Part shown: positions 1 to 64,000 of the stretch, piece by piece
How positions within the stretch are numbered: position 1 is the first letter of the stretch
Layout: each line of letters begins with the position of its first letter
Assembly (NCBI RefSeq): GCF_014647475.1
Contig: NZ_BMPG01000002.1
Coordinates: 1-64,000, forward strand
Origin: Halocalculus aciditolerans
GTDB lineage: Archaea; Halobacteriota; Halobacteria; Halobacteriales; Halobacteriaceae
Length of the DNA stretch: 64,000 bases
Direction: 5' to 3'
Notes under the pieces: model-generated
Databases searched by the model: none
The model's input: the letters and a program-made list of their open reading frames with translations, nothing else
Told to the model about the DNA's origin: nothing
Translations under genes and position numbers: made by a program

Positions 1-20
1 TCATTAGTCTCCGAGGAGCG

Positions 21-55
21 ACAGCCATCGGGGCTGTTGTTGTTCGGGGATTTTT
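21..55 (+). terminator. Possible terminator at window start
   Basis: An inverted repeat (acagcc at 21-26, ggctgt at 32-37) is followed by a T-run at 51-55. It could end a gene to the left of the window. Nothing else in positions 1-148 looks coding; a TATA-like ggtatacat near 59-67 may serve the ABC transporter gene that follows. Confidence 0.3.
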
Positions 56-148
56 CTCGGTATACATAGCGGTGGGTCACGAGTGGTTGGGGAGTGGTAA
101 CACTTCGCTTCCACAACGTATTCCCGGGTGTGGGGTGCAGGTCGTCGT

Positions 149-895
149 ATGTCCGGGCCACTGGCTATCGAGGCGAGGGATTTGACGAAGGTGTACGGCG
201 AGGAGGTCGCCGTCGAGGGGTTGGACCTCTCGATTCCGGCGGGGACGGTGTACGGGTTTCTGGGGCCGAACGGGGCGGGGAAGACGACGACGATGCGGAT
301 GTTGACGACGTTGACGGTGCCGACGCGGGGGTCGGCGTCGATTGCCGGGGCGTCGGTGGCGGACCGCGACGCGGTGGTGCCGCGAATCGGCTATTTGCCG
401 GAGGAACCACCGTTATTCGACGAGCTGACCGGCCGCGAGCAACTGGAGTACATCGCGGGGTTGCGCGACCTCCCGGAGCGGGAGGGGGCGGCGCGCATCG
501 ACGAACTCCTCGACCGGTTCGGGCTGGCGGGGGACGCGGACAAACGCATCAGCGCGTACTCGAAGGGGATGAAGCAGAAGACGGGAATCGTGCAGGCGCT
601 CCTCCACGAGCCGGACGTGGTGTTCTTAGACGAGCCGACGTCGGGGCTGGACCCGCGGGCGGCGCGAACGGTACGGGACACCATCGCGGCGTTGGCGGCG
701 GAGGACGCGACGGTCTTCCTCTCTTCTCACATCCTCTCGGTCGTCGACGAGCTCGCGGACACGGTCGGCGTACTGTTCGACGGTGACCTGGTGGCGGAGG
801 GCGCGCCGGACGCGTTGAAGCGGCGGGCGGCGTCCGGGGAGCAGCAGAGTCTGGAGGACGTCTTCTTCGAAGTGACGACGGAGGACGAGCCGTGA
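149..895 (+). CDS. ABC transporter ATP-binding protein
   Basis: This is the 248-residue cytoplasmic ATPase of an ABC-2 type exporter. Walker A (GPNGAGKT) is at residues 39-46, the signature YSKGM near 137-141, and Walker B VVFLDE at 157-162, followed by the D-loop and the switch His in SSHIL. An in-frame GTG at 128 would add seven residues; the ATG at 149 fits the usual start of the family. The stop overlaps the GTG of the next gene (GTGA), so the two are co-translated with the membrane subunit. The exported substrate cannot be told from sequence. Confidence 0.9.
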   Translation: MSGPLAIEARDLTKVYGEEVAVEGLDLSIPAGTVYGFLGPNGAGKTTTMRMLTTLTVPTRGSASIAGASVADRDAVVPRIGYLPEEPPLFDELTGREQLEYIAGLRDLPEREGAARIDELLDRFGLAGDADKRISAYSKGMKQKTGIVQALLHEPDVVFLDEPTSGLDPRAARTVRDTIAALAAEDATVFLSSHILSVVDELADTVGVLFDGDLVAEGAPDALKRRAASGEQQSLEDVFFEVTTEDEP

Positions 896-2508
896 GGGGA
901 TTCCCGAACCCGTCGCACGCACTCGCTATCGGTCGGTTCGAGACGGTCCGCCGGTTTCGCGTCGTCACGGGGAGCGCCCTCCAGTTGGTGGCGCTCGCCG
1001 TCGGCGCGCTGTTCCTCGTCGGGGTGGCGTTCGGGGCGGCGGCCGGCGCGTACGTGGTCGGCGGGCAGCTCGCCGCGGGAGCGGTCTCGAACGCGGCGAC
1101 GTACGCGACGTGGACGGCGTCGGGTATCGTGCTCGGTCTCGGCGGGCTGACGGGCTTCCGAATCGTGGGCGAGCAGGGCGAAATCGACCACGAGGCCGGG
1201 ATGCTCACCACCGTCCCGTATCGGGACGTGGTCGGCGGCATCCTCGTCGCGGAGCTGGTGGGCGTCGCGGTGTATCTGACGCCGCTCGCGCTCCTCGTCG
1301 GCGGCGGGCTGGCGGTCGGCTCCGGCTCGCTCCTCGCGGGCGTCTGTGTGCCGCTCGCGGTGGGTGTGCTCGCGGTGTTCGCGGTGACGGCCGGGCACGC
1401 CGTGGGGTACGTCCTCCGCGCCGGCATCGCGCGGTCGCCGTTCTTCGCCGCGCACAAGTCGAAGCTCGCAGTCGGCGTCTTCCTCGCCTACATGTACTTC
1501 GTGACGGTCTATCAGGACTTCTCGGTCTTCCGCCCGCTGCTCGACGCCGTCGGCGGGACGCCGGTCGGCTGGGTCGGGCTCGCGCCGCTCGCCGCGCTCG
1601 GCACGGCGTCACCCCTGCTCGCGGTCGCCGGGTTCGCCGCCGTGGCCGCCGTGACGCCGGTCTGCCTCCGCGCGGCCGTCGCCGCGGCCGGCGACGCCTG
1701 GTACACTGAGACGGTCGCCTCGACGCGGGCGTCCGGGGAGCACGAGGAGACGTCGGTGGCGGGCGGACGGCTCGCGAGCGCGGTCGGCGGGCCGTCGGCG
1801 TGGGTCGCGCGCATCGCGCTGACACGCGCCTACCGCCGCCCCATCAAGGTCGTCTTCGTCCTCTACCCGTCGTTCGCGCTGGTCACGCCGCTCGCCGATA
1901 TCGCGCAGACGGGCGAGGTCCCCGGCGCGCTCCCGGTCGTAATCGCCGTCTACGGCGCGTGGGCGGCGGGCGCGGGGTTCGCCTTGAACCCGCTCGGCGA
2001 CGACGGCGCGATGCTCCCCGTGACGCTCACGAGCGGGCTCTCCGGGCGCGCGTACGTCCGGGGCCTCGTCACGGCCGCCGTGCTCGCCGGCGCGGGCGTC
2101 GTCCTCCCCGCCGCGCTCGTGCTCGGCGTTCTCGTCCCGCTCACACCGACCCAGCTTCTCACGCTCGCCGCCGCGACGCTCGCGCTCCTCGTCGGCGGGT
2201 CGATGCTCGCGACGGGCGTCGGTTGTGCGTTCCCGCGGTTCGACGCCGTCCGCATCTCGCGGAGCCGCCGCGTCGTCGCGCCGAGCCTCATCGCGTTCGC
2301 CGTCTACTCTCTCGTCCTCTTCATCGTCTCCCTCCCCGGGCTCGCGACGCAGAGCACGCTCGTCGCGTCCGGCATCGGGAACGCCGTCGGCCTCTCCGCC
2401 GAGAGCGTGCAGGTGTTCGGCGCGCTCGTCACCGCCGGATTCGTCGGCGTCGCCGGCTACGTGAGCTACCGGTCCGCGGTCGACGCCGTCGACTCGTACA
2501 CGCTCTAA
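892..2508 (+). CDS. ABC-2 type membrane permease
   Basis: A 538-residue, very hydrophobic protein with about a dozen predicted membrane helices arranged as two similar halves, starting at a GTG that overlaps the ATPase stop. It is the expected membrane partner of the preceding ATPase. No substrate-determining motif is visible. The family is common in haloarchaea and poorly characterised, so the call rests on hydrophobicity and operon context rather than on a signature. Confidence 0.75.
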   Translation: MRGFPNPSHALAIGRFETVRRFRVVTGSALQLVALAVGALFLVGVAFGAAAGAYVVGGQLAAGAVSNAATYATWTASGIVLGLGGLTGFRIVGEQGEIDHEAGMLTTVPYRDVVGGILVAELVGVAVYLTPLALLVGGGLAVGSGSLLAGVCVPLAVGVLAVFAVTAGHAVGYVLRAGIARSPFFAAHKSKLAVGVFLAYMYFVTVYQDFSVFRPLLDAVGGTPVGWVGLAPLAALGTASPLLAVAGFAAVAAVTPVCLRAAVAAAGDAWYTETVASTRASGEHEETSVAGGRLASAVGGPSAWVARIALTRAYRRPIKVVFVLYPSFALVTPLADIAQTGEVPGALPVVIAVYGAWAAGAGFALNPLGDDGAMLPVTLTSGLSGRAYVRGLVTAAVLAGAGVVLPAALVLGVLVPLTPTQLLTLAAATLALLVGGSMLATGVGCAFPRFDAVRISRSRRVVAPSLIAFAVYSLVLFIVSLPGLATQSTLVASGIGNAVGLSAESVQVFGALVTAGFVGVAGYVSYRSAVDAVDSYTL

Positions 2509-2549
2509 CCCCGGTGATTTATGGCTCTCTCGGCCGGCGAGTAGACTAC

Positions 2550-3041
2550 ATGGTCATCTACGAGGCGGACGTCCCCGGCGTGGGGAAGCGCTACGAGGTC
2601 GAGGCGGACGACGGCTCGCGGCTCGTCGTCATCGTCCACCACGACGGGAAGCGCGAGATATTCCGCCGGCCGAACGCGGACGCGGACGCGGAGAAGCTCT
2701 TCGACCTGTCGTCGACGCAGGCGAAGGACGCGGCGAACGTCCTCCAGGGGGCGGACTTCCAGCCGCTCGACCTCGACAACGCGGACGTCCCGCTCGGCGG
2801 CGCGGTCATCGAGTGGGTGACGGTCCCTGAGACGTCGCCGCTCGTCGGGGAGACGTTCGCGGACGCCGGTATCCGCGAGCACACGGGCGTGACGGTCGCG
2901 GCCGTGCAGCGCGGCGACGACACGCTCGCCAGTCCCGGCGCGCGCACGACGCTCGAAGCCGGCGACGTCCTCGTCGTCGTCGGCACGCGCGAGGATCAGC
3001 AGGCGCTGGAGACGCTCCTCCGGACCGGCTCGCTCGACTAG
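2550..3041 (+). CDS. Cation/proton antiporter regulatory subunit (TrkA-C/RCK_C, KhtT-like)
   Basis: A 163-residue soluble protein. Its N-terminal half is an uncharacterised beta-rich region. The C-terminal half (about 80-160) is an RCK_C/TrkA-C domain, seen in SPLVGETFADAGIRE and the closing GDVLVVVGT. In KhtTU-type systems such a subunit gates the membrane antiporter in response to ligand or pH. The TAG stop directly abuts the ATG of the antiporter gene, as expected for a two-component KhtTU-like system. The ATG at 2550 is chosen because the upstream open frame runs inside the preceding permease gene. Confidence 0.85.
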   Translation: MVIYEADVPGVGKRYEVEADDGSRLVVIVHHDGKREIFRRPNADADAEKLFDLSSTQAKDAANVLQGADFQPLDLDNADVPLGGAVIEWVTVPETSPLVGETFADAGIREHTGVTVAAVQRGDDTLASPGARTTLEAGDVLVVVGTREDQQALETLLRTGSLD

Positions 3042-4235
3042 ATGGCGGCGTTCTCTCTCCTCGAAGTCGGGATCGCGCTCCTCGCTATCGCGCTCGCCGG
3101 CGCGCTCGCCCGGCGGTTCGGCCAGTCCGTCATCCCGGCGTACATCGCGGCCGGCATCATCGTCGGCCCGCACGTCCCGACGAACCTCTTCGGCGTCTCC
3201 CTCCGGCTCGTCGAGCACACGGCCTTCATCGACACCATCGCGGAGCTCGGCGTCGTCCTCCTCCTGTTCTTCCTCGGGCTGGAGTTCCACGTCGAGACGC
3301 TCTTCTCGAACACCCGGCGCGTCCTCGGTATCGGCGCGCTCGACTTCGCGGTGAACGCCGCGGTCGGCGTCGCCATCGGACTGCTCTTCGGGTTCGGCGT
3401 GACCGGAACCGTCCTCCTCGTCGGCATCGTCTACATCTCCTCCAGCGCCATCATCACGAAGTCGCTCACGGAGGCGGGGTGGCTCGCGAACCCGGACGCG
3501 GAGGTCATCCTCAGCACGCTCGTCGTCGAGGACCTCCTCATCGCCGTCTACCTCGCCGTCGTCTCCGCCGTCGTCATCGGCGGCGGCACGCTCTCCGAGG
3601 CCGCGGTCACGGTCGGACAGTCCTTCGTCTTCCTCGCGGTGCTCGCCGCCGCGGCGTCCCTCGGCACGAAGCAGGTCGAGCGCGTCTTCGACATCAACTC
3701 GGACGAACTCTTCGTCCTCCACGTCTTCGGCGTGCTCGTCGTCGTCGCCGCCCTCGCGCTCTCGCTCGGCGTGAGCGAAGCGGTCGCGGCGTTCTTCGTC
3801 GGCACCGCGTTCACCGGCACGTCGCTCGTCGAGCGCATCGAGACCGCGCTCACCCCCCTCCGCGACGTCTTCGCCGCCGTCTTCTTCTTCTCCATCGGCC
3901 TCGTCACCGACCTGCTCGTCGTCGCCGACGTCGCCGTCCTCCTCGCCGTCGCCGTCCTCCTCACGACCGCGAGCAAACTCGTCTCCGGCGTCGCCAGCGG
4001 CCGCCTCTACGGCCTCTCCGACCGCCGCTCCGTCCGCGTCGGCCTCGGCCTCGTCGCCCGCGGCGAGTTCTCCCTCATCATCGCGACGCTCGCCGCCACG
4101 AGCGCCGTCCCCGAAGTCCGCGACCTCGTCCCGGCGTTCGCCGCCGGCTACGTCCTCGCCATGAGCCTCCTCGGCACGCTCTGCATCCAGTACGAACCAC
4201 GCATCGCCCGCGCCGTCGGCCTCGCCGACACCTGA
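3042..4235 (+). CDS. CPA2-family K+(Na+)/H+ antiporter (KhtU/KefB-like)
   Basis: A 397-residue membrane protein with about 12 helices from the Na_H_Exchanger (CPA2) family. It shows the early GPHVP segment, the SSSAIITKSL stretch typical of KefB/KhtU transporters, and a late conserved LVARGEFSLIIA helix. There is no C-terminal TrkA-N domain, consistent with regulation by the separate RCK_C protein encoded just upstream with no gap. It probably exports K+ or Na+ in exchange for protons during osmotic or pH stress. Ion preference is inferred. Confidence 0.88.
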   Translation: MAAFSLLEVGIALLAIALAGALARRFGQSVIPAYIAAGIIVGPHVPTNLFGVSLRLVEHTAFIDTIAELGVVLLLFFLGLEFHVETLFSNTRRVLGIGALDFAVNAAVGVAIGLLFGFGVTGTVLLVGIVYISSSAIITKSLTEAGWLANPDAEVILSTLVVEDLLIAVYLAVVSAVVIGGGTLSEAAVTVGQSFVFLAVLAAAASLGTKQVERVFDINSDELFVLHVFGVLVVVAALALSLGVSEAVAAFFVGTAFTGTSLVERIETALTPLRDVFAAVFFFSIGLVTDLLVVADVAVLLAVAVLLTTASKLVSGVASGRLYGLSDRRSVRVGLGLVARGEFSLIIATLAATSAVPEVRDLVPAFAAGYVLAMSLLGTLCIQYEPRIARAVGLADT

Positions 4236-4342
4236 CCGCCCACCTCGCCGCGACTTCCTGCCCCGCTTCGCTGCCGAGCGGATAGCGGGCTGACACGCCT
4301 CGCCCGCGGTTCCGGGCGTTCGAGCGCGATTCTCCGGATGGA

Positions 4343-4348
4343 TTTATG
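4343..4348 (+). promoter_or_regulatory. TATA-like element before micro-ORF and FtsZ-like gene
   Basis: TTTATG at 4343-4348 is centred about 29 bp before the ATG at 4375, the spacing of a leaderless haloarchaeal transcript. It suggests the mRNA begins at the micro-ORF start codon. Confidence 0.4.
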
Positions 4349-4374
4349 AGGGCCGCGCACCGGATACCACCACG

Positions 4375-4416
4375 ATGGCGGGCGCGGGACGCGAGGCGCG
4401 GAGGGAGCGCGCGTGA
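4375..4416 (+). CDS. Arg-rich 13-residue upstream micro-ORF
   Basis: ATG at 4375 opens a 13-codon frame (MAGAGREARRERA) whose TGA stop overlaps the GTG start of the next gene as GTGA. It sits about 29 bp after a TATA-like element, so it could be the first cistron of a leaderless mRNA that delivers ribosomes to the FtsZ-like gene. This may instead be chance; only position and overlap support it. Confidence 0.3.
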   Translation: MAGAGREARRERA

Positions 4417-5342
4417 CCGGAGAGCGCTCGCTCCGCGCCGCCCTCGACGCGCTCGCCGACTCCATCGTCGTCCGCGGCTTCGGCCCCGCCGGCCACGCCG
4501 CCACCGACACCGACGTTGCCACCGATACCGACGCGGACACGGACACTGACGCGGACACCGCGAGCGACGGCGACTCACACCCTGCGGGGGCGAGCGCGGT
4601 TCCCGCACACGTGGACGCGACGGCGGTTTTCGCCGCCGTGGAACTCGGCGACGCGACCGGGGACGCCGTCGCGGCCGTCGACGCGCTCGCGCCCGACACG
4701 CTCGGCGTCGTCGTCGCGGCCGTCCCCGACGGCGGCCTGAACCAAGAGGCGTGGGCGGCGCTCCGCGACCTCCGCGCCGCGGCCGACGCCGTCGTCCTCG
4801 TCGGCGGCCACGGTGACGCCGAAACCGCGCTCCGAGCGGGCGTCGCGGTCCTCAGAGACATCGTCGAGGGCGTCGGCGTCGTGAACCTCGACCTCGCGGA
4901 CCTCCGCACCGTCCTCGGCGACCACGACCTCGCCGTCCTCGCGAGCGGGCACGCGGACCCCGGCGACGCGAACGCGGCCGTCGTCGGCCGGACGCTCGAC
5001 GCCGCCCCGCCCGGGTTCGGGTTCGCGCAGGCCCCGACGGTCCTCGTCCACGTCGTCGGCGGCCCCGGCGTCACCGTCGAAACCGCGGGCGACGTCGTCG
5101 CGGGCGTCCGCGAGCGCGTCGCGTCCGACGCCCACCTCATCTGGGGCGCGACCGTCGAGGACGACCGCGACCCGGACGCCCTCGACCTCACCGTCGTCGT
5201 CGGCGGCGTCGAACCGCTCGCCGGCCCCGACGACCCCTGCCCGCGCTGTGGCACGCCGCTCGTCGGCTACTCGCTCGGCGAGCGCTCTACGACCTTCTGC
5301 GAATCCTGCGGCTACACGGGCGTCGAACGCTCGCTCCGCTGA
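4413..5342 (+). CDS. Degenerate FtsZ-family protein with C-terminal zinc ribbon
   Basis: A 309-residue protein. Residues about 95-268 follow the tubulin/FtsZ order: a VVVAAVP strand, a T7-like loop VNLDLADLRTVL (157-168, keeping N158, D160 and D163), and the C-terminal-domain motif LIWGATVEDD (242-251). The glycine-rich T4 GTP-binding signature GGGTGTG is absent; the aligned region reads ELGDATGDAV. Residues 31-50 are an Asp/Thr/Ala repeat. The tail holds two CxxC pairs (C276, C279, C296, C299), a zinc ribbon. GTP hydrolysis seems unlikely; a role modulating FtsZ or CetZ is speculation. The GTG start overlaps the upstream micro-ORF stop. Confidence 0.7.
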   Translation: MTGERSLRAALDALADSIVVRGFGPAGHAATDTDVATDTDADTDTDADTASDGDSHPAGASAVPAHVDATAVFAAVELGDATGDAVAAVDALAPDTLGVVVAAVPDGGLNQEAWAALRDLRAAADAVVLVGGHGDAETALRAGVAVLRDIVEGVGVVNLDLADLRTVLGDHDLAVLASGHADPGDANAAVVGRTLDAAPPGFGFAQAPTVLVHVVGGPGVTVETAGDVVAGVRERVASDAHLIWGATVEDDRDPDALDLTVVVGGVEPLAGPDDPCPRCGTPLVGYSLGERSTTFCESCGYTGVERSLR

Positions 5343-5378
5343 CTCGGTCGACTTGTCCTGCCCGGAGGATGTAGGAGT

Positions 5379-6044
5379 TCATGCGAGCGTGGCGACCGCG
5401 TACGTCGCGACGACGACCCAGAGCGCGCCGATACCGAGTTCCGTGTAGACGACGAGGTCGGCGATAGAACCCGTCTCGTACCACCGCTGGCCGTCCAGCC
5501 GATAGCGGCCGTTCTCGACGCGCGTGAGGCGTTTGAACTTCGCGTCGTTGCTCCGGAGAAGGGCGTCGTCGACGCGCTCGACGTAGTCTTCGATTTCGCT
5601 CCGCCGGTCCCACGCGGCGTTCCGCCCGCGCCGGTAGCGGAGCGACCAGTTCGAGAGGAGGCAGAAGAGGAGCGCGCCGACGGCAGCGACGCCCGCGAGC
5701 TCCGCGAGCCGGCCGTTCCAGTAGAGCCGGCTCGCCACGTCGAGGAGCAGGCCGAACAGCGCGAGGGAGACGTAGAACGACTGGATGAGGAGCGTCTCCT
5801 TGTTCCGCCCGTCTTCGGCGGCGTTCTCGTAGTCGGCGAGCAGGAGGTCGCGCCGCCACTCGCTCTCTAACGCGGCTTCGACGGCCGCCGGGTCGTAGTC
5901 GCCGTAGTCCACGCGCCACTGTCCCCGGAACGCCGCACCGGTTCCCGTCGATTCCTCGTCGCTTCCCACCGAGCTGTCGGCGTCGCCCTCGGCTGATTCC
6001 CCGCCACTTCGGGGCGATTCATCGGCGTCGTCTCCCGCGCTCAT
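5379..6044 (-). CDS. Uncharacterised membrane protein
   Basis: A 221-residue protein I do not recognise. It has a disordered acidic N-terminus (about 1-38), a charged region, a pair of membrane helices (about 86-105 and 114-132), a basic cytoplasmic stretch (RYRRGR), an amphipathic segment, and a third helix at the C-terminus (about 199-221). A T-rich TATA-like stretch (tttattttt on the minus strand) lies about 27 bp before the ATG, so it is probably a leaderless single gene. Its neighbours give no functional hint. Confidence 0.65.
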   Translation of the reverse strand: MSAGDDADESPRSGGESAEGDADSSVGSDEESTGTGAAFRGQWRVDYGDYDPAAVEAALESEWRRDLLLADYENAAEDGRNKETLLIQSFYVSLALFGLLLDVASRLYWNGRLAELAGVAAVGALLFCLLSNWSLRYRRGRNAAWDRRSEIEDYVERVDDALLRSNDAKFKRLTRVENGRYRLDGQRWYETGSIADLVVYTELGIGALWVVVATYAVATLA

Positions 6045-6088
6045 GCGTCGCGGTCACCGCGTCGAAAAATAAACCTCAGGGTGGGCTC

Positions 6089-6757
6089 TCACTCGCGGTC
6101 GGCGAGCGCCTCCTGGTACGCCTCTCGGGTGTCGATGTCGCGGCGGACGCCGGGGTCGCCGGTCTCGACGAGCGCGCTCCGCTCGCCGTCGAGGAGGATG
6201 GACTTCCCGCCGACGTCGCCGTCGACGTCGGCGAGCGCGTCGAAGTGCCGGGCGTCGAAGAGCACGGGATTCCCTCGTCTCCCCTCGTAGGCGGCGGCGA
6301 GCGCGGTCCACTTCCTGGTGGCGTAGACCGCGAGCAGGGCGTCGACGCTCGCGGGCGCGACGAACGGCATGTCGCCGAGCGCGAAGACGGCGGCGTCCGC
6401 GCCGGCGTCACGGGCCGCGCGAACGCCCGCTGCGACCGACGTCGCCTGCCCCCGTTCGTAGTCGGGGTTCTCGATGAGGTCGACGGAGAGACCGGTGAGG
6501 GCGTCGCGTACGCGGTCGGCGTCGTGCCCGAGGACGACGACGACGCGGTCGACACCGCTGTCGCGGAGGGCGCGGGCGGCGCGGCGGACGAGCGGTTCGC
6601 CGTCCAGTGGTGCGAGGAGTTTGTTCGCGTCGCCGTACCGGCTGCTCGTCCCGGCGGCGAGCAGGACGCCGACGACCGTCGACGGGGTTGACGGCGGTGT
6701 CGCGTCCGCGGATGGCGTGACGACCGGAAGCTCGTCGCGCGCGCGGTCGGCTGGCAC
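6089..6757 (-). CDS. MocA/MobA-like molybdenum cofactor nucleotidyltransferase
   Basis: A 222-residue NTP transferase. The signature VLLAAGTSSRYGDANKLL (residues 31-48) has the GTSSRxG phosphate loop and downstream Lys that bind the nucleotide; ALGDMPF is the metal-binding Asp motif. MocA uses CTP to make molybdopterin cytosine dinucleotide, the cofactor of xanthine dehydrogenase-family enzymes. It is divergent from the CoxSLM operon across a 257-bp region, so it probably supplies cofactor to those enzymes. CTP versus GTP preference is inferred from context. Confidence 0.85.
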   Translation of the reverse strand: MPADRARDELPVVTPSADATPPSTPSTVVGVLLAAGTSSRYGDANKLLAPLDGEPLVRRAARALRDSGVDRVVVVLGHDADRVRDALTGLSVDLIENPDYERGQATSVAAGVRAARDAGADAAVFALGDMPFVAPASVDALLAVYATRKWTALAAAYEGRRGNPVLFDARHFDALADVDGDVGGKSILLDGERSALVETGDPGVRRDIDTREAYQEALADRE

Positions 6758-6862
6758 GTCTCGACGTAGCGTGCGCGGGGTAGATAGGCGTTGTCCGCAC
6801 GCGCCCGCAACGATAATCCTTCACGAATATTCGGCAACGTGGTGGGTCGTGGATGGGGGGCT

Positions 6863-6890
6863 GGGATACCTTTTTGCTGTGTGGTATCCC
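6863..6890. promoter_or_regulatory. Inverted repeat operator candidate, mocA/coxS intergenic region
   Basis: Perfect 8-bp arms GGGATACC (6863-6870) and GGTATCCC (6883-6890) flank a 12-nt T-rich spacer. The repeat lies in the divergent 257-bp region between the cytidylyltransferase gene and the CoxSLM operon. It is a good candidate binding site for a dimeric regulator, possibly the TetR protein at 15.4-16.0 kb. The leader from here to the coxS ATG is about 125 nt. Confidence 0.5.
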
Positions 6891-7014
6891 TAGTCACACC
6901 GTCCGATGGTGACAAGGACTTGGTGTGTTCGTCCGGGGTGACGGCGCGCCTCAACACTCGACGGAGCGGCCGAGGCCCGAGACGCGAACCACGCCACGGG
7001 AACACAGACGACAC

Positions 7015-7506
7015 ATGGCAGAACACGACATCACGCTCACCGTCAACGGTGAGGACCACGAACTGACCGTCGAATCGCGCACGCTCCTGGTACACGCACT
7101 CCGGGACGAACTCGGCTACACCGGCCCGAACGTCGGCTGCGAGAGCACGCTCTGCGGAGCGTGCACCGTCCACGTCGACGGCGACGCCGCCAAATCCTGC
7201 ACGCTGCTCGCCGTGCAGGCCGACGGGAAGGAAATCACGACCGTCGAAGGGCTCGCGGAGGGCCGTGACCTCCACCCGATACAGGAGTCCTTCCAGGAAG
7301 AACACGGCCTCCAGTGTGGCTACTGCACGCCGGGGATGATTATGACGACGAAACAGCTCCTCGAAGAGAACCCCGACCCGAGCCGCGAGGAGATTCGGGA
7401 GGCCCTCGAAGGCAACCTCTGTCGCTGCACCGGCTATCAGAACATCGTAAACGCCGTCGAGAGCGCGGCCGGGAAGCTCCGCGGCGCACAAGCACACGGG
7501 GACTGA
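7015..7506 (+). CDS. coxS: Mo hydroxylase small subunit, 2x[2Fe-2S] (CoxS-like)
   Basis: A 163-residue iron-sulfur subunit of the xanthine dehydrogenase/CO dehydrogenase family. The N-terminal plant-ferredoxin domain has Cys42, 47, 50 and 62; the second cluster domain has Cys101, 104, 136 and 138 in QCGYCTPGMIM and LCRCTGYQNIV. It passes electrons from the Mo site to FAD. The ATG at 7015 gives the standard N-terminus; the frame is open 30 codons further upstream without family similarity. Three bases separate it from the large-subunit gene. The symbol reflects the family, not proof of CO oxidation. Confidence 0.93.
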   Translation: MAEHDITLTVNGEDHELTVESRTLLVHALRDELGYTGPNVGCESTLCGACTVHVDGDAAKSCTLLAVQADGKEITTVEGLAEGRDLHPIQESFQEEHGLQCGYCTPGMIMTTKQLLEENPDPSREEIREALEGNLCRCTGYQNIVNAVESAAGKLRGAQAHGD

Positions 7507-7509
7507 CGC

Positions 7510-9882
7510 ATGTCAATCGAAACCATCGACGCGGACGAGGTACCGATAGAGGAAGTGCTCGGCTCGGCCGTGAAAAGACGCGAGGACCCCTCGCTCATCA
7601 CGGGCCGCGCGGAGTACACCGACGACATCCAGCGGCCGAACATGCTGCACATGGCCGCGACGCGAAGCCCGTACGGGCACGCGAAGGTCGGCGACATCGA
7701 CACGAGCGAGGCGGAAGCGATGGACGGCGTGGAAGCGGTCTTCACGGCCGCGGACTTCGACGTCCCCGGGGAGATTCCGGTGGGCTGGCTCCTCGAGAGC
7801 CTCCGCACGCCCCCGCATCCGATTCTGGCGAGCGAACGCGTCCGCTATCAGGGCGACGCCGTCGCGGTCGTCGTCGCGGACTCGCGGGCGGTCGCCGCCG
7901 ACGCCGCCCAGGCCGTCGACGTGGAGTACGAGCAACTCGACGCCGTGACGAGCCCCGGAGACGCGCTCGCGGAGGGCGCACCGACGCTCCACGACGAAGA
8001 CGACGGGAACGTCGCGTTCGAGTGGGAGCTCGGCGACGCCGAGAAGACGAGCGCGGCGTTCGAGGACGCCGACGAAATCGTCGACATCGACCTCGTGAAC
8101 CAGCTCCTCATCTCGAACCCGATGGAGCCGCGGGCGACGGTCGCCGAGTACGACGCGGGGTCGGACGACCTGCGCGTCCACATGACGTCGCAGAACCCCC
8201 ACCTGCACCGCCTCCTGATGTCCGGGGTCATCGACCACCCCGAGCAGAAACTCCACGTCCGCGCGCCGGACGTCGGCGGCGGGTTCGGCGCGAAAATCCA
8301 CCACTACGCGGACGAGGCGCTGACCGCGCTCTGCGCGCGCGAACTCGAACGACCCGTGAAGTGGGTGGCGACGCGCACGGAGGGCTTTCAAACTGATGCG
8401 CCCGGCCGCGGCCACGAGACGAGCGCGCGGATGGCGCTCGACGCGGACGGACACATCACGGGCTTCGAGGTGGACACGAAGGCGAACCTCGGCGCGTACC
8501 TGTCGACGTTCGCGCCCGCCGTCCCCACGTACCTCTACGGGACGCTCCTCTCCGGGCAGTACGACATCCCGGCCATTCACGTCGAGGTGACGGGCGCGTT
8601 CACGAACGTCCCGCCCGTCGACGCCTACCGCGGCGCGGGACGCCCGGAAGCGTCCTACCTCGTCGAGCGCATCGTGACGCAGGCGGCGAGGCAGATCGGC
8701 GAGGACCCCGCCGAGTTCCGGCGGAAGAACTTCGTCGACAGCGACGACTTCCCCTACCAGACCGAGGTCGCCGTCGAGTACGACTCCGGCGACTACGAGA
8801 AGACCCTCGACGCCGCGCTCGACGCCATCGACTACGACGCCTTCCGCGAGGAGCAGGAACTCGCGCGCGAGGACGGCAAATACCTCGGCATCGGGCTCTC
8901 CGCCTACATCGAGGCGTGCGGGCTCGCGCCCTCCGAGCTCGCCGGGCAGCTCGGCGCGCAGGCCGGGCTCTGGGAGAGCTCGCTCGTCCGCGTCCACCAG
9001 TCCGGCACCGTCACCGCCTACGTCGGCACGTCCGGGCACGGCCAGGGGCACGCGACGACGTTCTCACAGATCGTCGCGGACGAACTCGGTATCCCCTACG
9101 ACGACGTCGAAATCGTCGAGGGCGACACCGACGAAGTCCCGCAGGGCATGGGGACGTACGGCTCGCGGAGCGCCGCGGTCGGCGGGAGCGCGCTCGTGGA
9201 GAGCGCGCGGAAAATCGTCGAGAAGTCCCGTGAAATCGTCGCCCACCAACTCGAGGCGGACGCAGAAGACGTCGAGTTCGACCACGGGACGTTCCACGTC
9301 GCGGGCGCGCCCGAGCAGTCCGTCGGCATCCAGGAAGTCGCGGGCGCGGCCTACCTCGCCCACGACCTCCCCGACGACATGGAGCCGGGGCTGGAGGCGA
9401 CGTCGTTCTACGACCCGGACAACTTCGTCTTCCCGTTCGGCCTCCACGCGGCCATCGTCTCCGTCGACCCCGACTCCGGCGAAATCGAGGTCGAGCGGTA
9501 CGTCGCCGTCGACGACGTCGGGAACCAGATTAACCCGAAAATCGTCGAAGGCCAGATCCACGGCGGCGTCGCGCAGGGCATCGGGCAGGCGCTCTACGAG
9601 GGCGCGCAGTACGACGAGAACGGCACGCTCCTCACGGGGAGCCTGCAGGATTACACGGTCCCGAAGGCCGAACAGATTCCCGAGCTGGAGACGGAGAGCA
9701 CGGTGACGCCCTGTCCGCACAACCCACTGGGGGTGAAGGGCGTCGGCGAAGCGGGGACGATCGCGGCTCCGCAGGCCGTCGTGAACGCCGTGACGGACGC
9801 GCTGCAGCCGTTCGGCGTCGACGACATCGAGATGCCGCTCACGGAAGAGCGCGTGTGGCGGGCGGTCGAGGAGGCGAAGTAG
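7510..9882 (+). CDS. coxL: Mo hydroxylase large subunit, form II (AYRGAGR type)
   Basis: A 790-residue molybdopterin-binding subunit. It has the N-terminal a/b hammerhead domain, the VGGGFGAKIHH Mo-cofactor motif, and the active-site loop AYRGAGR at 372-378. The catalytic Glu is in GVGEAGTIA (E747). True aerobic CO dehydrogenase (form I) has AYxCSFR, with a Cys binding Cu, which is missing here. The enzyme is therefore a form II homologue oxidising some aldehyde, purine or other hydroxylatable substrate. It is followed without a gap by the FAD subunit; the order S-L-M differs from the bacterial M-S-L order. Confidence 0.9.
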   Translation: MSIETIDADEVPIEEVLGSAVKRREDPSLITGRAEYTDDIQRPNMLHMAATRSPYGHAKVGDIDTSEAEAMDGVEAVFTAADFDVPGEIPVGWLLESLRTPPHPILASERVRYQGDAVAVVVADSRAVAADAAQAVDVEYEQLDAVTSPGDALAEGAPTLHDEDDGNVAFEWELGDAEKTSAAFEDADEIVDIDLVNQLLISNPMEPRATVAEYDAGSDDLRVHMTSQNPHLHRLLMSGVIDHPEQKLHVRAPDVGGGFGAKIHHYADEALTALCARELERPVKWVATRTEGFQTDAPGRGHETSARMALDADGHITGFEVDTKANLGAYLSTFAPAVPTYLYGTLLSGQYDIPAIHVEVTGAFTNVPPVDAYRGAGRPEASYLVERIVTQAARQIGEDPAEFRRKNFVDSDDFPYQTEVAVEYDSGDYEKTLDAALDAIDYDAFREEQELAREDGKYLGIGLSAYIEACGLAPSELAGQLGAQAGLWESSLVRVHQSGTVTAYVGTSGHGQGHATTFSQIVADELGIPYDDVEIVEGDTDEVPQGMGTYGSRSAAVGGSALVESARKIVEKSREIVAHQLEADAEDVEFDHGTFHVAGAPEQSVGIQEVAGAAYLAHDLPDDMEPGLEATSFYDPDNFVFPFGLHAAIVSVDPDSGEIEVERYVAVDDVGNQINPKIVEGQIHGGVAQGIGQALYEGAQYDENGTLLTGSLQDYTVPKAEQIPELETESTVTPCPHNPLGVKGVGEAGTIAAPQAVVNAVTDALQPFGVDDIEMPLTEERVWRAVEEAK

Positions 9883-10755
9883 ATGTTCCCGAAACAGTTC
9901 GACTACTACGAGGCGTCGAACGTCGCGGAGGCGTTCGACCTGATGGACGAGCACAGCGACGAGAACGCGGAACTCCTCGCGGGCGGGCACAGCCTGCTCC
10001 CGACGATGAAGTCCGGGCTCGCGAGCCCGGACGCCCTCATCGACATCGGCGGTATCGCCGACCTCCGGGGCATCGAAGAGGACGGTGATTCGACGCGCAT
10101 CGGCGCGCTCACGCACTACGCGGACATCGCCGACCACGACGGCCTGCACGAGCACGCGCCGGCGCTCGCCGACGCGGCGAGTCAGGTCGGCGACGTCCAG
10201 GTGCGGAACCGCGGGACGATCGGCGGGAATCTCGCGCACGCCGACCCCGCCTCGGACCTTCCCGGGGCGGCGCTCGCCGCCGACGCGACGCTCCTCTTGG
10301 AGAGCCGGGACGGGAGCCGAGAGGTCCCGGCGGACGAGTTCTTCCTCGGGATGTACGCGACGGACGTCGGGCCGGGCGAACTCGTGACGGGCGTCCGCGT
10401 CCCCCACGAGGACTCGGCGGGCGGCGCGTACGCGAAGAAGCCCAGCCCCTCCTCGGGGTACGCGATGGTCGGCGTCGCCGCCACCGTCGAAGTCGAGGAC
10501 GGCACGGTCACGAGCGCGCGCATCGGCGCGAACGGCGCGATGGACCACGGCGTCCGCCTCCAGCCGGTGGAGGACGAACTCGTCGGCGGCCCCGCGACCG
10601 AGGACGCTGCCGAGGCCGCGGGCGAACACGCCGCCGACGACCTCGACGTGGACTTCATGATGGACGACAATCAGGCGTCGGCGGAGTTCCGCGCGCAACT
10701 CCTCTCCGTCTACACGGGCCGCGCGGTCGCGGCCGCCATCGAGCGCGCGACCTGA
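9883..10755 (+). CDS. coxM: Mo hydroxylase FAD subunit (CoxM-like)
   Basis: A 290-residue medium subunit. The FAD-binding motifs LLAGGHSLLPTMK (about 34-46) and NRGTIGGNLAHADPASD (about 108-124) are both present, followed by the C-terminal CO_deh_flav_C domain. It takes electrons from the 2Fe-2S subunit and passes them to the respiratory chain. The ATG immediately follows the TAG of the large-subunit gene, so the three structural genes form one operon. Confidence 0.92.
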   Translation: MFPKQFDYYEASNVAEAFDLMDEHSDENAELLAGGHSLLPTMKSGLASPDALIDIGGIADLRGIEEDGDSTRIGALTHYADIADHDGLHEHAPALADAASQVGDVQVRNRGTIGGNLAHADPASDLPGAALAADATLLLESRDGSREVPADEFFLGMYATDVGPGELVTGVRVPHEDSAGGAYAKKPSPSSGYAMVGVAATVEVEDGTVTSARIGANGAMDHGVRLQPVEDELVGGPATEDAAEAAGEHAADDLDVDFMMDDNQASAEFRAQLLSVYTGRAVAAAIERAT

Positions 10756-10773
10756 CGCCCCGACCACGCCCAG

Positions 10774-10780
10774 TTTTTAC
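10774..10780 (+). promoter_or_regulatory. TATA-like element upstream of coxD
   Basis: TTTTTAC lies about 31 bp before an ATG at 10808 and about 54 bp before the coxD ATG. It suggests that the maturation genes have a promoter separate from coxSLM. Confidence 0.4.
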
Positions 10781-10807
10781 CCCGTGAACACGAACGATTC
10801 CCACACG

Positions 10808-10834
10808 ATGAGACGAACGCGAGGACGACCATGA
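10808..10834 (+). CDS. Arg-rich 8-residue upstream micro-ORF
   Basis: ATG at 10808 encodes MRRTRGRP and ends with a TGA that overlaps the coxD ATG (ATGA). As at 4375, a TATA-like element stands about 30 bp upstream, so the ATG may be the 5' end of a leaderless mRNA. Such a frame could arise by chance in this base composition. Confidence 0.28.
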   Translation: MRRTRGRP

Positions 10835-11739
10835 CGGACGCCGCCGACGCCACGCGCGGGTTCGACGACGTCTCGGAGGCCGACATCCGCGCGGTGTTCG
10901 ACGGCGAGGACTACGTCGCCGAGGACGACATCGTGACGACCGTGCTGCTCGCGCTCCGGCTCGGGAAACCCCTGCTCGTCGAGGGCGAACCGGGCGCGGG
11001 GAAGACGGAGCTCGCGAAAGTCCTCGCCGCCGGCTTCGAGACCGAACTCGTCCGCCTCCAGTGCTACGAGGGGCTCGCCGCCGAGAACACCCTCTACGAG
11101 TGGAACTACACGAAGCAACTGCTCGCCGTGCAGTCCGGCGAGGCCGGCGTCGCCGACGACAACTCCGTCTTCACGGAGGACTACCTCTTAGAGCGCCCGC
11201 TCTTGCGCGCGCTCCGCGGCGGGCGGAACGGGCGACCGCCCGTCCTCCTCATCGACGAGGTCGACCGGGCGGACGAGGAGTTCGAAGCGCTCCTCCTCGA
11301 ACTCCTCTCCGACTTCCAGATTTCGATTCCCGAACTCGGCACGGTGTCGGCGAGCGTGCCGCCGGTCGTCGTCATCACGTCGAACCGGACGCGCGGGCTC
11401 TCGGACGCGCTGAAGCGGCGGTGTCTCTACCTCTACGTGGAGCCGCCGAGCGAGGAGAAAGAGCGCGCCATCGTGGAGCGGAAGGTCCCGGAGCTCGGCC
11501 GCGAGGTCGCCGAGGACGTCTGCCGCGTCACCCACCGCCTGCGCGAGGAGCCGCTGCGGAAACGCCCGGGCATCGCGGAGACGCTCGACTGGGCGTCCGC
11601 GCTCTCCGTGCTCGACGCCTCGGACGGAGACCTCACCGTCGCGGACGCCCGGCGGACGCTCGGCTGTCTCCTGAAGGACGCCGAGGACGTCCGCCGCGTC
11701 GACGACGACCTCCTCGCCGACCTCGTCTCGGAGCCGTGA
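10831..11739 (+). CDS. coxD: MoxR/CoxD-family AAA+ ATPase
   Basis: A 302-residue AAA+ ATPase. Walker A GEPGAGKT is at 52-59, Walker B is LLIDEVDRADEEFEALLLE, and sensor 1 is VVITSNRTRGLSDALKRR. In bacterial CODH operons CoxD, with CoxE, matures the Mo active site by sulfuration. Its stop overlaps the GTG of the VWA partner gene. Together they form the usual MoxR-VWA chaperone pair for the adjacent Mo hydroxylases. Confidence 0.9.
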   Translation: MTDAADATRGFDDVSEADIRAVFDGEDYVAEDDIVTTVLLALRLGKPLLVEGEPGAGKTELAKVLAAGFETELVRLQCYEGLAAENTLYEWNYTKQLLAVQSGEAGVADDNSVFTEDYLLERPLLRALRGGRNGRPPVLLIDEVDRADEEFEALLLELLSDFQISIPELGTVSASVPPVVVITSNRTRGLSDALKRRCLYLYVEPPSEEKERAIVERKVPELGREVAEDVCRVTHRLREEPLRKRPGIAETLDWASALSVLDASDGDLTVADARRTLGCLLKDAEDVRRVDDDLLADLVSEP

Positions 11740-12977
11740 GCGTCGACCCCGATACGCTCCGCGACGAACTCCTCCGGTTCGTCCGCGAGCTGAGCGAGTC
11801 GAACGTCGCGGTGCCGGCGAACGGCGCGCTCGCGGCGGCGCGCGCCCTCGACGCCGTCGAGCGCTTCGAGGAGGCGCAGGTCCGCGCGGCGCTGCGGGCG
11901 ACGCTCGTGACGCGCGAGGCGGACCTCGAACCCTTCGACCGGCTCTTCTCGGTCTTCTGGACGCGGGTCACGGGCGAGGGGTCGCCGGCGTACGCGGACG
12001 GCCGCCTCTCCGACGACGTCCGGCCGGAGACGGGCGTGTCGGCGAGCATCGGCGGGACGGACCCGAACGCGTCGGAGGTCGGCGACGACCGCGCGAGCGG
12101 CGGGTCGGCGGCCGGCGCGGGCGCGACGGTGACGCCGGGGTCGAACGACGCGGACGCGGACGCCACGACGGCGCAGTACAGTCCCGCGGGCTCCCCGGAC
12201 GAGTTCTCCGCGGACGCCGTCGCCGTTCGAGACACCGCGCGCGTCGAGGCCGCGGTCCGCGCGTTCACGCGCGCCGTCGCCGACCTCCCCGGGCGGCGCT
12301 GGCAGCAGAGCGGTCGGGGGCGGCCGGACACGCGAGCGGCGCTCCGGCGGAGTCTCAGCGCGGGCGGCGCGCCGCTCCCGCTCCCCGAGCAGTCGCGGAA
12401 GGAGACCGCGGCGAAGGGCATCGTCCTCGTCGACGTCAGCCAGTCCGTTCTCGACACGGTAGATAGGGGATTCCTCCTGCAGTTCGTCGCGGCGCTCCGC
12501 CGGGAGTGGCGGCGGACGCGCGTGTTCTTCTTCGATACGGACGTCCGCGAAGTCTCGACGGCGTTCGACGCGCCGAGCATCGCGGCGGCGGTGCGCGAAC
12601 TCGAAGCCGCGCAGACGGAGTGGGGCGGCGGGACGCGCATCGGGCACGCGCTCGCCGAGGTCCGGGATACGTATCCGGACGCGGTGGACTGGGCGACGAC
12701 GGCGGTCGTGGTGAGCGACGGGCTGGAGCGCGGCGAGCTCGACGAGCTCGAGGGCGCGATGGCGTGGCTCTCGCGGCGCGCGAGCCGCGTCCTCTGGCTG
12801 AACCCGCTCGCCGTCTCCGAGCGCTACGAGCCGACTGCGCGCGGCATGGCGACCGCGCTCCCCTTCGTCGACGGCCTCTACGGGTTCGCCGGCCCCGACG
12901 ACCTCGAACGCGTCGCCGCGGAGCTCGCGCAGTACGGGCCGCGCACGGAGCTCGCGGCGCGCGGCGGCCGCGCCTGA
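11736..12977 (+). CDS. coxE: VWA-domain protein (CoxE-like)
   Basis: A 413-residue protein beginning at GTG 11736, which overlaps the coxD stop. The first 220 residues contain a helical region and an acidic low-complexity linker (about 95-165). The C-terminal von Willebrand A-like domain has a MIDAS motif DVSQS (233-237) and a later VVVSDGLERGELDE. It pairs with the MoxR ATPase as a metal-centre maturation factor. It is cytoplasmic, with no signal peptide. Starting further upstream would read through coxD. Confidence 0.88.
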   Translation: MSVDPDTLRDELLRFVRELSESNVAVPANGALAAARALDAVERFEEAQVRAALRATLVTREADLEPFDRLFSVFWTRVTGEGSPAYADGRLSDDVRPETGVSASIGGTDPNASEVGDDRASGGSAAGAGATVTPGSNDADADATTAQYSPAGSPDEFSADAVAVRDTARVEAAVRAFTRAVADLPGRRWQQSGRGRPDTRAALRRSLSAGGAPLPLPEQSRKETAAKGIVLVDVSQSVLDTVDRGFLLQFVAALRREWRRTRVFFFDTDVREVSTAFDAPSIAAAVRELEAAQTEWGGGTRIGHALAEVRDTYPDAVDWATTAVVVSDGLERGELDELEGAMAWLSRRASRVLWLNPLAVSERYEPTARGMATALPFVDGLYGFAGPDDLERVAAELAQYGPRTELAARGGRA

Positions 12978-13012
12978 GGTGTGGAGCCGGCGGGACGCGT
13001 AGGGCCACGAAC

Positions 13013-13019
13013 GTTTATC
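13013..13019 (+). promoter_or_regulatory. TATA box of second large-subunit gene
   Basis: The TTTATC-type element is centred about 28 bp before the ATG at 13044. This spacing fits a leaderless transcript and favours that ATG over the in-frame GTG at 12981. Confidence 0.55.
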
Positions 13020-13043
13020 CGCGCTCTCGGCGAGCACTGGGGT

Positions 13044-15425
13044 ATGACGGAGCCGACGGTCGGCGAGGACGCGGAAGCGCGGGCGCGAGCGGAACGACAC
13101 GTTGGGAGGCCGCGCGAGCGCCGCGAGGACCCCGACCTCCTCACGGGGAACGCCGAGTACACGGACGACATCACCGCGCCCGGCGAGACGCATCTCGCGT
13201 TCGTCCGGAGCCCGCACGGCCACGCGGACGTCGAGGCCATCGACACGCGGGCGGCCGAGGCGATGGACGGCGTGCTCGCGGCGTACACGTGGGCGGACCT
13301 GCGCGAGGCGGGAATCCCCGGGCGGCTTCCGATTACGGACCGCGTGCGCGGTGACGTGCCGGGGCATCCGGTGCTCGCGGACGGCCGCGTGCGCTACCAG
13401 GGCCAGCCGGTGGCCGCGGTGGTCGCGGAGTCGCGGTATCGGGCGGCGGACGCCGCGGCCGCCGTCGACGTTTCATATACCCCGCGCGAGGCGGCCGTGG
13501 ACCCGGTGGACGCGACGGCGTCCGATGCGCCGACGCTCTTCGAGGCCTGCCCGGACAACGTCGCGACGGCGGGCGAACTCGGCGACGAGGCGGCGACGGA
13601 CGCGGCGTTCGAGGACGCCGACGAAGTGGTAGAGCTCGACCTCGTGAACAACCGGCTCGTCGCGAACGCGATGGAGCCGCGCGCCGCGCTCGCGCGAGTT
13701 CACGACGGGACACTCCGCGTGGAGATGACGAGCCAGTCGCCGCACCGCCACCGCTCGAAGCTCGCGCAGACGCTCGGGCTGCGGGAAAACGACGTCCGGG
13801 TCGTCGCGCCGGACGTCGGCGGCGGGTTCGGGCACAAGGGCCACCACCACCCCGGGGAGGCGATGGCGGCGTGGGCGGCCCGAGAGTTGGACAGGCCGGT
13901 GAAGTGGGTGGCGACGCGCTCGGAGAACTATCAGGCGGGCGCGCACGGCCGCGACCACGTGACGACGGCGGCGCTCGCGTTCGACGCTGACGGGACGATT
14001 CGCGGGCTGCGCGCGGACACGTACGCGGGCGTCGGCGGGTACGGGCTCGGGAGCGGGCCCGCGCTCGCGACGTGGTACGGCCGGCTGCTCGCCGGCGAGT
14101 ACGAGATTCCCGCGGTCTGCTGCCGGACGCGCGGCGTCTTCACGAACACCGCGCCCGTCCACTCCTACCGCGGCGCGGGGCGACCGGAGGCCATCTACGT
14201 CCTCGAACGCCTCGTGAAGCGCGCCGCGGACGCCCTCGGCTGCGACCCGGCGGCGTTCCGGCGGCGGAACCTCCTCGACCCGGACGACTTCCCGCACGAG
14301 ACGGCGGTCGGCGCGACCTACGACTCGGGCGAGTACGAAGCGGCGATGGACCGCGCGCTCGACCTCGTCGACTACGAGGCCGTGCGAGAGAAGCGCGGAG
14401 AGGAGGGCGCGAACGGAGAGCGCGGAAAGCGCGGGGAGAGAGGAGAGCGCGCGGAGCGCGATGACGGCCGGCTCGTCGGCGTCGGGCTCGCGAACTTCGT
14501 GGAGTCGACCGGCGGCGGGTTCGAGTCGGGCGTCGTACGCGTCCATCCGGACGGCGGCGTGACGGTGTTCGCGGGCACGCACTCCCACGGGCAGGGGCAC
14601 GCGACGACGTACGCGCAGATCGTCGCGGACGAACTGGGCATCCCCGACGAGGACGTCGAGGTCGTGGAGGGCGACACGGACCGCATCCCGGCGGGGACGG
14701 GGACGTTCGGGAGTCGGAGCACCATCACGGCCGGGAGCGCGCTCGCCGAGAGCGCCGCGGACGTTCGGGAGAAGGCCCGCGACATCGCGGCGAGCGAACT
14801 CGAAGCCGCGCCGGAAGACACCGTCTTCGAGGACGGCGCGTTCCACGTCGCGGGCGCGCCCGAGCAGTCCGTCGCGTTCGCGGACGTGGCGCGCGCGGCG
14901 TACGGCCGTCTCCCCGGCGACCTCGAACCCGGACTGGAGGAAACGACGTTCTTCGAGCAGGAGGAGACCGCGTACGCGTTCGGGACGCACGCGGCCGTCG
15001 TCGCCGTCGACCCCGAGACGGGCGAAGTCGACGTCGAGCGGTACGTCGCCGTCGACGACTGCGGCGTACAGGTGAACCCGAAGATCGTCGAGGGGCAGGT
15101 GCACGGCGGCGTGGCGCAGGGCCTCGGGCAGGCGCTCTACGAGGGCGCGCAGTACGACGAGAACGGCACGCTCCTCACCGGGTCGATGCAGGATTACACG
15201 GTCCCGAAGGCCGACCAGATTCCCGAGCTAACGACGGACGCGACGGAGACGCCGAGCCCGACGAACCCGCTCGGAGTGAAGGGAATCGGGGAGGCGGGAA
15301 CCATCGCCGCGCCGCCCGCGGTCGTGAACGCCGTGGTGGACGCGCTCGAACCCTACGGCGTCGACCACGTCGACATGCCGCTCACCGAGGAACGCGTCTG
15401 GCGCGCGATACAGCAATCGGGTTAG
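13044..15425 (+). CDS. Second Mo hydroxylase large subunit, form II
   Basis: A 793-residue paralogue of the large subunit at 7510-9882, with the same domain order. The active loop reads SYRGAGR at 374-380 and the catalytic Glu lies in GIGEAGTIA near the C-terminus. No dedicated small or FAD subunit accompanies it, so it may share CoxS and CoxM as an alternative catalytic subunit with different specificity. A highly charged in-frame insertion of about 28 residues (nt 14386-14470) is absent from the paralogue. The start is set by the TATA box at 13013. The 3' end overlaps the convergent tetR gene by about 4 bp. Confidence 0.9.
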   Translation: MTEPTVGEDAEARARAERHVGRPRERREDPDLLTGNAEYTDDITAPGETHLAFVRSPHGHADVEAIDTRAAEAMDGVLAAYTWADLREAGIPGRLPITDRVRGDVPGHPVLADGRVRYQGQPVAAVVAESRYRAADAAAAVDVSYTPREAAVDPVDATASDAPTLFEACPDNVATAGELGDEAATDAAFEDADEVVELDLVNNRLVANAMEPRAALARVHDGTLRVEMTSQSPHRHRSKLAQTLGLRENDVRVVAPDVGGGFGHKGHHHPGEAMAAWAARELDRPVKWVATRSENYQAGAHGRDHVTTAALAFDADGTIRGLRADTYAGVGGYGLGSGPALATWYGRLLAGEYEIPAVCCRTRGVFTNTAPVHSYRGAGRPEAIYVLERLVKRAADALGCDPAAFRRRNLLDPDDFPHETAVGATYDSGEYEAAMDRALDLVDYEAVREKRGEEGANGERGKRGERGERAERDDGRLVGVGLANFVESTGGGFESGVVRVHPDGGVTVFAGTHSHGQGHATTYAQIVADELGIPDEDVEVVEGDTDRIPAGTGTFGSRSTITAGSALAESAADVREKARDIAASELEAAPEDTVFEDGAFHVAGAPEQSVAFADVARAAYGRLPGDLEPGLEETTFFEQEETAYAFGTHAAVVAVDPETGEVDVERYVAVDDCGVQVNPKIVEGQVHGGVAQGLGQALYEGAQYDENGTLLTGSMQDYTVPKADQIPELTTDATETPSPTNPLGVKGIGEAGTIAAPPAVVNAVVDALEPYGVDHVDMPLTEERVWRAIQQSG

Positions 15426-16021
15426 TCGTCGACGCGGAGGTCGTCGACGTAGGCTTCGAAGGCCTCGCGGTGGACGCCTACGCGGTCGTCCATGTCGGTC
15501 GTCGCGCGCTCCACCATCACACCGGTGAACGCGGAGAGCAGGAGCTCTGCGGTCTCGTCGACGTCGACGTCGCGGAACACGCCCGCCTCGATGCCGGATT
15601 CGAGGTAGCGCGCGAGATGCTCCTTCATCAGCTCGTCCATATCCGTGAAGCTCTGGCGGTACGCGTCGTCGTGGGGGGCTTTCGTCCGGAGTTCGAAGAG
15701 CGCGACGAGGAACCCCGACTGCTCGGCGTCTAACTCCTCGGGGGAGACGGTGTCGTAGAACCCGAGGAGCTGTTCGTCCGGGGACGCGCGCTCCATCTCA
15801 CTCATCCCGGTCGTGAACCGCTCGTGCATGTAGTCGAGGAAGTCGAGGAGGAGCGCGTCCTTGTCGTCGTAGTGGTAGTAGATGAGGCTCTTCGACTTCT
15901 CGAACTCGTCGGCGATTCGCTGGATAGAGAGGTCGGCGTACCCGTGCTCGCAGAGGGCCCGGAACGTCGCCCGCATGAGCGCTTCCCGCGTGTCGGCGGG
16001 TTCGCCCGCGTCGTCGTCCAT
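15422..16021 (-). CDS. TetR/AcrR-family transcriptional regulator
   Basis: A 199-residue DNA-binding repressor. The N-terminal TetR_N helix-turn-helix includes YADLSIQRIADEF and the characteristic KSKSLIYYHYDDKDALL. The C-terminal ligand and dimer domain is all-helical (about 80-195). It is convergent with the second Mo large-subunit gene and may control this island; haloarchaeal TetR genes are often autoregulated. A TGAACGGTCA element lies just upstream of its start. Confidence 0.9.
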   Translation of the reverse strand: MDDDAGEPADTREALMRATFRALCEHGYADLSIQRIADEFEKSKSLIYYHYDDKDALLLDFLDYMHERFTTGMSEMERASPDEQLLGFYDTVSPEELDAEQSGFLVALFELRTKAPHDDAYRQSFTDMDELMKEHLARYLESGIEAGVFRDVDVDETAELLLSAFTGVMVERATTDMDDRVGVHREAFEAYVDDLRVDD

Positions 16022-16028
16022 AACTGAA

Positions 16029-16038
16029 TGAACGGTCA
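16029..16038. promoter_or_regulatory. Possible TetR operator at tetR start
   Basis: TGAACGGTCA (TGA-ACGG-TCA) lies 8 bp upstream of the tetR start codon, where binding would block transcription initiation. It is short, so support is modest. Confidence 0.3.
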
Positions 16039-16105
16039 GCTACCGGGAAGAGTGTTCGGGTTCACGGAGTCATCGAACGGTCCGACCCGCCTCCGCCGGT
16101 GGCCC

Positions 16106-17728
16106 TCACGCGGCGTCGTCGCGCTCCGACACCCCACCCTGATCGGTCCGCTCCCGCCCGTCTTCTCTCCGTTCTCGCCCGTTTCGCTTTTGCTTGTTCC
16201 GTTCGCGTCGCGCTCGTACGCGCTCGCGGAGCGCGGTGCGGAGGCGGTCGGCGACGCCGTCGGCGAGCCCCGCCGCGCGCTCGGCGTCGATATCCTGCAC
16301 GACGGCGTCGCCGCTCGTCCCGCCGCCCGACCCCGCGGTGTCCACGACGACGTCCGCGAGCCCCCACCGCCGCTGGAAGACGGTCGCGCGCCGGACGACC
16401 GTCTGCACGCGGTAGTAGGGGACGACGTGCGTGTGGCGCGCGAAGAACCCGCGGCGGGCGAACGCGTGGTTCTCCGTCGCCGCGTACCCCAGGTTCACGT
16501 ACTTGTAGTGCGCCGCGACCGGGACGAGCGCGAAGAGGAGGGCGGGCGTCCACCAGAGCGGGTAGGCGACGACGAACTGGTCGACGAGCGTCGTCACGGC
16601 GAGCAGGCCCGCGACCGCGAGCGCGTACCGGCCGAGGTAGCGACGGCGCGCCCGCGCCGGCGGGCGCTCGAACTCGGGGACTTCGAACGGTTCGAGTCGC
16701 TGGCCGAGCGCGAACACCGCCTCGCGGTCCGCGAGCGGGACGACGGTCGCCGACCCGCCGCTCGACCCCGACCCGGGCGCGTACCCCGCCGTCTCGACGC
16801 GGAGCGCCGCGTAGCCGTACCGCCGCATCAGGACGTTCTCTGTCACGACGAGCGTCTGCAGTTTCTCCAGCGGGATCGTCCCCGAGTACCGCTGGAGGAG
16901 GCCGCGCTCGTACCGGAGGTCGTCGCCGTCGCGCGTCAGCCGGAAGCCGTAGTAGCGCGCGAACGTCCGCGCCGCCGACGCCGTCCACAACAAGACGACG
17001 CCGACCAGCGTCACCGCGGCCGCCGCGAGGACCAGCACCGCGAGCGACAGCCCCGACACGACCGATTCGAGCATCGGCGCGAGCACCGGCCAGATGAACG
17101 GCTGCGCGCCGAACACCACCGACGCGAGCCGCGGGTCGAACGAGAGCACGCTCACGAGGAAGAGCGAGCGGTCGTCCAGCTCGAACACCACCTCGTCCGG
17201 CGTCTCCGCACCCGTCGGCTCCGGCTCCCCGGCTTCCGTCTCTTCGTCGCCGTCGCCTTCGAGGGCGCGTTTCCGCCGGCGGATCTCCCGCTGGAGGCGT
17301 TCGGCCTCCTCCGTGCTCACGCACGCCAACACCGCTTCCGTCTCGCCGCCCCCTGCGGTCTCGACGTTCACCGTCGCGATGCCGAGGACGCGCTGCACGA
17401 CGTTCTGCGAGACGTCGACGTTCTGCACGCGGCCGAGCGGGATTTCGCGCTCCCGCCGCGACAACACGCCCGAGTCGATGTCCAGCGTCTCCGCCGTGAG
17501 CGCGTACTGGAACCGCCGATACTCCGCGACCTGATAGGCGAGCACGGCGAGCACGAGGAGGGCGACAGCGCCGATGGCGTACCAGCGGTAGCTCGCGACG
17601 AGGCCGCTCGACGCGCCGAAGAGCGCGAGCACGAGCGCCCACCCGAACTCGACGATACGCGTCCCCGCTCGGTACGGAATCGAGAGCGGGTGGAGTCTCG
17701 TCCCGCTCGCTCCCCCTGTCCCCGTCAT
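16106..17728 (-). CDS. Membrane protein with three bacterial PH domains (YdbT-like)
   Basis: A 540-residue protein made of alternating membrane helix pairs and three bPH_2 (DUF304) domains: roughly residues 60-145, 210-305 and 375-465, each with an (I/V)P(L/Y)xxxQ(N/T)(V/L) motif. This is the YdbT architecture. It overlaps the stop of the upstream single-PH gene (ATGA), matching the YdbS-YdbT pairing known in bacteria, where the pair is linked to resistance to membrane-active peptides. The archaeal role is unknown. Confidence 0.85.
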   Translation of the reverse strand: MTGTGGASGTRLHPLSIPYRAGTRIVEFGWALVLALFGASSGLVASYRWYAIGAVALLVLAVLAYQVAEYRRFQYALTAETLDIDSGVLSRREREIPLGRVQNVDVSQNVVQRVLGIATVNVETAGGGETEAVLACVSTEEAERLQREIRRRKRALEGDGDEETEAGEPEPTGAETPDEVVFELDDRSLFLVSVLSFDPRLASVVFGAQPFIWPVLAPMLESVVSGLSLAVLVLAAAAVTLVGVVLLWTASAARTFARYYGFRLTRDGDDLRYERGLLQRYSGTIPLEKLQTLVVTENVLMRRYGYAALRVETAGYAPGSGSSGGSATVVPLADREAVFALGQRLEPFEVPEFERPPARARRRYLGRYALAVAGLLAVTTLVDQFVVAYPLWWTPALLFALVPVAAHYKYVNLGYAATENHAFARRGFFARHTHVVPYYRVQTVVRRATVFQRRWGLADVVVDTAGSGGGTSGDAVVQDIDAERAAGLADGVADRLRTALRERVRARRERNKQKRNGRERREDGRERTDQGGVSERDDAA

Positions 17729-18192
17729 ACCGCGTCAGTCGGCTCGCTCTCGATGGCGAGCGACCGCAGTCGCTCCTGTAACTCCGCGGCGCGCGCCGCG
17801 TCGAGCCCCGGAATCTTGACGTCCGCGCCCCGCGACCCCGCCGTGTAGACCACGATGGACGCCAACCCCAGCGCGCGCTCCACGGGACCGCGCTGGCTGT
17901 CGACGTGCTGGACGCGCACGAACGGCACCGTCGTTCGCACCTCCGTCAGCACGCCGCGCTCGATGTAGAGCGTGTCCTCGCGGAGTTCGAACCGGAACGC
18001 GCGATACCGGAGCACCGCGTACGCGACGCCGACGACGAGCGCGGCGACGAACGCGGCTGCGGCGACGGGCGGTGCGACCCCGGGAGCGCGGACGACCCAC
18101 GTGACGCCCCCCGCGGCCGCCGCGACGAGAGCCGCCGTGAGCACCGCGCCCGCTCCCCAGACGTAGCGAACGCGCGGGTCCAGTCGTTCCAT
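17725..18192 (-). CDS. Small PH-domain membrane protein (YdbS-like)
   Basis: A 155-residue protein with two N-terminal membrane helices followed by one bPH_2 domain (about 60-145), including TTVPFVRVQHVDSQRG and the family's VYTAGS strand. It starts at ATG 18192; the open frame upstream extends into a hairpin-rich non-coding region and lacks similarity. It overlaps the start of the three-PH gene by 4 bp, so the two are one operon and probably one complex. Confidence 0.85.
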   Translation of the reverse strand: MERLDPRVRYVWGAGAVLTAALVAAAAGGVTWVVRAPGVAPPVAAAAFVAALVVGVAYAVLRYRAFRFELREDTLYIERGVLTEVRTTVPFVRVQHVDSQRGPVERALGLASIVVYTAGSRGADVKIPGLDAARAAELQERLRSLAIESEPTDAV

Positions 18193-18273
18193 ACTCTCCA
18201 CTTTCCGGCCGGCGTGAAAAATCGCCGGGTCACGGCGGTACCTTTTGCTGCGCTCCCTTCGCTCGCTGGCACT

Positions 18274-18296
18274 GCGGAAAATCTTCGATTTCCCGC
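18274..18296. repeat. Triloop hairpin A
   Basis: Arms GCGGAAAATC and GATTTCCCGC (10 bp, one mismatch) flank a TTC loop. It belongs to the hairpin class also seen at 31.3, 41.5 and 56.7 kb. Confidence 0.6.
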
Positions 18297-18303
18297 CGTC
18301 CAG

Positions 18304-18324
18304 CCAGAAGTCGGAGACTTCTGG
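18304..18324. repeat. Triloop hairpin B
   Basis: Perfect 9-bp arms CCAGAAGTC and GACTTCTGG flank a GGA loop. Confidence 0.7.
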
Positions 18325-18347
18325 CGACACAAGCTACGCTAAAAGCC

Positions 18348-18411
18348 GTCGTCGTTCCCTTCGGTCACTCCTCGGCCCGCGCGAGTGAAGCGAGCGCGGT
18401 GAACCGACGAC
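18348..18411. repeat. Nested hairpin element
   Basis: The outer arms GTCGTCG (18348-18354) and CGACGAC (18405-18411) enclose an inner stem CCGCGC/GCGCGG (18377-18382 and 18394-18399) with loop gagtgaagcga. The stem-within-stem design resembles the elements at 31247-31290 and 56680-56721. Confidence 0.55.
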
Positions 18412-18556
18412 CTTCCGGGCCCTGACGAGCACCCGGTCGTCGGATGCCACGGGCACCGATTGCTCGTTTTATACACTTGAAGGATGAGGGATGCCGCAGT
18501 GCGAAGGAGAATTCGCGCACCTCTCTGGAAACAACGCTGTTGCCGCCGACGACTGA

Positions 18557-19963
18557 CTATTCGCCGGAGAGGATGCCGCGCACCGTCATCTTCGCCGGGT
18601 CGAGGACGTCGTCGACTTCGTCCTCGCCGAGGTAGCCCTTCTCCAAGACGACTTCGCGGACGGTCTTGTTCTCTTTCAGCGCGGTCTTCGCGACCTCGCT
18701 CGCCTTGTCGTAGCCGATGGCGGGGTTGAGCGCGGTGGCGAGCGCCATCGAGCGCTCCACCTGATCTGCGCAGTACTCCTCGTTCGCTTCGAGTTTCGCG
18801 ACGAACTTCTCGCCGAACGTGCTCGCGCCGTTCGCGACGAGGCGGGCCGATTCGAGGAAGTCCTGCGCGAGCACGGGCTTGTAGAGGTTCAGGTCGATCT
18901 GGCCCTCCGCCGCGCCGTACTCGATGGTCGTGTCGTTCCCCACGACCTCCTTGTGGAGCTGGTTCACCGCCTCGGCGACGACGGGGTTGATCTTCCCGGG
19001 CATGATGGAGCTCCCGGGCTGGTTCTCGGGCTGCTCGATCTCGCCGAGGCCGTTCCGCGGGCCGCTGGCGAGCAGGCGGAGATCGTTCGCGATCTTGTTC
19101 ATGCTCCCGGCGACGGTGCGGAGCGCGCCGTGCGCTTCGCTCATCGCGTCGTGCGCGGCCTGCGCCTCGAAGTGGTCGTCGGCCTCGCGGAACTGGATGC
19201 CCGTCTCCTCGCTGATGTACTCCGCTGCCTTTTCGGGGAACTTCGGATGCGTGTTCAGCCCCGTTCCAACTGCTGTCCCGCCGAGCGCGAGTTCGCGGAG
19301 GTGCGGCTTGACGTTCTCGACGCGCACCATCCCCTTCTCGATCTGGGCGCGGTAGCCGCCGAACTCCTGGCCGAGCGTCACCGGCGTCGCGTCCTGGAGG
19401 TGCGTGCGCCCCGTCTTCACGACGTCCGCGAACGCCTCCTCCTTCTCCTCGAGGGCGTCGCGGAGTTCTTCGAGCGCCGGCTCGACGTCCTTCTGGAGGG
19501 CTTCGAGCGCCGCGACGTGCATCGCGGTCGGGATGACGTCGTTCGAGGACTGCCCGAAGTTCACGTGGTCGTTCGGGTGGATCTCTCGCGTCCCGATCTC
19601 CCCGCCGTAGAGCTCGGTCGCGCGGTTCCCGATGACCTCGTTCGCGTTCATGTTCGTCGACGTCCCGGAGCCGGTCTGGAAGACGTCGACGGGGAACTGG
19701 TCGTCGAGCTCGCCGGCGATGACCTCGTCGGCGGCCTGCGCGATGGCGTTCGCCTTGTCCTCCGGGACGGTCCCGAGGTCGGCGTTCGCGCGCGCCGCCG
19801 CCTTCTTGACGACGCCGAGCGCGCGGATGAACCGCTCGTCGAACGTGTCGCCGCTGATGGGGAAGTTCTCGACGGCGCGCTGCGTCTGTGCGCCCCAGTA
19901 GGCGTCCGCCGGCACCTGCATCTCCCCGAGGCTGTCCTGCTCGACGCGGTAGTCGTCGCTCAT
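18557..19963 (-). CDS. fumC: Fumarate hydratase, class II
   Basis: A 468-residue class II fumarase, the usual length. It converts fumarate to malate in the citric acid cycle. The superfamily signature GSSIMPGKINP lies around residues 316-326, with TGSGTSTNMNANEV and the HPNDHVNFGQSSND substrate loop upstream. The ATG at 19963 follows a TATA box (19987-19994, minus strand) by about 27 bp, so the mRNA is probably leaderless. A much longer open frame extends upstream but only runs antisense through the sugar-binding protein gene. Confidence 0.96.
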   Translation of the reverse strand: MSDDYRVEQDSLGEMQVPADAYWGAQTQRAVENFPISGDTFDERFIRALGVVKKAAARANADLGTVPEDKANAIAQAADEVIAGELDDQFPVDVFQTGSGTSTNMNANEVIGNRATELYGGEIGTREIHPNDHVNFGQSSNDVIPTAMHVAALEALQKDVEPALEELRDALEEKEEAFADVVKTGRTHLQDATPVTLGQEFGGYRAQIEKGMVRVENVKPHLRELALGGTAVGTGLNTHPKFPEKAAEYISEETGIQFREADDHFEAQAAHDAMSEAHGALRTVAGSMNKIANDLRLLASGPRNGLGEIEQPENQPGSSIMPGKINPVVAEAVNQLHKEVVGNDTTIEYGAAEGQIDLNLYKPVLAQDFLESARLVANGASTFGEKFVAKLEANEEYCADQVERSMALATALNPAIGYDKASEVAKTALKENKTVREVVLEKGYLGEDEVDDVLDPAKMTVRGILSGE

Positions 19964-19986
19964 ATCCGGCCCATCGCAGAGGCGGA

Positions 19987-19994
19987 GATAAAAG
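19987..19994 (-). promoter_or_regulatory. TATA box of fumC
   Basis: CTTTTATC on the minus strand lies about 27 bp before the fumC ATG. Confidence 0.5.
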
Positions 19995-20097
19995 CCATCG
20001 GTCGCGGGTGACTCCTTGTCCGCCGCCGACGCCGCCGACGCCGCCGCGAACGCGCCGGAGTCCGCGGGAGACCGCGCGTCGCCGTGTCTCGCCGTTC

Positions 20098-20110
20098 GTG
20101 AACAGTTCAC
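20098..20110. promoter_or_regulatory. Perfect inverted repeat upstream of sugar ABC operon
   Basis: GTGAAC-A-GTTCAC is a perfect 6-bp-arm inverted repeat about 30 bp upstream of the TATA box of the sugar-transporter operon, a plausible activator or repressor site. Confidence 0.45.
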
Positions 20111-20125
20111 TCGTTTGTGAAAGAA

Positions 20126-20167
20126 CGTTATGGTAACGACTATAAGGAATCTCCCGTAACGGGTTAC
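20126..20167 (+). promoter_or_regulatory. Promoter with paired GTTA/TAAC operators
   Basis: CGTTA-TGG-TAACG (20126-20138) immediately precedes a TATA-like actataagg (20138-20146). GTAAC-GG-GTTAC (20156-20167) follows at the expected transcription start. The two inverted repeats share the half-site GTTAC/GTAAC and bracket the TATA box, an arrangement typical of a repressor site. The regulator is unknown; a sugar regulator of TrmB type is possible. Confidence 0.5.
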
Positions 20168-20182
20168 CCAGGGCCGACAACC

Positions 20183-21532
20183 ATGACAGACAGCGACAAC
20201 GGGCACACTCGACGGCGGTACGTACAACTCGCAGCGGGCGCAGGAATCGCGGGTCTCGCGGGCTGTTCCGGCGGCGGTGGCGGTGACAGCGGCGGGAGCG
20301 GCAACGGGTCCACGAGCGAGACCACCACGAGCAGCTCCGGCGGCGGCGCGTCCGCCACGCTCGAAGTGCAGCACTGGTGGACGGGCGGCGACGGCGGCGA
20401 CGCCATCCAGTCGCTCTTCGACGGCTTCAAGGAGAAATACCCGGAGGTCGAAGTCGAGCAGAACCCCGTCTCCGGCGGGGCCGGGCAGAACCTCAAGTCC
20501 GTCATCAAAAAGCGCATCCTCAACAACAACCCGCCGAGCAGCTGGCAGGCGTGGCCGGGGAAGAACCTCCTCCCGTACACGGAAGCCGACAAGCTCGTCG
20601 ACATCGAGGAGTCCGTCTGGTCGCACAACGACATGAAGAACGCGTACATGGACGGGCCGATGAACGCCGCGAAGCCGGACGGGAACCTCGTCACCGTTCC
20701 CCTCAACATCCACCGGCTCAACAACCTCTTCTACAACCCGCAGGTCCTCTCGGACGCGGGCGTCTCCATCGACGACATCTCGACGCCGAGCGACCTCGTC
20801 GACGCGATGGCGACCGTCGAGAGCGAGACTGAGGCGCACGGGATGGTGCAGGCCACCAGCGGCCCGTGGACGACCCTCCAGCTCTGGGAGACCGTCTTCC
20901 TCGGCGAGCACGGCCTCGACACCTACAACACCTTCATCGACGGGAACGGCGGCGACGTCGAGACCGAAGCGAAGGACGCGCTCTCCATCGTCAAGCAGTA
21001 CCGCGAGCACTGGAACGACGACTCGGACTCCCTCTCCTGGACGCAGGCGAACAACGAGTTCATCTCCGGGAACGCCGCGTTCTTCCACAACGGCGACTGG
21101 GCGGCCGGGATGTACTACGGCGCGGAGGACTTCGAGTACGGCACGCACTGGGACCACGTCGCGTTCCCCGGTACGGACGGGCTCTACACGCTCGTCATGG
21201 ACTCCTTCCCGTTCCCGGCGAACAACCCCTCGCCGGAGGCGACGAAGAAGTTCCTGCGGTACGTCGGGTCCGTCGACGCCCAGCAGCGCTTCAACCCCAA
21301 GAAGGGGTCCATCCCGCCGCGCACTGACGTGCCGAAAGAGCCGTTCAACCCCTTCAGTCAGGACCAGATGGACGACTTCTCGAACTCCGACAGTCAGCCG
21401 CCGAGCATCGCGCACGGCCTGGCGACGTCGCCGGAGACGCTCACCAACCTCGAGAACGCGACCGCGACGTTCACCTCGAACTGGGACGTCGACGCGACCT
21501 TCAGTGCCTACGTCAGCGCGTTCGGCAACTAA
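20183..21532 (+). CDS. ABC transporter sugar-binding lipoprotein (glucose/mannose type)
   Basis: A 449-residue family 1 solute-binding protein. The N-terminus has a Tat motif (RRR at 10-12, RRRYVQLAAG) and a lipobox ending at Cys28 (GLAGC), so it is exported folded and lipid-anchored outside the cell. A Gly/Ser linker precedes the mature domain. The opening VQHWWTGGDGGDAIQ and NPVSGGAGQNLKSV resemble glucose/mannose-binding proteins of the Thermus/GtsA group. It heads an operon with two permeases and an ATPase. Confidence 0.9.
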   Translation: MTDSDNGHTRRRYVQLAAGAGIAGLAGCSGGGGGDSGGSGNGSTSETTTSSSGGGASATLEVQHWWTGGDGGDAIQSLFDGFKEKYPEVEVEQNPVSGGAGQNLKSVIKKRILNNNPPSSWQAWPGKNLLPYTEADKLVDIEESVWSHNDMKNAYMDGPMNAAKPDGNLVTVPLNIHRLNNLFYNPQVLSDAGVSIDDISTPSDLVDAMATVESETEAHGMVQATSGPWTTLQLWETVFLGEHGLDTYNTFIDGNGGDVETEAKDALSIVKQYREHWNDDSDSLSWTQANNEFISGNAAFFHNGDWAAGMYYGAEDFEYGTHWDHVAFPGTDGLYTLVMDSFPFPANNPSPEATKKFLRYVGSVDAQQRFNPKKGSIPPRTDVPKEPFNPFSQDQMDDFSNSDSQPPSIAHGLATSPETLTNLENATATFTSNWDVDATFSAYVSAFGN

Positions 21533-21553
21533 CCACCACTCCTCTATCGTTTG

Positions 21554-22594
21554 ATGTCACGCCTTAACCAACTACGCGAACGCCTCCGGTCGGTTCGGGG
21601 CGACGACGTCCGCACCGACGGCGGAACCGTCGAGCACACCGGCGAGAGCGGATTCCTTCCGGACTTCGACAGCGAGTTCGTGCGCTCTCTCCCGTTCTGG
21701 CTGCCCCCGTTCCTCCTGATGGGCTTTTTCGTCTACGGCGCGATCGGCTGGAACTTCGTCATCAGCCTCACCGACTTCAGCGGGTTCAGCCTCCCGACGT
21801 ACGAGCTCTCGGCGTTCGACTTCGAGATGTACCGGCAGGCGTTCAGCGACCCGACGTTCTGGACGGCCGTGCAGAACACGGTCATCCTCCTCGTCGTCTT
21901 CACGAGCCTCTGTCTCGTCGGCGGCCTCCTGCTCGCCATCCTCGTCGACCAGGGCATCCGCTTCGAGAACACGTTCCGCACGGTCTACTTGCTCCCGATG
22001 GCGCTCTCGTTCGTCGTGACCGCCGTCTTCTGGAGCTGGATGTACAACAACACGACCGGCGTCATCAACGTCGTGTTGCGGTCCGTGGGGCTCGACTTCC
22101 TCGCGATGAACTGGCTCGGCGGCTACATCGACACGGGCGTGCTCGCGACGATACCGTACTTCCCGTCCGCGGTCAAGATACGGCTGTTCGCCGTCATCTT
22201 CGCGCTCCTCTGGCAGTACTCCGGCTACGCGATGGTCGTCTACCTCGCCGGCCTGCGCGCCATCCCTGACGACCACTACGAGGCGGCGCGCATCGACGGC
22301 GCGAGCACGCTCACGATGTACCGCCGCGTCATCATCCCGCAGCTCCGCGCGTCCACCATCAGCGCCGCGGTCGTCCTGATGGTCTTCGCGCTGAAGGCGT
22401 TCGACTTCCTCTACGTCCTCTTCGGGAGCAACCCCGGGCCCGCGGCCGACATCCTCGCGACGATGATGTACCGCGAGGCGTTCGGGTCGAACCAGTGGGC
22501 GTACGGCTCGGCCATCGCCATCATCCTGTTCGTGATGGCGCTCGCCGTCATCGCCCCCTACCTCTACAGCGAATACCGGCGAGGTGAACTATGA
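21554..22594 (+). CDS. Sugar ABC transporter permease (MalF-like)
   Basis: A 346-residue membrane protein of the binding-protein-dependent permease family, with about six helices in the core. The ATPase-contact EAA loop reads EAARIDGASTLTMYRR near residues 240-255. An ATG at 21554 is preferred over the in-frame TTG just before it. The 3' end overlaps the second permease by 4 bp. It forms the translocation pore with that protein. Confidence 0.92.
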   Translation: MSRLNQLRERLRSVRGDDVRTDGGTVEHTGESGFLPDFDSEFVRSLPFWLPPFLLMGFFVYGAIGWNFVISLTDFSGFSLPTYELSAFDFEMYRQAFSDPTFWTAVQNTVILLVVFTSLCLVGGLLLAILVDQGIRFENTFRTVYLLPMALSFVVTAVFWSWMYNNTTGVINVVLRSVGLDFLAMNWLGGYIDTGVLATIPYFPSAVKIRLFAVIFALLWQYSGYAMVVYLAGLRAIPDDHYEAARIDGASTLTMYRRVIIPQLRASTISAAVVLMVFALKAFDFLYVLFGSNPGPAADILATMMYREAFGSNQWAYGSAIAIILFVMALAVIAPYLYSEYRRGEL

Positions 22595-23538
22595 CGGAGA
22601 CTCCACCAGCAGACGCCGACGGCGAACCGACCGACGACTCCGAGCGCGGCCGACTCGCCGCGCTCACGAGCGGGCTGACCGCGGGGCGCGCCGCGCTCTA
22701 CGCGCTCCTCGCCGGCCTCGTCGTCTTCTACCTCTCCCCGCTCGAAGCCGGGTTGATGACCGCGTTCAAGACGACGGACGCGTTCACGCACACGGCCCCC
22801 ATCGCCCCGCCGGGCCCCGGCGGGTTCACGACGGAGCCGTGGAAGACGGCGTTCGCGACGCTGAAGAGCGGCCTCATCAACTCCGTCATCCTCGCCGTCC
22901 CCGCCGCCGCCCTCTCCGCGCTCTTCGGGAGCCTCGCGGCCTACGGCCTGACGAACCTGAAGTGGCGCGGCCAGGTCCCCATCGTCCTCCTGTTCGTCGC
23001 GGGCATCTTCATCCCCTATCAGGCCGTCCTCGTCCCGCTCTCCCGGTTCTTCGCCATCGTCAACACCCAACAGCTCCTCGAACCCCTCTGGGGGCTGCCG
23101 CTCATGGAGCCGTACTACGCGAGCCTCGTGAACCTCATCATCACGCACACCGCGTACGGCATCCCGCTCACGATGCTGCTCTTCCGGAGCTACTACAAGA
23201 ACTTCTCCACGGAGATGCTGGAAGCCGCGCGCCTCGACGGCGCGACGGCGTACACCATCTACCGCCGCATCATCCTCCCGCTCTCCGTCCCGATGTTCGC
23301 CGTGACGCTCATCTACCAGTTCACGCAGATCTGGAACGACCTCCTGTTCGCGCTCATCATCATCCCCTCGGGGAGCGGGCAGGCCGCGGTCGTCACGCTC
23401 AAACTGAACGAACTCACCGGCGGTATCGTCCAGACGTTCAACACGCAGATGGCCGGCGCGTTCGTCGCCGCCATCCCGACGCTCATCGTCTACGTCCTCT
23501 TCGGGGACAAGTTCGCGAGAGGTGTCGCCGGACAGTAA
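22591..23538 (+). CDS. Sugar ABC transporter permease (MalG-like)
   Basis: A 315-residue second permease of the sugar importer, with a disordered acidic N-terminus and about six helices. The EAA loop is EAARLDGATAYTIYRR. The ATG overlaps the stop of the first permease (ATGA), and the ATPase gene starts 10 bp after its stop. Confidence 0.92.
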   Translation: MTETPPADADGEPTDDSERGRLAALTSGLTAGRAALYALLAGLVVFYLSPLEAGLMTAFKTTDAFTHTAPIAPPGPGGFTTEPWKTAFATLKSGLINSVILAVPAAALSALFGSLAAYGLTNLKWRGQVPIVLLFVAGIFIPYQAVLVPLSRFFAIVNTQQLLEPLWGLPLMEPYYASLVNLIITHTAYGIPLTMLLFRSYYKNFSTEMLEAARLDGATAYTIYRRIILPLSVPMFAVTLIYQFTQIWNDLLFALIIIPSGSGQAAVVTLKLNELTGGIVQTFNTQMAGAFVAAIPTLIVYVLFGDKFARGVAGQ

Positions 23539-23548
23539 CTCACTCACT

Positions 23549-24682
23549 ATGGCAGAACTCACACTCGATTCGGTCACGAAGGTGTTCGACGACGGCGGCG
23601 ACGACATCGTCGCCGTCGACGGTATCGATATCGACATCGACGACGGCGAGTTCCTCGTCCTCGTCGGCCCGTCCGGCTGCGGGAAGTCGACGACGCTCCG
23701 CATGATCGCCGGCCTCGAAACCGTCACGGACGGTTCCGTCTCGCTCGGCGACCGCGTCGTGAACGACGTGAAGCCCCGCGACCGCGACATCGCGATGGTG
23801 TTCCAGTCGTACGCCCTCTACCCCCACATGTCGGTGCGGGAGAACATGGCGTTCGGCTTAGAGCAGTCGACGGAGATGTCGAAGGAAGAGCGCAACGAGG
23901 TCGTCGAGGACACCTGCGAGCTCCTCGGTATCGGCAACCTCATCGACCGGAAGCCCGGCGAGCTCTCCGGCGGCCAACAGCAGCGCGTCGCCCTCGGCCG
24001 CGCTATCGTCCGCGAACCCGCGGTCTTCCTGATGGACGAGCCGCTGAGCAATCTCGACGCGAAGCTCCGGTCGTCGATGCGGACGGAGCTCCAGCGCCTC
24101 CAGGAAGACCTCGACACGACGACGGTCTACGTCACGCACGACCAGACGGAAGCGATGACGATGGGCGACCGCATCGCCATTCTTAACGACGGCGAACTCC
24201 AGCAGGTCGCCACGCCCCTCGAAGCCTACCACCGGCCGGCGAACCGGTTCGTCGCCGGGTTCATCGGCGACCCGTCGATGAACTTCTTCGACGCGACGCT
24301 CGACGGCGACACCCTCGACGCCGGCGACTTCGAATACACGCTCTCCGAGGACACGCTCGCGGACCTCGGCGGCGCGACGGACATCACGATGGGCGTCCGC
24401 CCGGAGGACATCGAACTCGTCGACGCCGCCGACGGCCACCACGACTTCCCCGTCACCGTCGACGTCGTCGAGCCGATGGGGAACGAGAACAACGTCTACC
24501 TCGACCTGGCCGACACGTCCTTCGTCGGGGTCGTCTCCGGCCAGCGCATCGTCCACCAGGGCAGCGACGCCGCCGCCCGCATCCCCGAAGACGCCATCCA
24601 CCTCTTCGACCGGAAGACCGGCGAAGCCCTCCACAACCGCGTGCTCGACGACGAGACCGCCGACGGCCTCGCCCGCTACTGA
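23549..24682 (+). CDS. Sugar ABC transporter ATPase (MalK/UgpC-like)
   Basis: A 377-residue ATPase. Walker A GPSGCGKS is at 40-47, the Q-loop in MVFQSYALYPHM, the signature LSGGQ at 139-143, Walker B VFLMDE at about 159-164, and the His switch in YVTHDQTEAM. The C-terminal third (about 240-370) is a TOBE/OB-fold regulatory domain with the GVRPEDIEL motif, typical of CUT1 sugar importers. It energises uptake through the two upstream permeases. Confidence 0.94.
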   Translation: MAELTLDSVTKVFDDGGDDIVAVDGIDIDIDDGEFLVLVGPSGCGKSTTLRMIAGLETVTDGSVSLGDRVVNDVKPRDRDIAMVFQSYALYPHMSVRENMAFGLEQSTEMSKEERNEVVEDTCELLGIGNLIDRKPGELSGGQQQRVALGRAIVREPAVFLMDEPLSNLDAKLRSSMRTELQRLQEDLDTTTVYVTHDQTEAMTMGDRIAILNDGELQQVATPLEAYHRPANRFVAGFIGDPSMNFFDATLDGDTLDAGDFEYTLSEDTLADLGGATDITMGVRPEDIELVDAADGHHDFPVTVDVVEPMGNENNVYLDLADTSFVGVVSGQRIVHQGSDAAARIPEDAIHLFDRKTGEALHNRVLDDETADGLARY

Positions 24683-24709
24683 CGAGACCGCCGCCGCCGG
24701 CCGATTCGC

Positions 24710-24747
24710 TCTCACCCGCTCTCGTTGCTCTCACCCGCTCTCGTTGC
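24710..24747. repeat. Two-copy tandem repeat, 19-bp unit
   Basis: Two identical 19-bp copies (24710-24728 and 24729-24747, each starting tctcacccgctctc) lie just after the ATPase gene, followed by a degenerate third copy. The 251-bp gap 24683-24933 holds nothing else recognisable apart from short GTCAGTC-type repeats near 24860-24900. Confidence 0.6.
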
Positions 24748-24933
24748 TCTCGCCTTCTCGCTGCTCTCAGGACCCACGCGCGGCGCGCTCGACGACCGGC
24801 GGGTGCGTATCTGCGTATCCGAGAAGAGAATTCGCGCTCGCGGAGTCGGTCAGCGCTCAGTCGCCCTGTCGTCGATCAGTCGTCAGTCAGCCGTCGATCA
24901 GCCCTCCAGTTAGCCGTCGGTGTCGTGGTCGGG

Positions 24934-26199
24934 TCAGTCGTCGTTTTCGAGGTGTTCGATGCATTCGAGGAGCGCGCGGCCGTTGTGGTACGCGCCCTTG
25001 TACATCGCGCCCTTCCGGCCGACCGGTTCGAGGGCCTCGGTGACGCCGGAGTGCCACTCGCCGTACTCCTCGTCGACGTGGTACTCTCGGATGAAGCCCC
25101 ACGTCTCCTCGAAGGCGTCGCGGTAGCGGTCGTCGCCGGTGAACTCGTGCATGCGGAGCGCGCTCGTCATGCACTCCGCTTGGACCCACCAGGCCTTCAC
25201 GCGGAAGGAGGCGGGTCCGTCGAGCGGGCCGAAGAAGTAGAAGCCGCCGTGTTCGTCGTCGTAGCCGTTCTCGAGAGAGAAGTCGAAGAGGCGCTCGTAG
25301 AGGTCGGCGAAGACGTGTTTCGAGACGCCGAGGGCGTCGGCGGCCTCCATCGTCAGCCAGACGTTCTCGAGGTCGTGGCCGTAGGAGACGACCCGGAAGT
25401 CCTCGTCGTCGAGCTTCGGCGTCCAGTCCGGCTCGTACTTGTCCGTACAGGCGGTGAGCCGTTTGCGAACGACGGTGTTCGTGAGGAGGTCGAGGAGCTC
25501 GTGCAGGCGCTCGCGCGCCGTCTCGTGCCCGGTGACCTCGTAGAAGGTCGTGAAGGCCTCCATGAGGTGGAGGTGGGTGTTCATGAGCTTCAGGCTCGGG
25601 TCGAGCACGCTCTCCCCGGACTCCTTCGGCGACCAGTCGGGCTCGATGTTCTCGAGGTAGGTCTGCCCCTCCGTAATCTGCGTCCAGTCGGGCGTGAAGT
25701 ACTCGTCGTAGCCGCCGTGGGCGTGGTCTTTCGCGGCGTCGTCCACCGTCTCGAAGAGGTCGACGGCGAGCGCGCGGGCGTCCTCGTCGCCGGTCGCGCG
25801 GTAGTACTCGGAGAGCCCGTAGAGCGCGAACGACTGGCCGTAGAGGTGTTTGTTCTCCTTCTGGACCGTCCCGTCGCGGCCGACCTCCCAGTAGAAGCCG
25901 CCGTGCTCGTCGTCCCACATCTGCGTCGTGAGGAAGTCGTAGCCGAGCTCCGCCTCCTCGAGGTAGTCGCCGTCGACGGCGTCGGAGCTCGTGAGGCGCG
26001 CGAAGAACCACAGCATCCGCGACTGCGTGACGATCATCTTGTCGTCGTTCCCCGCGAACGCGCCCTCCCGGTCGAAGCTCAGGCGGTAGCCGCCGTGCTC
26101 CTCGTCGAGACACCGCGGCAGCCAGAAGTCGAGAACGTTCTCCTCTAAGACCTGCCGGAGTTCGGGCACGTGGGCCGCGAGCCCATCGCTCTTACTCAT
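24934..26199 (-). CDS. AGE-family epimerase/isomerase (cellobiose 2-epimerase-like)
   Basis: A 421-residue (a/a)6-barrel enzyme of the N-acylglucosamine 2-epimerase superfamily. Characteristic segments are GGYDEYFTPDW, SYGHDLENVWLTMEA and, near the C-terminus, WWVQAE and GAYHNGRALLE, which carry the His and Glu residues of the active site. Closest in feel are cellobiose 2-epimerases and mannose isomerases; GlcNAc is not implied. It converges with the sugar importer operon, suggesting that it acts on the imported sugar. The ATG at 26199 is the only reasonable start. Confidence 0.85.
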   Translation of the reverse strand: MSKSDGLAAHVPELRQVLEENVLDFWLPRCLDEEHGGYRLSFDREGAFAGNDDKMIVTQSRMLWFFARLTSSDAVDGDYLEEAELGYDFLTTQMWDDEHGGFYWEVGRDGTVQKENKHLYGQSFALYGLSEYYRATGDEDARALAVDLFETVDDAAKDHAHGGYDEYFTPDWTQITEGQTYLENIEPDWSPKESGESVLDPSLKLMNTHLHLMEAFTTFYEVTGHETARERLHELLDLLTNTVVRKRLTACTDKYEPDWTPKLDDEDFRVVSYGHDLENVWLTMEAADALGVSKHVFADLYERLFDFSLENGYDDEHGGFYFFGPLDGPASFRVKAWWVQAECMTSALRMHEFTGDDRYRDAFEETWGFIREYHVDEEYGEWHSGVTEALEPVGRKGAMYKGAYHNGRALLECIEHLENDD

Positions 26200-26347
26200 G
26201 TCCGAGTCATTACCAGCCCGCCACTAATCCCTATCGGGTACCGTTCGCACCCCGCCCGCGAACGTCCCTCCGAGACTACTGAAACGCGTATCAGCGAACG
26301 TTTTTCGGCGTTCGACCGAACACTGCCGGTGTGGCGGCCCCGCCCGA

Positions 26348-27562
26348 GTGCCCGTGATTCGTCGCGACTCCACCCCGCCCGCCCTCGTCGTGAAGTACTA
26401 CCTCTACGAGGCGACGGCGACCTACGGGTTCTTCTGGCCGGTGTTCACGCTGTTCTTGCTCTCCCGCGACCTCACGTTCGCGCAAATCGGGCTGCTCGGC
26501 AGTCTCTCCGCCGCCGCGAGCGTGCTCGGAGAGATTCCGACCGGCTACGTCGCCGACCGCCTCGGCCGACGGGTCGCGCTCGCGCTCGGCTCCGCGCTCC
26601 TCTCCGTCTCGCTCGTCGGACACGTCGTCGCACGCGGCTTCCCCGCGTTCGCCGCGCTCTGGGTCCTCTGGGGTGCCGGACGGGCGTTCCGCTCCGGGAG
26701 CGCCGACGCGTGGCTCTACGACGCGCTCGAGGACCGACTCGACGCCGCCGACGCGTTCACGCGAATCCGCGGCCGCGGCAGCAGCGTCAACCAGACCGTC
26801 AGCGCCGTGTCGATGCTGACGGCCGGCGCTCTCTACGCCGTCGACGACCGCCTCCCGCTCGTCCTCGGAGCCGTCGTCGCCGCCGCCGCGATTCCCGTCG
26901 TCTGGACGTTCCCCACGCCCGAAACCCGCGCTGCCGACGCCGAGAGTGCGGCCGGCTTCGCCGAGACACTGCGCGTCGTCCGCGCCACACTCACCGCTCC
27001 CGCCCTCCGCCGCGTGGTGCTCTACGCCGCGGTCGTCTTCGCCGCCGTCGGCGCGGTCGACACCTTCATCCAGCCGGTCACGACGACGACGCTCGGCTTC
27101 CCCGAGGCCGCCCTCGGTCCGCTCTACGCCGCGTTCAGCGTCGCCTCTGCGGTCGCGGGGTACGCCGCTCCGCGGATCGAACGCGCGCTCTCTCCCCGCC
27201 GCGCGCTCGCCGTCCTTCCGGCGTTCGTCGCCGCCGCCCTCGCGCTTCCCGTCGTCGCGCCGCTCGCCGCGCTCCCGGCGTTCGTCGCCGCGAAGGCCGG
27301 CCGTGCGGCCGTCGACCCGATCCTCGGCGGCCACCTCAACGACCACGCGAGCGCCGTCGGTCGCGCGACGCTCCTGAGCGCCGCGTCCCTCCTCTACGCG
27401 CTCGTCCGCGTCCCCGCGAAACCCGCGGCCGGCGCGCTCGCCGACGCCACGACACCCCTCTGCGCCGTCGCCGCAGTCGGCGCGTGCCTCCTCTTCGCCG
27501 CGGGACTCTTCGCTGTCAGCGACGCTTCGACCGGGACCCGTCCGCAGAACGAATCCGCGTAG
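26348..27562 (+). CDS. MFS transporter
   Basis: A 404-residue major facilitator protein with about 12 helices. The loop 2-3 motif GYVADRLGRRVAL matches the MFS signature GxxxDRxGRR. The start is a GTG at 26348; another GTG two codons later is equally possible. The substrate is unknown; its neighbour is the AGE epimerase, divergently transcribed, so a sugar or sugar-derived compound is one option. Many haloarchaeal MFS proteins of this type are unassigned. Confidence 0.82.
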   Translation: MPVIRRDSTPPALVVKYYLYEATATYGFFWPVFTLFLLSRDLTFAQIGLLGSLSAAASVLGEIPTGYVADRLGRRVALALGSALLSVSLVGHVVARGFPAFAALWVLWGAGRAFRSGSADAWLYDALEDRLDAADAFTRIRGRGSSVNQTVSAVSMLTAGALYAVDDRLPLVLGAVVAAAAIPVVWTFPTPETRAADAESAAGFAETLRVVRATLTAPALRRVVLYAAVVFAAVGAVDTFIQPVTTTTLGFPEAALGPLYAAFSVASAVAGYAAPRIERALSPRRALAVLPAFVAAALALPVVAPLAALPAFVAAKAGRAAVDPILGGHLNDHASAVGRATLLSAASLLYALVRVPAKPAAGALADATTPLCAVAAVGACLLFAAGLFAVSDASTGTRPQNESA

Positions 27563-27574
27563 CTCCGAACCCGC

Positions 27575-27835
27575 CTACCCCGCGTGCTCTTCGTACTCCT
27601 CGGGCGTGTACGTCGAGAGTTCGAGCGCGTGGATGTCCGTCGTCATGTGCTCGCCGAGCGCGTCGTACACCAGCTGGTGTTGCTGGACGAGCGACAGCCC
27701 GTCGAACGCCGGCGACACGACGGTCGCGCCGAGGTGGTCGTCGTCGTGCGGGCCGCGCGTCCGGAAGACGTCCGCCTCCGCGTCCTCGATGCCGTCCTCG
27801 ATGAGCGCCTCGATATCTTCGAGTGAGAGTTCCAT
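27575..27835 (-). CDS. BolA-family protein
   Basis: An 86-residue protein matching the BolA fold: an IEDAEADVFRTRG opening, a HLGATVVSPAFDG strand, then VQQHQLVYDALG and the family's closing DIHALELSTYTPEE with its invariant His. BolA proteins work with monothiol glutaredoxins in iron-sulfur handling in bacteria and eukaryotes; the archaeal role is not established. It converges with the MFS gene (12-bp gap) and lies downstream of fen1 on the same strand. Confidence 0.82.
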   Translation of the reverse strand: MELSLEDIEALIEDGIEDAEADVFRTRGPHDDDHLGATVVSPAFDGLSLVQQHQLVYDALGEHMTTDIHALELSTYTPEEYEEHAG

Positions 27836-27881
27836 ACCTCTCGGTCGGGGCTATGGGGAGAAAAACACGGCGACAGCCGAC

Positions 27882-28865
27882 TCAGGTCCAGCGGTCGAGC
27901 CCGGTCTGCACGAGCGACTCCTCGATGCGGGCGAACCCGCGTTCGACTTCGCCCGCGTCGACCTCCCACTCGTCGAGGACGTACTCGCGGGCCGCGTCGA
28001 GGTCCGGGTCGAGGTCGAGGTCCACGTCGTACTCCTCCGTGACTGGTGGGTCGAGGAAGAGGTCGCGGATGCGGTCCGCGTTCGCCATCTCGCGGCCCTC
28101 CGCGTCGAGGACGGCGTGGAGGTCGCCGTGCTCTCGCACCGCCTTCAGCGCCGTCTTCGGCCCGAAGCCGCTGACTCCCTCGTTGAAGTCCGTGCCGCAG
28201 AGGATGGCGACGTCGACGAGCTGCTCGCGCGTCAGGCCGTGCTCGTCGAGGGTCGCGGCGAGGTCCATCAGCTCGGGGTCGCCCTTGCTCGTGAGCTGGC
28301 GGAGCGTGCGCGGCGCGCCGAAGAGCAAGCAGTCGTAGTCGTCGCTCCCCGCGTAATCCACGTCGTCGTCCTCGGCCGCCATCCACGCACACTGCGCCTC
28401 GCCCTCCGCGGCGGCCTCGACCTGCGGCACGTCCAGAGCGTCGAGGAGCTCGCGGCTCGTCTCGTGAATCGTCTCCGTGAGCCGCTGCGTCTGCGAGTCG
28501 AGGCGCGCGACCTCGACGCGGTCACCCGCCTCCTTCGCGGCTTCGAGTTGCTCCTCGCGCTTCTCGCGCGCCGCGCGCCGCTCTTCGATCTCGTCCGCTT
28601 TCAGCTCCGTGACCGCGCCGTCCCAGACGAATATCGGAACGAGGTCGTGCTCGAAGAACTTCGGGAGGCCCTGCACGATTCCAACGAGGTTCGCGACTTC
28701 CTCGCCCTCGCTCGTCGTGTAGACACCGTCGCGCGTCCACTTCACCGTCGTCGTGAGGTACTTGTACAGCCAGTTGTGCGCGTCCACCGCGACGACGCGC
28801 CCCTCCAGGTCCTCGAAGGGGACGTCTTCGATGGCGGCGAGCTGCCGGAGATCCGCGTTTCCCAT
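27882..28865 (-). CDS. fen: Flap endonuclease 1
   Basis: A 327-residue structure-specific 5' nuclease for Okazaki fragment maturation and repair. The N-terminal XPG region starts MGNADLRQL and contains [13 protein letters not shown] with the first metal Asp. The internal region has [18 protein letters not shown] and the helix-hairpin-helix [12 protein letters not shown]. The C-terminus QTGLDRWT looks like a PCNA-binding motif. The ATG at 28865 places the conserved MGNADL at the very start; a GTG one codon upstream is unlikely. Confidence 0.95.
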
Positions 28866-28965
28866 CACTCCCGCTTCGGCGTTCCACCGCCTTAACTCAC
28901 GCTCACTCCGCTCCGCCCGCAGTTCACGCCGCCCGGTACACGCCTCGCGCCGTCCGACCTACGCC

Positions 28966-29502
28966 TCACGCGGCCTCGTCGACGTCAACGCGCGCGGGCG
29001 GCCCGCGGTCTCGGCGTTCTTCCACGAAGGCTTCTTCCGCGTCGCTGAGGTCGCGGTCGAGGTAGCGGACGAGCCCTTCGCCGTACGACGCCGCGGCGTC
29101 CGCCGGCGCGGGGCGTTCGAGGACGAGTTCGGCGATGCCGGTCTCTCGCCCCGTCCACCCGAACCCGGCCTTGTGGAGCGCGTGATAGGCGAACGGGTTG
29201 TTCACGGCGATGCGAACGCGCTCTGCCCGTCCGTCGAGCAAGGCGGCGGCCGTGAACGCGCAGAGCCGCGGGCCGACGCCCTCGCCCTTCCGGCCTTCGC
29301 GGACGGTGACGTACCGGAGCCACCAGACGTCGCCGTCCGTGCGGTCGGCGTTGAACGCGACGGCGGCGACGACCTCGCCGTCCTCCCGCGCGACCGCCTT
29401 CCCCGTGTTCGACATCACGAACTTCCCCGCGTACGCGAACTCCCGCCAGTCCAGTTCGAGCGTCGGCCCCTCGTCGGGGTCGCCGACGACCTCGTACTCC
29501 AT
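28966..29502 (-). CDS. GNAT-family N-acetyltransferase
   Basis: A 178-residue GNAT domain. The acetyl-CoA pyrophosphate loop is visible as VREGRKGEGVGPRL (about residues 67-80), after the strand WWLRYVTV, and is followed by NNPFAYHALHKAGF, the usual C-terminal a/b segment. The last 40 residues form an acidic extension. The substrate is unknown. It is divergent from the methyltransferase at 29565, with a 62-bp shared promoter region. Confidence 0.8.
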   Translation of the reverse strand: MEYEVVGDPDEGPTLELDWREFAYAGKFVMSNTGKAVAREDGEVVAAVAFNADRTDGDVWWLRYVTVREGRKGEGVGPRLCAFTAAALLDGRAERVRIAVNNPFAYHALHKAGFGWTGRETGIAELVLERPAPADAAASYGEGLVRYLDRDLSDAEEAFVEERRDRGPPARVDVDEAA

Positions 29503-29564
29503 GCGCCGACGTACGCCCGCCGGGTCCCTTAGGTATACGACTCCGCGGGCGGACTACTCGAACC

Positions 29565-30137
29565 GTGCACGACGTTCCGCTCTTCGACCGGCTCGCGCCG
29601 CTCTACGACCCCGTGATGCCGTCCGCCGACGTCGACGCGGTGCGCGCGGGCTTCGCGAACGCCACGCGCGACGTCGCGCGCGTCCTCGACCTCGCCGGCG
29701 GCACCGGCCGCGTCGCCCGCGAACTCGACGAGGAAGCGGTCGTCCTCGACGCCTCCCGGGAGATGCTCCGGCGAGCGCACGCCCGCGGTCTCCCCGCCGT
29801 CCTCGGGGACGCTCGCTTCCTCCCGATCCGCGACGGCGCGGTCGACGCCATCGTCGTCGCGGAAGCCCTCCACCACCTCCCCGACCACGACCGCGTCTTC
29901 CGCGAATGCGCCCGCGTCCTCCGCCCCGGCGGCGTGCTCGTCGTCCGCGACGTCGACCCGACGGCGCTCCGCGGCCGCCTCTTCGTCGCCGCCGAACGCG
30001 CCTTCGGCTTCGACTCCCGGTTCTACGCGCCCGACGACCTCGCCGCCCGCCTCGATAGCGCCGGCTTCGACGCCGCCGTCCCCGAACCCGGCTTCACGTA
30101 CACCGTCACCGGTCGTCTCGCCGGCGCGGAACCGTGA
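29565..30137 (+). CDS. Class I SAM-dependent methyltransferase
   Basis: A 190-residue methyltransferase of the UbiE/type 11 group. Motif I is VLDLAGGTGRVAREL (about residues 41-55), the acidic residue ends the next strand in VVLDAS, and the post-motif AEALHHLPDH followed by LRPGGVLVVRD is typical. The GTG start lies about 30 bp after a TATA-like ggtatacg. The substrate is unknown; it could be a lipid quinone or a small metabolite. Confidence 0.83.
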   Translation: MHDVPLFDRLAPLYDPVMPSADVDAVRAGFANATRDVARVLDLAGGTGRVARELDEEAVVLDASREMLRRAHARGLPAVLGDARFLPIRDGAVDAIVVAEALHHLPDHDRVFRECARVLRPGGVLVVRDVDPTALRGRLFVAAERAFGFDSRFYAPDDLAARLDSAGFDAAVPEPGFTYTVTGRLAGAEP

Positions 30138-30169
30138 AAGCGAAAGGCGCTGATGGAAAACCCCGAGGT

Positions 30170-30571
30170 ATGCAGTTCGCTTCCGTCTCCCGAACGGCGC
30201 TCCGCCGGTACGCCGTCGGCGACGCCGCCGCCATCCTCCTGTTCGTGATCGTCGGAGAGCTCCAGCACGGCAACCCGGTCGCGCGCGCCGCGGTCGCCGT
30301 CCTCCCCTTCGCCGCCGCGTGGGCCCTCGCCGCCTACGGCCTCGGCGTGTACGCGAGCGACACCGAGACGTCACTCCGCGCGAACCTCGGCCGCGTCGCC
30401 GCCGCGTGGGCCCTCGCCGACGTCCTCGCCCAAGTCATCCGCGTCGCCGTCGGCGAGGCCGCTCCCGGCGGCGCGCTCGTCCTCTTCGCGGCCGTCACCT
30501 ACCTCTTCGGGGTCCTCTTCCTCGGTGTCTGGCGCGTCGCCGCGCTCGCCATCGCCGCCTACCGCGACTGA
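30170..30571 (+). CDS. DUF3054-like small membrane protein
   Basis: A 133-residue protein with four predicted membrane helices. The first helix carries GDAAAILLFVIVGELQHG, which resembles the conserved GD...F..G..H motif of DUF3054, a family found in haloarchaea and actinobacteria with no known role. The ATG at 30170 is preferred over the GTG at 30134, which would overlap the preceding methyltransferase stop and add a charged non-conserved stretch. Confidence 0.75.
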   Translation: MQFASVSRTALRRYAVGDAAAILLFVIVGELQHGNPVARAAVAVLPFAAAWALAAYGLGVYASDTETSLRANLGRVAAAWALADVLAQVIRVAVGEAAPGGALVLFAAVTYLFGVLFLGVWRVAALAIAAYRD

Positions 30572-30844
30572 CCGACGGCCCCGAACTTCTCAGCATCCTA
30601 AACAACCGACTCGACGCCGAACGGCGAAGCGGAACCTCCGTAAAACACCGTATCTGTCCCTCGGAGTTCCCTCAGTGCTTCTCAGGGGGTGGTGTGGCTC
30701 CTAGTCGCACGCCGGATTAGCAATCCGTTTCCACTGTATAAGTTATTAGTTGCCACCAGAAATCCCACGTATTGATTTCTCACGACTTCTCCGAGTATTA
30801 TGGAAAACACTTATCCCTCCGTGTCGCCTACTATCTGATACATT

Positions 30845-31081
30845 ATGACTGAGTATTACGACTACGTTCTCGGCCTCATTCCCCTCGCACTCATCGGCAT
30901 CTCGGGCACTCTCAGCGTCGGCGGCTTCGGCACCACCACCGCCGTCGTCGCCGGCGCACTCGTCGCCGTCGCCCTCACCGGCCACGCCCTCTTCGTCAAC
31001 GGCCCCACCGACGCAGTCCCCACCGGCGACGTCACCCCCGACCGCGCCCCAGACGCCCCCGCCGTCGAATTCGCCGACTAA
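30845..31081 (+). CDS. Small two-helix membrane protein
   Basis: A 78-residue hypothetical protein with two predicted membrane helices (about 7-25 and 30-52) and an acidic, proline-rich tail. A TATA-like acttatcc stands about 32 bp before the ATG. The 273-bp gap before it (30572-30844) is AT-rich and holds no gene that I can see. The layout is common among haloarchaeal conserved hypotheticals, but I cannot name it. Confidence 0.6.
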   Translation: MTEYYDYVLGLIPLALIGISGTLSVGGFGTTTAVVAGALVAVALTGHALFVNGPTDAVPTGDVTPDRAPDAPAVEFAD

Positions 31082-31246
31082 CCCCACCGCCTCTCACACT
31101 TCTCCCGTTCTCTTCACGCTCTCCCGGCGTCCCCGCCACCGACCGCGTCCCCTTCGTCTCTCCCCGACTTCTCGCTCGCGCCCTCTCGACCCCATACCGA
31201 ACCGCTGGCTCGCGTGTCGTTCACTGCGTTCGCTCCCGCTCATTCC

Positions 31247-31290
31247 CGCGGTTCTCACTCGGCCGCTTCGCGGCCTTGTTCCGAACCGCG
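31247..31290. repeat. Nested hairpin element, copy 1
   Basis: The outer arms CGCGGTTC (31247-31254) and GAACCGCG (31283-31290) enclose an inner 6-bp stem GGCCGC-TTC-GCGGCC (31261-31275). It shares its outer stem and loop sequences with the element at 56680-56721, while the inner stem differs yet remains paired. It sits in the 252-bp gap (31082-31333) upstream of the ornithine cyclodeaminase-like gene. Confidence 0.65.
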
Positions 31291-31333
31291 TTCCTCCTCA
31301 ACGCTTTTTCCTCTCCCCCACTAACGCTCGACT

Positions 31334-32332
31334 ATGCCTACGTTCCGGTATCTGAGCAGTGCGGACGTCGACGACCTCGCGGAACCCGCGGACTACGTCG
31401 ACGTCGTCCGCGACGCCTACCGCCAGCGCGGCGAGGGCGCGCCCGCCGAACCCCGAACGCGCCTGCCGAGCGAGGACCCGCCCGGGTTCTTCACGAGCTA
31501 CGCCGCGCGCCTCCCCGACACCGGCGCGATGGGCGGCTACATGTACAGCGGCGGGTTCAGCTCCCGGGACGCCTTCTTCATGACGCCGCTCTTCGACGCC
31601 CACTCCGGCGAACCGCTCGCCCTTCTCGACGGCGCGAGCATGAACCCCTTCAAAACTGGTGCGACCGGTGCCGTCGGCGTCGACGCGCTCGCCCGCGAGG
31701 ACGCGTCCACCGTCGCCGTCATCGGGAGCGGCGCGCAGGCCCGCGGCCAACTCCGCTGCACCGCGGCAGTCCGCGACCTCGACACCGTCTGGGTCTACTC
31801 CCCGACGAAAGAACACCGCGAGGCGTTCGCGGGCGACACGAACGCGGAACTCGACGCCGCCGTCGCCGCCGTCGCGTCCAGCGACGCCGCCGTCGAGGAC
31901 GCCGACATCGTCATCACCGCGACCAACGCCTCCAGCCCCGTCTTCGACGGCGACGCGCTCGAAGCCGGCGCGCACGTCACCGCGATGGGCCAGTACACGC
32001 CCGGGAAGAACGAGCTCGACACGACCACCGTCGAACGCGCGAAGTACGTCGTCGACCTCGAAGCCCGCGCCACACAGGACGCCGGCTCCTGGCTCAACGC
32101 CCTCGACGAAGGCGTCGTCGAGGAAGACGACCTCTACGGCGAACTCGGCGACATCGTCGCCGGCGACATCCCCGGCCGCGAGACCGAGGACGAAGTCACC
32201 GTCTTCGACTCCGGCGGGACCGGCATCGAGACCGCCGCCGCCGCCCACATGCTCTACGAGCGCGCCGTCGAGAAGGGACGAGGCACCGACCTCGAACTCG
32301 CCGCCGCGAGCGACGCCCTCACCGGCGAATAA
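31334..32332 (+). CDS. Ornithine cyclodeaminase / alanine dehydrogenase family protein
   Basis: A 332-residue member of the OCD/mu-crystallin family. The NAD-binding Rossmann motif VAVIGSGAQARGQL spans about 127-140, and the family's core PLFDAHSGEPLALLDG is present. Two residues usually conserved for substrate handling look changed: the Lys of the lGxK motif aligns with Y69 (MGGYMY), and the Arg of RTxA aligns with K107 (FKTGATGAV). It may therefore not be a true OCD or alanine dehydrogenase; reduction of another imine or keto acid is possible. A ctttttcc T-rich element lies about 28 bp upstream. Confidence 0.8.
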   Translation: MPTFRYLSSADVDDLAEPADYVDVVRDAYRQRGEGAPAEPRTRLPSEDPPGFFTSYAARLPDTGAMGGYMYSGGFSSRDAFFMTPLFDAHSGEPLALLDGASMNPFKTGATGAVGVDALAREDASTVAVIGSGAQARGQLRCTAAVRDLDTVWVYSPTKEHREAFAGDTNAELDAAVAAVASSDAAVEDADIVITATNASSPVFDGDALEAGAHVTAMGQYTPGKNELDTTTVERAKYVVDLEARATQDAGSWLNALDEGVVEEDDLYGELGDIVAGDIPGRETEDEVTVFDSGGTGIETAAAAHMLYERAVEKGRGTDLELAAASDALTGE

Positions 32333-32467
32333 CCGACTGACCCCCTCCGAGCCTTTTTCACCGAAGACGCGGCCATCCCGGGCCGTGACTTGACACTCGC
32401 CTCGACGCGTCCGCGATAGTGCGACGACACGCGTCGAGAATCGCTTTGCTTCCGTCGCCAGTTCGCC

Positions 32468-33505
32468 CTACAGGTACGGCCCGAGTCCGAGCGCGCCGAC
32501 GAGGCCGTAGCCGGAGAGGAGCGCGCCGACGAGATAGCCGAAGATCGCGCCGCCGTTGAGGAGCGGGAGACCGGCGTGCGCGCGGCCCTTCAGGACCATC
32601 CGGAGGAGGACCATGAGCCCCGCCAGCGTCCCGACGATCGCGCCGAGCGCCGGGAGCTCGACGCCGAGCACCGCCGGCGCGTCGAGGAAGAACGCCGCGC
32701 TCGCCACCAGAATCGTCGGCATCACCGCGTCGCCGAGCCCGATGAAGAGCGCGTCCCGCTCGAAGCCCTCGTCCGCCTCCTCGCCCTCGCCGTCAGCAGC
32801 CGTCGCGTCGCCACCAGCGTCACCGTCACCGTCAGCGTCGGCTTCGGGTTCGCCGTCGTCGGCGGCGGCCTGGTCGTCCGTGCGTTCCGCCATCTCTTCG
32901 GCCTCTTCGAGGTAGGAGTAGCCGAGCGTCACGGGGATGACGAGGAGGACGGGGACTCTGAGCCGCATCACGCCCGACGCGAGCGTGAGCATGTGCTTCG
33001 TCCGATAGACGCTGATGGCGTCGTATATCGCGAGGAGCGACAGCAGGATGATGGCCGGGAGGATACCGAAGCTGATGCCGAAGAGACCGGCCGCGCCCAT
33101 CCCCATCAGGACGCCGGCGGCGTCGAGGACGTACCACTCCGGGTGGAAGAGGAGCGCGCCCATCACGACGGCCGCGCCGACCCACGGCGTGACGTTCGCG
33201 CCCGCGACCGCGAGCGGCGGGAGGACGACCGAGAAGACGTACGCCGTCACGAGCCCGCTCGTCGCGACGATGAAGTAGCGGAGGATGGACTCGCCGCCGA
33301 GCTTGATCGCGGCGAGAATGCCGGCGGTCGCGACGAGAAGCACGCCGACGTAGAGGAGGCTGTTCGTCGGGTCCTGCGGGTTCGGCACGGTCTGGTAGCC
33401 CGCGGCCTCGAACGGGCCGACGAGCGCGAGCGCGCCGAGCTGCACCGCGAGAAAGAGCGCGGCGGTGCCGACGACGGCGACGGAGACTCGCTGACGCTGA
33501 TTCAT
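32468..33505 (-). CDS. Presenilin/SPP-family intramembrane aspartyl protease (PSH)
   Basis: A 345-residue A22-type protease with about nine membrane helices. The catalytic motifs are YD at 161-162 (LAIYDAISVY) and GxGD at 256-259 (FIGLGDAV). The third motif, PAL in eukaryotic presenilins, reads GLPLLNGG at 312-319. An acidic low-complexity loop (about 205-248) separates the two catalytic helices, as in archaeal PSH proteins. It cleaves membrane-embedded substrates, which are unknown here. It is downstream of gar1 and srp19 on the same strand. Confidence 0.88.
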   Translation of the reverse strand: MNQRQRVSVAVVGTAALFLAVQLGALALVGPFEAAGYQTVPNPQDPTNSLLYVGVLLVATAGILAAIKLGGESILRYFIVATSGLVTAYVFSVVLPPLAVAGANVTPWVGAAVVMGALLFHPEWYVLDAAGVLMGMGAAGLFGISFGILPAIILLSLLAIYDAISVYRTKHMLTLASGVMRLRVPVLLVIPVTLGYSYLEEAEEMAERTDDQAAADDGEPEADADGDGDAGGDATAADGEGEEADEGFERDALFIGLGDAVMPTILVASAAFFLDAPAVLGVELPALGAIVGTLAGLMVLLRMVLKGRAHAGLPLLNGGAIFGYLVGALLSGYGLVGALGLGPYL

Positions 33506-33559
33506 ACTCCCGCGTTCACCCGCCTGCCGTTTGGCCGTTCCGGCTTCGACGAATCCCCG

Positions 33560-33787
33560 CTAGCGTCGGTAGAGGGACTTCCCGAGGTAGCTCGCGGGAC
33601 GCTCGCCGGCGTTCGGCGTGACGGCGACGTACGGCCGGTCGACGGGGCCGAAGACGTCGACGACGCGCCCGATCTCGTCGAGCTGGTCGTCGAGGAGGAA
33701 GTCGCCGATGTCCGCGTGGTCCTCGCCAGGGGCGCGGACGACGAGGAGGCCTTGGGCGGTGCGAACGCCCTCGCCTGCCTTCTTCAT
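33560..33787 (-). CDS. gar1: H/ACA ribonucleoprotein protein Gar1
   Basis: A 75-residue Gar1-type beta-barrel protein, part of the H/ACA complex (Cbf5, Nop10, L7Ae, Gar1) that makes pseudouridine in rRNA. Core features are the start [19 protein letters not shown], the ADIGDFLLDDQLDEIGRVVDVFGPVDRPYVAV-type core, and the family's closing ASYLGKSLY. The ATG overlaps the srp19 stop (ATGA), a gene pair often seen in haloarchaea. Confidence 0.88.
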   Translation of the reverse strand: MKKAGEGVRTAQGLLVVRAPGEDHADIGDFLLDDQLDEIGRVVDVFGPVDRPYVAVTPNAGERPASYLGKSLYRR

Positions 33788-34068
33788 CAGCTGCGGAGCG
33801 CGCCGACGTACGCGGCGACGGCCTGGAGGAGGTCGGACTTCCCGGCGTCGTCGGCGTCCTTCACGAGCACGCGGCCGTCGGCGCGCCACGGCGCGCGCGA
33901 GTACGTCTTCTCGCGTTCGATGACGGCGTCGTAGCCGACCTGCCGGACGGCTTCGGCGATCTCGTCCACGGTCGGTTCGCCGACGGCGAGTCCGAGCGAC
34001 ACCCGCCGCCCCTCGCTGCGCGTTCGCTCCGCGTCGAGGTACGCGGGCCAGATAACGTTCTCGACCAT
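33787..34068 (-). CDS. srp19: Signal recognition particle 19 kDa protein
   Basis: A 93-residue SRP19, which binds 7S RNA and helps assemble SRP54. It begins [22 protein letters not shown], where the WPAYLDxxxTxxEGRR pattern is the family signature, and ends with the [14 protein letters not shown] segment. A TTTTACC element about 27 bp upstream on the minus strand (34092-34099) suggests a leaderless mRNA. The gene overlaps gar1. Confidence 0.93.
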
Positions 34069-34203
34069 ACCGGGAGGTAGTGGGGTGGGCCGGTAAAACG
34101 TGTCGGAGGCCCGGAGGCGGCCGCGGACGGGACGTCGACAGTAGCTGACGCGCCGCGCTCGGAGACCTTTCAACTCTTTACGCGGCCGTTCGTCGTAGCC
34201 CGT

Positions 34204-36135
34204 ATGCGCGTCCTCCTCGCCGCGCTCCTCGTCACCGCGACGCTCGCTGGCGCGCCGCTCGGCGCGACGGCGGCGAACGGGAGCGGGAACGAAATCGTCA
34301 GAACCGCCACGCTCTCGCTCACGCCCGACCAGCCGGGGAGCGTGCACGCGGAGGTCTCCTACGACCTCCCGGACGGCCTGCGGTCGCTCTCCGTCACGCC
34401 CGACTCGACGCTCACCGTCGTCGACGCCGAGGGCTTCCGGAAGGACGGAAACAGCTACGTCTGGGACGGCCGGACGGAGTCGCCGTCGCTCTCCGTCCGC
34501 GTGCAGGTGAACCGGACGTACGACGGCCGGCACGCGACCGACACCCGGCAGGGCTACTCGTTCGTCGCGACGCCCGACTGGGCCATCGCGCCCGTGCCGA
34601 CGATGCGGACGTCGTGGACGTGGGTCGGCTCGGGGCAGGTAACGCTCGACCGCGTCGCCGAAATCGACGGTGAGGGAGCGACGGGCGGTGAAATCGCCTA
34701 CCTCGGCCCGCACGAGACCTACACGGCGTCCGCCGCGAACCAGGATCTCACGCTGGTCGTGCCCGAAGCGGCGACGCCGGCTGAACGCCCGGAGGCCGTG
34801 CTCGCGGCGCTCGCCGACGCCTCGATGCGCCTCCAGGTAGGCGCGCGCGACCCGTCGGTGTTCTTCGTCGCCGCGCCGACGGGCGTCGGCTGGGGGCCGG
34901 CGGGTCTGGAGTACGGCGGGAGCGACGTCTGGGTAGAGGCCGACCAGCGCCTCGACACGCCCGGCGACACGTGGGTGCACGAGTACGTCCACACGCGGCA
35001 GGCGTACGAGCCGACGGCGGCGACGCAGTGGACGATTGAGGCGACCGCGGTCTACGCGTCGCTCCTCGTCGACCTGGAAGCGGGCCGTATCGGCTTCCCC
35101 GCGTTCCACGACACGCTCGCGGAGGGGACGAACGAGCGCTACGCGGGCGCGGTTCTCTCCGAGCCGTCGACGTGGGACAGCGCCCTCGTCCCGTACCGAA
35201 CGGGCGCGCTCACCGCCGCGAACATCGACTACGGCCTCCGCGTGGGGGACCGCGGGTCGTACGCGGACGTCCTCGGCTACCTGAACGCGTACGACGGGAA
35301 CGTCACGCAGTCGGTGTTCCTCGACGCGGTGGCGGCGGCGGGCGACCGGTCGGACCGCGTCGCGGCGGAACGCTGGACGGAGACGACGGCGACGCCGGAG
35401 ATGTGGTCGCTCGCCGAGCACGACCGCGCGTTCGAGACGCTCCCCGCGCGAATCGCGATGTCCTTCCCGGCGACGGCGTTCCGCGTGACGGGGCCGACCC
35501 GGAACGTTTCGACCGCGACGCCGCCGACGATGGTCGCCGGGGAGACGTTCACCGCGACCGTGGACGTAGCGAACACCGGCGGCGAACCCGGGAACTACTC
35601 CGTCCTGCTCGACGGCCCGAACGAGACGGTCGAGCGCGCCACCGGGACGCTCGGCGCTGGCGAGAACGCGACGGTGACGCTCACGCACACGTTCACGGAA
35701 ACGGGGACGTTCACGCTCACGGCGGGCTACCGCACCGTCGACGTCACCGTCCTCCCGCCCGCCGACCCCGTCGTCTCGAACGTCTCCGCCGCCGCGACGA
35801 ACGTCACCGCCGGCGACAACGTCACTGTCGCCGTGACCGTGTCGAACCCGGCGAACCGCCCGGCGAACGGCTCCATTCCGGTCACGCTCGACGGGACGGA
35901 AGTCGGTGCCGTCACCGTCGCTCTCCCGCCCGGCGCGTCGACTACAGAGTCCGTGGAGGTGACCGTCCCGACCGCCGGCCGCCACACCGTCAGCGCCGGG
36001 GGTCAGTCCGTCACGGTCGAGGCGATGGAGCCGCGGCGGACCGCCATCGGTACGCCCGGGTTCGGCGTCGCGACGGCGCTCAGCGCGCTCCTCGCGCTCG
36101 CGCTCTCCCTCGCCGCGGCGGGCCGCCGACGGTAG
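34204..36135 (+). CDS. Secreted HEXXH metallopeptidase-like surface protein with PGF-CTERM
   Basis: A 643-residue exported protein. Residues 1-23 are a Sec signal peptide. A zinc site HEYVH lies at 259-263, with E279 in [10 protein letters not shown] as possible third ligand; the gap is shorter than in thermolysin or M1 enzymes. Residues about 440-595 form two Ig-like (CARDB-like) repeats rich in NxT/NxS sequons. The C-terminus has [17 protein letters not shown] then Arg residues, a PGF-CTERM signal handled by archaeosortase with lipid attachment. It is followed by a secreted nuclease gene, so both may act at the cell surface. Confidence 0.78.
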
Positions 36136-36185
36136 GGGCGGGCCGAAGCGTTCTTTCGCGTGCCGGCCGTCCACCGCGGTAGCTG

Positions 36186-37199
36186 ATGCGCGCACACGCC
36201 ACCGCCGCCCTCGCCGTCCTCCTCGTGCTCGCCGGCTGCGCCGGCGTTGGCCCGCTCCCGGACGCCTCGAACGCCGGGGCTCCGACCGCTTCGGGGCCGA
36301 GCGCCGGCGGCGACGCCGTGACCGTGCACGTCACGCGCGTCGTCGACGGCGACACCATCGACGTCACGTACGCGAACGGGACGAGCGACACCGTCCGGCT
36401 CGTCGGCATCGACACCCCGGAGACGCACGCCGAGAACACGCCGAGCGAGTTCACCGGCGTTCCGGAGACCGACGCCGGCCGCGCCTGCCTCGGCCGCTGG
36501 GGCGAGGAGGCGAGCGCGTTCGCCACAGCGCGCCTCGCCGACCGGAACGTCACGCTCACCTTCGACCCGAACACCGACCGCCGCGGCTACTACGGCCGCC
36601 TCCTCGCGTACGTCTCCGTCGGGAACACGACCTATAACTACGCCGCCGTCGCCGAGGGGTACGCTCGCGTCTACACGGACAGCGAGTTCTCCCGCGAGGA
36701 CGCGTACGTGCGCGCCGCCGACGACGCCCGCGCCGCGAACCGCGGGCTCTGGACGTGCCGCACGCCCGCCACCGACGGCGGAACCGACACCGGCAGAACC
36801 GACACTGGGGGAACGACGACAAGTGACGCCACCACGACGACCGCGGCGGACGGCGGCAGTGCGAGCGCCGCGCTCGCCGTGCGCGTGCACGCCGACGCCG
36901 ACGGCCCGGACGGCGAGAACCTGAACGACGAGTACGTCGTCCTCACGAACACCGGCGACAGCGCGCTGGCGATGGGCGGGTGGACGGTCACCGACGCGGC
37001 CGACCACACCTACACGCTCCCGGACGAGTTCACGCTCCCCGCCGGGGACGCCGTCACCGTCCACACGGGGCGCGGAACGGACACCGCGAACGACCTGTAC
37101 TGGGCCGCCGGCAGCCCGCTCTGGAACAACGACGGCGACACCGTCACGGTCCGCGCGGCGAACGGAAGGCGCGTCGCGGAGCACACCTACCCCGGGTAG
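36186..37199 (+). CDS. Secreted thermonuclease-like lipoprotein with lamin-tail domain
   Basis: A 337-residue lipoprotein. Lipobox LAGC places the anchor at Cys18. Residues about 45-190 are a staphylococcal nuclease domain with the expected catalytic set: R71, D76, T77 and E79 in RLVGIDTPE, and R138 in YYGRLLAYV. After a Thr/Asp/Gly linker (195-225) comes a lamin-tail (LTD) domain (about 228-337), with [11 protein letters not shown] and [11 protein letters not shown]. It probably degrades extracellular nucleic acid. It lies 50 bp after the HEXXH surface protein. Confidence 0.88.
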
Positions 37200-37245
37200 G
37201 CCGCGGTGTTTATGCGTTCGCGCGGCGTAGCCGGCGACGATTCGA

Positions 37246-37620
37246 ATGGAGCGCCGTCGATTTCTCAGCGCCGCGGTCGCCGCGACAGCGACGGCGACCA
37301 CGGCCGGCTGTCTCGGCGGCTTCGACCCGAGCGCAATCGACTGGCACTACGACTACGACACGGAGCGCCGCGGGGAGAAACTCGTCGTCACCGTCACGGG
37401 CGACGTGCGGAACACCGCCGCGACGACGCTCACCTCCCTCGACGTCGTCAGCACGGTCGTTCGCGCCGACAACGCGCCGCTCGCGCAGCAGACGAAGACG
37501 CTCTCCCGACTCGCGAGCGGGGAGTCGGCGTCCTTCGAGTTCGAGTTCCCGTTCGTCGGCGACCGCATCGACGCGGTCGACGGGGCAGTCGTCGAAGTCA
37601 AGCCGCAGAAGTCCCTCTGA
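37246..37620 (+). CDS. Tat-exported lipoprotein, FxLYD-like
   Basis: A 124-residue protein with a Tat signal ([12 protein letters not shown]) and a lipobox ending at the Cys of TTAGC near residue 22. The mature part is a single beta domain with [16 protein letters not shown] and ASFEFEFPF, like the FxLYD domain, whose role is unknown. A tttatg element lies about 35 bp before the ATG. Confidence 0.75.
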
Positions 37621-37637
37621 CCCGGATTCCCCGCCGG

Positions 37638-37646
37638 TTATTTATA
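37638..37646 (+). promoter_or_regulatory. TATA box of cspA
   Basis: TTATTTATA is centred about 28 bp before the ATG at 37670, which indicates a leaderless mRNA and rules out the in-frame ATG at 37649. Confidence 0.6.
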
Positions 37647-37669
37647 CGATGACCGCGTCATTACCGGTG

Positions 37670-37864
37670 ATGGCAACCGGTACGGTCGCCTTTTTCAATG
37701 ACGAGAAAGGCTACGGATTCATCGAGACGGACGAGGCGGACGAGGACGTGTTCTTCCACATGGAGGACGTCGGCGGCCCCGACCTCGAAGAAGGGCAGGA
37801 AGTCGAGTTCGACATCGAAGAAGCGGACAAGGGACCGCGAGCGAAGAACGTCACGCGCCTGTAG
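37670..37864 (+). CDS. cspA: Cold-shock domain protein CspA
   Basis: A 64-residue OB-fold protein, the standard haloarchaeal CspA length. RNP1 reads KGYGFIET and RNP2 DVFFHMEDV. It binds single-stranded RNA or DNA and probably acts as an RNA chaperone. The start is set by a TATA box about 28 bp upstream. The 195-bp region after it (37865-38059) shows no gene. Confidence 0.95.
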
Positions 37865-38059
37865 CGCGACGTCGACTCGCTGACGCGGCGCTCGCCGTTC
37901 GAGCGCCGCGGCTTCCACGAACGCCGTTCTCTCACCGAAGCTACGCTCCGAGCAGCGACTCGACGGACGCGACGTCTCCCTGTTCGATTCGCGACCGGCG
38001 ACGGCGTCGTCGCCCGGCCGCTCGTCCAGTACGGTCGGTGGCGGTGCGGTTTCGCCCGT

Positions 38060-38431
38060 TCAGGCGCGGGGCGTGCGCGCCCCGGTGGCGTCGGCGTCCG
38101 CGTCGGCCTCGACGAGCGCGTCCGGGTCGAGGTCGGCTTCAGCTTCGACGAGTTTCTCGAAGGCGTTGTCGTACATCGTTCGCGTCTCGAACGTGACGGG
38201 GGAGTCGCCGCGGAGGGTGTACTCGCCGTTCTGGGCGACGACGACTTCGCCGCCCCTGAAGCCGTCGATGGCGTGCGTGCCGGTGAAGTGTGTCGTCTCG
38301 ACGGTGACGACTTCCGCGCCGATGGTGACCTCGTCGACGTCGTCGTGTGAGAGCGCTTCCCGGGCGAGCGTGACCGCATCACGCCGGTTCCCCGAGCGGT
38401 GAACCGAGGCGATGCGCGTTCGAATACTCAT
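38060..38431 (-). CDS. Uncharacterised haloarchaeal protein
   Basis: A 123-residue soluble protein I do not recognise. The N-terminal part has a predicted a/b region (DAVTLAREALSHDDVDEVTIGAEVV has one helix and strand), followed by a strand-rich middle and an acidic Ala/Asp tail. The ATG at 38431 is supported by a TATATA box centred 28 bp upstream; longer upstream frames are not. It is divergent from the Mrp operon. Confidence 0.6.
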   Translation of the reverse strand: MSIRTRIASVHRSGNRRDAVTLAREALSHDDVDEVTIGAEVVTVETTHFTGTHAIDGFRGGEVVVAQNGEYTLRGDSPVTFETRTMYDNAFEKLVEAEADLDPDALVEADADADATGARTPRA

Positions 38432-38456
38432 CGCCGCGTCGATACGCCACACCCGG

Positions 38457-38462
38457 TATATA
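38457..38462 (-). promoter_or_regulatory. TATA box for the 38060-38431 gene
   Basis: TATATA on the minus strand lies about 28 bp upstream of the ATG at 38431. Nearby, cgggtttaacccg (about 38500-38512) is palindromic and may belong to the Mrp operon control region. Confidence 0.5.
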
Positions 38463-38646
38463 GCGTTGTGTGATAGCCCTCGGGCTGTCCGCCCCCGCTC
38501 GGGTTTAACCCGTCCGCTAACGGTCGGGTTGACCAGCGCTTCGCTCGGTCGGGAATCGCGTGGCGGCGGTCGAAAACCGGACGCTGGCGGCCGTCTGGTC
38601 GCGACGAGTGAGAACGCTTTTGCTGTTCGTGTCCGAGTTGCCGCGC

Positions 38647-41022
38647 GTGTATCCGACACCGCGATTCGCCGTCGTCTTGGCGCTCGTCGCCCTGCCGTTC
38701 GTCGCCGCTGCGGTCGCTCCCGCCGTCTACCGGCGGTTCGGTGACCGCACCGGCTACTTCGCGGCCGGTGTCGCGGGCGTCTGTTTCGCTCTCGTCGTCG
38801 CCCTGTCCGGCACGCAGGGCGCGACGAGCGTGCCGTGGGTTCCCACCCTCGGTATCTCGCTCTCCTTCTACGTCGACTCGCTCGCCGTCCTCGTGGGGTA
38901 TCTCGCGAGCGGCGTCGGCGTCCTCGTCTTCCTCTACTCCGTCGGCTACATGGCCGACCACCACGGCGCGGGCAAATACTACGCCACCATGCTCGCCTTC
39001 ATGGGCTCCATGCTCGGCGTCGTCTTCGCCGGCGACCTCGTCGCCCTCTTCCTCTTCTGGGAGATGACGAGCCTCTGCTCGTTCCTCCTCGTCGGCCACG
39101 ACTCCGACGACCGGGAGGCGCGGCGCTCGGCGCGAAAAGCCTTCGTCGTCACCGTCGGCGGCGGACTCTTCCTCCTCCTCGCCATCATCCTCGTCTCCGT
39201 CGGCGTCGGCACGACGAGCGTCGCCGAACTCCTCGCCGACCCCGCCGGGACGCGCGCCGCGCTCGAATCCGCCGGCCTCCTCCTCCCCGTCACCGGCCTC
39301 GTCGCCGTCGGCGCGGGCGCGAAATCCGCACAGGTCCCGCTCCACATCTGGCTCCCGGACGCGATGGCCGCCCCGACGCCCGTCTCCGCCTTCCTCCACT
39401 CCGCGACCATGGTCAAGGCCGGCGTCTTCCTCTTCGGCCGCCTCCGCCCCGTCCTCGACACCGGCGAGTGGGGCTTCTGGATCGCCGCGCTCGGCCTCAC
39501 CACGATGTGCGTCACCGCGCTCCTCGCCGTCGCCGCCGACGAACTCAAAGAACTCCTCGCGTACTCGACGGCGAGCCACCTCGGCCTCCTCACCGCCGGC
39601 TTCGGTTTCACTTCTCTCCTCGGCGCTGAGACCGGCGCGTTCCAGTTCATCGCGCACGCGACGTTCAAAGCCCCCCTCTTCCTCGTCGCCGGCATCGTCA
39701 TGCACGCCGCACACACCCAGGAGCTCGACGAGCTCTCCGGCGTCCGCCACGCCCTCCCCGTCACCGCCCTCGTCGCCGTCATCGCCGGCCTCGGAATGGG
39801 GGGTATCCCGCCGTTCAACGGCTTCTACGCCAAGGAGTTCCTCTTCGAGGCCGCGTGGGAGGCGGCCGTCCACGACGGCGGCGTCTACTGGCTCTTCCCC
39901 GTGCTCGCCGTCGTCGGCAGCATCTTCACCTTCGTCTACGCCATCCGGTTCGTCGCCGTCTTCTTCGGCGACACCACGCCCGCGCTCGACGACGTCCACG
40001 CGCCCGGCGCGTCGATGCTCGTCCCCGTCGTCGTCCTCGGCGGCATCGCGCTCGCCATCGGCCTCGGCGGCGTCTCCGCCGCGCTCGGCGCGCCCCCGAC
40101 GCACTTCAACCACTTCGTCGGCGACATCGCCACCGCCGTCGGCGGCGGCGGCGAGGGCGGCCACGGCCACGCCTTCTCCTACTACATCCCGACGCACCTC
40201 ACGCCCGCCGTCGGGATGAGCGCCATCGCCATCGGCGCGGGCGCGCTCCTCTACCCGTACCGCGACCGCATCGGCGCGGCCGTCGACGCCGTGACGAGCA
40301 CGCCCGGACTCGCCGCGAACTGGTGGTACCGCTTCCTCCTCGACGGCGCGGCGAACGTCTCCTTCCGCGCGGACGAACTCGTCGACCCGCGCCGCATCCG
40401 CTCCTACGCGACGGCGTTCCTCGCGACCGCTATCGCCGTCACCGCGCTCGGCTACACCGTCACCGGCGGTGTCCTCCCGCGCGCGCTCTCCGCGTTTACG
40501 GTCACGCTCGACCCCGAGCTCGCCATCGTCTTCCTCGTCGCCGTCGTCGCCACCGCCGGCGCGATACAGGCCGACAGCCACCTCGCGGGCGTCCTCGCGC
40601 TCTCCGTCCTCGGCTTCATGGTCGCCATCTTCTTCGTCGTCGCGAACGCCCCCGACGTCGCGCTCACGCAGATCGTCGTCGAGACGCTCGTCTTCGTCGT
40701 CTTCCTCCTCGTCCTCTCCGAACTCCCCGAATACTACGGGGAGATCTCGTCGAGTCGAGCGACGCGCGACGGCCTGCTCGCCGTTCTCGTCGGCGCGCTC
40801 GTCACCACGAGCGCGCTCGCCGCCACGTACCGCCAGCCAGACACCATCGCGGGCTACTTCGCTGAACACGCCGTCCCCGACGGGGGCGGCCACAACATCG
40901 TGAACGTAATCCTCGTCGACTTCCGTGGACTCGACACGCTCGGGGAGATCTCCGTCATCGCCATGGCGGGTCTCGCCGTACTGACCGTCGTCGCTATGCG
41001 CGAACGGGGTGAAGCACAGTGA
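38647..41022 (+). CDS. mnhA: Mrp Na+/H+ antiporter subunit A
   Basis: A 791-residue (from GTG 38647) multispanning protein. The N-terminal two-thirds is a Complex I-like proton-channel (Proton_antipo_M) domain, including KSAQVPLHIWLPDAMAAPTP and FLHSATMVKAG. The C-terminal part (about 615-790) carries MbhD- and MbhE-like segments, including NAPDVALTQIVVETLVFVVF and GLDTLGEI. It is the largest subunit of the seven-subunit Mrp complex. In-frame GTGs at 38560, 38608 and 38629 are alternatives. The GTG at 38647 is favoured because a cttttgctg element lies about 29 bp upstream and the first helix then begins promptly. It overlaps mnhB by 4 bp. Confidence 0.88.
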   Translation: MYPTPRFAVVLALVALPFVAAAVAPAVYRRFGDRTGYFAAGVAGVCFALVVALSGTQGATSVPWVPTLGISLSFYVDSLAVLVGYLASGVGVLVFLYSVGYMADHHGAGKYYATMLAFMGSMLGVVFAGDLVALFLFWEMTSLCSFLLVGHDSDDREARRSARKAFVVTVGGGLFLLLAIILVSVGVGTTSVAELLADPAGTRAALESAGLLLPVTGLVAVGAGAKSAQVPLHIWLPDAMAAPTPVSAFLHSATMVKAGVFLFGRLRPVLDTGEWGFWIAALGLTTMCVTALLAVAADELKELLAYSTASHLGLLTAGFGFTSLLGAETGAFQFIAHATFKAPLFLVAGIVMHAAHTQELDELSGVRHALPVTALVAVIAGLGMGGIPPFNGFYAKEFLFEAAWEAAVHDGGVYWLFPVLAVVGSIFTFVYAIRFVAVFFGDTTPALDDVHAPGASMLVPVVVLGGIALAIGLGGVSAALGAPPTHFNHFVGDIATAVGGGGEGGHGHAFSYYIPTHLTPAVGMSAIAIGAGALLYPYRDRIGAAVDAVTSTPGLAANWWYRFLLDGAANVSFRADELVDPRRIRSYATAFLATAIAVTALGYTVTGGVLPRALSAFTVTLDPELAIVFLVAVVATAGAIQADSHLAGVLALSVLGFMVAIFFVVANAPDVALTQIVVETLVFVVFLLVLSELPEYYGEISSSRATRDGLLAVLVGALVTTSALAATYRQPDTIAGYFAEHAVPDGGGHNIVNVILVDFRGLDTLGEISVIAMAGLAVLTVVAMRERGEAQ

Positions 41023-41501
41023 CGACCGTCATCCTCCGCACCGTCACCCGAACGGTCGTCCCGCTCGCCGTCGTCGTCGCCGTCGCCCTCTTCGCACAGG
41101 GCCACAACCTCCCCGGCGGCGGCTTCATCGCCGGCGTCCTCACCACCACCGCGGTCGCCCTCACCTACATCACGTACGGGCTGGACGCCGTCGAAGAAGA
41201 GATCCTGAACCGCGAACCCGGCACCGTCTTCGAGCACATCGAACACGGCGTCATCGACGAGTACACCGGCCTCGTCGCCGCCGGCCTCGGCGTCTCCGTC
41301 GCCGCCGCCTGCGCCGGCGTCGTCTTCATGTGGCTCACCGGCATCGAAACCGCGTTCTTCGCGCAGAGCTTCCTCATCTTCCACCACGTCCCGCTCGCCG
41401 GCGAACTCGAAGTCGCCTCCGCCGCCGTCTTCGACGCCGGCGTCTACGGCGTCGTCGTCGGCGCACTCCTCACGGTGGTTTCGGTGGTGAGCGCCGAATG
41501 A
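41019..41501 (+). CDS. mnhB: Mrp Na+/H+ antiporter subunit B
   Basis: A 160-residue MnhB-domain protein with four helices. GHNLPGGGFIAGVLTTTAVAL is the family signature, and an acidic loop follows. It starts at a GTG overlapping the mnhA stop. Unusually for this operon, it is followed by a 211-bp non-coding gap before mnhC, filled with hairpins. Confidence 0.93.
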   Translation: MTTVILRTVTRTVVPLAVVVAVALFAQGHNLPGGGFIAGVLTTTAVALTYITYGLDAVEEEILNREPGTVFEHIEHGVIDEYTGLVAAGLGVSVAAACAGVVFMWLTGIETAFFAQSFLIFHHVPLAGELEVASAAVFDAGVYGVVVGALLTVVSVVSAE

Positions 41502-41504
41502 GGT

Positions 41505-41596
41505 GGAGACGTCGAGCGAAGCGAGACGTCTCCGAACGAGCGAGCGGTGGCGAGAACGGAGTTCTCGCTCGCAACCGGAACGCTCCGCGTTCCGGT
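41505..41596. repeat. Three consecutive hairpins inside the Mrp operon
   Basis: GGAGACGTC/GACGTCTCC (41505-41513 and 41525-41533, loop gagcgaagcga), GCGAGAAC-GGA-GTTCTCGC (41550-41568) and ACCGGAACGC-TCC-GCGTTCCGGT (41574-41596) are all perfect. A second cgagacgtctccgaac occurs near 41642-41657. The whole mnhB-mnhC gap (41502-41712) shows no coding frame consistent with the Mrp subunits. Confidence 0.7.
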
Positions 41597-41712
41597 GACG
41601 GGGAGCGAACGCGACCCGCGAGCCTGCGGTGTCCAGCGCGACGAGACGTCTCCGAACCAGCGGGCGGCAGCGTCACGGCCACGCTGCTCGCGTTCACAGG
41701 GGGTGTGTGCGC

Positions 41713-42060
41713 GTGACCGAAGTCGTCCTCTCCGTGGGTATCGGCATGCTGTTCGCCATCGGGACGTTCCTCGTGCTGCGCCGCGACCTCGTGCGCGTCA
41801 TCTTCGGCGTCATCGTGCTGAGTCAGGCGACGAACGTCTACCTCATCACGATGGGCGGCATTCAGGGCGTCGCACCGGTCGTCGGCGGCCACGGCGGTCA
41901 CGGTGAGACGGCGGTGACGGACCCGCTCGTGCAGGCGCTCGTCCTGACCGCGGTCGTCATCGGACTGGCGACGACGGCGTTCGCGCTCGTCCTCGCCTAC
42001 CGCGTCTACGAGGAGCACGGAACCATCGACTTAGACCGCCTGCAGGGGGTGGAGCGATGA
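41713..42060 (+). CDS. mnhC: Mrp Na+/H+ antiporter subunit C
   Basis: A 115-residue NuoK-like subunit with three helices. It starts with the GTG at 41713 (VTEVVLSVGIGMLFAIGTF), where the first helix begins; the upstream frame encodes hairpin-region sequence. The family pattern LVRVIFGVIVLSQATNVYLI is present, with a His/Gly loop before the third helix. It overlaps mnhD by 4 bp. Confidence 0.92.
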   Translation: MTEVVLSVGIGMLFAIGTFLVLRRDLVRVIFGVIVLSQATNVYLITMGGIQGVAPVVGGHGGHGETAVTDPLVQALVLTAVVIGLATTAFALVLAYRVYEEHGTIDLDRLQGVER

Positions 42061-43628
42061 CGACGACGCACGCCGTCGTCGCGCCGCTCGCCGTCGCGTT
42101 CATCACGGCGGTGGCGACGCTCGCCGGCCGCGCACAGCCGTCCGTCCGCCGCACCGCGAGCACGCTCGGCGTGTTCGCGTACGCCGCCGCGGTCGCCTAC
42201 CTCGACTACGCGGTCCTCACGGGCGACGGGAGCGTGCTCGCCTACCAGGTCGGCGGCTGGGTCGCGCCGTACGGCATCAGCTTCGTCGCCGACCCGCTCT
42301 CCGCGTTCTTCCTGACGCTCACCGCGCTCGTCGCCGTGCCGAGCCTGCTCTTCGCCCTCCGCGACCTCGACGGCTACGGCGACCAGTTCTTCCACCCGCT
42401 CTACGCCTTCCTCCTCGTCGGCGTCACCGGCGGATTCCTCACCGGCGACCTCTTCAACCTCTTCGTCTGGTTCGAAGTGACGCTCCTCGCGAGCTACGCG
42501 CTCGTCGCGTTCCGGAGCACGGGGAAGGAGACGCTCGCCGCGACGCGCTACCTCGTCGTGAACCTCGTCGGGAGCGCGCTCATGCTCGTCTCCATCGGCG
42601 GACTCTACGGCGTCACCGGCACGCTCAACATCGCCGACGTGGCGCGCCGGGTCGCCGACCCCGCCGCGTACAACGTCGACCCCGTTCCCGTGCTCGGCCT
42701 CGCGCTCCTCCTCATCAGCGTGTTCGCGCTGAAAGCCGGGCTCGTCCCGCTCCACTGGTGGGTGCCGAGCGTCTACGACGCCGCGCCGCCCGCCGCCGCC
42801 GCGCTCCTCTCCGGCGTCGTGAAGAAGGTCGGAGTCTACGCCATCCTCCGCCTCTCCTTTACCGTCCTCCAGGGCAGCGCGATTCCCGTCCCCGTTCGGC
42901 TCTTCGGGCTGTCGACGCCGCTCGACGTCGTCGGCGTCGTCCTCCTCGTCATGGCCGCGGGAAGCGTCCTGCTCGGCGGGCTCACCGCGGTCGACAGACC
43001 GTCGCTCGCCGGGACGTTCGCGTACTCCAGCATCGGCCAACTCGGCTTCATCGTCGTCCCGCTCGGCATCGCGGCGATTGAACCGAGCGTCCGCACGCTC
43101 GCGCTCACCGCCGCGCTCGCCTACGCGCTCGCCCACGGCCTCGCGAAAGCCCTCCTCTTCCTCGTCTCGGGTACGATTTCCGACGCCACCGGGACGACCC
43201 GCCTCAGCGACATCGGCGGGCTCGCGGGTCGCTCCCCGCTCCTCGCGGGGGCCTTCCTCGTCGGCGTGCTCTCGCTCGTCGGCGTCCCGCCGCTCGTCGG
43301 GTTCTTCGCGAAGTTCGCCGTCTTCCGCGTCGCCGCGACGTCCTCTCTCGCGGCGCTCGCCGTCGTCATCGTCGGCGCGCTCCTCACCATCGCGTACGCC
43401 ACGCGCACGTGGAACCGCGTCTTCTGGGGCGCACGAACGCCGGCCGTCGCCGACGCCGACGTCGACCGATACCTGCTCGCGTGCTGTCTCGGCCTCGCGC
43501 TCGTCGTCGTCGCCGCCGGCGTCGGCTACGACCCCGTGCTCCAATTCACCCAGCACGCCGCGAACGCCGCGACGCCCGCCGGCCGCGACGCCTACATCGC
43601 CGGCGTCTTCGGAGGTGAGAGCGCATGA
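42057..43628 (+). CDS. mnhD: Mrp Na+/H+ antiporter subunit D
   Basis: A 523-residue Complex I NuoN/L-like proton-channel subunit with about 14 helices. Segments such as LLASYALVAFRSTGKE, KAGLVPLHWWVPSVYDAAPP and HGLAKALLFLVSG carry the conserved Glu and Lys residues of the transport path. It overlaps both neighbours by 4 bp. Confidence 0.94.
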   Translation: MTTTHAVVAPLAVAFITAVATLAGRAQPSVRRTASTLGVFAYAAAVAYLDYAVLTGDGSVLAYQVGGWVAPYGISFVADPLSAFFLTLTALVAVPSLLFALRDLDGYGDQFFHPLYAFLLVGVTGGFLTGDLFNLFVWFEVTLLASYALVAFRSTGKETLAATRYLVVNLVGSALMLVSIGGLYGVTGTLNIADVARRVADPAAYNVDPVPVLGLALLLISVFALKAGLVPLHWWVPSVYDAAPPAAAALLSGVVKKVGVYAILRLSFTVLQGSAIPVPVRLFGLSTPLDVVGVVLLVMAAGSVLLGGLTAVDRPSLAGTFAYSSIGQLGFIVVPLGIAAIEPSVRTLALTAALAYALAHGLAKALLFLVSGTISDATGTTRLSDIGGLAGRSPLLAGAFLVGVLSLVGVPPLVGFFAKFAVFRVAATSSLAALAVVIVGALLTIAYATRTWNRVFWGARTPAVADADVDRYLLACCLGLALVVVAAGVGYDPVLQFTQHAANAATPAGRDAYIAGVFGGESA

Positions 43629-44281
43629 GCGCCGACGCCGATGCCGACACTGACGCCGACGCCAACGTCGACGCCGACGCTGACGCTGGTACTCCGGCGG
43701 GGACGCAGCGCTGGAAGCTCGCGGTCGTCGCGCTCACCGTCACGTGGGTGTTCGCCGCCGCGCCGCCCGCCGAACCCGGCCCGCTCGCCCTCGAAATCCT
43801 CGTCGGCGTCGTCTTCGCGCTCCCCGTCGCCTACTTCGGGCGCGCGTTCTTCCCCGGACGAACCGACGTCGACCGAGTCGCTCGGTCGATTCCGCTCGCC
43901 GCGAGATACCTCGGGTTCTTCGTCAAAGAGCTCCTCGTCGCGAACGTGACGGTCGCCCGCCTCGTCCTCGACCCACGCGCCGAACTCGACCCGGGCGTCG
44001 TCGACGTCCCGCTGCGCGTCGAAACACCGGGCGCGATCACCCTCATCGCGAACAGCATCACGCTCACCCCGGGCACGCTCTCCATGGACTACGACGACGA
44101 CGCGAACGTCGTCCGCGTGCACACCGTCGACATCGCCGACCCCGACGGCATCGTCACGACCATCCGAATCTGGGAGGATTACGCCCTCCGAATGTTCGAC
44201 GAGGACGCATCGCCCGACGACGCCGCGCCGAACTACGTCGTCGACCCCGCCGACACCCTCGGAGGTGACACCGATGAGTGA
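43625..44281 (+). CDS. mnhE: Mrp Na+/H+ antiporter subunit E
   Basis: A 218-residue MnhE. The first 20 residues are an acidic Asp/Ala repeat; then come two or three helices and a cytoplasmic domain with SITLTPGTLSMDYD, the family's best signature, and DPDGIVTTIRIWEDYAL. Its stop lies inside the start of mnhF (8-bp overlap). Confidence 0.92.
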   Translation: MSADADADTDADANVDADADAGTPAGTQRWKLAVVALTVTWVFAAAPPAEPGPLALEILVGVVFALPVAYFGRAFFPGRTDVDRVARSIPLAARYLGFFVKELLVANVTVARLVLDPRAELDPGVVDVPLRVETPGAITLIANSITLTPGTLSMDYDDDANVVRVHTVDIADPDGIVTTIRIWEDYALRMFDEDASPDDAAPNYVVDPADTLGGDTDE

Positions 44282-44570
44282 AACCACGCTCCTACAGACC
44301 GTCTTCCACACCGCGGTCGCCGGCACCACCGTGCTGGCGAGCGCGCTCACGCTCCTCTGCACGTACCGCATCCTCGCCGGCCCGACCGTCCCCGACCGCA
44401 CGGTCGCGCTCGACACCGTCGCCACCAACGTGGTCGCCATCGGCCTCCTGCACTCGCTCAACACCGACCGCGGGTTCTTCGTGCTCGTCGCACTCGTCCT
44501 CGCGACCGTCGGCTTCATCACCACTGTCGTCGTCGCGAAATTCCTCGGCGAGGGGGCGATCGTCGAATGA
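44274..44570 (+). CDS. mnhF: Mrp Na+/H+ antiporter subunit F
   Basis: A 98-residue MnhF with three helices; the signature TYRILAGPTVPDRTVALDTV is near residue 30. The ATG at 44274 overlaps the mnhE end; the 4-bp overlap with mnhG follows. Confidence 0.93.
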   Translation: MSETTLLQTVFHTAVAGTTVLASALTLLCTYRILAGPTVPDRTVALDTVATNVVAIGLLHSLNTDRGFFVLVALVLATVGFITTVVVAKFLGEGAIVE

Positions 44571-44908
44571 TCGAGACGATCCGTCTCGTGCTCACCACGG
44601 GACTCGTGCTCGTCGCCGCGTTCTTCCTCACCGTCGGCACCGTCGGCCTCCTCCGCTTCCCCGACGTCTACAACCGCATGCACGCCACGACGAAAGCGAC
44701 TACGCTCGGCGCGGCCACCCTCTTCCTCGCCGCCTGGGTCTACTTCGGCCCGCTCGGCGACGGCCTCCCCGCCATCCTCGGCATCGCCTTCCTCTTCTTC
44801 ACCGCGCCCGCCGGCGCGCACGTCATCAGCCGCGCCAGCGCCCACATCAACGTCCCCTTCTACCGCGCCGACGGGGACGGGAACGCCACCGAAACCGGCG
44901 ACGACTGA
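44567..44908 (+). CDS. mnhG: Mrp Na+/H+ antiporter subunit G
   Basis: A 113-residue MnhG with three helices and the family motif GTVGLLRFPDVYNRMHATTKATTLG (seen in part as FPDVYNRMHA at about 31-40). It closes the seven-gene mnhABCDEFG operon, which exchanges Na+ for H+ and supports salt and alkaline tolerance. Confidence 0.94.
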   Translation: MIETIRLVLTTGLVLVAAFFLTVGTVGLLRFPDVYNRMHATTKATTLGAATLFLAAWVYFGPLGDGLPAILGIAFLFFTAPAGAHVISRASAHINVPFYRADGDGNATETGDD

Positions 44909-44975
44909 CCCACCCAACCGGTCGAGACCTTTCTGACCGCTATTTCTTTACTCGGCGCGTCCGAACGGACAGAGA

Positions 44976-45392
44976 ATGGCTGATTCCGCCCCGACGCCGC
45001 GCCGAACGATTGCGCTGGCGTTCGCCGTCGCCGTCGTCGCGACCGCCGGGAGCCTCTCCTACTCCCTCGTCATGGGGCTCCACCCCTGCCACCTCTGCTG
45101 GTACCAGCGCGTCCTGATGTACCCGCTCACCGCCATCGCCGCCTACGCCTTCCTCACCCGCGACGCCGGCGTCTGGCGGCTCGTCCTCCCGTTCTCCGTC
45201 CTCGGCGCGGCCGTCGCCGCCTACCACTCCTGGCTCCAGCTGACGGGCACGGCCTGCGGCTTCGGCGGTGGCGGCTGCACCGCCGTCCAATACCGCCTCC
45301 CCGCCCTCGGCCTCTCCATCCCCAACCAGAGCCTCCTCGCCTTCCTCGCCATCACCGCCCTCATGGGCTGGCTCGCCCTCTCACAGCGATAA
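44976..45392 (+). CDS. dsbB: DsbB-family disulfide bond formation protein
   Basis: A 138-residue four-helix membrane protein. The first cysteine pair is CHLC (Cys38/41, in LHPCHLCWYQR). The second pair, Cys94 and Cys101 (TACGFGGGGCT), lies in the second outside loop, as in DsbB, which reoxidises a DsbA-like thioredoxin using quinone. A ttctttactc T-rich element lies about 28 bp upstream. Confidence 0.9.
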   Translation: MADSAPTPRRTIALAFAVAVVATAGSLSYSLVMGLHPCHLCWYQRVLMYPLTAIAAYAFLTRDAGVWRLVLPFSVLGAAVAAYHSWLQLTGTACGFGGGGCTAVQYRLPALGLSIPNQSLLAFLAITALMGWLALSQR

Positions 45393-45522
45393 CGACCCGG
45401 CCTCTCCTCCGCACTGATTCGACACCGTCGACGACCACGTCCCACGAACAGCCACCGCTGTGGAACTGTATCGGCGTCGAAGCGGGTAGAGAAACCACTA
45501 CGCGAGTAGAATCGGAAGAAGA

Positions 45523-45596
45523 GCCGGTGGAGGGATTTGAACCCTCGGCCTATTCCTTACGAAGGAATCGCTCTGCCAGTCTGAGCTACACCGGCC
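45523..45596 (-). tRNA. tRNA-Thr (anticodon CGU)
   Basis: A 74-nt cloverleaf on the minus strand. The acceptor stem is GCCGGTG/CACCGGC with discriminator U, the D-stem GCTC/GAGC, the anticodon stem ATTCC/GGAAT with loop TTCGTAA (anticodon CGT, complement at 45560-45562), and the T-arm GAGGG-TTCAAAT-CCCTC. No intron; CCA is not encoded. It reads ACG threonine codons, which are frequent in this GC-rich genome. Confidence 0.95.
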
Positions 45597-45650
45597 GACG
45601 CGCCTGCCTGCATTACTCCGTAACCGGATTGGAGAGTTAAGGCTGTCGAA

Positions 45651-46673
45651 TCAGAGTCGGGTGAGGCGGGCGTCGATGCAGACGTTGAGTTCGTGGGGGG
45701 CGTAGGAGCGAACGACGTGCTCGGTTTCGATTTCGACGCCGTAGGCGGGTTCGGCGGCGTCTCGAATCGCGGTCTCGCCGGGGCCGAAGGGGTCGTCTTC
45801 GTGCTGGATGTCGTAGAGGTGGAGGACGCACTCGTCGCCGGCGAGTTCGACTGCGACGTCGAGGAAGTCGCTGGCGGTCTTCGGGAGGTTCATCACCACG
45901 CGGTCGGCCCAGCCCTCGTAGTCGTCGGCGAGCTCGCGCACGTCCCCACAGAGCGCGGTGACGCGGTCGGCGACGCCGTTCCGTCGCGCGTTCTGCTTCA
46001 GGTAGCCGACGGCGTCCGGGTTGATGTCGGTGGCGACGACGGCGGCGTCGCGTTTCGCCATCGGGATGGCGAACGGGCCGACGCCCGCGAACATATCGAA
46101 GGCGTGTTCGCCCGCCTCGACCTGCTCGACGACGCGGTGGCGTTCGGTGGCGAGCCGCGGCGAGAAGTACACCTCGGCGACGTCGAGTTCGAACGCACAG
46201 CCGTACTCGCGGTGAACGGTTTCCGTACACGACCGGTCCGCGTCGCCCTCGTCGCCGTCCGCGTCGTCCGCGCGGGCGAGGACGTCCCAGTCGCGCGTGC
46301 GTTCGACGCCCTTCACCTTCGACGCCTCGTTCACCACCGTCCGCGCCTTCACGTCCGACGCCACGATGGCGTCCGCAATCTCCCGGGCGCGCTCCGGGTC
46401 GTCCTCGCGGAGGATGACGACGTCGCCGAGGCGCTCGTAGGACGGCTCGAACCCGAGGATGTCGGCGGGCATCGTCTGCCCCTCGCGCACCGGCACGTCG
46501 TGCGTGACGACGTCGAACCGCTCCGGGACGCCGTCCGGGTCGGCGACGGGGAGGTAGAGCCAGCCGTCGTCGACCGTGATGTCGAGGTCGGCGTCGAGGA
46601 CGCCCGCGTCGGCGAGCGCTTCGCGCGTCTCTTCGCCCGACTGCGGGCGAACGCGGACACAGGGCGCTTCCAT
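45651..46673 (-). CDS. trm5: tRNA (guanine(37)-N1)-methyltransferase Trm5
   Basis: A 340-residue class I methyltransferase of the archaeal Trm5 type, which makes m1G37 and prevents frameshifting. An N-terminal regulatory region (1-150) precedes the SAM fold. Motif I is DMFAGVGPFAIPMAK, the next acidic strand ends in VVATDINPDAV, and motif IV is VMNLPKTA. YFSPRLATERHRV is the Trm5 signature before motif I. It is divergent from dphB and upstream of tRNA-Thr, though that tRNA has A37 and is not a substrate. Confidence 0.92.
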   Translation of the reverse strand: MEAPCVRVRPQSGEETREALADAGVLDADLDITVDDGWLYLPVADPDGVPERFDVVTHDVPVREGQTMPADILGFEPSYERLGDVVILREDDPERAREIADAIVASDVKARTVVNEASKVKGVERTRDWDVLARADDADGDEGDADRSCTETVHREYGCAFELDVAEVYFSPRLATERHRVVEQVEAGEHAFDMFAGVGPFAIPMAKRDAAVVATDINPDAVGYLKQNARRNGVADRVTALCGDVRELADDYEGWADRVVMNLPKTASDFLDVAVELAGDECVLHLYDIQHEDDPFGPGETAIRDAAEPAYGVEIETEHVVRSYAPHELNVCIDARLTRL

Positions 46674-46769
46674 ACTTTCCCTCGCCGCCGCCCGGACTTA
46701 CCGCCTTCGCTTGACCGCACGCTGGCGTTCTTCGCGGGCCTTATCCTCTCCCGCCCCGGACTCACGGGT

Positions 46770-47570
46770 ATGCTCACGTTCGTCGGCCTCGGCCTCTACG
46801 ACGAGCACTCCGTCACCGTCGAGGGCCGAGACGCCGTCCGGAACGCCGACCGCGCGTTCGCCGAGTTCTACACCAGCCACCTCGTCGGCGCGGACGTCGA
46901 CGACCTCGAAGCCTACCACGACACCGAAATCGAGGTGCGCGACCGCGTCGGCGTCGAACAGGAACCCGAACCCGTCCTCGACGCCGCCGAGTCTGGAGAA
47001 GTCGTCTTCCTCACCGCCGGCGACACGATGATTTCGACGACGCACGTCGACCTCCGCCTGCGCGCCCACGAGCGCGGCATCGACACCCGCGTGATTCACG
47101 CTCCCACCGCCGAATCCGCCGCCTCCTCGCTCACCGGCCTCCAGAACTACCGCTTCGGGAAAGCCACCACGCTCCCCTTCGAGTGGGCGCACGGCGCGGA
47201 CGGCGTCCCCGGCAGCGTCGTCGAGACCATCGAGGACAACAAAGAGCGCGGCCTCCACACGCTCTGCTACCTCGACATCAAGGTCGGCCGCGGGCCTCGC
47301 GGTCCCGACCCCGACTTCGAGGAGTACATGACGGCCGACTACGCCGCCGCCCTCCTCGCGGAGCACTACGACCCCGACGCCGTCGGCGTCGTCGTCGCGC
47401 GCGCCGGCAGCCCCGACCCCCTCGTCCGCGCCGACACCCTCGCCGCCCTCGCCGACGGGGACTTCGGCGACCCCCTCCACATGCTCATCCTCCCCGGCGA
47501 CCTCCACCACATCGAACAGGACGCCCTCACCGGCCTCGCCGGCCTCCCCAACGAACACGTCGACGACTGA
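46770..47570 (+). CDS. dphB: Diphthine synthase
   Basis: A 266-residue SAM-dependent methyltransferase of the tetrapyrrole-methylase fold, which methylates the modified His of elongation factor 2 on the way to diphthamide. It opens MLTFVGLGLYDEHSVTVEG, has the GDTMISTTHVDLRLRA substrate loop, and YRFGKATTLPF. The ATG at 46770 gives the usual length and N-terminus; the much longer open frame upstream is antisense to trm5. Confidence 0.95.
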   Translation: MLTFVGLGLYDEHSVTVEGRDAVRNADRAFAEFYTSHLVGADVDDLEAYHDTEIEVRDRVGVEQEPEPVLDAAESGEVVFLTAGDTMISTTHVDLRLRAHERGIDTRVIHAPTAESAASSLTGLQNYRFGKATTLPFEWAHGADGVPGSVVETIEDNKERGLHTLCYLDIKVGRGPRGPDPDFEEYMTADYAAALLAEHYDPDAVGVVVARAGSPDPLVRADTLAALADGDFGDPLHMLILPGDLHHIEQDALTGLAGLPNEHVDD

Positions 47571-47612
47571 CCCGTCTGTCGAACCGAGTCAGACCGCCGA
47601 CCGCAGTCGTAC

Positions 47613-48122
47613 TCAGGGGACGCCGACGGCGCGGTGTCGCTGGTAGCAGTAGACGACGGCGGCGAGCTGGCCGAAGAACGCCACGCCGCCGAGCGCGACG
47701 AGGTAGTAGAGGGCGCTCGGCTTCCACCCGCCGGGCTTCGTGGAGCGCTCCGCCCAGACCGCGGGGACGGACGCGATGCAGAACGCCCAGCCCGCCGCCC
47801 ACACCGTGAGGAGCGGGAGTTGGCCGACGACGTCCGGGCCGACGACGACCGAGAAGAACTCGCCGGCGACGACCGCGACTGGGAGGCCGGCCGCCGCCGC
47901 CGCGAGCACCGCCCAGTCCTGCCCGGTCTTCAAGCAGTGCCACGCCATCGGGACGACGACACCGACGACGGCCGCGAGCGCCAGTCCGGCGGCGAGCGCG
48001 AGCGCCAGCGTCGGCGTCCACACGCCGTCGAGCTGCAGGGCCGCGTAGCCGAGGAGGGCGAGCGCGCACACCGTCGCCCACGCGAGCGCGACGACGCGCA
48101 GCGGAGACCGGGAATCTATCAC
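47613..48122 (-). CDS. Uncharacterised membrane protein
   Basis: A 169-residue protein with about five predicted helices, which I cannot assign to a family. Two Cys are present near membrane ends (WHCLKTGQDW and VYCYQRHR). It converges with dphB, with a 42-bp gap. The ATG at 48122 is the natural start before the first helix. Confidence 0.6.
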   Translation of the reverse strand: MIDSRSPLRVVALAWATVCALALLGYAALQLDGVWTPTLALALAAGLALAAVVGVVVPMAWHCLKTGQDWAVLAAAAAGLPVAVVAGEFFSVVVGPDVVGQLPLLTVWAAGWAFCIASVPAVWAERSTKPGGWKPSALYYLVALGGVAFFGQLAAVVYCYQRHRAVGVP

Positions 48123-48248
48123 GGCCGGAGCGACGAGGGGACGCGGGAAAAAGCGTGCGGCGACCCGGCCGCGCCCGCCAGGGGTGGACGGTCGAACCGA
48201 GGAAACCCGAGACGGGCGGTAGTTGAGTGGTCGAGCCGGTCGTGTCGG

Positions 48249-49022
48249 TTAGCTCATCTCGGTGTCGTCGACGTTGACGACCTCGATCTCGTGGCCGTCC
48301 TGGTCTCGCGTGAAGGCGTACTGGTAGTCGCAGGATTCGGGGTCGCGGTAGTCGACGGCCTCGCGGGTCATGAGGTCGTCCCAGGCGGCTTCGAGGTCGT
48401 CGGCGCGCACCGCGACGTGGCCCCAGGCGTCGCCGAGGTCGTACTCGCGGCCGTCGTAGTTGTACGTGAGCTCGATGGCCATCGCCTCTTCACTACTCCC
48501 TTCGGGCTTCATGAAGTAGTTCGCGAACGTGTCGGCCTCCCAGCGGCCGGTGTGTTCGTACCCGAACTTCCGCGTCCAGAACCCGAGAGCTTCGTCTGCG
48601 TCCTCGACGCGAATCATCGTGTGGTCGAGGCTCCAGCGCGCGCCGTGGTCGCGCTCGACGATCTCGACCTCGTGGCCGTCGGGGTCTTTCACGAAGGCGT
48701 ACCCGGGGTTCTCCTCGGGCGGCCGGTAGTCCTCGACGCCCTCGTCCATGAGCTCCGCGTAGGCCTCCTCGACGTCCTCGACACGCACGGCGATGTGCCC
48801 CCAGGCGTCGCCGAAGTCGTACTCGCTCGTGTCGTGGTTGTACGTGAGTTCGAGGACGGCGGCGTCGTCGGCTTGGTCTTCCGGACCGAGGTAGACGTTC
48901 GTGAAGGTGTCGGCCTCCCAGCGGCCCTTCTCCTCGTAGTCGAGGTGGGTCTGGTACCAGTCGAGGGACTCCTCTAAGTCGCCGACGCGCATCATGACGT
49001 GGTCGAGTGCGAACTCGGTCAT
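48249..49022 (-). CDS. Tandem glyoxalase/VOC-domain protein
   Basis: A 257-residue protein with two glyoxalase I-like VOC modules (about 1-125 and 130-250). Each keeps the full metal set: LDHVMMRV, LELTYNHD, WGHIAV and DGHEVEIVE in the first; LDHTMIRV, IELTYNYD, WGHVAV and DGHEIEVV in the second. Both modules may bind metal. Glyoxalase I detoxifies methylglyoxal with a thiol cofactor; haloarchaea use gamma-glutamylcysteine instead of glutathione, so the exact substrate is inferred. Confidence 0.85.
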   Translation of the reverse strand: MTEFALDHVMMRVGDLEESLDWYQTHLDYEEKGRWEADTFTNVYLGPEDQADDAAVLELTYNHDTSEYDFGDAWGHIAVRVEDVEEAYAELMDEGVEDYRPPEENPGYAFVKDPDGHEVEIVERDHGARWSLDHTMIRVEDADEALGFWTRKFGYEHTGRWEADTFANYFMKPEGSSEEAMAIELTYNYDGREYDLGDAWGHVAVRADDLEAAWDDLMTREAVDYRDPESCDYQYAFTRDQDGHEIEVVNVDDTEMS

Positions 49023-49138
49023 GGTCGAGGCGTGGAGTGGCGTGTCGAAAAACGTACCGGACGCGGCGGCTCCCTCGGCGACCAGTCGTTATACGGCCGC
49101 GGGGTCGGCGTTCCGGTACACGGCGGCAGCGTCTTCTC

Positions 49139-49609
49139 TCAGCGAGCCGTTCCGAAGAGGTGGCTCGCGCGGGCGGCGACGTCGCGGTAGCCGACGGCCG
49201 CGGCCGCCCACAGCCAGAGGGTGCCGAGCGGCGCGACGACGACGCCGCGCTGGCCGGACACGCGCCACGCGAACGACGCGACGCAGAGCCCCGCGAGGAC
49301 GAGGAGACCCGCGGTCAGGCGCTCGTCGGGGTCGCCCGCGAGCGCGCTCGCGAGCGAGAGAAGGTAGAGAAACGCGCCCGTGCCGAGCGCCGCGAACCCC
49401 GGCGAGACCACCGCGCGCGAGAAATAGACTGAGAGGAGCGTGAACCGGAGCGGGTCGAGCGACGCGAACCCGGCGGAGAAGACGGGGTACCAGCCGGTGT
49501 CCCACGCGACCACCGCCCACGGCAACGCGCCCGCGAGGAGAACGAGAAGGACGCGCCGCGCGTCCACCCGCGCCCGCCACCGCGCCACCATCCCGTGCTC
49601 GCTTCGCAT
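49139..49609 (-). CDS. Uncharacterised membrane protein
   Basis: A 156-residue protein with about four predicted helices after an Arg-rich N-terminus (MRSEHGMVARWRARVDARR). I do not recognise the family. The ATG at 49609 is preferred because the frame upstream of it lacks hydrophobic content. It lies between the VOC protein and a DRG GTPase, all on the minus strand but widely spaced. Confidence 0.6.
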   Translation of the reverse strand: MRSEHGMVARWRARVDARRVLLVLLAGALPWAVVAWDTGWYPVFSAGFASLDPLRFTLLSVYFSRAVVSPGFAALGTGAFLYLLSLASALAGDPDERLTAGLLVLAGLCVASFAWRVSGQRGVVVAPLGTLWLWAAAAVGYRDVAARASHLFGTAR

Positions 49610-49768
49610 ACCCTCTCTCCGTGTTGCGCCACCGAAAAACCACGACAAGCGGCGACGCCACGACCGACATGGTCAGCGACCGCGAGAAGAGGAGGGAGAG
49701 AGGGACGCTCGGAGGACGCGATGAAGCGGGGCGCGCGTGGCGCGCGGAGACTGTGTGGAGGCCGTCCG

Positions 49769-50881
49769 TCAGCGTCTCGCGACGACGCGGAGGATGTCTT
49801 CGTCCTCCAAGACGTGGTCGCGGCCGACCTGTTGTTCGTCGTGTTTCGCGGACGGCCCGGTGACGCGCGCGAACCGGAAGCGCTCGTCGAGGCTCCCGCC
49901 GAGTTTGTGGAGGGCGTCGTCGACGGTCGCGCCCCGCCTGATGACGAGCGGCTCCTCGTAGTCGACGCCGCGGCCGGGTTTGTCCATGTAGACGCGGATG
50001 AGGTCGAGGCGCTCGAAGAGCGTGTCCTTCAGGCCGTCGAGCCCTTTTTCCTCCTTCGCGGAGATGTAGATGGCCTCCTCGGGGTCGACGTCGCGCTCGC
50101 GGAGGTTCTCCTCCATCGTGTCGAGGTAGGAGGGGTCGACGAGGTCGACTTTGTTCACGACGACCATCGACGGGAGGTAGACGCGGTTGTCCATTACGCC
50201 GTCGATGATTTCATCGACGTCGGGGTCGCCGCGGATGGCGACGTCGGCGTTCACGAACCCGCGCTCGCGGAGGACTTCGCGGATGGTGTCGTGGTCGAGG
50301 CCGAAATTCTTCGGCGCGTTCACGTCGATGCCGCCCATCCCTTTTCTAGTTATGCGGACGCTCGGCGGCTCGGTGTCGAGGCGGATCTTGTTGTTGTAGA
50401 GCTCCTCGGCGAGCCGGTCGTACTGCTGGATCTCGAAGGCGGAGAGCACGAAGACGACGAGGTCGGCGGAGCGGACGACGGAGAGGACTTCGCGGCCGCC
50501 ACCCGCGCCGCCCGCCGCGCCCTCGATGAGCCCGGGGACGTCGAGAATCTGGATGTTCGCGCCCTTGTACTTGAGCATCCCGGGGTTGACGTCGAGCGTC
50601 GTGAACTCGTAGGAGCCGACTTCGCTGTCGGCGTTCGTGAGCGCGTTCACGAGCGTCGACTTCCCCACGGAGGGGAAGCCGACGAGCGCGACGGTGGCGT
50701 CGCCGTGCTGCTCGACGGCGTACCCGCCGGGGCCGCCGGAGCCGGACTGCTGGGTCTCCAGTTTCTCCTTCTTCTCCGCCAGCTTCGCCTTCAGCCGACC
50801 GATGTGCGCTTCCGTGGACTTGTTGTACGGAGTACTCGCTATCTCCTCCTCGAGTGCCTCGATGTCCTCCTCAAGTCCCAT
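49769..50881 (-). CDS. DRG-family GTP-binding protein
   Basis: A 370-residue Obg/DRG GTPase with a TGS domain. The N-terminal 45 residues form a helical coiled region. G1 is GFPSVGKS (68-75), G2 is in the YEFTTLDVNPG switch, G3 DVPG (114-117) and G4 NKVD. The C-terminal TGS domain (about 290-370) ends in GRDHVLEDEDILRVV. DRG proteins are tied to ribosomes and translation. The ATG at 50881 follows the standard haloarchaeal N-terminus (MGLEEDIEALEEEI); the upstream frame is antisense to the 51023 gene. Confidence 0.92.
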   Translation of the reverse strand: MGLEEDIEALEEEIASTPYNKSTEAHIGRLKAKLAEKKEKLETQQSGSGGPGGYAVEQHGDATVALVGFPSVGKSTLVNALTNADSEVGSYEFTTLDVNPGMLKYKGANIQILDVPGLIEGAAGGAGGGREVLSVVRSADLVVFVLSAFEIQQYDRLAEELYNNKIRLDTEPPSVRITRKGMGGIDVNAPKNFGLDHDTIREVLRERGFVNADVAIRGDPDVDEIIDGVMDNRVYLPSMVVVNKVDLVDPSYLDTMEENLRERDVDPEEAIYISAKEEKGLDGLKDTLFERLDLIRVYMDKPGRGVDYEEPLVIRRGATVDDALHKLGGSLDERFRFARVTGPSAKHDEQQVGRDHVLEDEDILRVVARR

Positions 50882-51022
50882 TGCACTCCCGTAGGGCGGC
50901 GTCACTGGAAAGCCCTTTCCTCTTCCCGTCGCGCGCGACACGCGACCCACAGCGAGCCGCGCCGACGTATCCCTCACGATTATCGACACGTTAAAGCCCG
51001 TGCTGTCGAGATACCCGACGAC

Positions 51023-51223
51023 ATGGGAGACCCCGGCAGCTTCCGCGACGCCACGCAGATCGTCCTCCCAGCGACCGCGCTCGCCGACGTGCGCGCCGAC
51101 CTCGAAGCCGAGTTCACCGTCACAATCACTGAAGACGACGGCATCGCGCGCATCATCGGCAGCCCCGTCGTCATCAAGGACGTCGGGGACTTCCTCGCGC
51201 GTCACGGCGTCTCACTCCCCTGA
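51023..51223 (+). CDS. Small uncharacterised protein upstream of L11
   Basis: A 66-residue acidic protein of unknown function, beginning MGDPGSFRDATQIVLP. A gttaaag TATA-like element (about 50990-50996) lies about 30 bp upstream. It looks like a single b-a-b module ending GDFLARHGVSLP. It precedes rpl11 by 55 bp. Confidence 0.65.
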   Translation: MGDPGSFRDATQIVLPATALADVRADLEAEFTVTITEDDGIARIIGSPVVIKDVGDFLARHGVSLP

Positions 51224-51278
51224 CCGGCGTCCCCACCGAAAAGTAAGCGTTAAACCCGCGGCGACGTTTCCTCCGAGT

Positions 51279-51758
51279 ATGGCTGATACCATCGAAGTCC
51301 TGGTTCCGGGCGGACAGGCCAACCCCGGCCCGCCCCTCGGCCCCGAACTCGGCCCGACCCCCGTCGACGTGCAGGCAGTCGTCGACGACATCAACGAACA
51401 GACGGCCGCCTTCGACGGCACGGAAGTCCCCGTCACCATCACGTACGAGGAGGACGGCTCCTACAGCATCGAAGTCGGCGTCCCGCCGACGGCCGCCCTC
51501 ATCAAGGACGAACTCGGCTTCGAGACCGGGAGCGGCGAACCCCAGGAGAACTTCGTCGCCGACATGAGCATCGAGCAGCTCAAGACCGTCGCCGAGCAGA
51601 AGAAGCCCGACCTCCTCGCGTACGACACGAAGAACGCCGCGAAGGAAGTCGCCGGCACCTGCGTCTCCCTCGGTGTCACCATCGAGGGCGAGGACGCCCG
51701 CACGTTCAAAGAGCGCGCCGACTCCGGCGAGTTCGACGACGTGCTCGCTTCGGCGTAA
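51279..51758 (+). CDS. rpl11: 50S ribosomal protein L11
   Basis: A 159-residue L11, binding 23S rRNA in the GTPase-associated region. The N-terminal domain has IEVLVPGGQANPGPPLGP, and the C-terminal RNA-binding domain has KDAAKE-like NAAKEVAGTCVSLGVTIEG, the L11 signature. Its own TATA-like gttaaac element (about 51248-51255) sits about 28 bp before the ATG. Confidence 0.97.
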   Translation: MADTIEVLVPGGQANPGPPLGPELGPTPVDVQAVVDDINEQTAAFDGTEVPVTITYEEDGSYSIEVGVPPTAALIKDELGFETGSGEPQENFVADMSIEQLKTVAEQKKPDLLAYDTKNAAKEVAGTCVSLGVTIEGEDARTFKERADSGEFDDVLASA

Positions 51759-51889
51759 GCGAGATTAGCGGAACAGACGGGCCGATTCTCACCGTTCTAC
51801 TGCGGTTTTCACGCGCGCAGTGACAACTCTCGGTGGTGCGGTGCCGCTCGCTGCTGTGGTGTCTCGCTGTCGAGCGCGTGCCGCGTGCG

Positions 51890-52723
51890 TTACCTGCCGA
51901 GCGTGCAGAGCGCGTCGTCGACGGCGGCGTCGTAGCCGTCGTCGGGGAAGTGGAAGGCGTGATCGAGGGCGAAGGAGAGTTCGTAGACGGTTCTCGTCGC
52001 GTCGGAGACAGAGAGTGGTCGGACGGATTCGTAGCCGCGGCGGAAGGCGTCGTCGAGGCCGCACCAGTCGGCGTACGTGACGTCGACGGCGGGGTCGCCG
52101 TAGGAGGACGCGGGGTCGAGGACGGCGCGGACGTCGCCGTCGCCGGGAACGACGTTGTTCCGCCAGAGGTCGCCGTGGAGGAGGGCGGCGGGCGGATTCG
52201 CGGGGAGGTACTTGTCGAGGTCGTCCGCGAGCGCGCGAACGCGGTCGAGGGAGTCGTCGGTGATGCCGCCGGCTTCGCGTGCGGCGCTCGCGGTCGGCCG
52301 GAGGCGGTTCGCGGCGAAGAAGCGCGGCCACGACTCGAAGGGGTCGTTCGGGAGTTCGAGACGGCCCTTCCACGTCGCCTCCGGGTAGCCGTAGGCGTCG
52401 CGTGTCGTCCCGTGCAGACGCGCGACGCGCTCGCCGAGGGCTTCCGCGGCGCGCGGCGTCCACTCGCCGTGCGGGACGTGTTCGAGGACGAGGAGGTCGG
52501 GTGCGACCGCGAGGACGTCCGGCGTCGGGAGGCCGGCGGCGGCGAGGCGGCGGAGCGCGCGCGCCTCTACGTCGAGCGGCGTCGCGCCCGTCTTCGCCAC
52601 CACCCGCCGCCCGTCCGCGAGCGCGCACGCGGTCACCGTTCCGATTTCGCCGCCGTCGAGGCGGCGGCTGCTCGTCACCGGGACTCCGAGTTCGACGGCG
52701 ACGCGGTCGGCGACGGCTGTCAC
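51890..52723 (-). CDS. Fructosamine kinase/APH-family phosphotransferase
   Basis: A 277-residue kinase-fold protein. VVAKTGATPLDVEARALRRL holds the ATP-binding Lys and helix Glu, LHGDLWRNNVV is the catalytic loop with its Asp, and VLDPASSYGDPAVD the metal Asp motif, as in fructosamine/ribulosamine 3-kinases. The GTG at 52723 is chosen because a cttttcc element lies about 27 bp upstream; earlier ATGs at 52825 and 52864 lie in the L1 promoter region. It separates rpl11 from the L1 operon and is divergent from the latter. Confidence 0.82.
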   Translation of the reverse strand: MTAVADRVAVELGVPVTSSRRLDGGEIGTVTACALADGRRVVAKTGATPLDVEARALRRLAAAGLPTPDVLAVAPDLLVLEHVPHGEWTPRAAEALGERVARLHGTTRDAYGYPEATWKGRLELPNDPFESWPRFFAANRLRPTASAAREAGGITDDSLDRVRALADDLDKYLPANPPAALLHGDLWRNNVVPGDGDVRAVLDPASSYGDPAVDVTYADWCGLDDAFRRGYESVRPLSVSDATRTVYELSFALDHAFHFPDDGYDAAVDDALCTLGR

Positions 52724-52809
52724 GGCGAGTGCTCGGCTGACGACCGGGAAAAGTCCATCGGCGCGCTCGCGGTGTGTGACTCGGGCACGCCCGCCCGGGC
52801 GTAACGACG

Positions 52810-52818
52810 GGTTTAAGG
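52810..52818 (+). promoter_or_regulatory. TATA box of L1-L10-L12 operon
   Basis: GGTTTAAGG predicts a transcription start near 52840, giving a leader of about 76 nt before the L1 ATG. Confidence 0.6.
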
Positions 52819-52838
52819 ACGGCATGACCGTTCCTCGA

Positions 52839-52911
52839 AGTGAGACAGGCGTAGCCTGTTTCACTGACCCGTAGGAGATCCCCCGAAAGGGGGTCCGGTA
52901 CTACGGAGGTG
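52839..52911 (+). promoter_or_regulatory. Structured L1 operon leader, probable autogenous L1 binding site
   Basis: Two RNA folds lie between the predicted mRNA start and the L1 ATG. The first, 52839-52865, is a 12-bp stem (agtgagacaggc / gcctgtttcact, one G-U) at the very 5' end. In the second, an outer stem CCGUAG/CUACGG (52869-52874 with 52901-52906) and an inner stem CCCCC/GGGGG with a GAAA tetraloop (52880-52893) flank an asymmetric internal loop (GAGAU / UCCGGUA). This is the helix-loop-helix layout of L1 sites on 23S rRNA and mRNA. The outer stem covers the first bases of the ggaggtga ribosome-binding site, so L1 binding would block its own translation. Confidence 0.65.
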
Positions 52912-52915
52912 AAAA

Positions 52916-53554
52916 ATGGCAGAAAATGATATCGTAGAGGCCGTCAGTGAGGCGCTCGAGTCCGCGCCCGAGCGGAATTTCCGCGAGACCGTGGACCTCG
53001 CCGTCAATCTGCGCGACCTCGACCTCAACGACCCGTCGAACCGTATCGACGAGGGCGTCGTGCTGCCAGCGGGTACCGGTCAGGAAACGCAGATCGTGGT
53101 GTTCGCCGAAGGCGAAACCGCGGTCCGCGCCGAGGACGTCGCCGACCAAGTTCTCTCCGGAGACGATCTGGAAGATCTCGGTGACGACACCGATGCTGCG
53201 AAGGACCTCGCCGATGAAACCGACTTCTTCATCGCCGAAGCGTCCCTCATGCAGGACATCGGTCGCTACCTCGGTACCGTGCTCGGTCCGCGCGGTAAGA
53301 TGCCGACCCCGCTGCAGCCGGACGACGACGTCGTCGAAACGGTGAATCGTATGAAGAACACTGTCCAGCTCCGCTCCCGCGACCGCCGCACGTTCCACAC
53401 GCGCGTCGGCGCAGAGGACATGAGCCCGGATGACATCGGTGACAACATCGACGTCATCCTCCGCCGGCTCCACGCGGACCTGGAGAAGGGCCCGCTCAAC
53501 ATCGACTCCGTCTACGTGAAGACGACGATGGGGCCCGCCGTGGAGGTGGCCTGA
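52916..53554 (+). CDS. rpl1: 50S ribosomal protein L1
   Basis: A 212-residue L1 that binds the L1 stalk of 23S rRNA and probably its own mRNA leader. [17 protein letters not shown] is the family signature at about residues 121-137. A strong ribosome-binding site (ggaggtga, 52905-52912) precedes the ATG, unusual in a genome rich in leaderless genes. It is followed 1 bp later by rpl10. Confidence 0.97.
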
Positions 53555-53555
53555 G

Positions 53556-54596
53556 ATGTCCGCTGAAGCTGAATCCGAACGGCACACGGAGCACGTTCCC
53601 GAGTGGAAGAAGGAGGAAGTCGAGTCCATCTCGTCCCTCCTCGAGTCCTACGACAGCGTCGGCGTCGTCGGGATCGCCGGGATTCCGAGCCGCCAGCTGC
53701 AGGACATGCGTCGTGCGCTGCACGGGAGTGCGGAGCTCCGCGTCAGCCGGAACACGCTCCTCGAGCGCGCGCTCGACGAAGTCGACGACGGCCTCGAGAA
53801 CCTCGAGTCCTACGTCGCCGGCCAGGTCGGTCTCGTCGGCACGAACGACAACCCCTTCGGGCTCTACAAGCAGCTCGAAGAGTCGAAGACGCCCGCGCCC
53901 ATCGGCGCTGGCGAAGTCGCGCCGAACGACATCGTCATCCCCGAAGGCGACACGGGTGTCGACCCGGGTCCCTTCGTCGGCGAACTCCAGCAGATCGGTG
54001 CTGACGCACGCATCCAGGAAGGCTCCATTCAGGTGCTCTCCGACAGCGTCGTCGTCGAGGAAGGCGGCGTCGTCTCCGAAGACGTCGCGAACGTCCTCGG
54101 CGAACTCGGCATCGAGCCGAAGGAAGTCGGACTCGACCTGAAGGCCGTCTACTCCGACGGCGTCCTCTTCGAACCCGAAGAGCTCGCCATCGACGTAGAC
54201 GAGTACCGCGCGGACATCCAGTCCGCCGCGGCCGCCGCCCGGAACCTCTCCATCAACGCGGAGTACCCGACGACGCAGACCGCGCCGTCCCTCATCGCGA
54301 AGGCGGCGGGCGACGCGAAATCCGTCGGGCTGTTCGCGGCTATCGAGAGCCCGGACCTCGCGGACGACCTCGTCCGCAAGGCCGACGGCCAGGTCCGCGC
54401 GCTCGCCGCGCAGATCGACGACGACGAGGCGCTCCCCGAGGAGCTCCGCGGCGTCGAAGCGCAGGCTGCGCCCACCGAGACCGAGGAAGACGAATCGACT
54501 GACGAGGAACCCACCGAGGAAGCCGCCGACGAGGACGACTCTGACGACGACGACGAGGAGTCCGGCGCGGAAGGCCTCGGTAACATGTTCGGATAA
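53556..54596 (+). CDS. rpl10: 50S ribosomal protein L10 (P0)
   Basis: A 346-residue archaeal L10/P0. The N-terminal rRNA-binding domain opens [13 protein letters not shown] and contains [19 protein letters not shown]. The long Asp/Glu-rich tail ends [10 protein letters not shown], the P-protein C-terminus that recruits elongation factors and binds L12 dimers. It is co-transcribed with rpl1 and rpl12. Confidence 0.97.
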
Positions 54597-54613
54597 CACG
54601 GAGCACTACGACA

Positions 54614-54952
54614 ATGGAATACGTTTACGCAGCACTCATCCTGAACGAATCGGACGAGGAGATCAACGAAGACAACGTCACCGCGGTCCTCGAGGCCGCC
54701 GGTGTGGACGTCGAGGAGTCCCGCGTCAAAGCGCTCGTCGCGGCCCTCGAAGACGTCGACATCGAGGAAGCCATCGAGACGGCCGCCGCGGTCCCCGCGG
54801 GCGGCGCGTCCGGCGGTGCCGCAGCGGGCGGCTCCGACGAGGGTGGCGAGGAAGAAGAGGAGTCCGAGGACGAAGCGGAAGCGGAAGCCGAGGAAGAGGA
54901 GGACGAGGACGAAGAAGCCTCCGGCGAAGGTCTCGGCGACCTCTTCGGCTAA
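54614..54952 (+). CDS. rpl12: 50S ribosomal protein L12 (P1)
   Basis: A 112-residue acidic P1/L12. The N-terminal dimerisation helices start [12 protein letters not shown]; a Gly/Ala hinge follows at about 58-76, and the C-terminus GEGLGDLFG matches the P0 tail. It is the last gene of the L1-L10-L12 operon. Confidence 0.97.
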
Positions 54953-54980
54953 TCCCGACGCGCTCACTTCCGACGACGCG

Positions 54981-54989
54981 TTTTTCTTT
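54981..54989 (+). terminator. T-rich terminator after rpl12
   Basis: TTTTTCTTT lies 29 bp after the rpl12 stop; T-runs are the usual archaeal termination signal. Confidence 0.5.
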
Positions 54990-55097
54990 CGACGCCACGC
55001 CTCACAGCGACCGCCGCGTTCGACGCACTGCCTGACACGCGAGCGGAGCCTGTGTCGTCCGAGCGTTGAAGTAGGGTGACGCGGCGATGCGGGTGGT

Positions 55098-56315
55098 ATG
55101 GTCTCGGGCGTCGTGTTCACGAGCGAGTACGCGCTGACAGCGACGGTGCTCGTCGCGGTCGCCGGGGGCGTCAGCCTCGGCACGCTCTCCGGATTGACGC
55201 CCGGCCTCCACGTGAACACGCTCGCGGTCGCGGCGGCCGCGACGCTCCCCGAGATGGGGCTCTCGCGGCTCGTCGTCGGCGTCGTCCTCCTCGCCGCCGC
55301 GACGACGCATTCGATACTCGACGTCGTCCCCGCGCTCGCCGTCGGCGTCCCCGACGCGGCGATGGCCGCGTCGACGCTCCCCGGCCACCGCCTCGTCCTC
55401 GGCGGGCGAGGCCGCGAAGCCATCCGCGTGTCCGCGCTCGGGAGCGCGAGCGCCGTCCCGCTCGCCTTCCTCCTCGCGTGGCCGATGACGCGCGTCATGA
55501 CCGCTCTCGGGCCGTGGGTCACCGCCCACCGCGCCGCCCTCCTCGTCGCCGTCACCTGCCTCCTCCTCGCCGGCGAACCGACCCGCACCCGCCGCCTCGT
55601 CGGACTCGCCTCGACGCTCCTCGCCGGTGGCCTCGGCGTGCTCGCCCTCCACGGCCCGCTCACAACGCCGAACGTCCTCCTCCCGGTCTTCGCCGGCCTC
55701 TTCGGCGTCCCCATCCTCCTCGCCGCGCGCCACGGCGGCGGCCCACCACCACAGGACGACGCCCGCATCGACGCCGCCCCCCGCCGCCTCGGCGTCTCTG
55801 CCGGTGTCGGCGTCCTCGCCGGCGGCGTCGTCAGCTACGTCGCCGGCATCTCCACCGGCGTCGCCGCCGTCGGCGCGCTGTCCGCCCTCCCCGACATGGA
55901 CGACCGCGCCTACGTCGCCACCACCTCCGCCGTCAACACCGCCACCGCGCTCTTCGCACTCTTCGCCCTCGCCGCCACCGGCGACGCCCACACCGGCGTC
56001 CTCGTCGCGATGACCGACGCCGGCGTCCCCATCGACCTCCCCGTCCTCCTCACCGCCTGCGTCCTCGCCGCCGCCACCGCCATCCCCCTCCTCCTCGCCC
56101 TCGGCGACCGCGCACTCACCGCCGCCGCCCGCGTCGACCACCGAACCCTCCTCGCCACCGCACTCACCGCAATTATCGCGCTCACCGCCGCCCTCTGCGG
56201 CCCCGCCGGACTCCTCGTCCTCGCCGCCGCCACCCTCGTCGGCCTCCTCCCCCAACGACTCGGCGCGCGCCGCATCCACCTCATGAGCGTCCTCCTCATC
56301 CCACTCGCGCTCTAA
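55098..56315 (+). CDS. TctA/DUF112-like membrane permease
   Basis: A 405-residue protein with about ten helices. The early SLGTLSGLTPGLHVNTLA segment matches the archaeal COG1784/TctA-like family, and GISTGVAAVGALSALPD is its internal repeat. TctA proteins are the large subunit of tripartite tricarboxylate transporters, but no TctB or TctC partner is nearby, so the substrate is unknown. Confidence 0.82.
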   Translation: MVSGVVFTSEYALTATVLVAVAGGVSLGTLSGLTPGLHVNTLAVAAAATLPEMGLSRLVVGVVLLAAATTHSILDVVPALAVGVPDAAMAASTLPGHRLVLGGRGREAIRVSALGSASAVPLAFLLAWPMTRVMTALGPWVTAHRAALLVAVTCLLLAGEPTRTRRLVGLASTLLAGGLGVLALHGPLTTPNVLLPVFAGLFGVPILLAARHGGGPPPQDDARIDAAPRRLGVSAGVGVLAGGVVSYVAGISTGVAAVGALSALPDMDDRAYVATTSAVNTATALFALFALAATGDAHTGVLVAMTDAGVPIDLPVLLTACVLAAATAIPLLLALGDRALTAAARVDHRTLLATALTAIIALTAALCGPAGLLVLAAATLVGLLPQRLGARRIHLMSVLLIPLAL

Positions 56316-56639
56316 ACCGCGAAAACACCCCGCCGAACCGCACTGCTTGCGGGTCACGTTCGGCCGCCGACGTCGGCCTCCGCACGTCGCGCTGGCTCGC
56401 GATTCTCGCTCGCTCCGAACCGCGTTCCTCGCGTGTCGCTCCCTACCAGTCGCTCCCGCTCGCCGTAACGTGGTTCTCGCGCGAGCGATAGCGAGTGCGA
56501 GCAGCACGTCGCGGAACGCGACCGAACGAGCGAGCGCCGCAGGCGCGAGCAGGGAGGAACTTGTTCCGACCATGCTCGATCGGCCGCTCCGCGCGGACTC
56601 ACGGGTCGCTGGACTCACGGCGATGCCGTTCGTCCACTC

Positions 56640-56660
56640 GGCGGAACCGAAGGTTCCGCC
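56640..56660. repeat. Triloop hairpin
   Basis: Perfect 9-bp arms GGCGGAACC and GGTTCCGCC flank a GAA loop. Confidence 0.7.
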
Positions 56661-56679
56661 TGCTCCCCGTTCGTCCTCC

Positions 56680-56721
56680 CGCGGTTCTCACTCGCGCCTT
56701 CGGCGCTCGTTCCGAACCGCG
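56680..56721. repeat. Nested hairpin element, copy 2
   Basis: The outer arms CGCGGTTC (56680-56687) and GAACCGCG (56714-56721) enclose the inner stem GCGCC-TTC-GGCGC (56694-56706). The outer stem and linkers match the copy at 31247-31290, while the inner stem is different but still paired. Confidence 0.65.
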
Positions 56722-56740
56722 TCCTCTCTCCGAACCGCGT

Positions 56741-57709
56741 TCACAGCCACCCGACTTTCCGGAAGTAGTAGACGAGGACGCCGGAGATACCGGCCATCCC
56801 GAGGAGGGCGGCGGGGTAGGCGGTCGGCCAGGTGAGTTCGGGCATCGTCTCGAAGTTCATGCCGAAGACGCCGACGATGAGGGTGAGCGGGAGGACGATG
56901 GTGGCGACGATGGTGAGGCGTTTCATCACCTCGTTCGTGCTCATCGAGAGGGAGTTCATGTAGATGTCGCGCGCGCCGATGGCGAGTTCGCGGTAGGTCT
57001 CGACGAGGTCGACCTGCTGGACGAGGTGGTCGTAGACGTCGCGGTAGTACTTCTCCGTGCTCTCCTGTATCTGGGGGGAGTCGCCCCGCGCGAGCGTGCT
57101 GATGCTGTCGCGGGTCGGCCAGAGGAGCTTCCGCATCGCGAGGAGTTCGCGGCGCGCGTCGTTGATCTCTTCGAGGATTTCGCGCTCGGGCGTCTCGAGG
57201 ACTTCTTCTTCGACGTACTCCAGGCGGTCTTCGATCTGGTCGAGCTGCTGGAAGTAGTTGTCGACGATGCGGTCGAGGACGCGGTACGCGGTGAAGTCCG
57301 GGCCGCGGCCGAGGACGCGCGGGTCCTCGCGGAGGACGCTCTCCTGGACGGCGTCGAGGACGTCGAGCGAGTGGAAGGTGAGAGTGACGAGCCAGTCCGT
57401 GCCGATGAAGAGGCCGACGGGGCGGTCGTCGATCTCCTTCTCGAACGTGGTGTCACCGTGGCGGAGGCGCGCGGCTTTCGCGAGCACGAAGAGGTGCGCG
57501 GGGAACTCCTCGACTTTCGGGCGGACGTCGTTGCCGACGTCCTCGACGGCGAGCGGGTGGATGTCGAAGACCTCATGGAGCGTTTCGAGCGTGGCTTCGT
57601 CGGGGTCGTCGGCGCGCACCCACGTGGTGCCGTTGGCGAGTTTCGCGGCGGCGAGGTCGTCGTACTCGGTGACGTCCTCGTCGGTGTAGACGAGCGCGCG
57701 GAGCGTCAC
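56741..57709 (-). CDS. corA: CorA-family magnesium transporter
   Basis: A 322-residue CorA. A large cytoplasmic a/b funnel domain is followed by two C-terminal membrane helices; the pore motif GMNF is at 283-286 (VGVFGMNFE), just after helix 1. It imports Mg2+ (or Co2+) as a pentamer. The ATG overlaps the stop of the 54-residue membrane protein gene upstream (ATGA), so the two are co-translated. Confidence 0.93.
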   Translation of the reverse strand: MTLRALVYTDEDVTEYDDLAAAKLANGTTWVRADDPDEATLETLHEVFDIHPLAVEDVGNDVRPKVEEFPAHLFVLAKAARLRHGDTTFEKEIDDRPVGLFIGTDWLVTLTFHSLDVLDAVQESVLREDPRVLGRGPDFTAYRVLDRIVDNYFQQLDQIEDRLEYVEEEVLETPEREILEEINDARRELLAMRKLLWPTRDSISTLARGDSPQIQESTEKYYRDVYDHLVQQVDLVETYRELAIGARDIYMNSLSMSTNEVMKRLTIVATIVLPLTLIVGVFGMNFETMPELTWPTAYPAALLGMAGISGVLVYYFRKVGWL

Positions 57710-57870
57710 GCCGCCTCACCCCAGTCGATGCCGACGGCGAGCAGCGTGATGCCGACCATCACCGCGGTGAGGGTGAATCCGCGGCCGGGGTACGGGTAGA
57801 AGACGCCGACGGCGTAGCCGCCGATACCGAGCGTCGTGAGGATGACGCCGGCGGCGAGAAAGCGATCCAT
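57706..57870 (-). CDS. 54-residue two-helix membrane protein coupled to corA
   Basis: A short protein, MDRFLAAGVILTTLG onward, with two predicted helices separated by a PYPGRG turn and ending DWGEAA. Its stop overlaps the corA start. The ATG at 57870 is favoured; the frame continues upstream but becomes Ser/Arg-rich and loses hydrophobicity. I know of no named family; the coupling suggests a partner or regulator of CorA. Confidence 0.6.
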   Translation of the reverse strand: MDRFLAAGVILTTLGIGGYAVGVFYPYPGRGFTLTAVMVGITLLAVGIDWGEAA

Positions 57871-57928
57871 ATCTGCGATGACTGCGCGATACGTGAAAAG
57901 GCTTCGTGGTCCGCTGGTCCGCCGGGCG

Positions 57929-58573
57929 TCAGGAGTTGGTCGCGTGCTGGAGCCCGCCGAGGAGCGTCGAAATCCGCTGGTCTTCCCCGTCGAGCTGCTG
58001 CGGGTAGACGCCGACGCCGACGACGTAGTCGTCACCGTGTTTGACCTTCGTCAGGACGATGTAGACGTCCGTGGAACTCCCGTCTTCGAACGTCGCCTGC
58101 GCGGAGTACTTCGAGACGACCGTCTGCTGGCCGAGGACGGTTCGCTCGCTGCTGGAGACGTTCTGGATGTCGCTGACGGATTCGTACTGGGACTGCAACA
58201 GCATCACGAGGTCGTGGTTGTTGTAGTTCTCCAGAGGGTTGAACTGCTGGCCGAGCACGTCGATCTGCGGGCTGGAGAACGCCGTGAAGACGGCGGCTTC
58301 CCGCTCGCCGAGCGGCCCGAGGTCGACGGTGCGGTGGTAGTTCGCGACGACGTTCGTCACTTCGACCTCCTTCGTTTCGCCGGCGGCGGAGACGTTCCGG
58401 GAGACGGTCTGATTGTCGATGCTTTCGAGGCTGTAGTCGGTCTGATTGAGGGCGTTATCGTTCACGGTCGCCGGGGACGCGCTGAACGTCACCGGGCCGC
58501 CGAGGAGGCCCGAACACCCCGACGTGGCGAGCAGGGCGGCGAGCGCGACCGAGACGAGGATGCGTCGCTGCAT
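57929..58573 (-). CDS. Lipoprotein, DUF6517-like
   Basis: A 214-residue protein with a Sec-type lipoprotein signal (MQRRILVSVALAALLATSGC, Cys20). The mature part is a beta-rich domain with many Asn/Gln residues, conserved in haloarchaea (it resembles DUF6517). Function unknown; presumed to sit on the outer face of the membrane. Confidence 0.75.
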   Translation of the reverse strand: MQRRILVSVALAALLATSGCSGLLGGPVTFSASPATVNDNALNQTDYSLESIDNQTVSRNVSAAGETKEVEVTNVVANYHRTVDLGPLGEREAAVFTAFSSPQIDVLGQQFNPLENYNNHDLVMLLQSQYESVSDIQNVSSSERTVLGQQTVVSKYSAQATFEDGSSTDVYIVLTKVKHGDDYVVGVGVYPQQLDGEDQRISTLLGGLQHATNS

Positions 58574-58633
58574 GCGCGGGCTTTCACCCGGGCGCGGGAT
58601 AAGCAGTACGGCCCGCGAGTGACATTTTCCGGG

Positions 58634-60115
58634 TTAGAGCCGGTAGATCGGGCCGTCGTCAGTGTCTTCGACGGTCACGCCGAGCGCTTCGAGGCGGTCG
58701 CGGAGGTCGTCGGCGCGCTCGTACTCGCCGCTCTCGCGGGCGTCCTCGCGGAGGCCGAGCACGAGCTCGACGAGGTCGCCGGCGAGGCCGACGTCGCCGC
58801 CGTCTTCGCCGCCGAAGGAGAGCCCAAGGACGCGGCCGCCGAGGTCCTCGAAGGCCTCGATGGCCTCGCGGAGGCCGCGGTAGTCGTACTCGTCGTGGTC
58901 GTCGACGTGGCGGTTGACGGCGGACGCGAGTTCGAGGAGCGCGGTGTAGGCCTCGCGGGTGTTGAAGTCGTCGTTCATCGCGGCGTTGAAGTCCGCGGTC
59001 GCGTCCTCGACGGCGAGGCGGAGCTCGTGGTCGTGGACCGTGGCGTACGCCTCGTTGCTGTCGCAGGCGTCGACGGCGCGCTCGTAGGCGCGGTCGAGGC
59101 GCTCCCAGCGCTCCTCGGCCTCCGCGATAGTCTCCTCGCTGTAGGTCTGCGGGCGGTTGTAGGCCGCCGAGACGAGGAACGTCCGCACGACGTCCGGGCC
59201 GAGTTCCGCGAGCGCGTTCTTCACGGTGAAGAAGTTCCCGAGGCTCGAACTCATCTTCTCGCCCTCGGTTTCGAGAAGCGCGACGTGCAGCCAGTACTTC
59301 GCGAACTCGTGGCCGGACGCGGCTTCGGACTGCGCGATCTCGTTCTCGTGGTGGGGGAAGACGAGGTCGCGGCCGCCGACGTGGACGTCGATGGCGTCGT
59401 CGAGGTGCGTCATGCTCATCGCCGAGCACTCGATGTGCCAGCCGGGGCGGCCCTCGCCCCACGGCGACTCCCACGTCTCGCCCGCCGACTCCTCGATGGG
59501 GGGCAGGTCGGCGTCGCGGTGCTCGGCGACGTCCTCGGGGCTCACTGCGCCGGCCTTCCAGAGCGCGAAGTCCGCCGCGTGACGTTTCTCCGCCTGCTCG
59601 TCTTCCGGGCCCTGCGCTTCGAGCTCGTCGAGGTCCTGCCCGGAGAGCTCGCCGTACGTCGGGAACTCCGTCACGTCGAAGTAGACGCTGCCGTTCGACT
59701 CGTAGGCGTACCCTTCGTCTACCAGGGTCTCGATGAGGCTGATAATCTCGGGGACGTGCTCGGAGACGCGCGGGTAGACCTCGGCGCGTTCGAGGTTCAG
59801 CCCGCGCATGTCGTCGATGACGGACTGCACGAAGTTGAGCGCGACTTCTTCCTCCGTCTCGCCGAGGTCGTCCTCGCCGATGCGCGCGACGATCTTCTCG
59901 TTGACGTCGGTGAAGTTCTGGACGTGGCGGACGTCGTAGCCCTCGTGGGCGAGCCAGCGGTGCATCACGTCGGCGTGCACCCAGAGCCGGGCGTGACCGA
60001 GGTGGGCGTCGTCGGAGACCGTGAGCCCGCACGTGTAGAGGAGAACCGAGTCGGGGTCGTGCGGCTCGAACGGCTCCAGTTCGCCCGTCAGCGTGTTCGT
60101 GACGTGGAGCGTCAT
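58634..60115 (-). CDS. cysS: Cysteinyl-tRNA synthetase
   Basis: A 493-residue class I synthetase. The HIGH motif reads HLGHA (38-42), zinc ligands include Cys29 (YTCGLTV), HIECSAMS and HHENE, and the KMSKS loop is KMSSS around residue 280. It charges tRNA-Cys. The ATG at 60115 gives the standard start MTLHVTNTLTGE; longer open frames upstream are not conserved. Confidence 0.96.
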   Translation of the reverse strand: MTLHVTNTLTGELEPFEPHDPDSVLLYTCGLTVSDDAHLGHARLWVHADVMHRWLAHEGYDVRHVQNFTDVNEKIVARIGEDDLGETEEEVALNFVQSVIDDMRGLNLERAEVYPRVSEHVPEIISLIETLVDEGYAYESNGSVYFDVTEFPTYGELSGQDLDELEAQGPEDEQAEKRHAADFALWKAGAVSPEDVAEHRDADLPPIEESAGETWESPWGEGRPGWHIECSAMSMTHLDDAIDVHVGGRDLVFPHHENEIAQSEAASGHEFAKYWLHVALLETEGEKMSSSLGNFFTVKNALAELGPDVVRTFLVSAAYNRPQTYSEETIAEAEERWERLDRAYERAVDACDSNEAYATVHDHELRLAVEDATADFNAAMNDDFNTREAYTALLELASAVNRHVDDHDEYDYRGLREAIEAFEDLGGRVLGLSFGGEDGGDVGLAGDLVELVLGLREDARESGEYERADDLRDRLEALGVTVEDTDDGPIYRL

Positions 60116-60183
60116 ATCCCGGCTTACTCCGGGCGGGATGTAAAGCACCACGCTTCCGCGGTGCGTCACGCTCGGTCGCCGCC

Positions 60184-60759
60184 TCAGGGCGCGTCGACGA
60201 CTCGCGGCACGGCGTCGAGCGCGCGTTCGGTGAGGCGAACCGCATCGGGGCCGTCGCGTCGCGGGACGACGACGAGGAGCGCGTCCCCGGCGAACCTCGC
60301 GGCTTCGGGTTCGACGCCCGCGGCGTCGAGGCGGTCGAGCACGGCCGCGAGCGCCCGCGCGTCGACGTCGCCGGCCGCGAGAACCCCGGTGAGCGACCCC
60401 GCCCCCGACGCGTAGCGCGTGCCGTTCACGGAGAGTAACCCCGTTTCGTCTGTTTCGCCGAGCCGCCCCTCCATCGTCACGCGAACCGACCGCGCGTCGG
60501 TGGCGACGTCGAGCTCCTCGGCGTACCGGCGGAGCGCCGCCGCGACGGCGTCAGTACGACTCGGTTCGACAGGCGAGTCGGTGTCACTCTGCGCCGGTTC
60601 GGCAGACGGGTCAGGGCCGATGTCGTCGGGTTCGACGTTGAGGTCGAGGGTTCGCGCTGCGGCGGCGTAGTTCACTACGTCGGCGGCGAGCGCCGCGCGG
60701 AGGAACGGTCGGTCGTCGACCGCCGCCCGTGCGCGTGCCGCGAGGCTGTCGCTCTCCAT
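60184..60759 (-). CDS. Uncharacterised haloarchaeal protein
   Basis: A 191-residue acidic protein I do not recognise. The first 50 residues are helical (SLAARARAAVDDRPFLRAAL), followed by an acidic linker (about 42-70) and an a/b region. It sits 68 bp upstream of cysS on the same strand. It is divergent from the TraB-RDD gene. A DNA- or protein-binding role is only a guess. Confidence 0.55.
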   Translation of the reverse strand: MESDSLAARARAAVDDRPFLRAALAADVVNYAAAARTLDLNVEPDDIGPDPSAEPAQSDTDSPVEPSRTDAVAAALRRYAEELDVATDARSVRVTMEGRLGETDETGLLSVNGTRYASGAGSLTGVLAAGDVDARALAAVLDRLDAAGVEPEAARFAGDALLVVVPRRDGPDAVRLTERALDAVPRVVDAP

Positions 60760-60853
60760 ACGGTCTCTCCGCTCGCCCGCGGTCAAAACCCGTGCGGTTC
60801 CCGGTGTCCGAGCGCATCGGAACGCCGAAGTATCGGTGGGTTGAGCGGTCGGT

Positions 60854-62128
60854 ATGGACGCACGCCTCTTCGGCGCGGTCCACGTCGACCGCCGGGGGAA
60901 GGTTCGCCGCGAACTCGACGACTGCAGCGAGGGCACGGACGCGCTCTGCCTCGAACAGCCCGCGAGCACCGTCGGCGTCCGGGCGTGGCTCGCGTTCCTC
61001 CTCCGCGCGCCGCTCGCCGCCGCCGGGTTCGGCGTGCTCGCCGCGGTGCAGTTCCCGCTGGTCGCCGCCTGCAACCGCGACATCCGGCCGCCCGAGCAGA
61101 CCGCCGCCCGCGCCATCGCCGCCGAGCGAGACCTCCCCGTGCACGGCGTCGACCGCCCCGTCGACGCGCTCACCGACTACGGCGGTTTCGGCTGGCGCGC
61201 CGCGAACTACCTCGGCCTCGCCGTTCTCCTCGCTCTCTCGCCGCTCGCGTCGGCCGCGACCGCGCTCGCGCTCCTCCTCCCGCGCGCGGTCTACCAGCCC
61301 GCGTACCGCCGCAGCCGCGCGCTCGGAACCGTACTCGCCGTCGGCCTCCACGTCGGCTCGCTCGCCGCCCTCTACGCTGTCGGCGGGCTCTCCGCGTGGA
61401 CGCTCGCGGTCGCGGCAGTCGCGATTGTTATCGCTGTTCGCGCGACGATTCGCGTCCGCGACAACATCATGGCCGACGCGACCGTCGACGTCGCCGAGCG
61501 CGAAGGCTACGAGGACGTGACGGTCGTCGCCGGCTACGCGCACCTCCCCGGGCTCCACGCCGCCCTCGCTGACCGCGGCGCGACCGTCACCGTCCGCCAC
61601 CGCCCCCGGTTCTTCCGCGAGGGGAACACGACCGTCGACCCGGAACCGCCGGGCGCGGACGCCGACACGACTGCTGCGTTCCCCGACCTCGACCCGTCGA
61701 AGCGCGACGTGCTCGGCCGGCGCGCCGCCGCGGCGCTCGTCGACCTCGTCTTCGCCGCGGCGTTCGGCGTCCTCGGCGGATTCGGCGGTGTCTCCCTCGC
61801 CCGCGGGCCGAGCGTCGCCGCGATGGTCGCCGGCGCGCTCCTCGCCTGGGTCGGCTTCTTCGTCCTCTTCGAAGGGACGACCGGGCAGACGCCCGGGAAG
61901 AAACTCCTCGGCCTCGCCGTCTGCGATACCGAGGGGAATCCGCCGTCGACGCGCGCCGTCCTCGTTCGGAACGCGCTCCGCCTCGTCGACGTCGTCGGCG
62001 TCTACCTCGTCGGGTTCGTCGTCGCCGTCGCCGGAGAGTACCGCCGCCTCGGCGACCTCGCCGCCGGCACGCTCGTCGTCGACGCCCGCGACACCGGCGA
62101 ACCGGGTGGCTCCGAGTCGGACGGCTGA
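60854..62128 (+). CDS. TraB-like domain fused to RDD membrane domain
   Basis: A 424-residue membrane protein with two parts. Residues 1-240 resemble the TraB/PrgY family: the start LFGAVHVDRRGKVRREL corresponds to the GTAHVS motif, ALCLEQPAS to the VALEL strand, and VVAGYAHLPGLHAAL to the second conserved His segment; several helices lie in the middle. Residues about 275-415 form an RDD domain, with RRAAAALVDLVF, GQTPGKKLLGLAV, and YRRLGDLAAGTLVV. TraB proteins have been proposed to act as peptidases or pheromone inhibitors. I have not seen this fusion described. Confidence 0.65.
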   Translation: MDARLFGAVHVDRRGKVRRELDDCSEGTDALCLEQPASTVGVRAWLAFLLRAPLAAAGFGVLAAVQFPLVAACNRDIRPPEQTAARAIAAERDLPVHGVDRPVDALTDYGGFGWRAANYLGLAVLLALSPLASAATALALLLPRAVYQPAYRRSRALGTVLAVGLHVGSLAALYAVGGLSAWTLAVAAVAIVIAVRATIRVRDNIMADATVDVAEREGYEDVTVVAGYAHLPGLHAALADRGATVTVRHRPRFFREGNTTVDPEPPGADADTTAAFPDLDPSKRDVLGRRAAAALVDLVFAAAFGVLGGFGGVSLARGPSVAAMVAGALLAWVGFFVLFEGTTGQTPGKKLLGLAVCDTEGNPPSTRAVLVRNALRLVDVVGVYLVGFVVAVAGEYRRLGDLAAGTLVVDARDTGEPGGSESDG

Positions 62129-62221
62129 TCCAGGCGTCGAATCGTCGTCGCCTCCGATGGGGGCGAGTTCGCGCGGGTGACGAAGTTCCTAAGGCCCTCT
62201 CTGACGAAGGACCACGTAACA

Positions 62222-63145
62222 ATGCAGGCGCTGGTCATCGCCGGACACGGCTCGCATCTGAACCCGGGGTCGTCCGACCCGGCGTTCGCACACGCGGACA
62301 CGATTCGGGAGACGGGGGCCTTCGACGAGGTTCGGGAGACCTTCTGGAAGGAAGAGCCGTCCTTCCGGGAGGTCCTCCGGACGCTCGAATCCGAGGAGGT
62401 GTTCGTCGTCCCGCTCTTCGTCAGCGAGGGGTATTTCACCGAGCAGGTCATCCCGCGCGAACTCCGCCTCGAGGGCTGGGACATCGCCGCCTGGGAGTCC
62501 GACGGGACGAGCGCCACGTCCGCGACCTTCCACGCCTCGGACGTGGACAAGACCGTCCACTACTGCGGTCCGGTGGGAACGCACGACGCGATGAGCGACG
62601 TCATCGTCCAGCGCGCGAAGTCCGTCACCGGCGACCCCGACGTGGGCGAGGGGTTCGGGCTCGCCGTCGTCGGCCACGGCACCGAGCGGAACGAGAACTC
62701 CGCGAAAGCCATCGAGTACCACGCCGACCGCATCCGCGGGATGGACCGCTTCGACGAAGTGCAGGCGCTCTACATGGACGAAGAGCCCGAAGTCGACGAC
62801 GTCACCGACTACTTCGAGAGCGAGGACGTCGTCGTCGTCCCGCTCTTCGTCGCCGACGGGTTTCATACGCAAGAGGACATCCCCGAGGACATGGGTATCA
62901 CGGAGGACTACCGCCTTGGATACGACGTCCCCGCCCTCGTCGACGACACCCGCATCTGGTACGCGGGCGCGGTCGGCACCGAACCGCTCGTCGCGGACGT
63001 CATCCTCGAACGCGCCGGCGAAGCGGGCGCTGACGTCCTCGACGCCGTCGAACAGGTGCGCGCCGAAACCGGCGGAACGGACCCCGACGCCGTGTCGGAC
63101 GCTGACGCCGACGCCGACGGCGAGGTCGAGGAGGGCCGGGCGTGA
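62222..63145 (+). CDS. cbiX: Tandem CbiX-type sirohydrochlorin chelatase
   Basis: A 307-residue protein with two CbiX modules (about 1-140 and 150-280). Each starts with the chelatase motif GHGS/GHGT (His9 and the His of VVGHGTERNEN) and ends with a VVPLFV strand (residues 62-67 and again near 206). It inserts cobalt or iron into sirohydrochlorin in B12 or siroheme synthesis. The acidic tail has an Asp/Ala repeat. The stop overlaps the GTG of the next gene. Confidence 0.88.
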   Translation: MQALVIAGHGSHLNPGSSDPAFAHADTIRETGAFDEVRETFWKEEPSFREVLRTLESEEVFVVPLFVSEGYFTEQVIPRELRLEGWDIAAWESDGTSATSATFHASDVDKTVHYCGPVGTHDAMSDVIVQRAKSVTGDPDVGEGFGLAVVGHGTERNENSAKAIEYHADRIRGMDRFDEVQALYMDEEPEVDDVTDYFESEDVVVVPLFVADGFHTQEDIPEDMGITEDYRLGYDVPALVDDTRIWYAGAVGTEPLVADVILERAGEAGADVLDAVEQVRAETGGTDPDAVSDADADADGEVEEGRA

Positions 63146-64000
63146 GCGACCCGACGAACGCGCTCTTCGCCGCCGCCCCCGACGGCATCGACTTCGACGG
63201 CCTCCGGGTCGAGAGCTCCGCCTACGGCTACTCCTTCGAGACGCCGGAGACCTCGGAGCGCGGCCTCTCTACGCCCGAACTCCACGAGATCGCGGCCGGC
63301 GACCCCTACGTCGAGAACTGGTACTTCTGGACGCACCACGTGAGCGGCGGGCCGGACTCCGCACAGCGCGCGTTCCTCCGCTGGGTCGAACACACAGCGG
63401 AGCTCGACCCGGCGGAGCGCATCGCGGCGCTGGACGGCGACGGCCTCGAACGCGAGTGGGGTGAACTCCGGATTCACGCGCGCCGCGAGGGCGGCGTGCA
63501 CGTCTACGACGTCCGGCACGTCGACGACGCCCGCGCGGACGTCGCGGACCTCGACGCGTACGCGGACCCGCTCGACGCTCGGACGGTCGTGAAGCGCGAC
63601 GACGACGGCGACTACCGACCGCTGAAGACCGCACCCACGCTCCCGCACGGCTGGGTGTATCCGACGCTCGACGCGGACGAACTCGTCGAGACCGTCGAGT
63701 TCGTCTACCCGGCGTCGGTGGCGAACTGGCGGCGCGAACGCGACGGCGACCTCGACGTCACGCACTGGCAGGAGACCGCCGGCCGGCAGTCCGGCATCTA
63801 CGAGATCGTCCAGCAGCTCCCGCGCGAGGCGCTCGAGTGGGCGGCCGAAGCCTGCTGTACGGACGGCGCGTGCCTCAAGCGCCGCGAGTGGGACAACACC
63901 GACGACGACGAGCTCGCCGTCGAACGCGGCGACGGCGAGTTCCCCTGCCGCGAACCCTGCTCGCTCTTCGTCACCGCCGCGCGGAAGTTCACCACGCTCG
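63142..64000 (+). CDS. DR2241-family Fe-S protein (partial)
   Basis: A gene truncated by the window end; about 286 codons are seen. It starts at a GTG overlapping the cbiX stop. The first 230 residues match the DR2241 stabilising region by layout, and the last part carries a cysteine cluster: Cys238, 239 and 244 (ACCTDGACL) plus Cys269 and 273 (FPCREPC), typical of the DR2241 4Fe-4S domain. The cbiX-DR2241 pairing suggests a role in tetrapyrrole metal chelation or redox. Confidence 0.75.
   Translation, partial: MSDPTNALFAAAPDGIDFDGLRVESSAYGYSFETPETSERGLSTPELHEIAAGDPYVENWYFWTHHVSGGPDSAQRAFLRWVEHTAELDPAERIAALDGDGLEREWGELRIHARREGGVHVYDVRHVDDARADVADLDAYADPLDARTVVKRDDDGDYRPLKTAPTLPHGWVYPTLDADELVETVEFVYPASVANWRRERDGDLDVTHWQETAGRQSGIYEIVQQLPREALEWAAEACCTDGACLKRREWDNTDDDELAVERGDGEFPCREPCSLFVTAARKFTTL

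Follow-up and report, generated by a model that had tools for sequence, protein, structure and literature searches.

Our main finding is a family of haloarchaeal proteins that, as judged from their sequences, are FtsZ1 paralogs failing the tests of a functional FtsZ—a GTPase domain, the GGGTGTG signature, and a tail peptide—and that may nevertheless work on FtsZ. On balance, we lean toward the view that each member is a one-sided, donor-only protomer, which would dock on the nucleotide face of FtsZ1 by way of its T7 loop, in the monomer or at a filament end, and thereby regulate it.

Protein architecture and predicted fold

The founding gene lies in the window, which is the whole 64,000-nucleotide stretch of Halocalculus aciditolerans DNA that was analyzed, at the position where an earlier note had placed it, and encodes 309 aa. 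Its features (window coordinates) are the following.

4343..4349, +, TATA-like box TTTATGA, a putative promoter
4400..4404, +, Shine-Dalgarno-like GGAGG
4413..5342, +, FtsZ-like zinc-ribbon gene, 309 aa, GTG start, TGA stop
4464..4499, +, S1 strand and T1 loop remnant IVVRGFGPAGHA (aa 18-29); FtsZ1 counterpart ITVVGCGGAGSN
4509..4598, +, acidic Thr-Asp linker (aa 33-62), replacing S2-T2-H2-S3-T3-H3
4641..4670, +, T4 loop position (aa 77-86), ELGDATGDAV for GGGTGTG
4881..4916, +, T7 synergy loop and start of H8 VNLDLADLRTVL (aa 157-168), with N158, D160, D163, and T166
5019..5213, +, FtsZ C-terminal domain PF12327 (aa 203-267)
5136-5165, +, LIWGATVEDD (aa 242-251), within the PF12327 domain
5232..5312, +, C-terminal zinc ribbon (aa 274-300), replacing the FtsZ tail peptide

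The GTG start at 4413 is plausible because GGAGG lies 8 nt before it, and because homologs and FtsZ1 align from the same point. Further upstream, TTTATGA is a possible promoter. About 30 nt downstream of it lies a 13-codon open reading frame, MAGAGREARRERA (4375-4416), the TGA of which overlaps the GTG of the FtsZ-like gene, and which is possibly a leaderless, translationally coupled leader. The gene is preceded by an open reading frame that is TrkA-C-like by eye and an antiporter of the Na/H exchanger family (PF00999), and followed by one gene without Pfam match and one MobA-like gene. Since canonical FtsZ1 and FtsZ2, both with GGGTGTG, are encoded on the same 875-kb contig (G000, 3.38 Mb genome), the FtsZ-like gene is a third gene rather than a contaminant or a replacement.

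Profile searches with the protein matched the FtsZ C-terminal domain PF12327 (FtsZ_C; 2.6e-8, 34.5 bits against a cut-off of 27), the zinc finger PF06827 at aa 274-299 (1.5e-6, 28.4 bits against a gathering score of 21.3), and TIGR00065 (ftsZ) at aa 133-267 (2.6e-11, 43.4 bits, well short of the equivalog cut-off of 295.2), while the closest solved relative by sequence was M. jannaschii FtsZ (4.7e-12). These matches show that the likeness to FtsZ is not due to chance. The GTPase-domain model PF00091 was matched neither by this protein nor by any member of the family scanned (0/26), in a search in which FtsZ1 and FtsZ2 of the same genome, used as controls, scored 3.5e-50 and 7.6e-45. By contrast with PF00091, PF12327 was matched by all 26. 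No scanned member matched Tubulin_2 (PF13809), and our profile scans of the protein found no tubulin-superfamily model other than FtsZ_C and ftsZ. The motifs that the earlier note had read from the letters were borne out: the T7 loop VNLDLADLRTVL holds N158, D160, and D163; LIWGATVEDD falls inside the PF12327 match; ELGDATGDAV lies opposite T4 when the protein is aligned with FtsZ1 and FtsZ2 of its own genome; and the two CxxC pairs, C276/C279 and C296/C299, are covered by a PF06827 match above gathering score. These pairs form two knuckles ~16 residues apart, a ribbon of the zf-FPG_IleRS type that is predicted to bind zinc. It occupies the place where the alignment lacks the FtsZ tail peptide, whether of the DIDYVE type found in FtsZ1 or the GLDVIR type found in FtsZ2.

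AlphaFold models of two distant members, built from the family alignment, show the FtsZ fold that the earlier note had proposed to look for. Mean pLDDT and pTM were 84.1 and 0.79 for the H. aciditolerans protein, and 84.7 and 0.81 for a member of the most divergent clade. For both models the best Foldseek matches in the PDB were FtsZ structures (E ~7e-16 and ~8e-16, TM ~0.5-0.6), with M. jannaschii FtsZ as the top match, and the moderate TM values probably reflect the reduced GTPase domain and the added ribbon. The acidic Thr-Asp linker, which is found only in the H. aciditolerans member, was modeled with very low confidence over aa 36-62, as in disordered stretches.

Conservation and segment loss

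Across 32 aligned members, whose pairwise identity spans 24-96% (mean 0.43, minimum 0.24), eight residues outside the ribbon are invariant (V20, N158, D160, D163, T166, V212, W244, and G245), as are eight within it (C276, P277, R278, C279, Y286, C296, C299, and G300); a 26-member alignment gave the same list. The T7 triad and T166 are the sole invariant polar residues outside the ribbon, and four of the eight invariant nonribbon columns fall within one 10-column stretch of T7 (hypergeometric p = 1.5e-4). N158, D160, D163, and T166 are likewise invariant in FtsZ1. Aligning homologs at T4 and T7, which had been suggested in the earlier note, thus gave opposite outcomes for the two loops: GGGTGTG occurs in 0/32 members, and the N, D, and D of T7 in 32/32. 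No homolog retains the canonical signature, the retention of which the same note had named as a result that would count against its reading, and no alternative start within the open frame restores GGGTGTG.

Comparison with FtsZ1 shows where sequence has been lost. The S2-H3 region shrinks from 61 residues in FtsZ1 to ~19 in the family, and T6/H6-H7 from 24 to ~6.5. Identity to FtsZ1 is 0.16 in S4-T4 (versus 0.81 for FtsZ2) and 0.12 in H7 (versus 0.55), and rises in T7/H8 to 0.55, the same value as for FtsZ2. Relative to FtsZ1, H2/T2/T3, T4, T5, and the H6-H7 loop are lost or degenerate, leaving an H1-like helix, while the donating face—T7, H8, S9, and H10—is retained, with S9 and H10 at full length. 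In Staphylococcus aureus FtsZ, H10 of the top subunit contacts the H6-H7 loop of the bottom subunit, and likewise S9 contacts T5, H8 contacts T3, and T7 contacts H1-H2 (PMC8936486). The elements lost or shortened in the family (H6-H7 loop, T5, T3, and H2) all lie on the bottom-subunit side. Because it is mainly the accepting side that has been lost or degraded and the donating side that was kept, we arrive at the donor-only model.

Descent and selection

The phylogenetic tree, which compared the family with FtsZ1 and FtsZ2, was first built with the ribbon columns and then redone without them. Without ribbon columns, the 32 members form one clade (support 100/99) that falls on the FtsZ1 side; FtsZ2 is set apart at 100/100. 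FtsZ1 is monophyletic at 91/51 when the ribbon columns are included and not monophyletic without them, and long branches were flagged. The N-terminal (T)DEEL...VVGxG stretch of FtsZ1 is still present in several members. Sequence and tree together place the descent of the family in the FtsZ1 lineage, either beside or inside FtsZ1. Between close pairs, dN/dS is 0.13-0.55 and falls below 1 in all 15 pairs; the family is constrained, though not strongly in the Halorubrum branch.

A proposed role on FtsZ and its alternatives

In the model that we favor, a protein of FtsZ1 origin that presumably can neither bind GTP nor self-polymerize would bring its T7 loop up to the GTP bound by an ordinary FtsZ subunit, with FtsZ1 as the likeliest partner. 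Occupying the nucleotide face of a monomer would sequester it, occupying the nucleotide-exposed end of a filament would cap it, and completing the active site of the partner would trigger GTP hydrolysis, so that the net effect might be to regulate the Z-ring or to activate its GTPase. In S. aureus FtsZ, the catalytic water and the ions are coordinated by T7 residues N208, D210, and D213, and mutating any of the three abolishes assembly (PMC8936486). The zinc ribbon that replaces the FtsZ tail could be a fold-stabilizing or partner-binding module setting where and when the protein acts. The fuller version of this model—a pseudo-subunit with a donor face only, positioned by its ribbon, that acts in trans as a GTPase activator or as an FtsZ1 end cap and represents a new class of regulator—strikes us as credible without quite being probable.

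The donor-only idea itself goes back to the earlier note, and much of it stands: family-wide conservation and the pattern of lost segments strongly support an FtsZ paralog that kept T7, lost the GTP-binding signature, and gained a ribbon, and that could therefore serve solely as the T7-donating partner of normal FtsZ. What probably does not stand is the suggestion that such a subunit could bind the plus end. A T7-only subunit could meet just the nucleotide-exposing (top) face, and in S. aureus FtsZ the growing end has tentatively been assigned to the T7-exposing face (PMC8936486). If growth does occur there, the filament end within reach of a T7-only subunit is the shrinking end. The term "plus end" follows the convention used for tubulin and, in kinetic terms, is probably the wrong end. 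Free GTP-bound FtsZ monomers would be equally reachable targets.

Other readings were weighed against this model. The FtsZ fold might have been reused as a scaffold for a non-FtsZ function, with the ribbon, as a binder of nucleic acid or protein, carrying the main activity and T7 binding a metal, a small molecule, or a protein; its residues could have been retained for some such ligand. We consider this unlikely, yet it has several points in its favor, namely that no cell-division genes adjoin the family across genera, that the ribbon shows the same degree of invariance as T7, that the same genome encodes a similar ribbon on its own, as a 58-aa protein (L154), and that in S. aureus FtsZ the T7 loop is a K+-binding site (PMC8936486). 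However, the exact catalytic triad together with the retained donor-face elements is difficult to account for unless there is an FtsZ-like partner. Folding does not depend on the triad, since S. aureus FtsZ D210N still crystallizes in the FtsZ fold (PMC8936486), and T7 retention is no default in degenerate proteins, since the nonpolymerizing FtsZ of Nitrosopumilus maritimus has lost both GGGTGTG and T7 (PMC3684127).

Two further readings seem weaker still. That the remodeled pocket still binds nucleotide or polymerizes, making the protein a divergent filament former or a subunit co-polymerizing within FtsZ filaments, is improbable: T2, T3, and T6 are largely deleted, T4 is degenerate in 32/32 members, PF00091 is matched by 0/26 members scanned, and a subunit that lacks an acceptor face would stop a filament rather than extend it. 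These losses have to be set against a T1-like GxG/GxGxxG remnant in several members (VVGVGEAGE, VAGCGEVGR, and VVGCGALGT) and a nearly invariant G22. Least credible of all is that we are looking at a decaying FtsZ1 duplicate on its way to becoming a pseudogene. Although the long branches, a decayed copy (G336) with stops and lost cysteines, and dN/dS values reaching 0.55 would fit, this reading is largely refuted by motifs that are invariant among 32 intact members at 24-96% identity, to which must be added a domain gain conserved in all members and a dN/dS below 1 in 15/15 pairs.

Relation to known systems

The family shares with archaeal FtsZ1 (PF00091 plus PF12327, TIGR00065) the C-terminal domain, the NxDxxD motif of T7, and the overall fold, and differs from it by the missing PF00091 match, GGGTGTG, T2/T3/T6, H6-H7 loop, and tail peptide, as well as by the added zinc ribbon. 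Haloarchaeal FtsZ2 and CetZ belong to the same Tubulin/FtsZ superfamily, and we know of no FtsZ2 or CetZ with a zinc ribbon. FtsZ2 keeps T4 and T7, whereas the family keeps only T7 and branches with FtsZ1 rather than FtsZ2. The absence of GGGTGTG is a likeness to N. maritimus FtsZ, but the latter lost T7, which in the family is invariant and occurs alongside canonical FtsZ1 and FtsZ2. The Tubulin_2 families (PF13809; Makarova and Koonin 2010, as summarized in PMC9871819) also comprise diverged FtsZ relatives from prokaryotes that carry additional domains; they lack FtsZ_C, whereas our family has FtsZ_C and matches neither PF13809 nor PF00091.

The proposed pseudo-subunit would be the FtsZ counterpart of the one-sided capping subunits of other cytoskeletons. 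FtsZ filaments are one-stranded and polar, and to our knowledge no regulator that uses FtsZ's own fold against one face has been described. SulA binds the T7-side (bottom) face of FtsZ. The same face is bound by MciZ (PMC8936486). Both occupy one longitudinal face of FtsZ, as we propose for the family, but their folds are unrelated to it, and the family would instead take the top face, where the nucleotide lies, and could contribute catalytic residues. Having a T7 face alone, such a natural protomer would be a tool for determining the growing end of archaeal FtsZ filaments, for seeing whether T7 supplied in trans suffices for hydrolysis, and for learning how FtsZ1 and FtsZ2 are tuned against each other in haloarchaea. 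We found no published description of the family in the open-access literature, the scope of our search. One extensive survey of how FtsZ and tubulin evolved gathered its sequences by PF00091 (PMC9871819) and would therefore miss the family, in which PF00091 is unmatched in 26/26 members scanned.

Distribution and gene neighborhoods

The 32 members come from 31 sampled genomes and the metagenome-assembled genome (MAG) QS_9_67_17, and represent six haloarchaeal genera. Two overlapping samples, 392 genomes from the order and 391 from the class, together comprise ~439 distinct genomes; searched with a profile, they yielded the 31 carriers (~7%), scattered over these six genera and three families. 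Among them are Halorubrum yunnanense, rubrum, cibi, aquaticum, aidingense, and alkaliphilum, MAG QH_7_66_36, and Halobellus captivus, which the genome sample groups in one genus with Halorubrum. Separation was wide, since members scored ≥231 bits with the 26-row profile and canonical FtsZ1 ≤144. A 295-genome sample of the phylum added no members. This patchy distribution and the decayed copy in one Halorubrum genome (G336:C51, L058/L115), which has in-frame stops and has lost cysteines, show that the gene is dispensable. Member-bearing genomes each have two further FtsZ matches; nearly every genome of the order has FtsZ1 and FtsZ2, and their co-occurrence with the family is therefore uninformative. 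Plasmid and phage records contained no match, and a mobile-element origin was rejected on that ground.

No operon or cell-division neighborhood is common to all genera. Neighbors are conserved only within genera, so that the gene looks like a stand-alone unit, and operon logic was rejected for want of a pathway shared across genera. As identified by eye, the neighbors are an oxidase and a secretion-type ATPase in Halorubrum, a MATE-like transporter in genus g33, and GH32-like glycosidases with an actin-like gene in genus g25. In all seven g25 genomes (L108-L114) the actin-like gene lies within ~6 kb of the FtsZ-like gene, which could be plain within-genus synteny. At one locus (L101, G288:C1:2344385-2357221), canonical FtsZ1 is ~4.5 kb away.

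The 58-aa protein, which is the nearest other zinc ribbon in the H. aciditolerans genome (L154:1498-1674; G000:C1 ~320774-320950), is encoded between a 206-aa open reading frame, which has no Pfam match and appears ribbon-helix-helix-like by eye, and a gene that is actin-like by eye (L154:1742-2773, - strand). In Halorubrum aidingense, a similar small-ribbon protein and a similar open reading frame are found ~1.3 kb downstream of the FtsZ-like gene (L100:8275-9134). Other degenerate FtsZ paralogs were also sought, and third FtsZ matches, where readable, keep both GGGTGTG and T7. Extra FtsZ paralogs with both motifs and unusual tails occur at L173 and L174 and in other haloarchaeal genomes.
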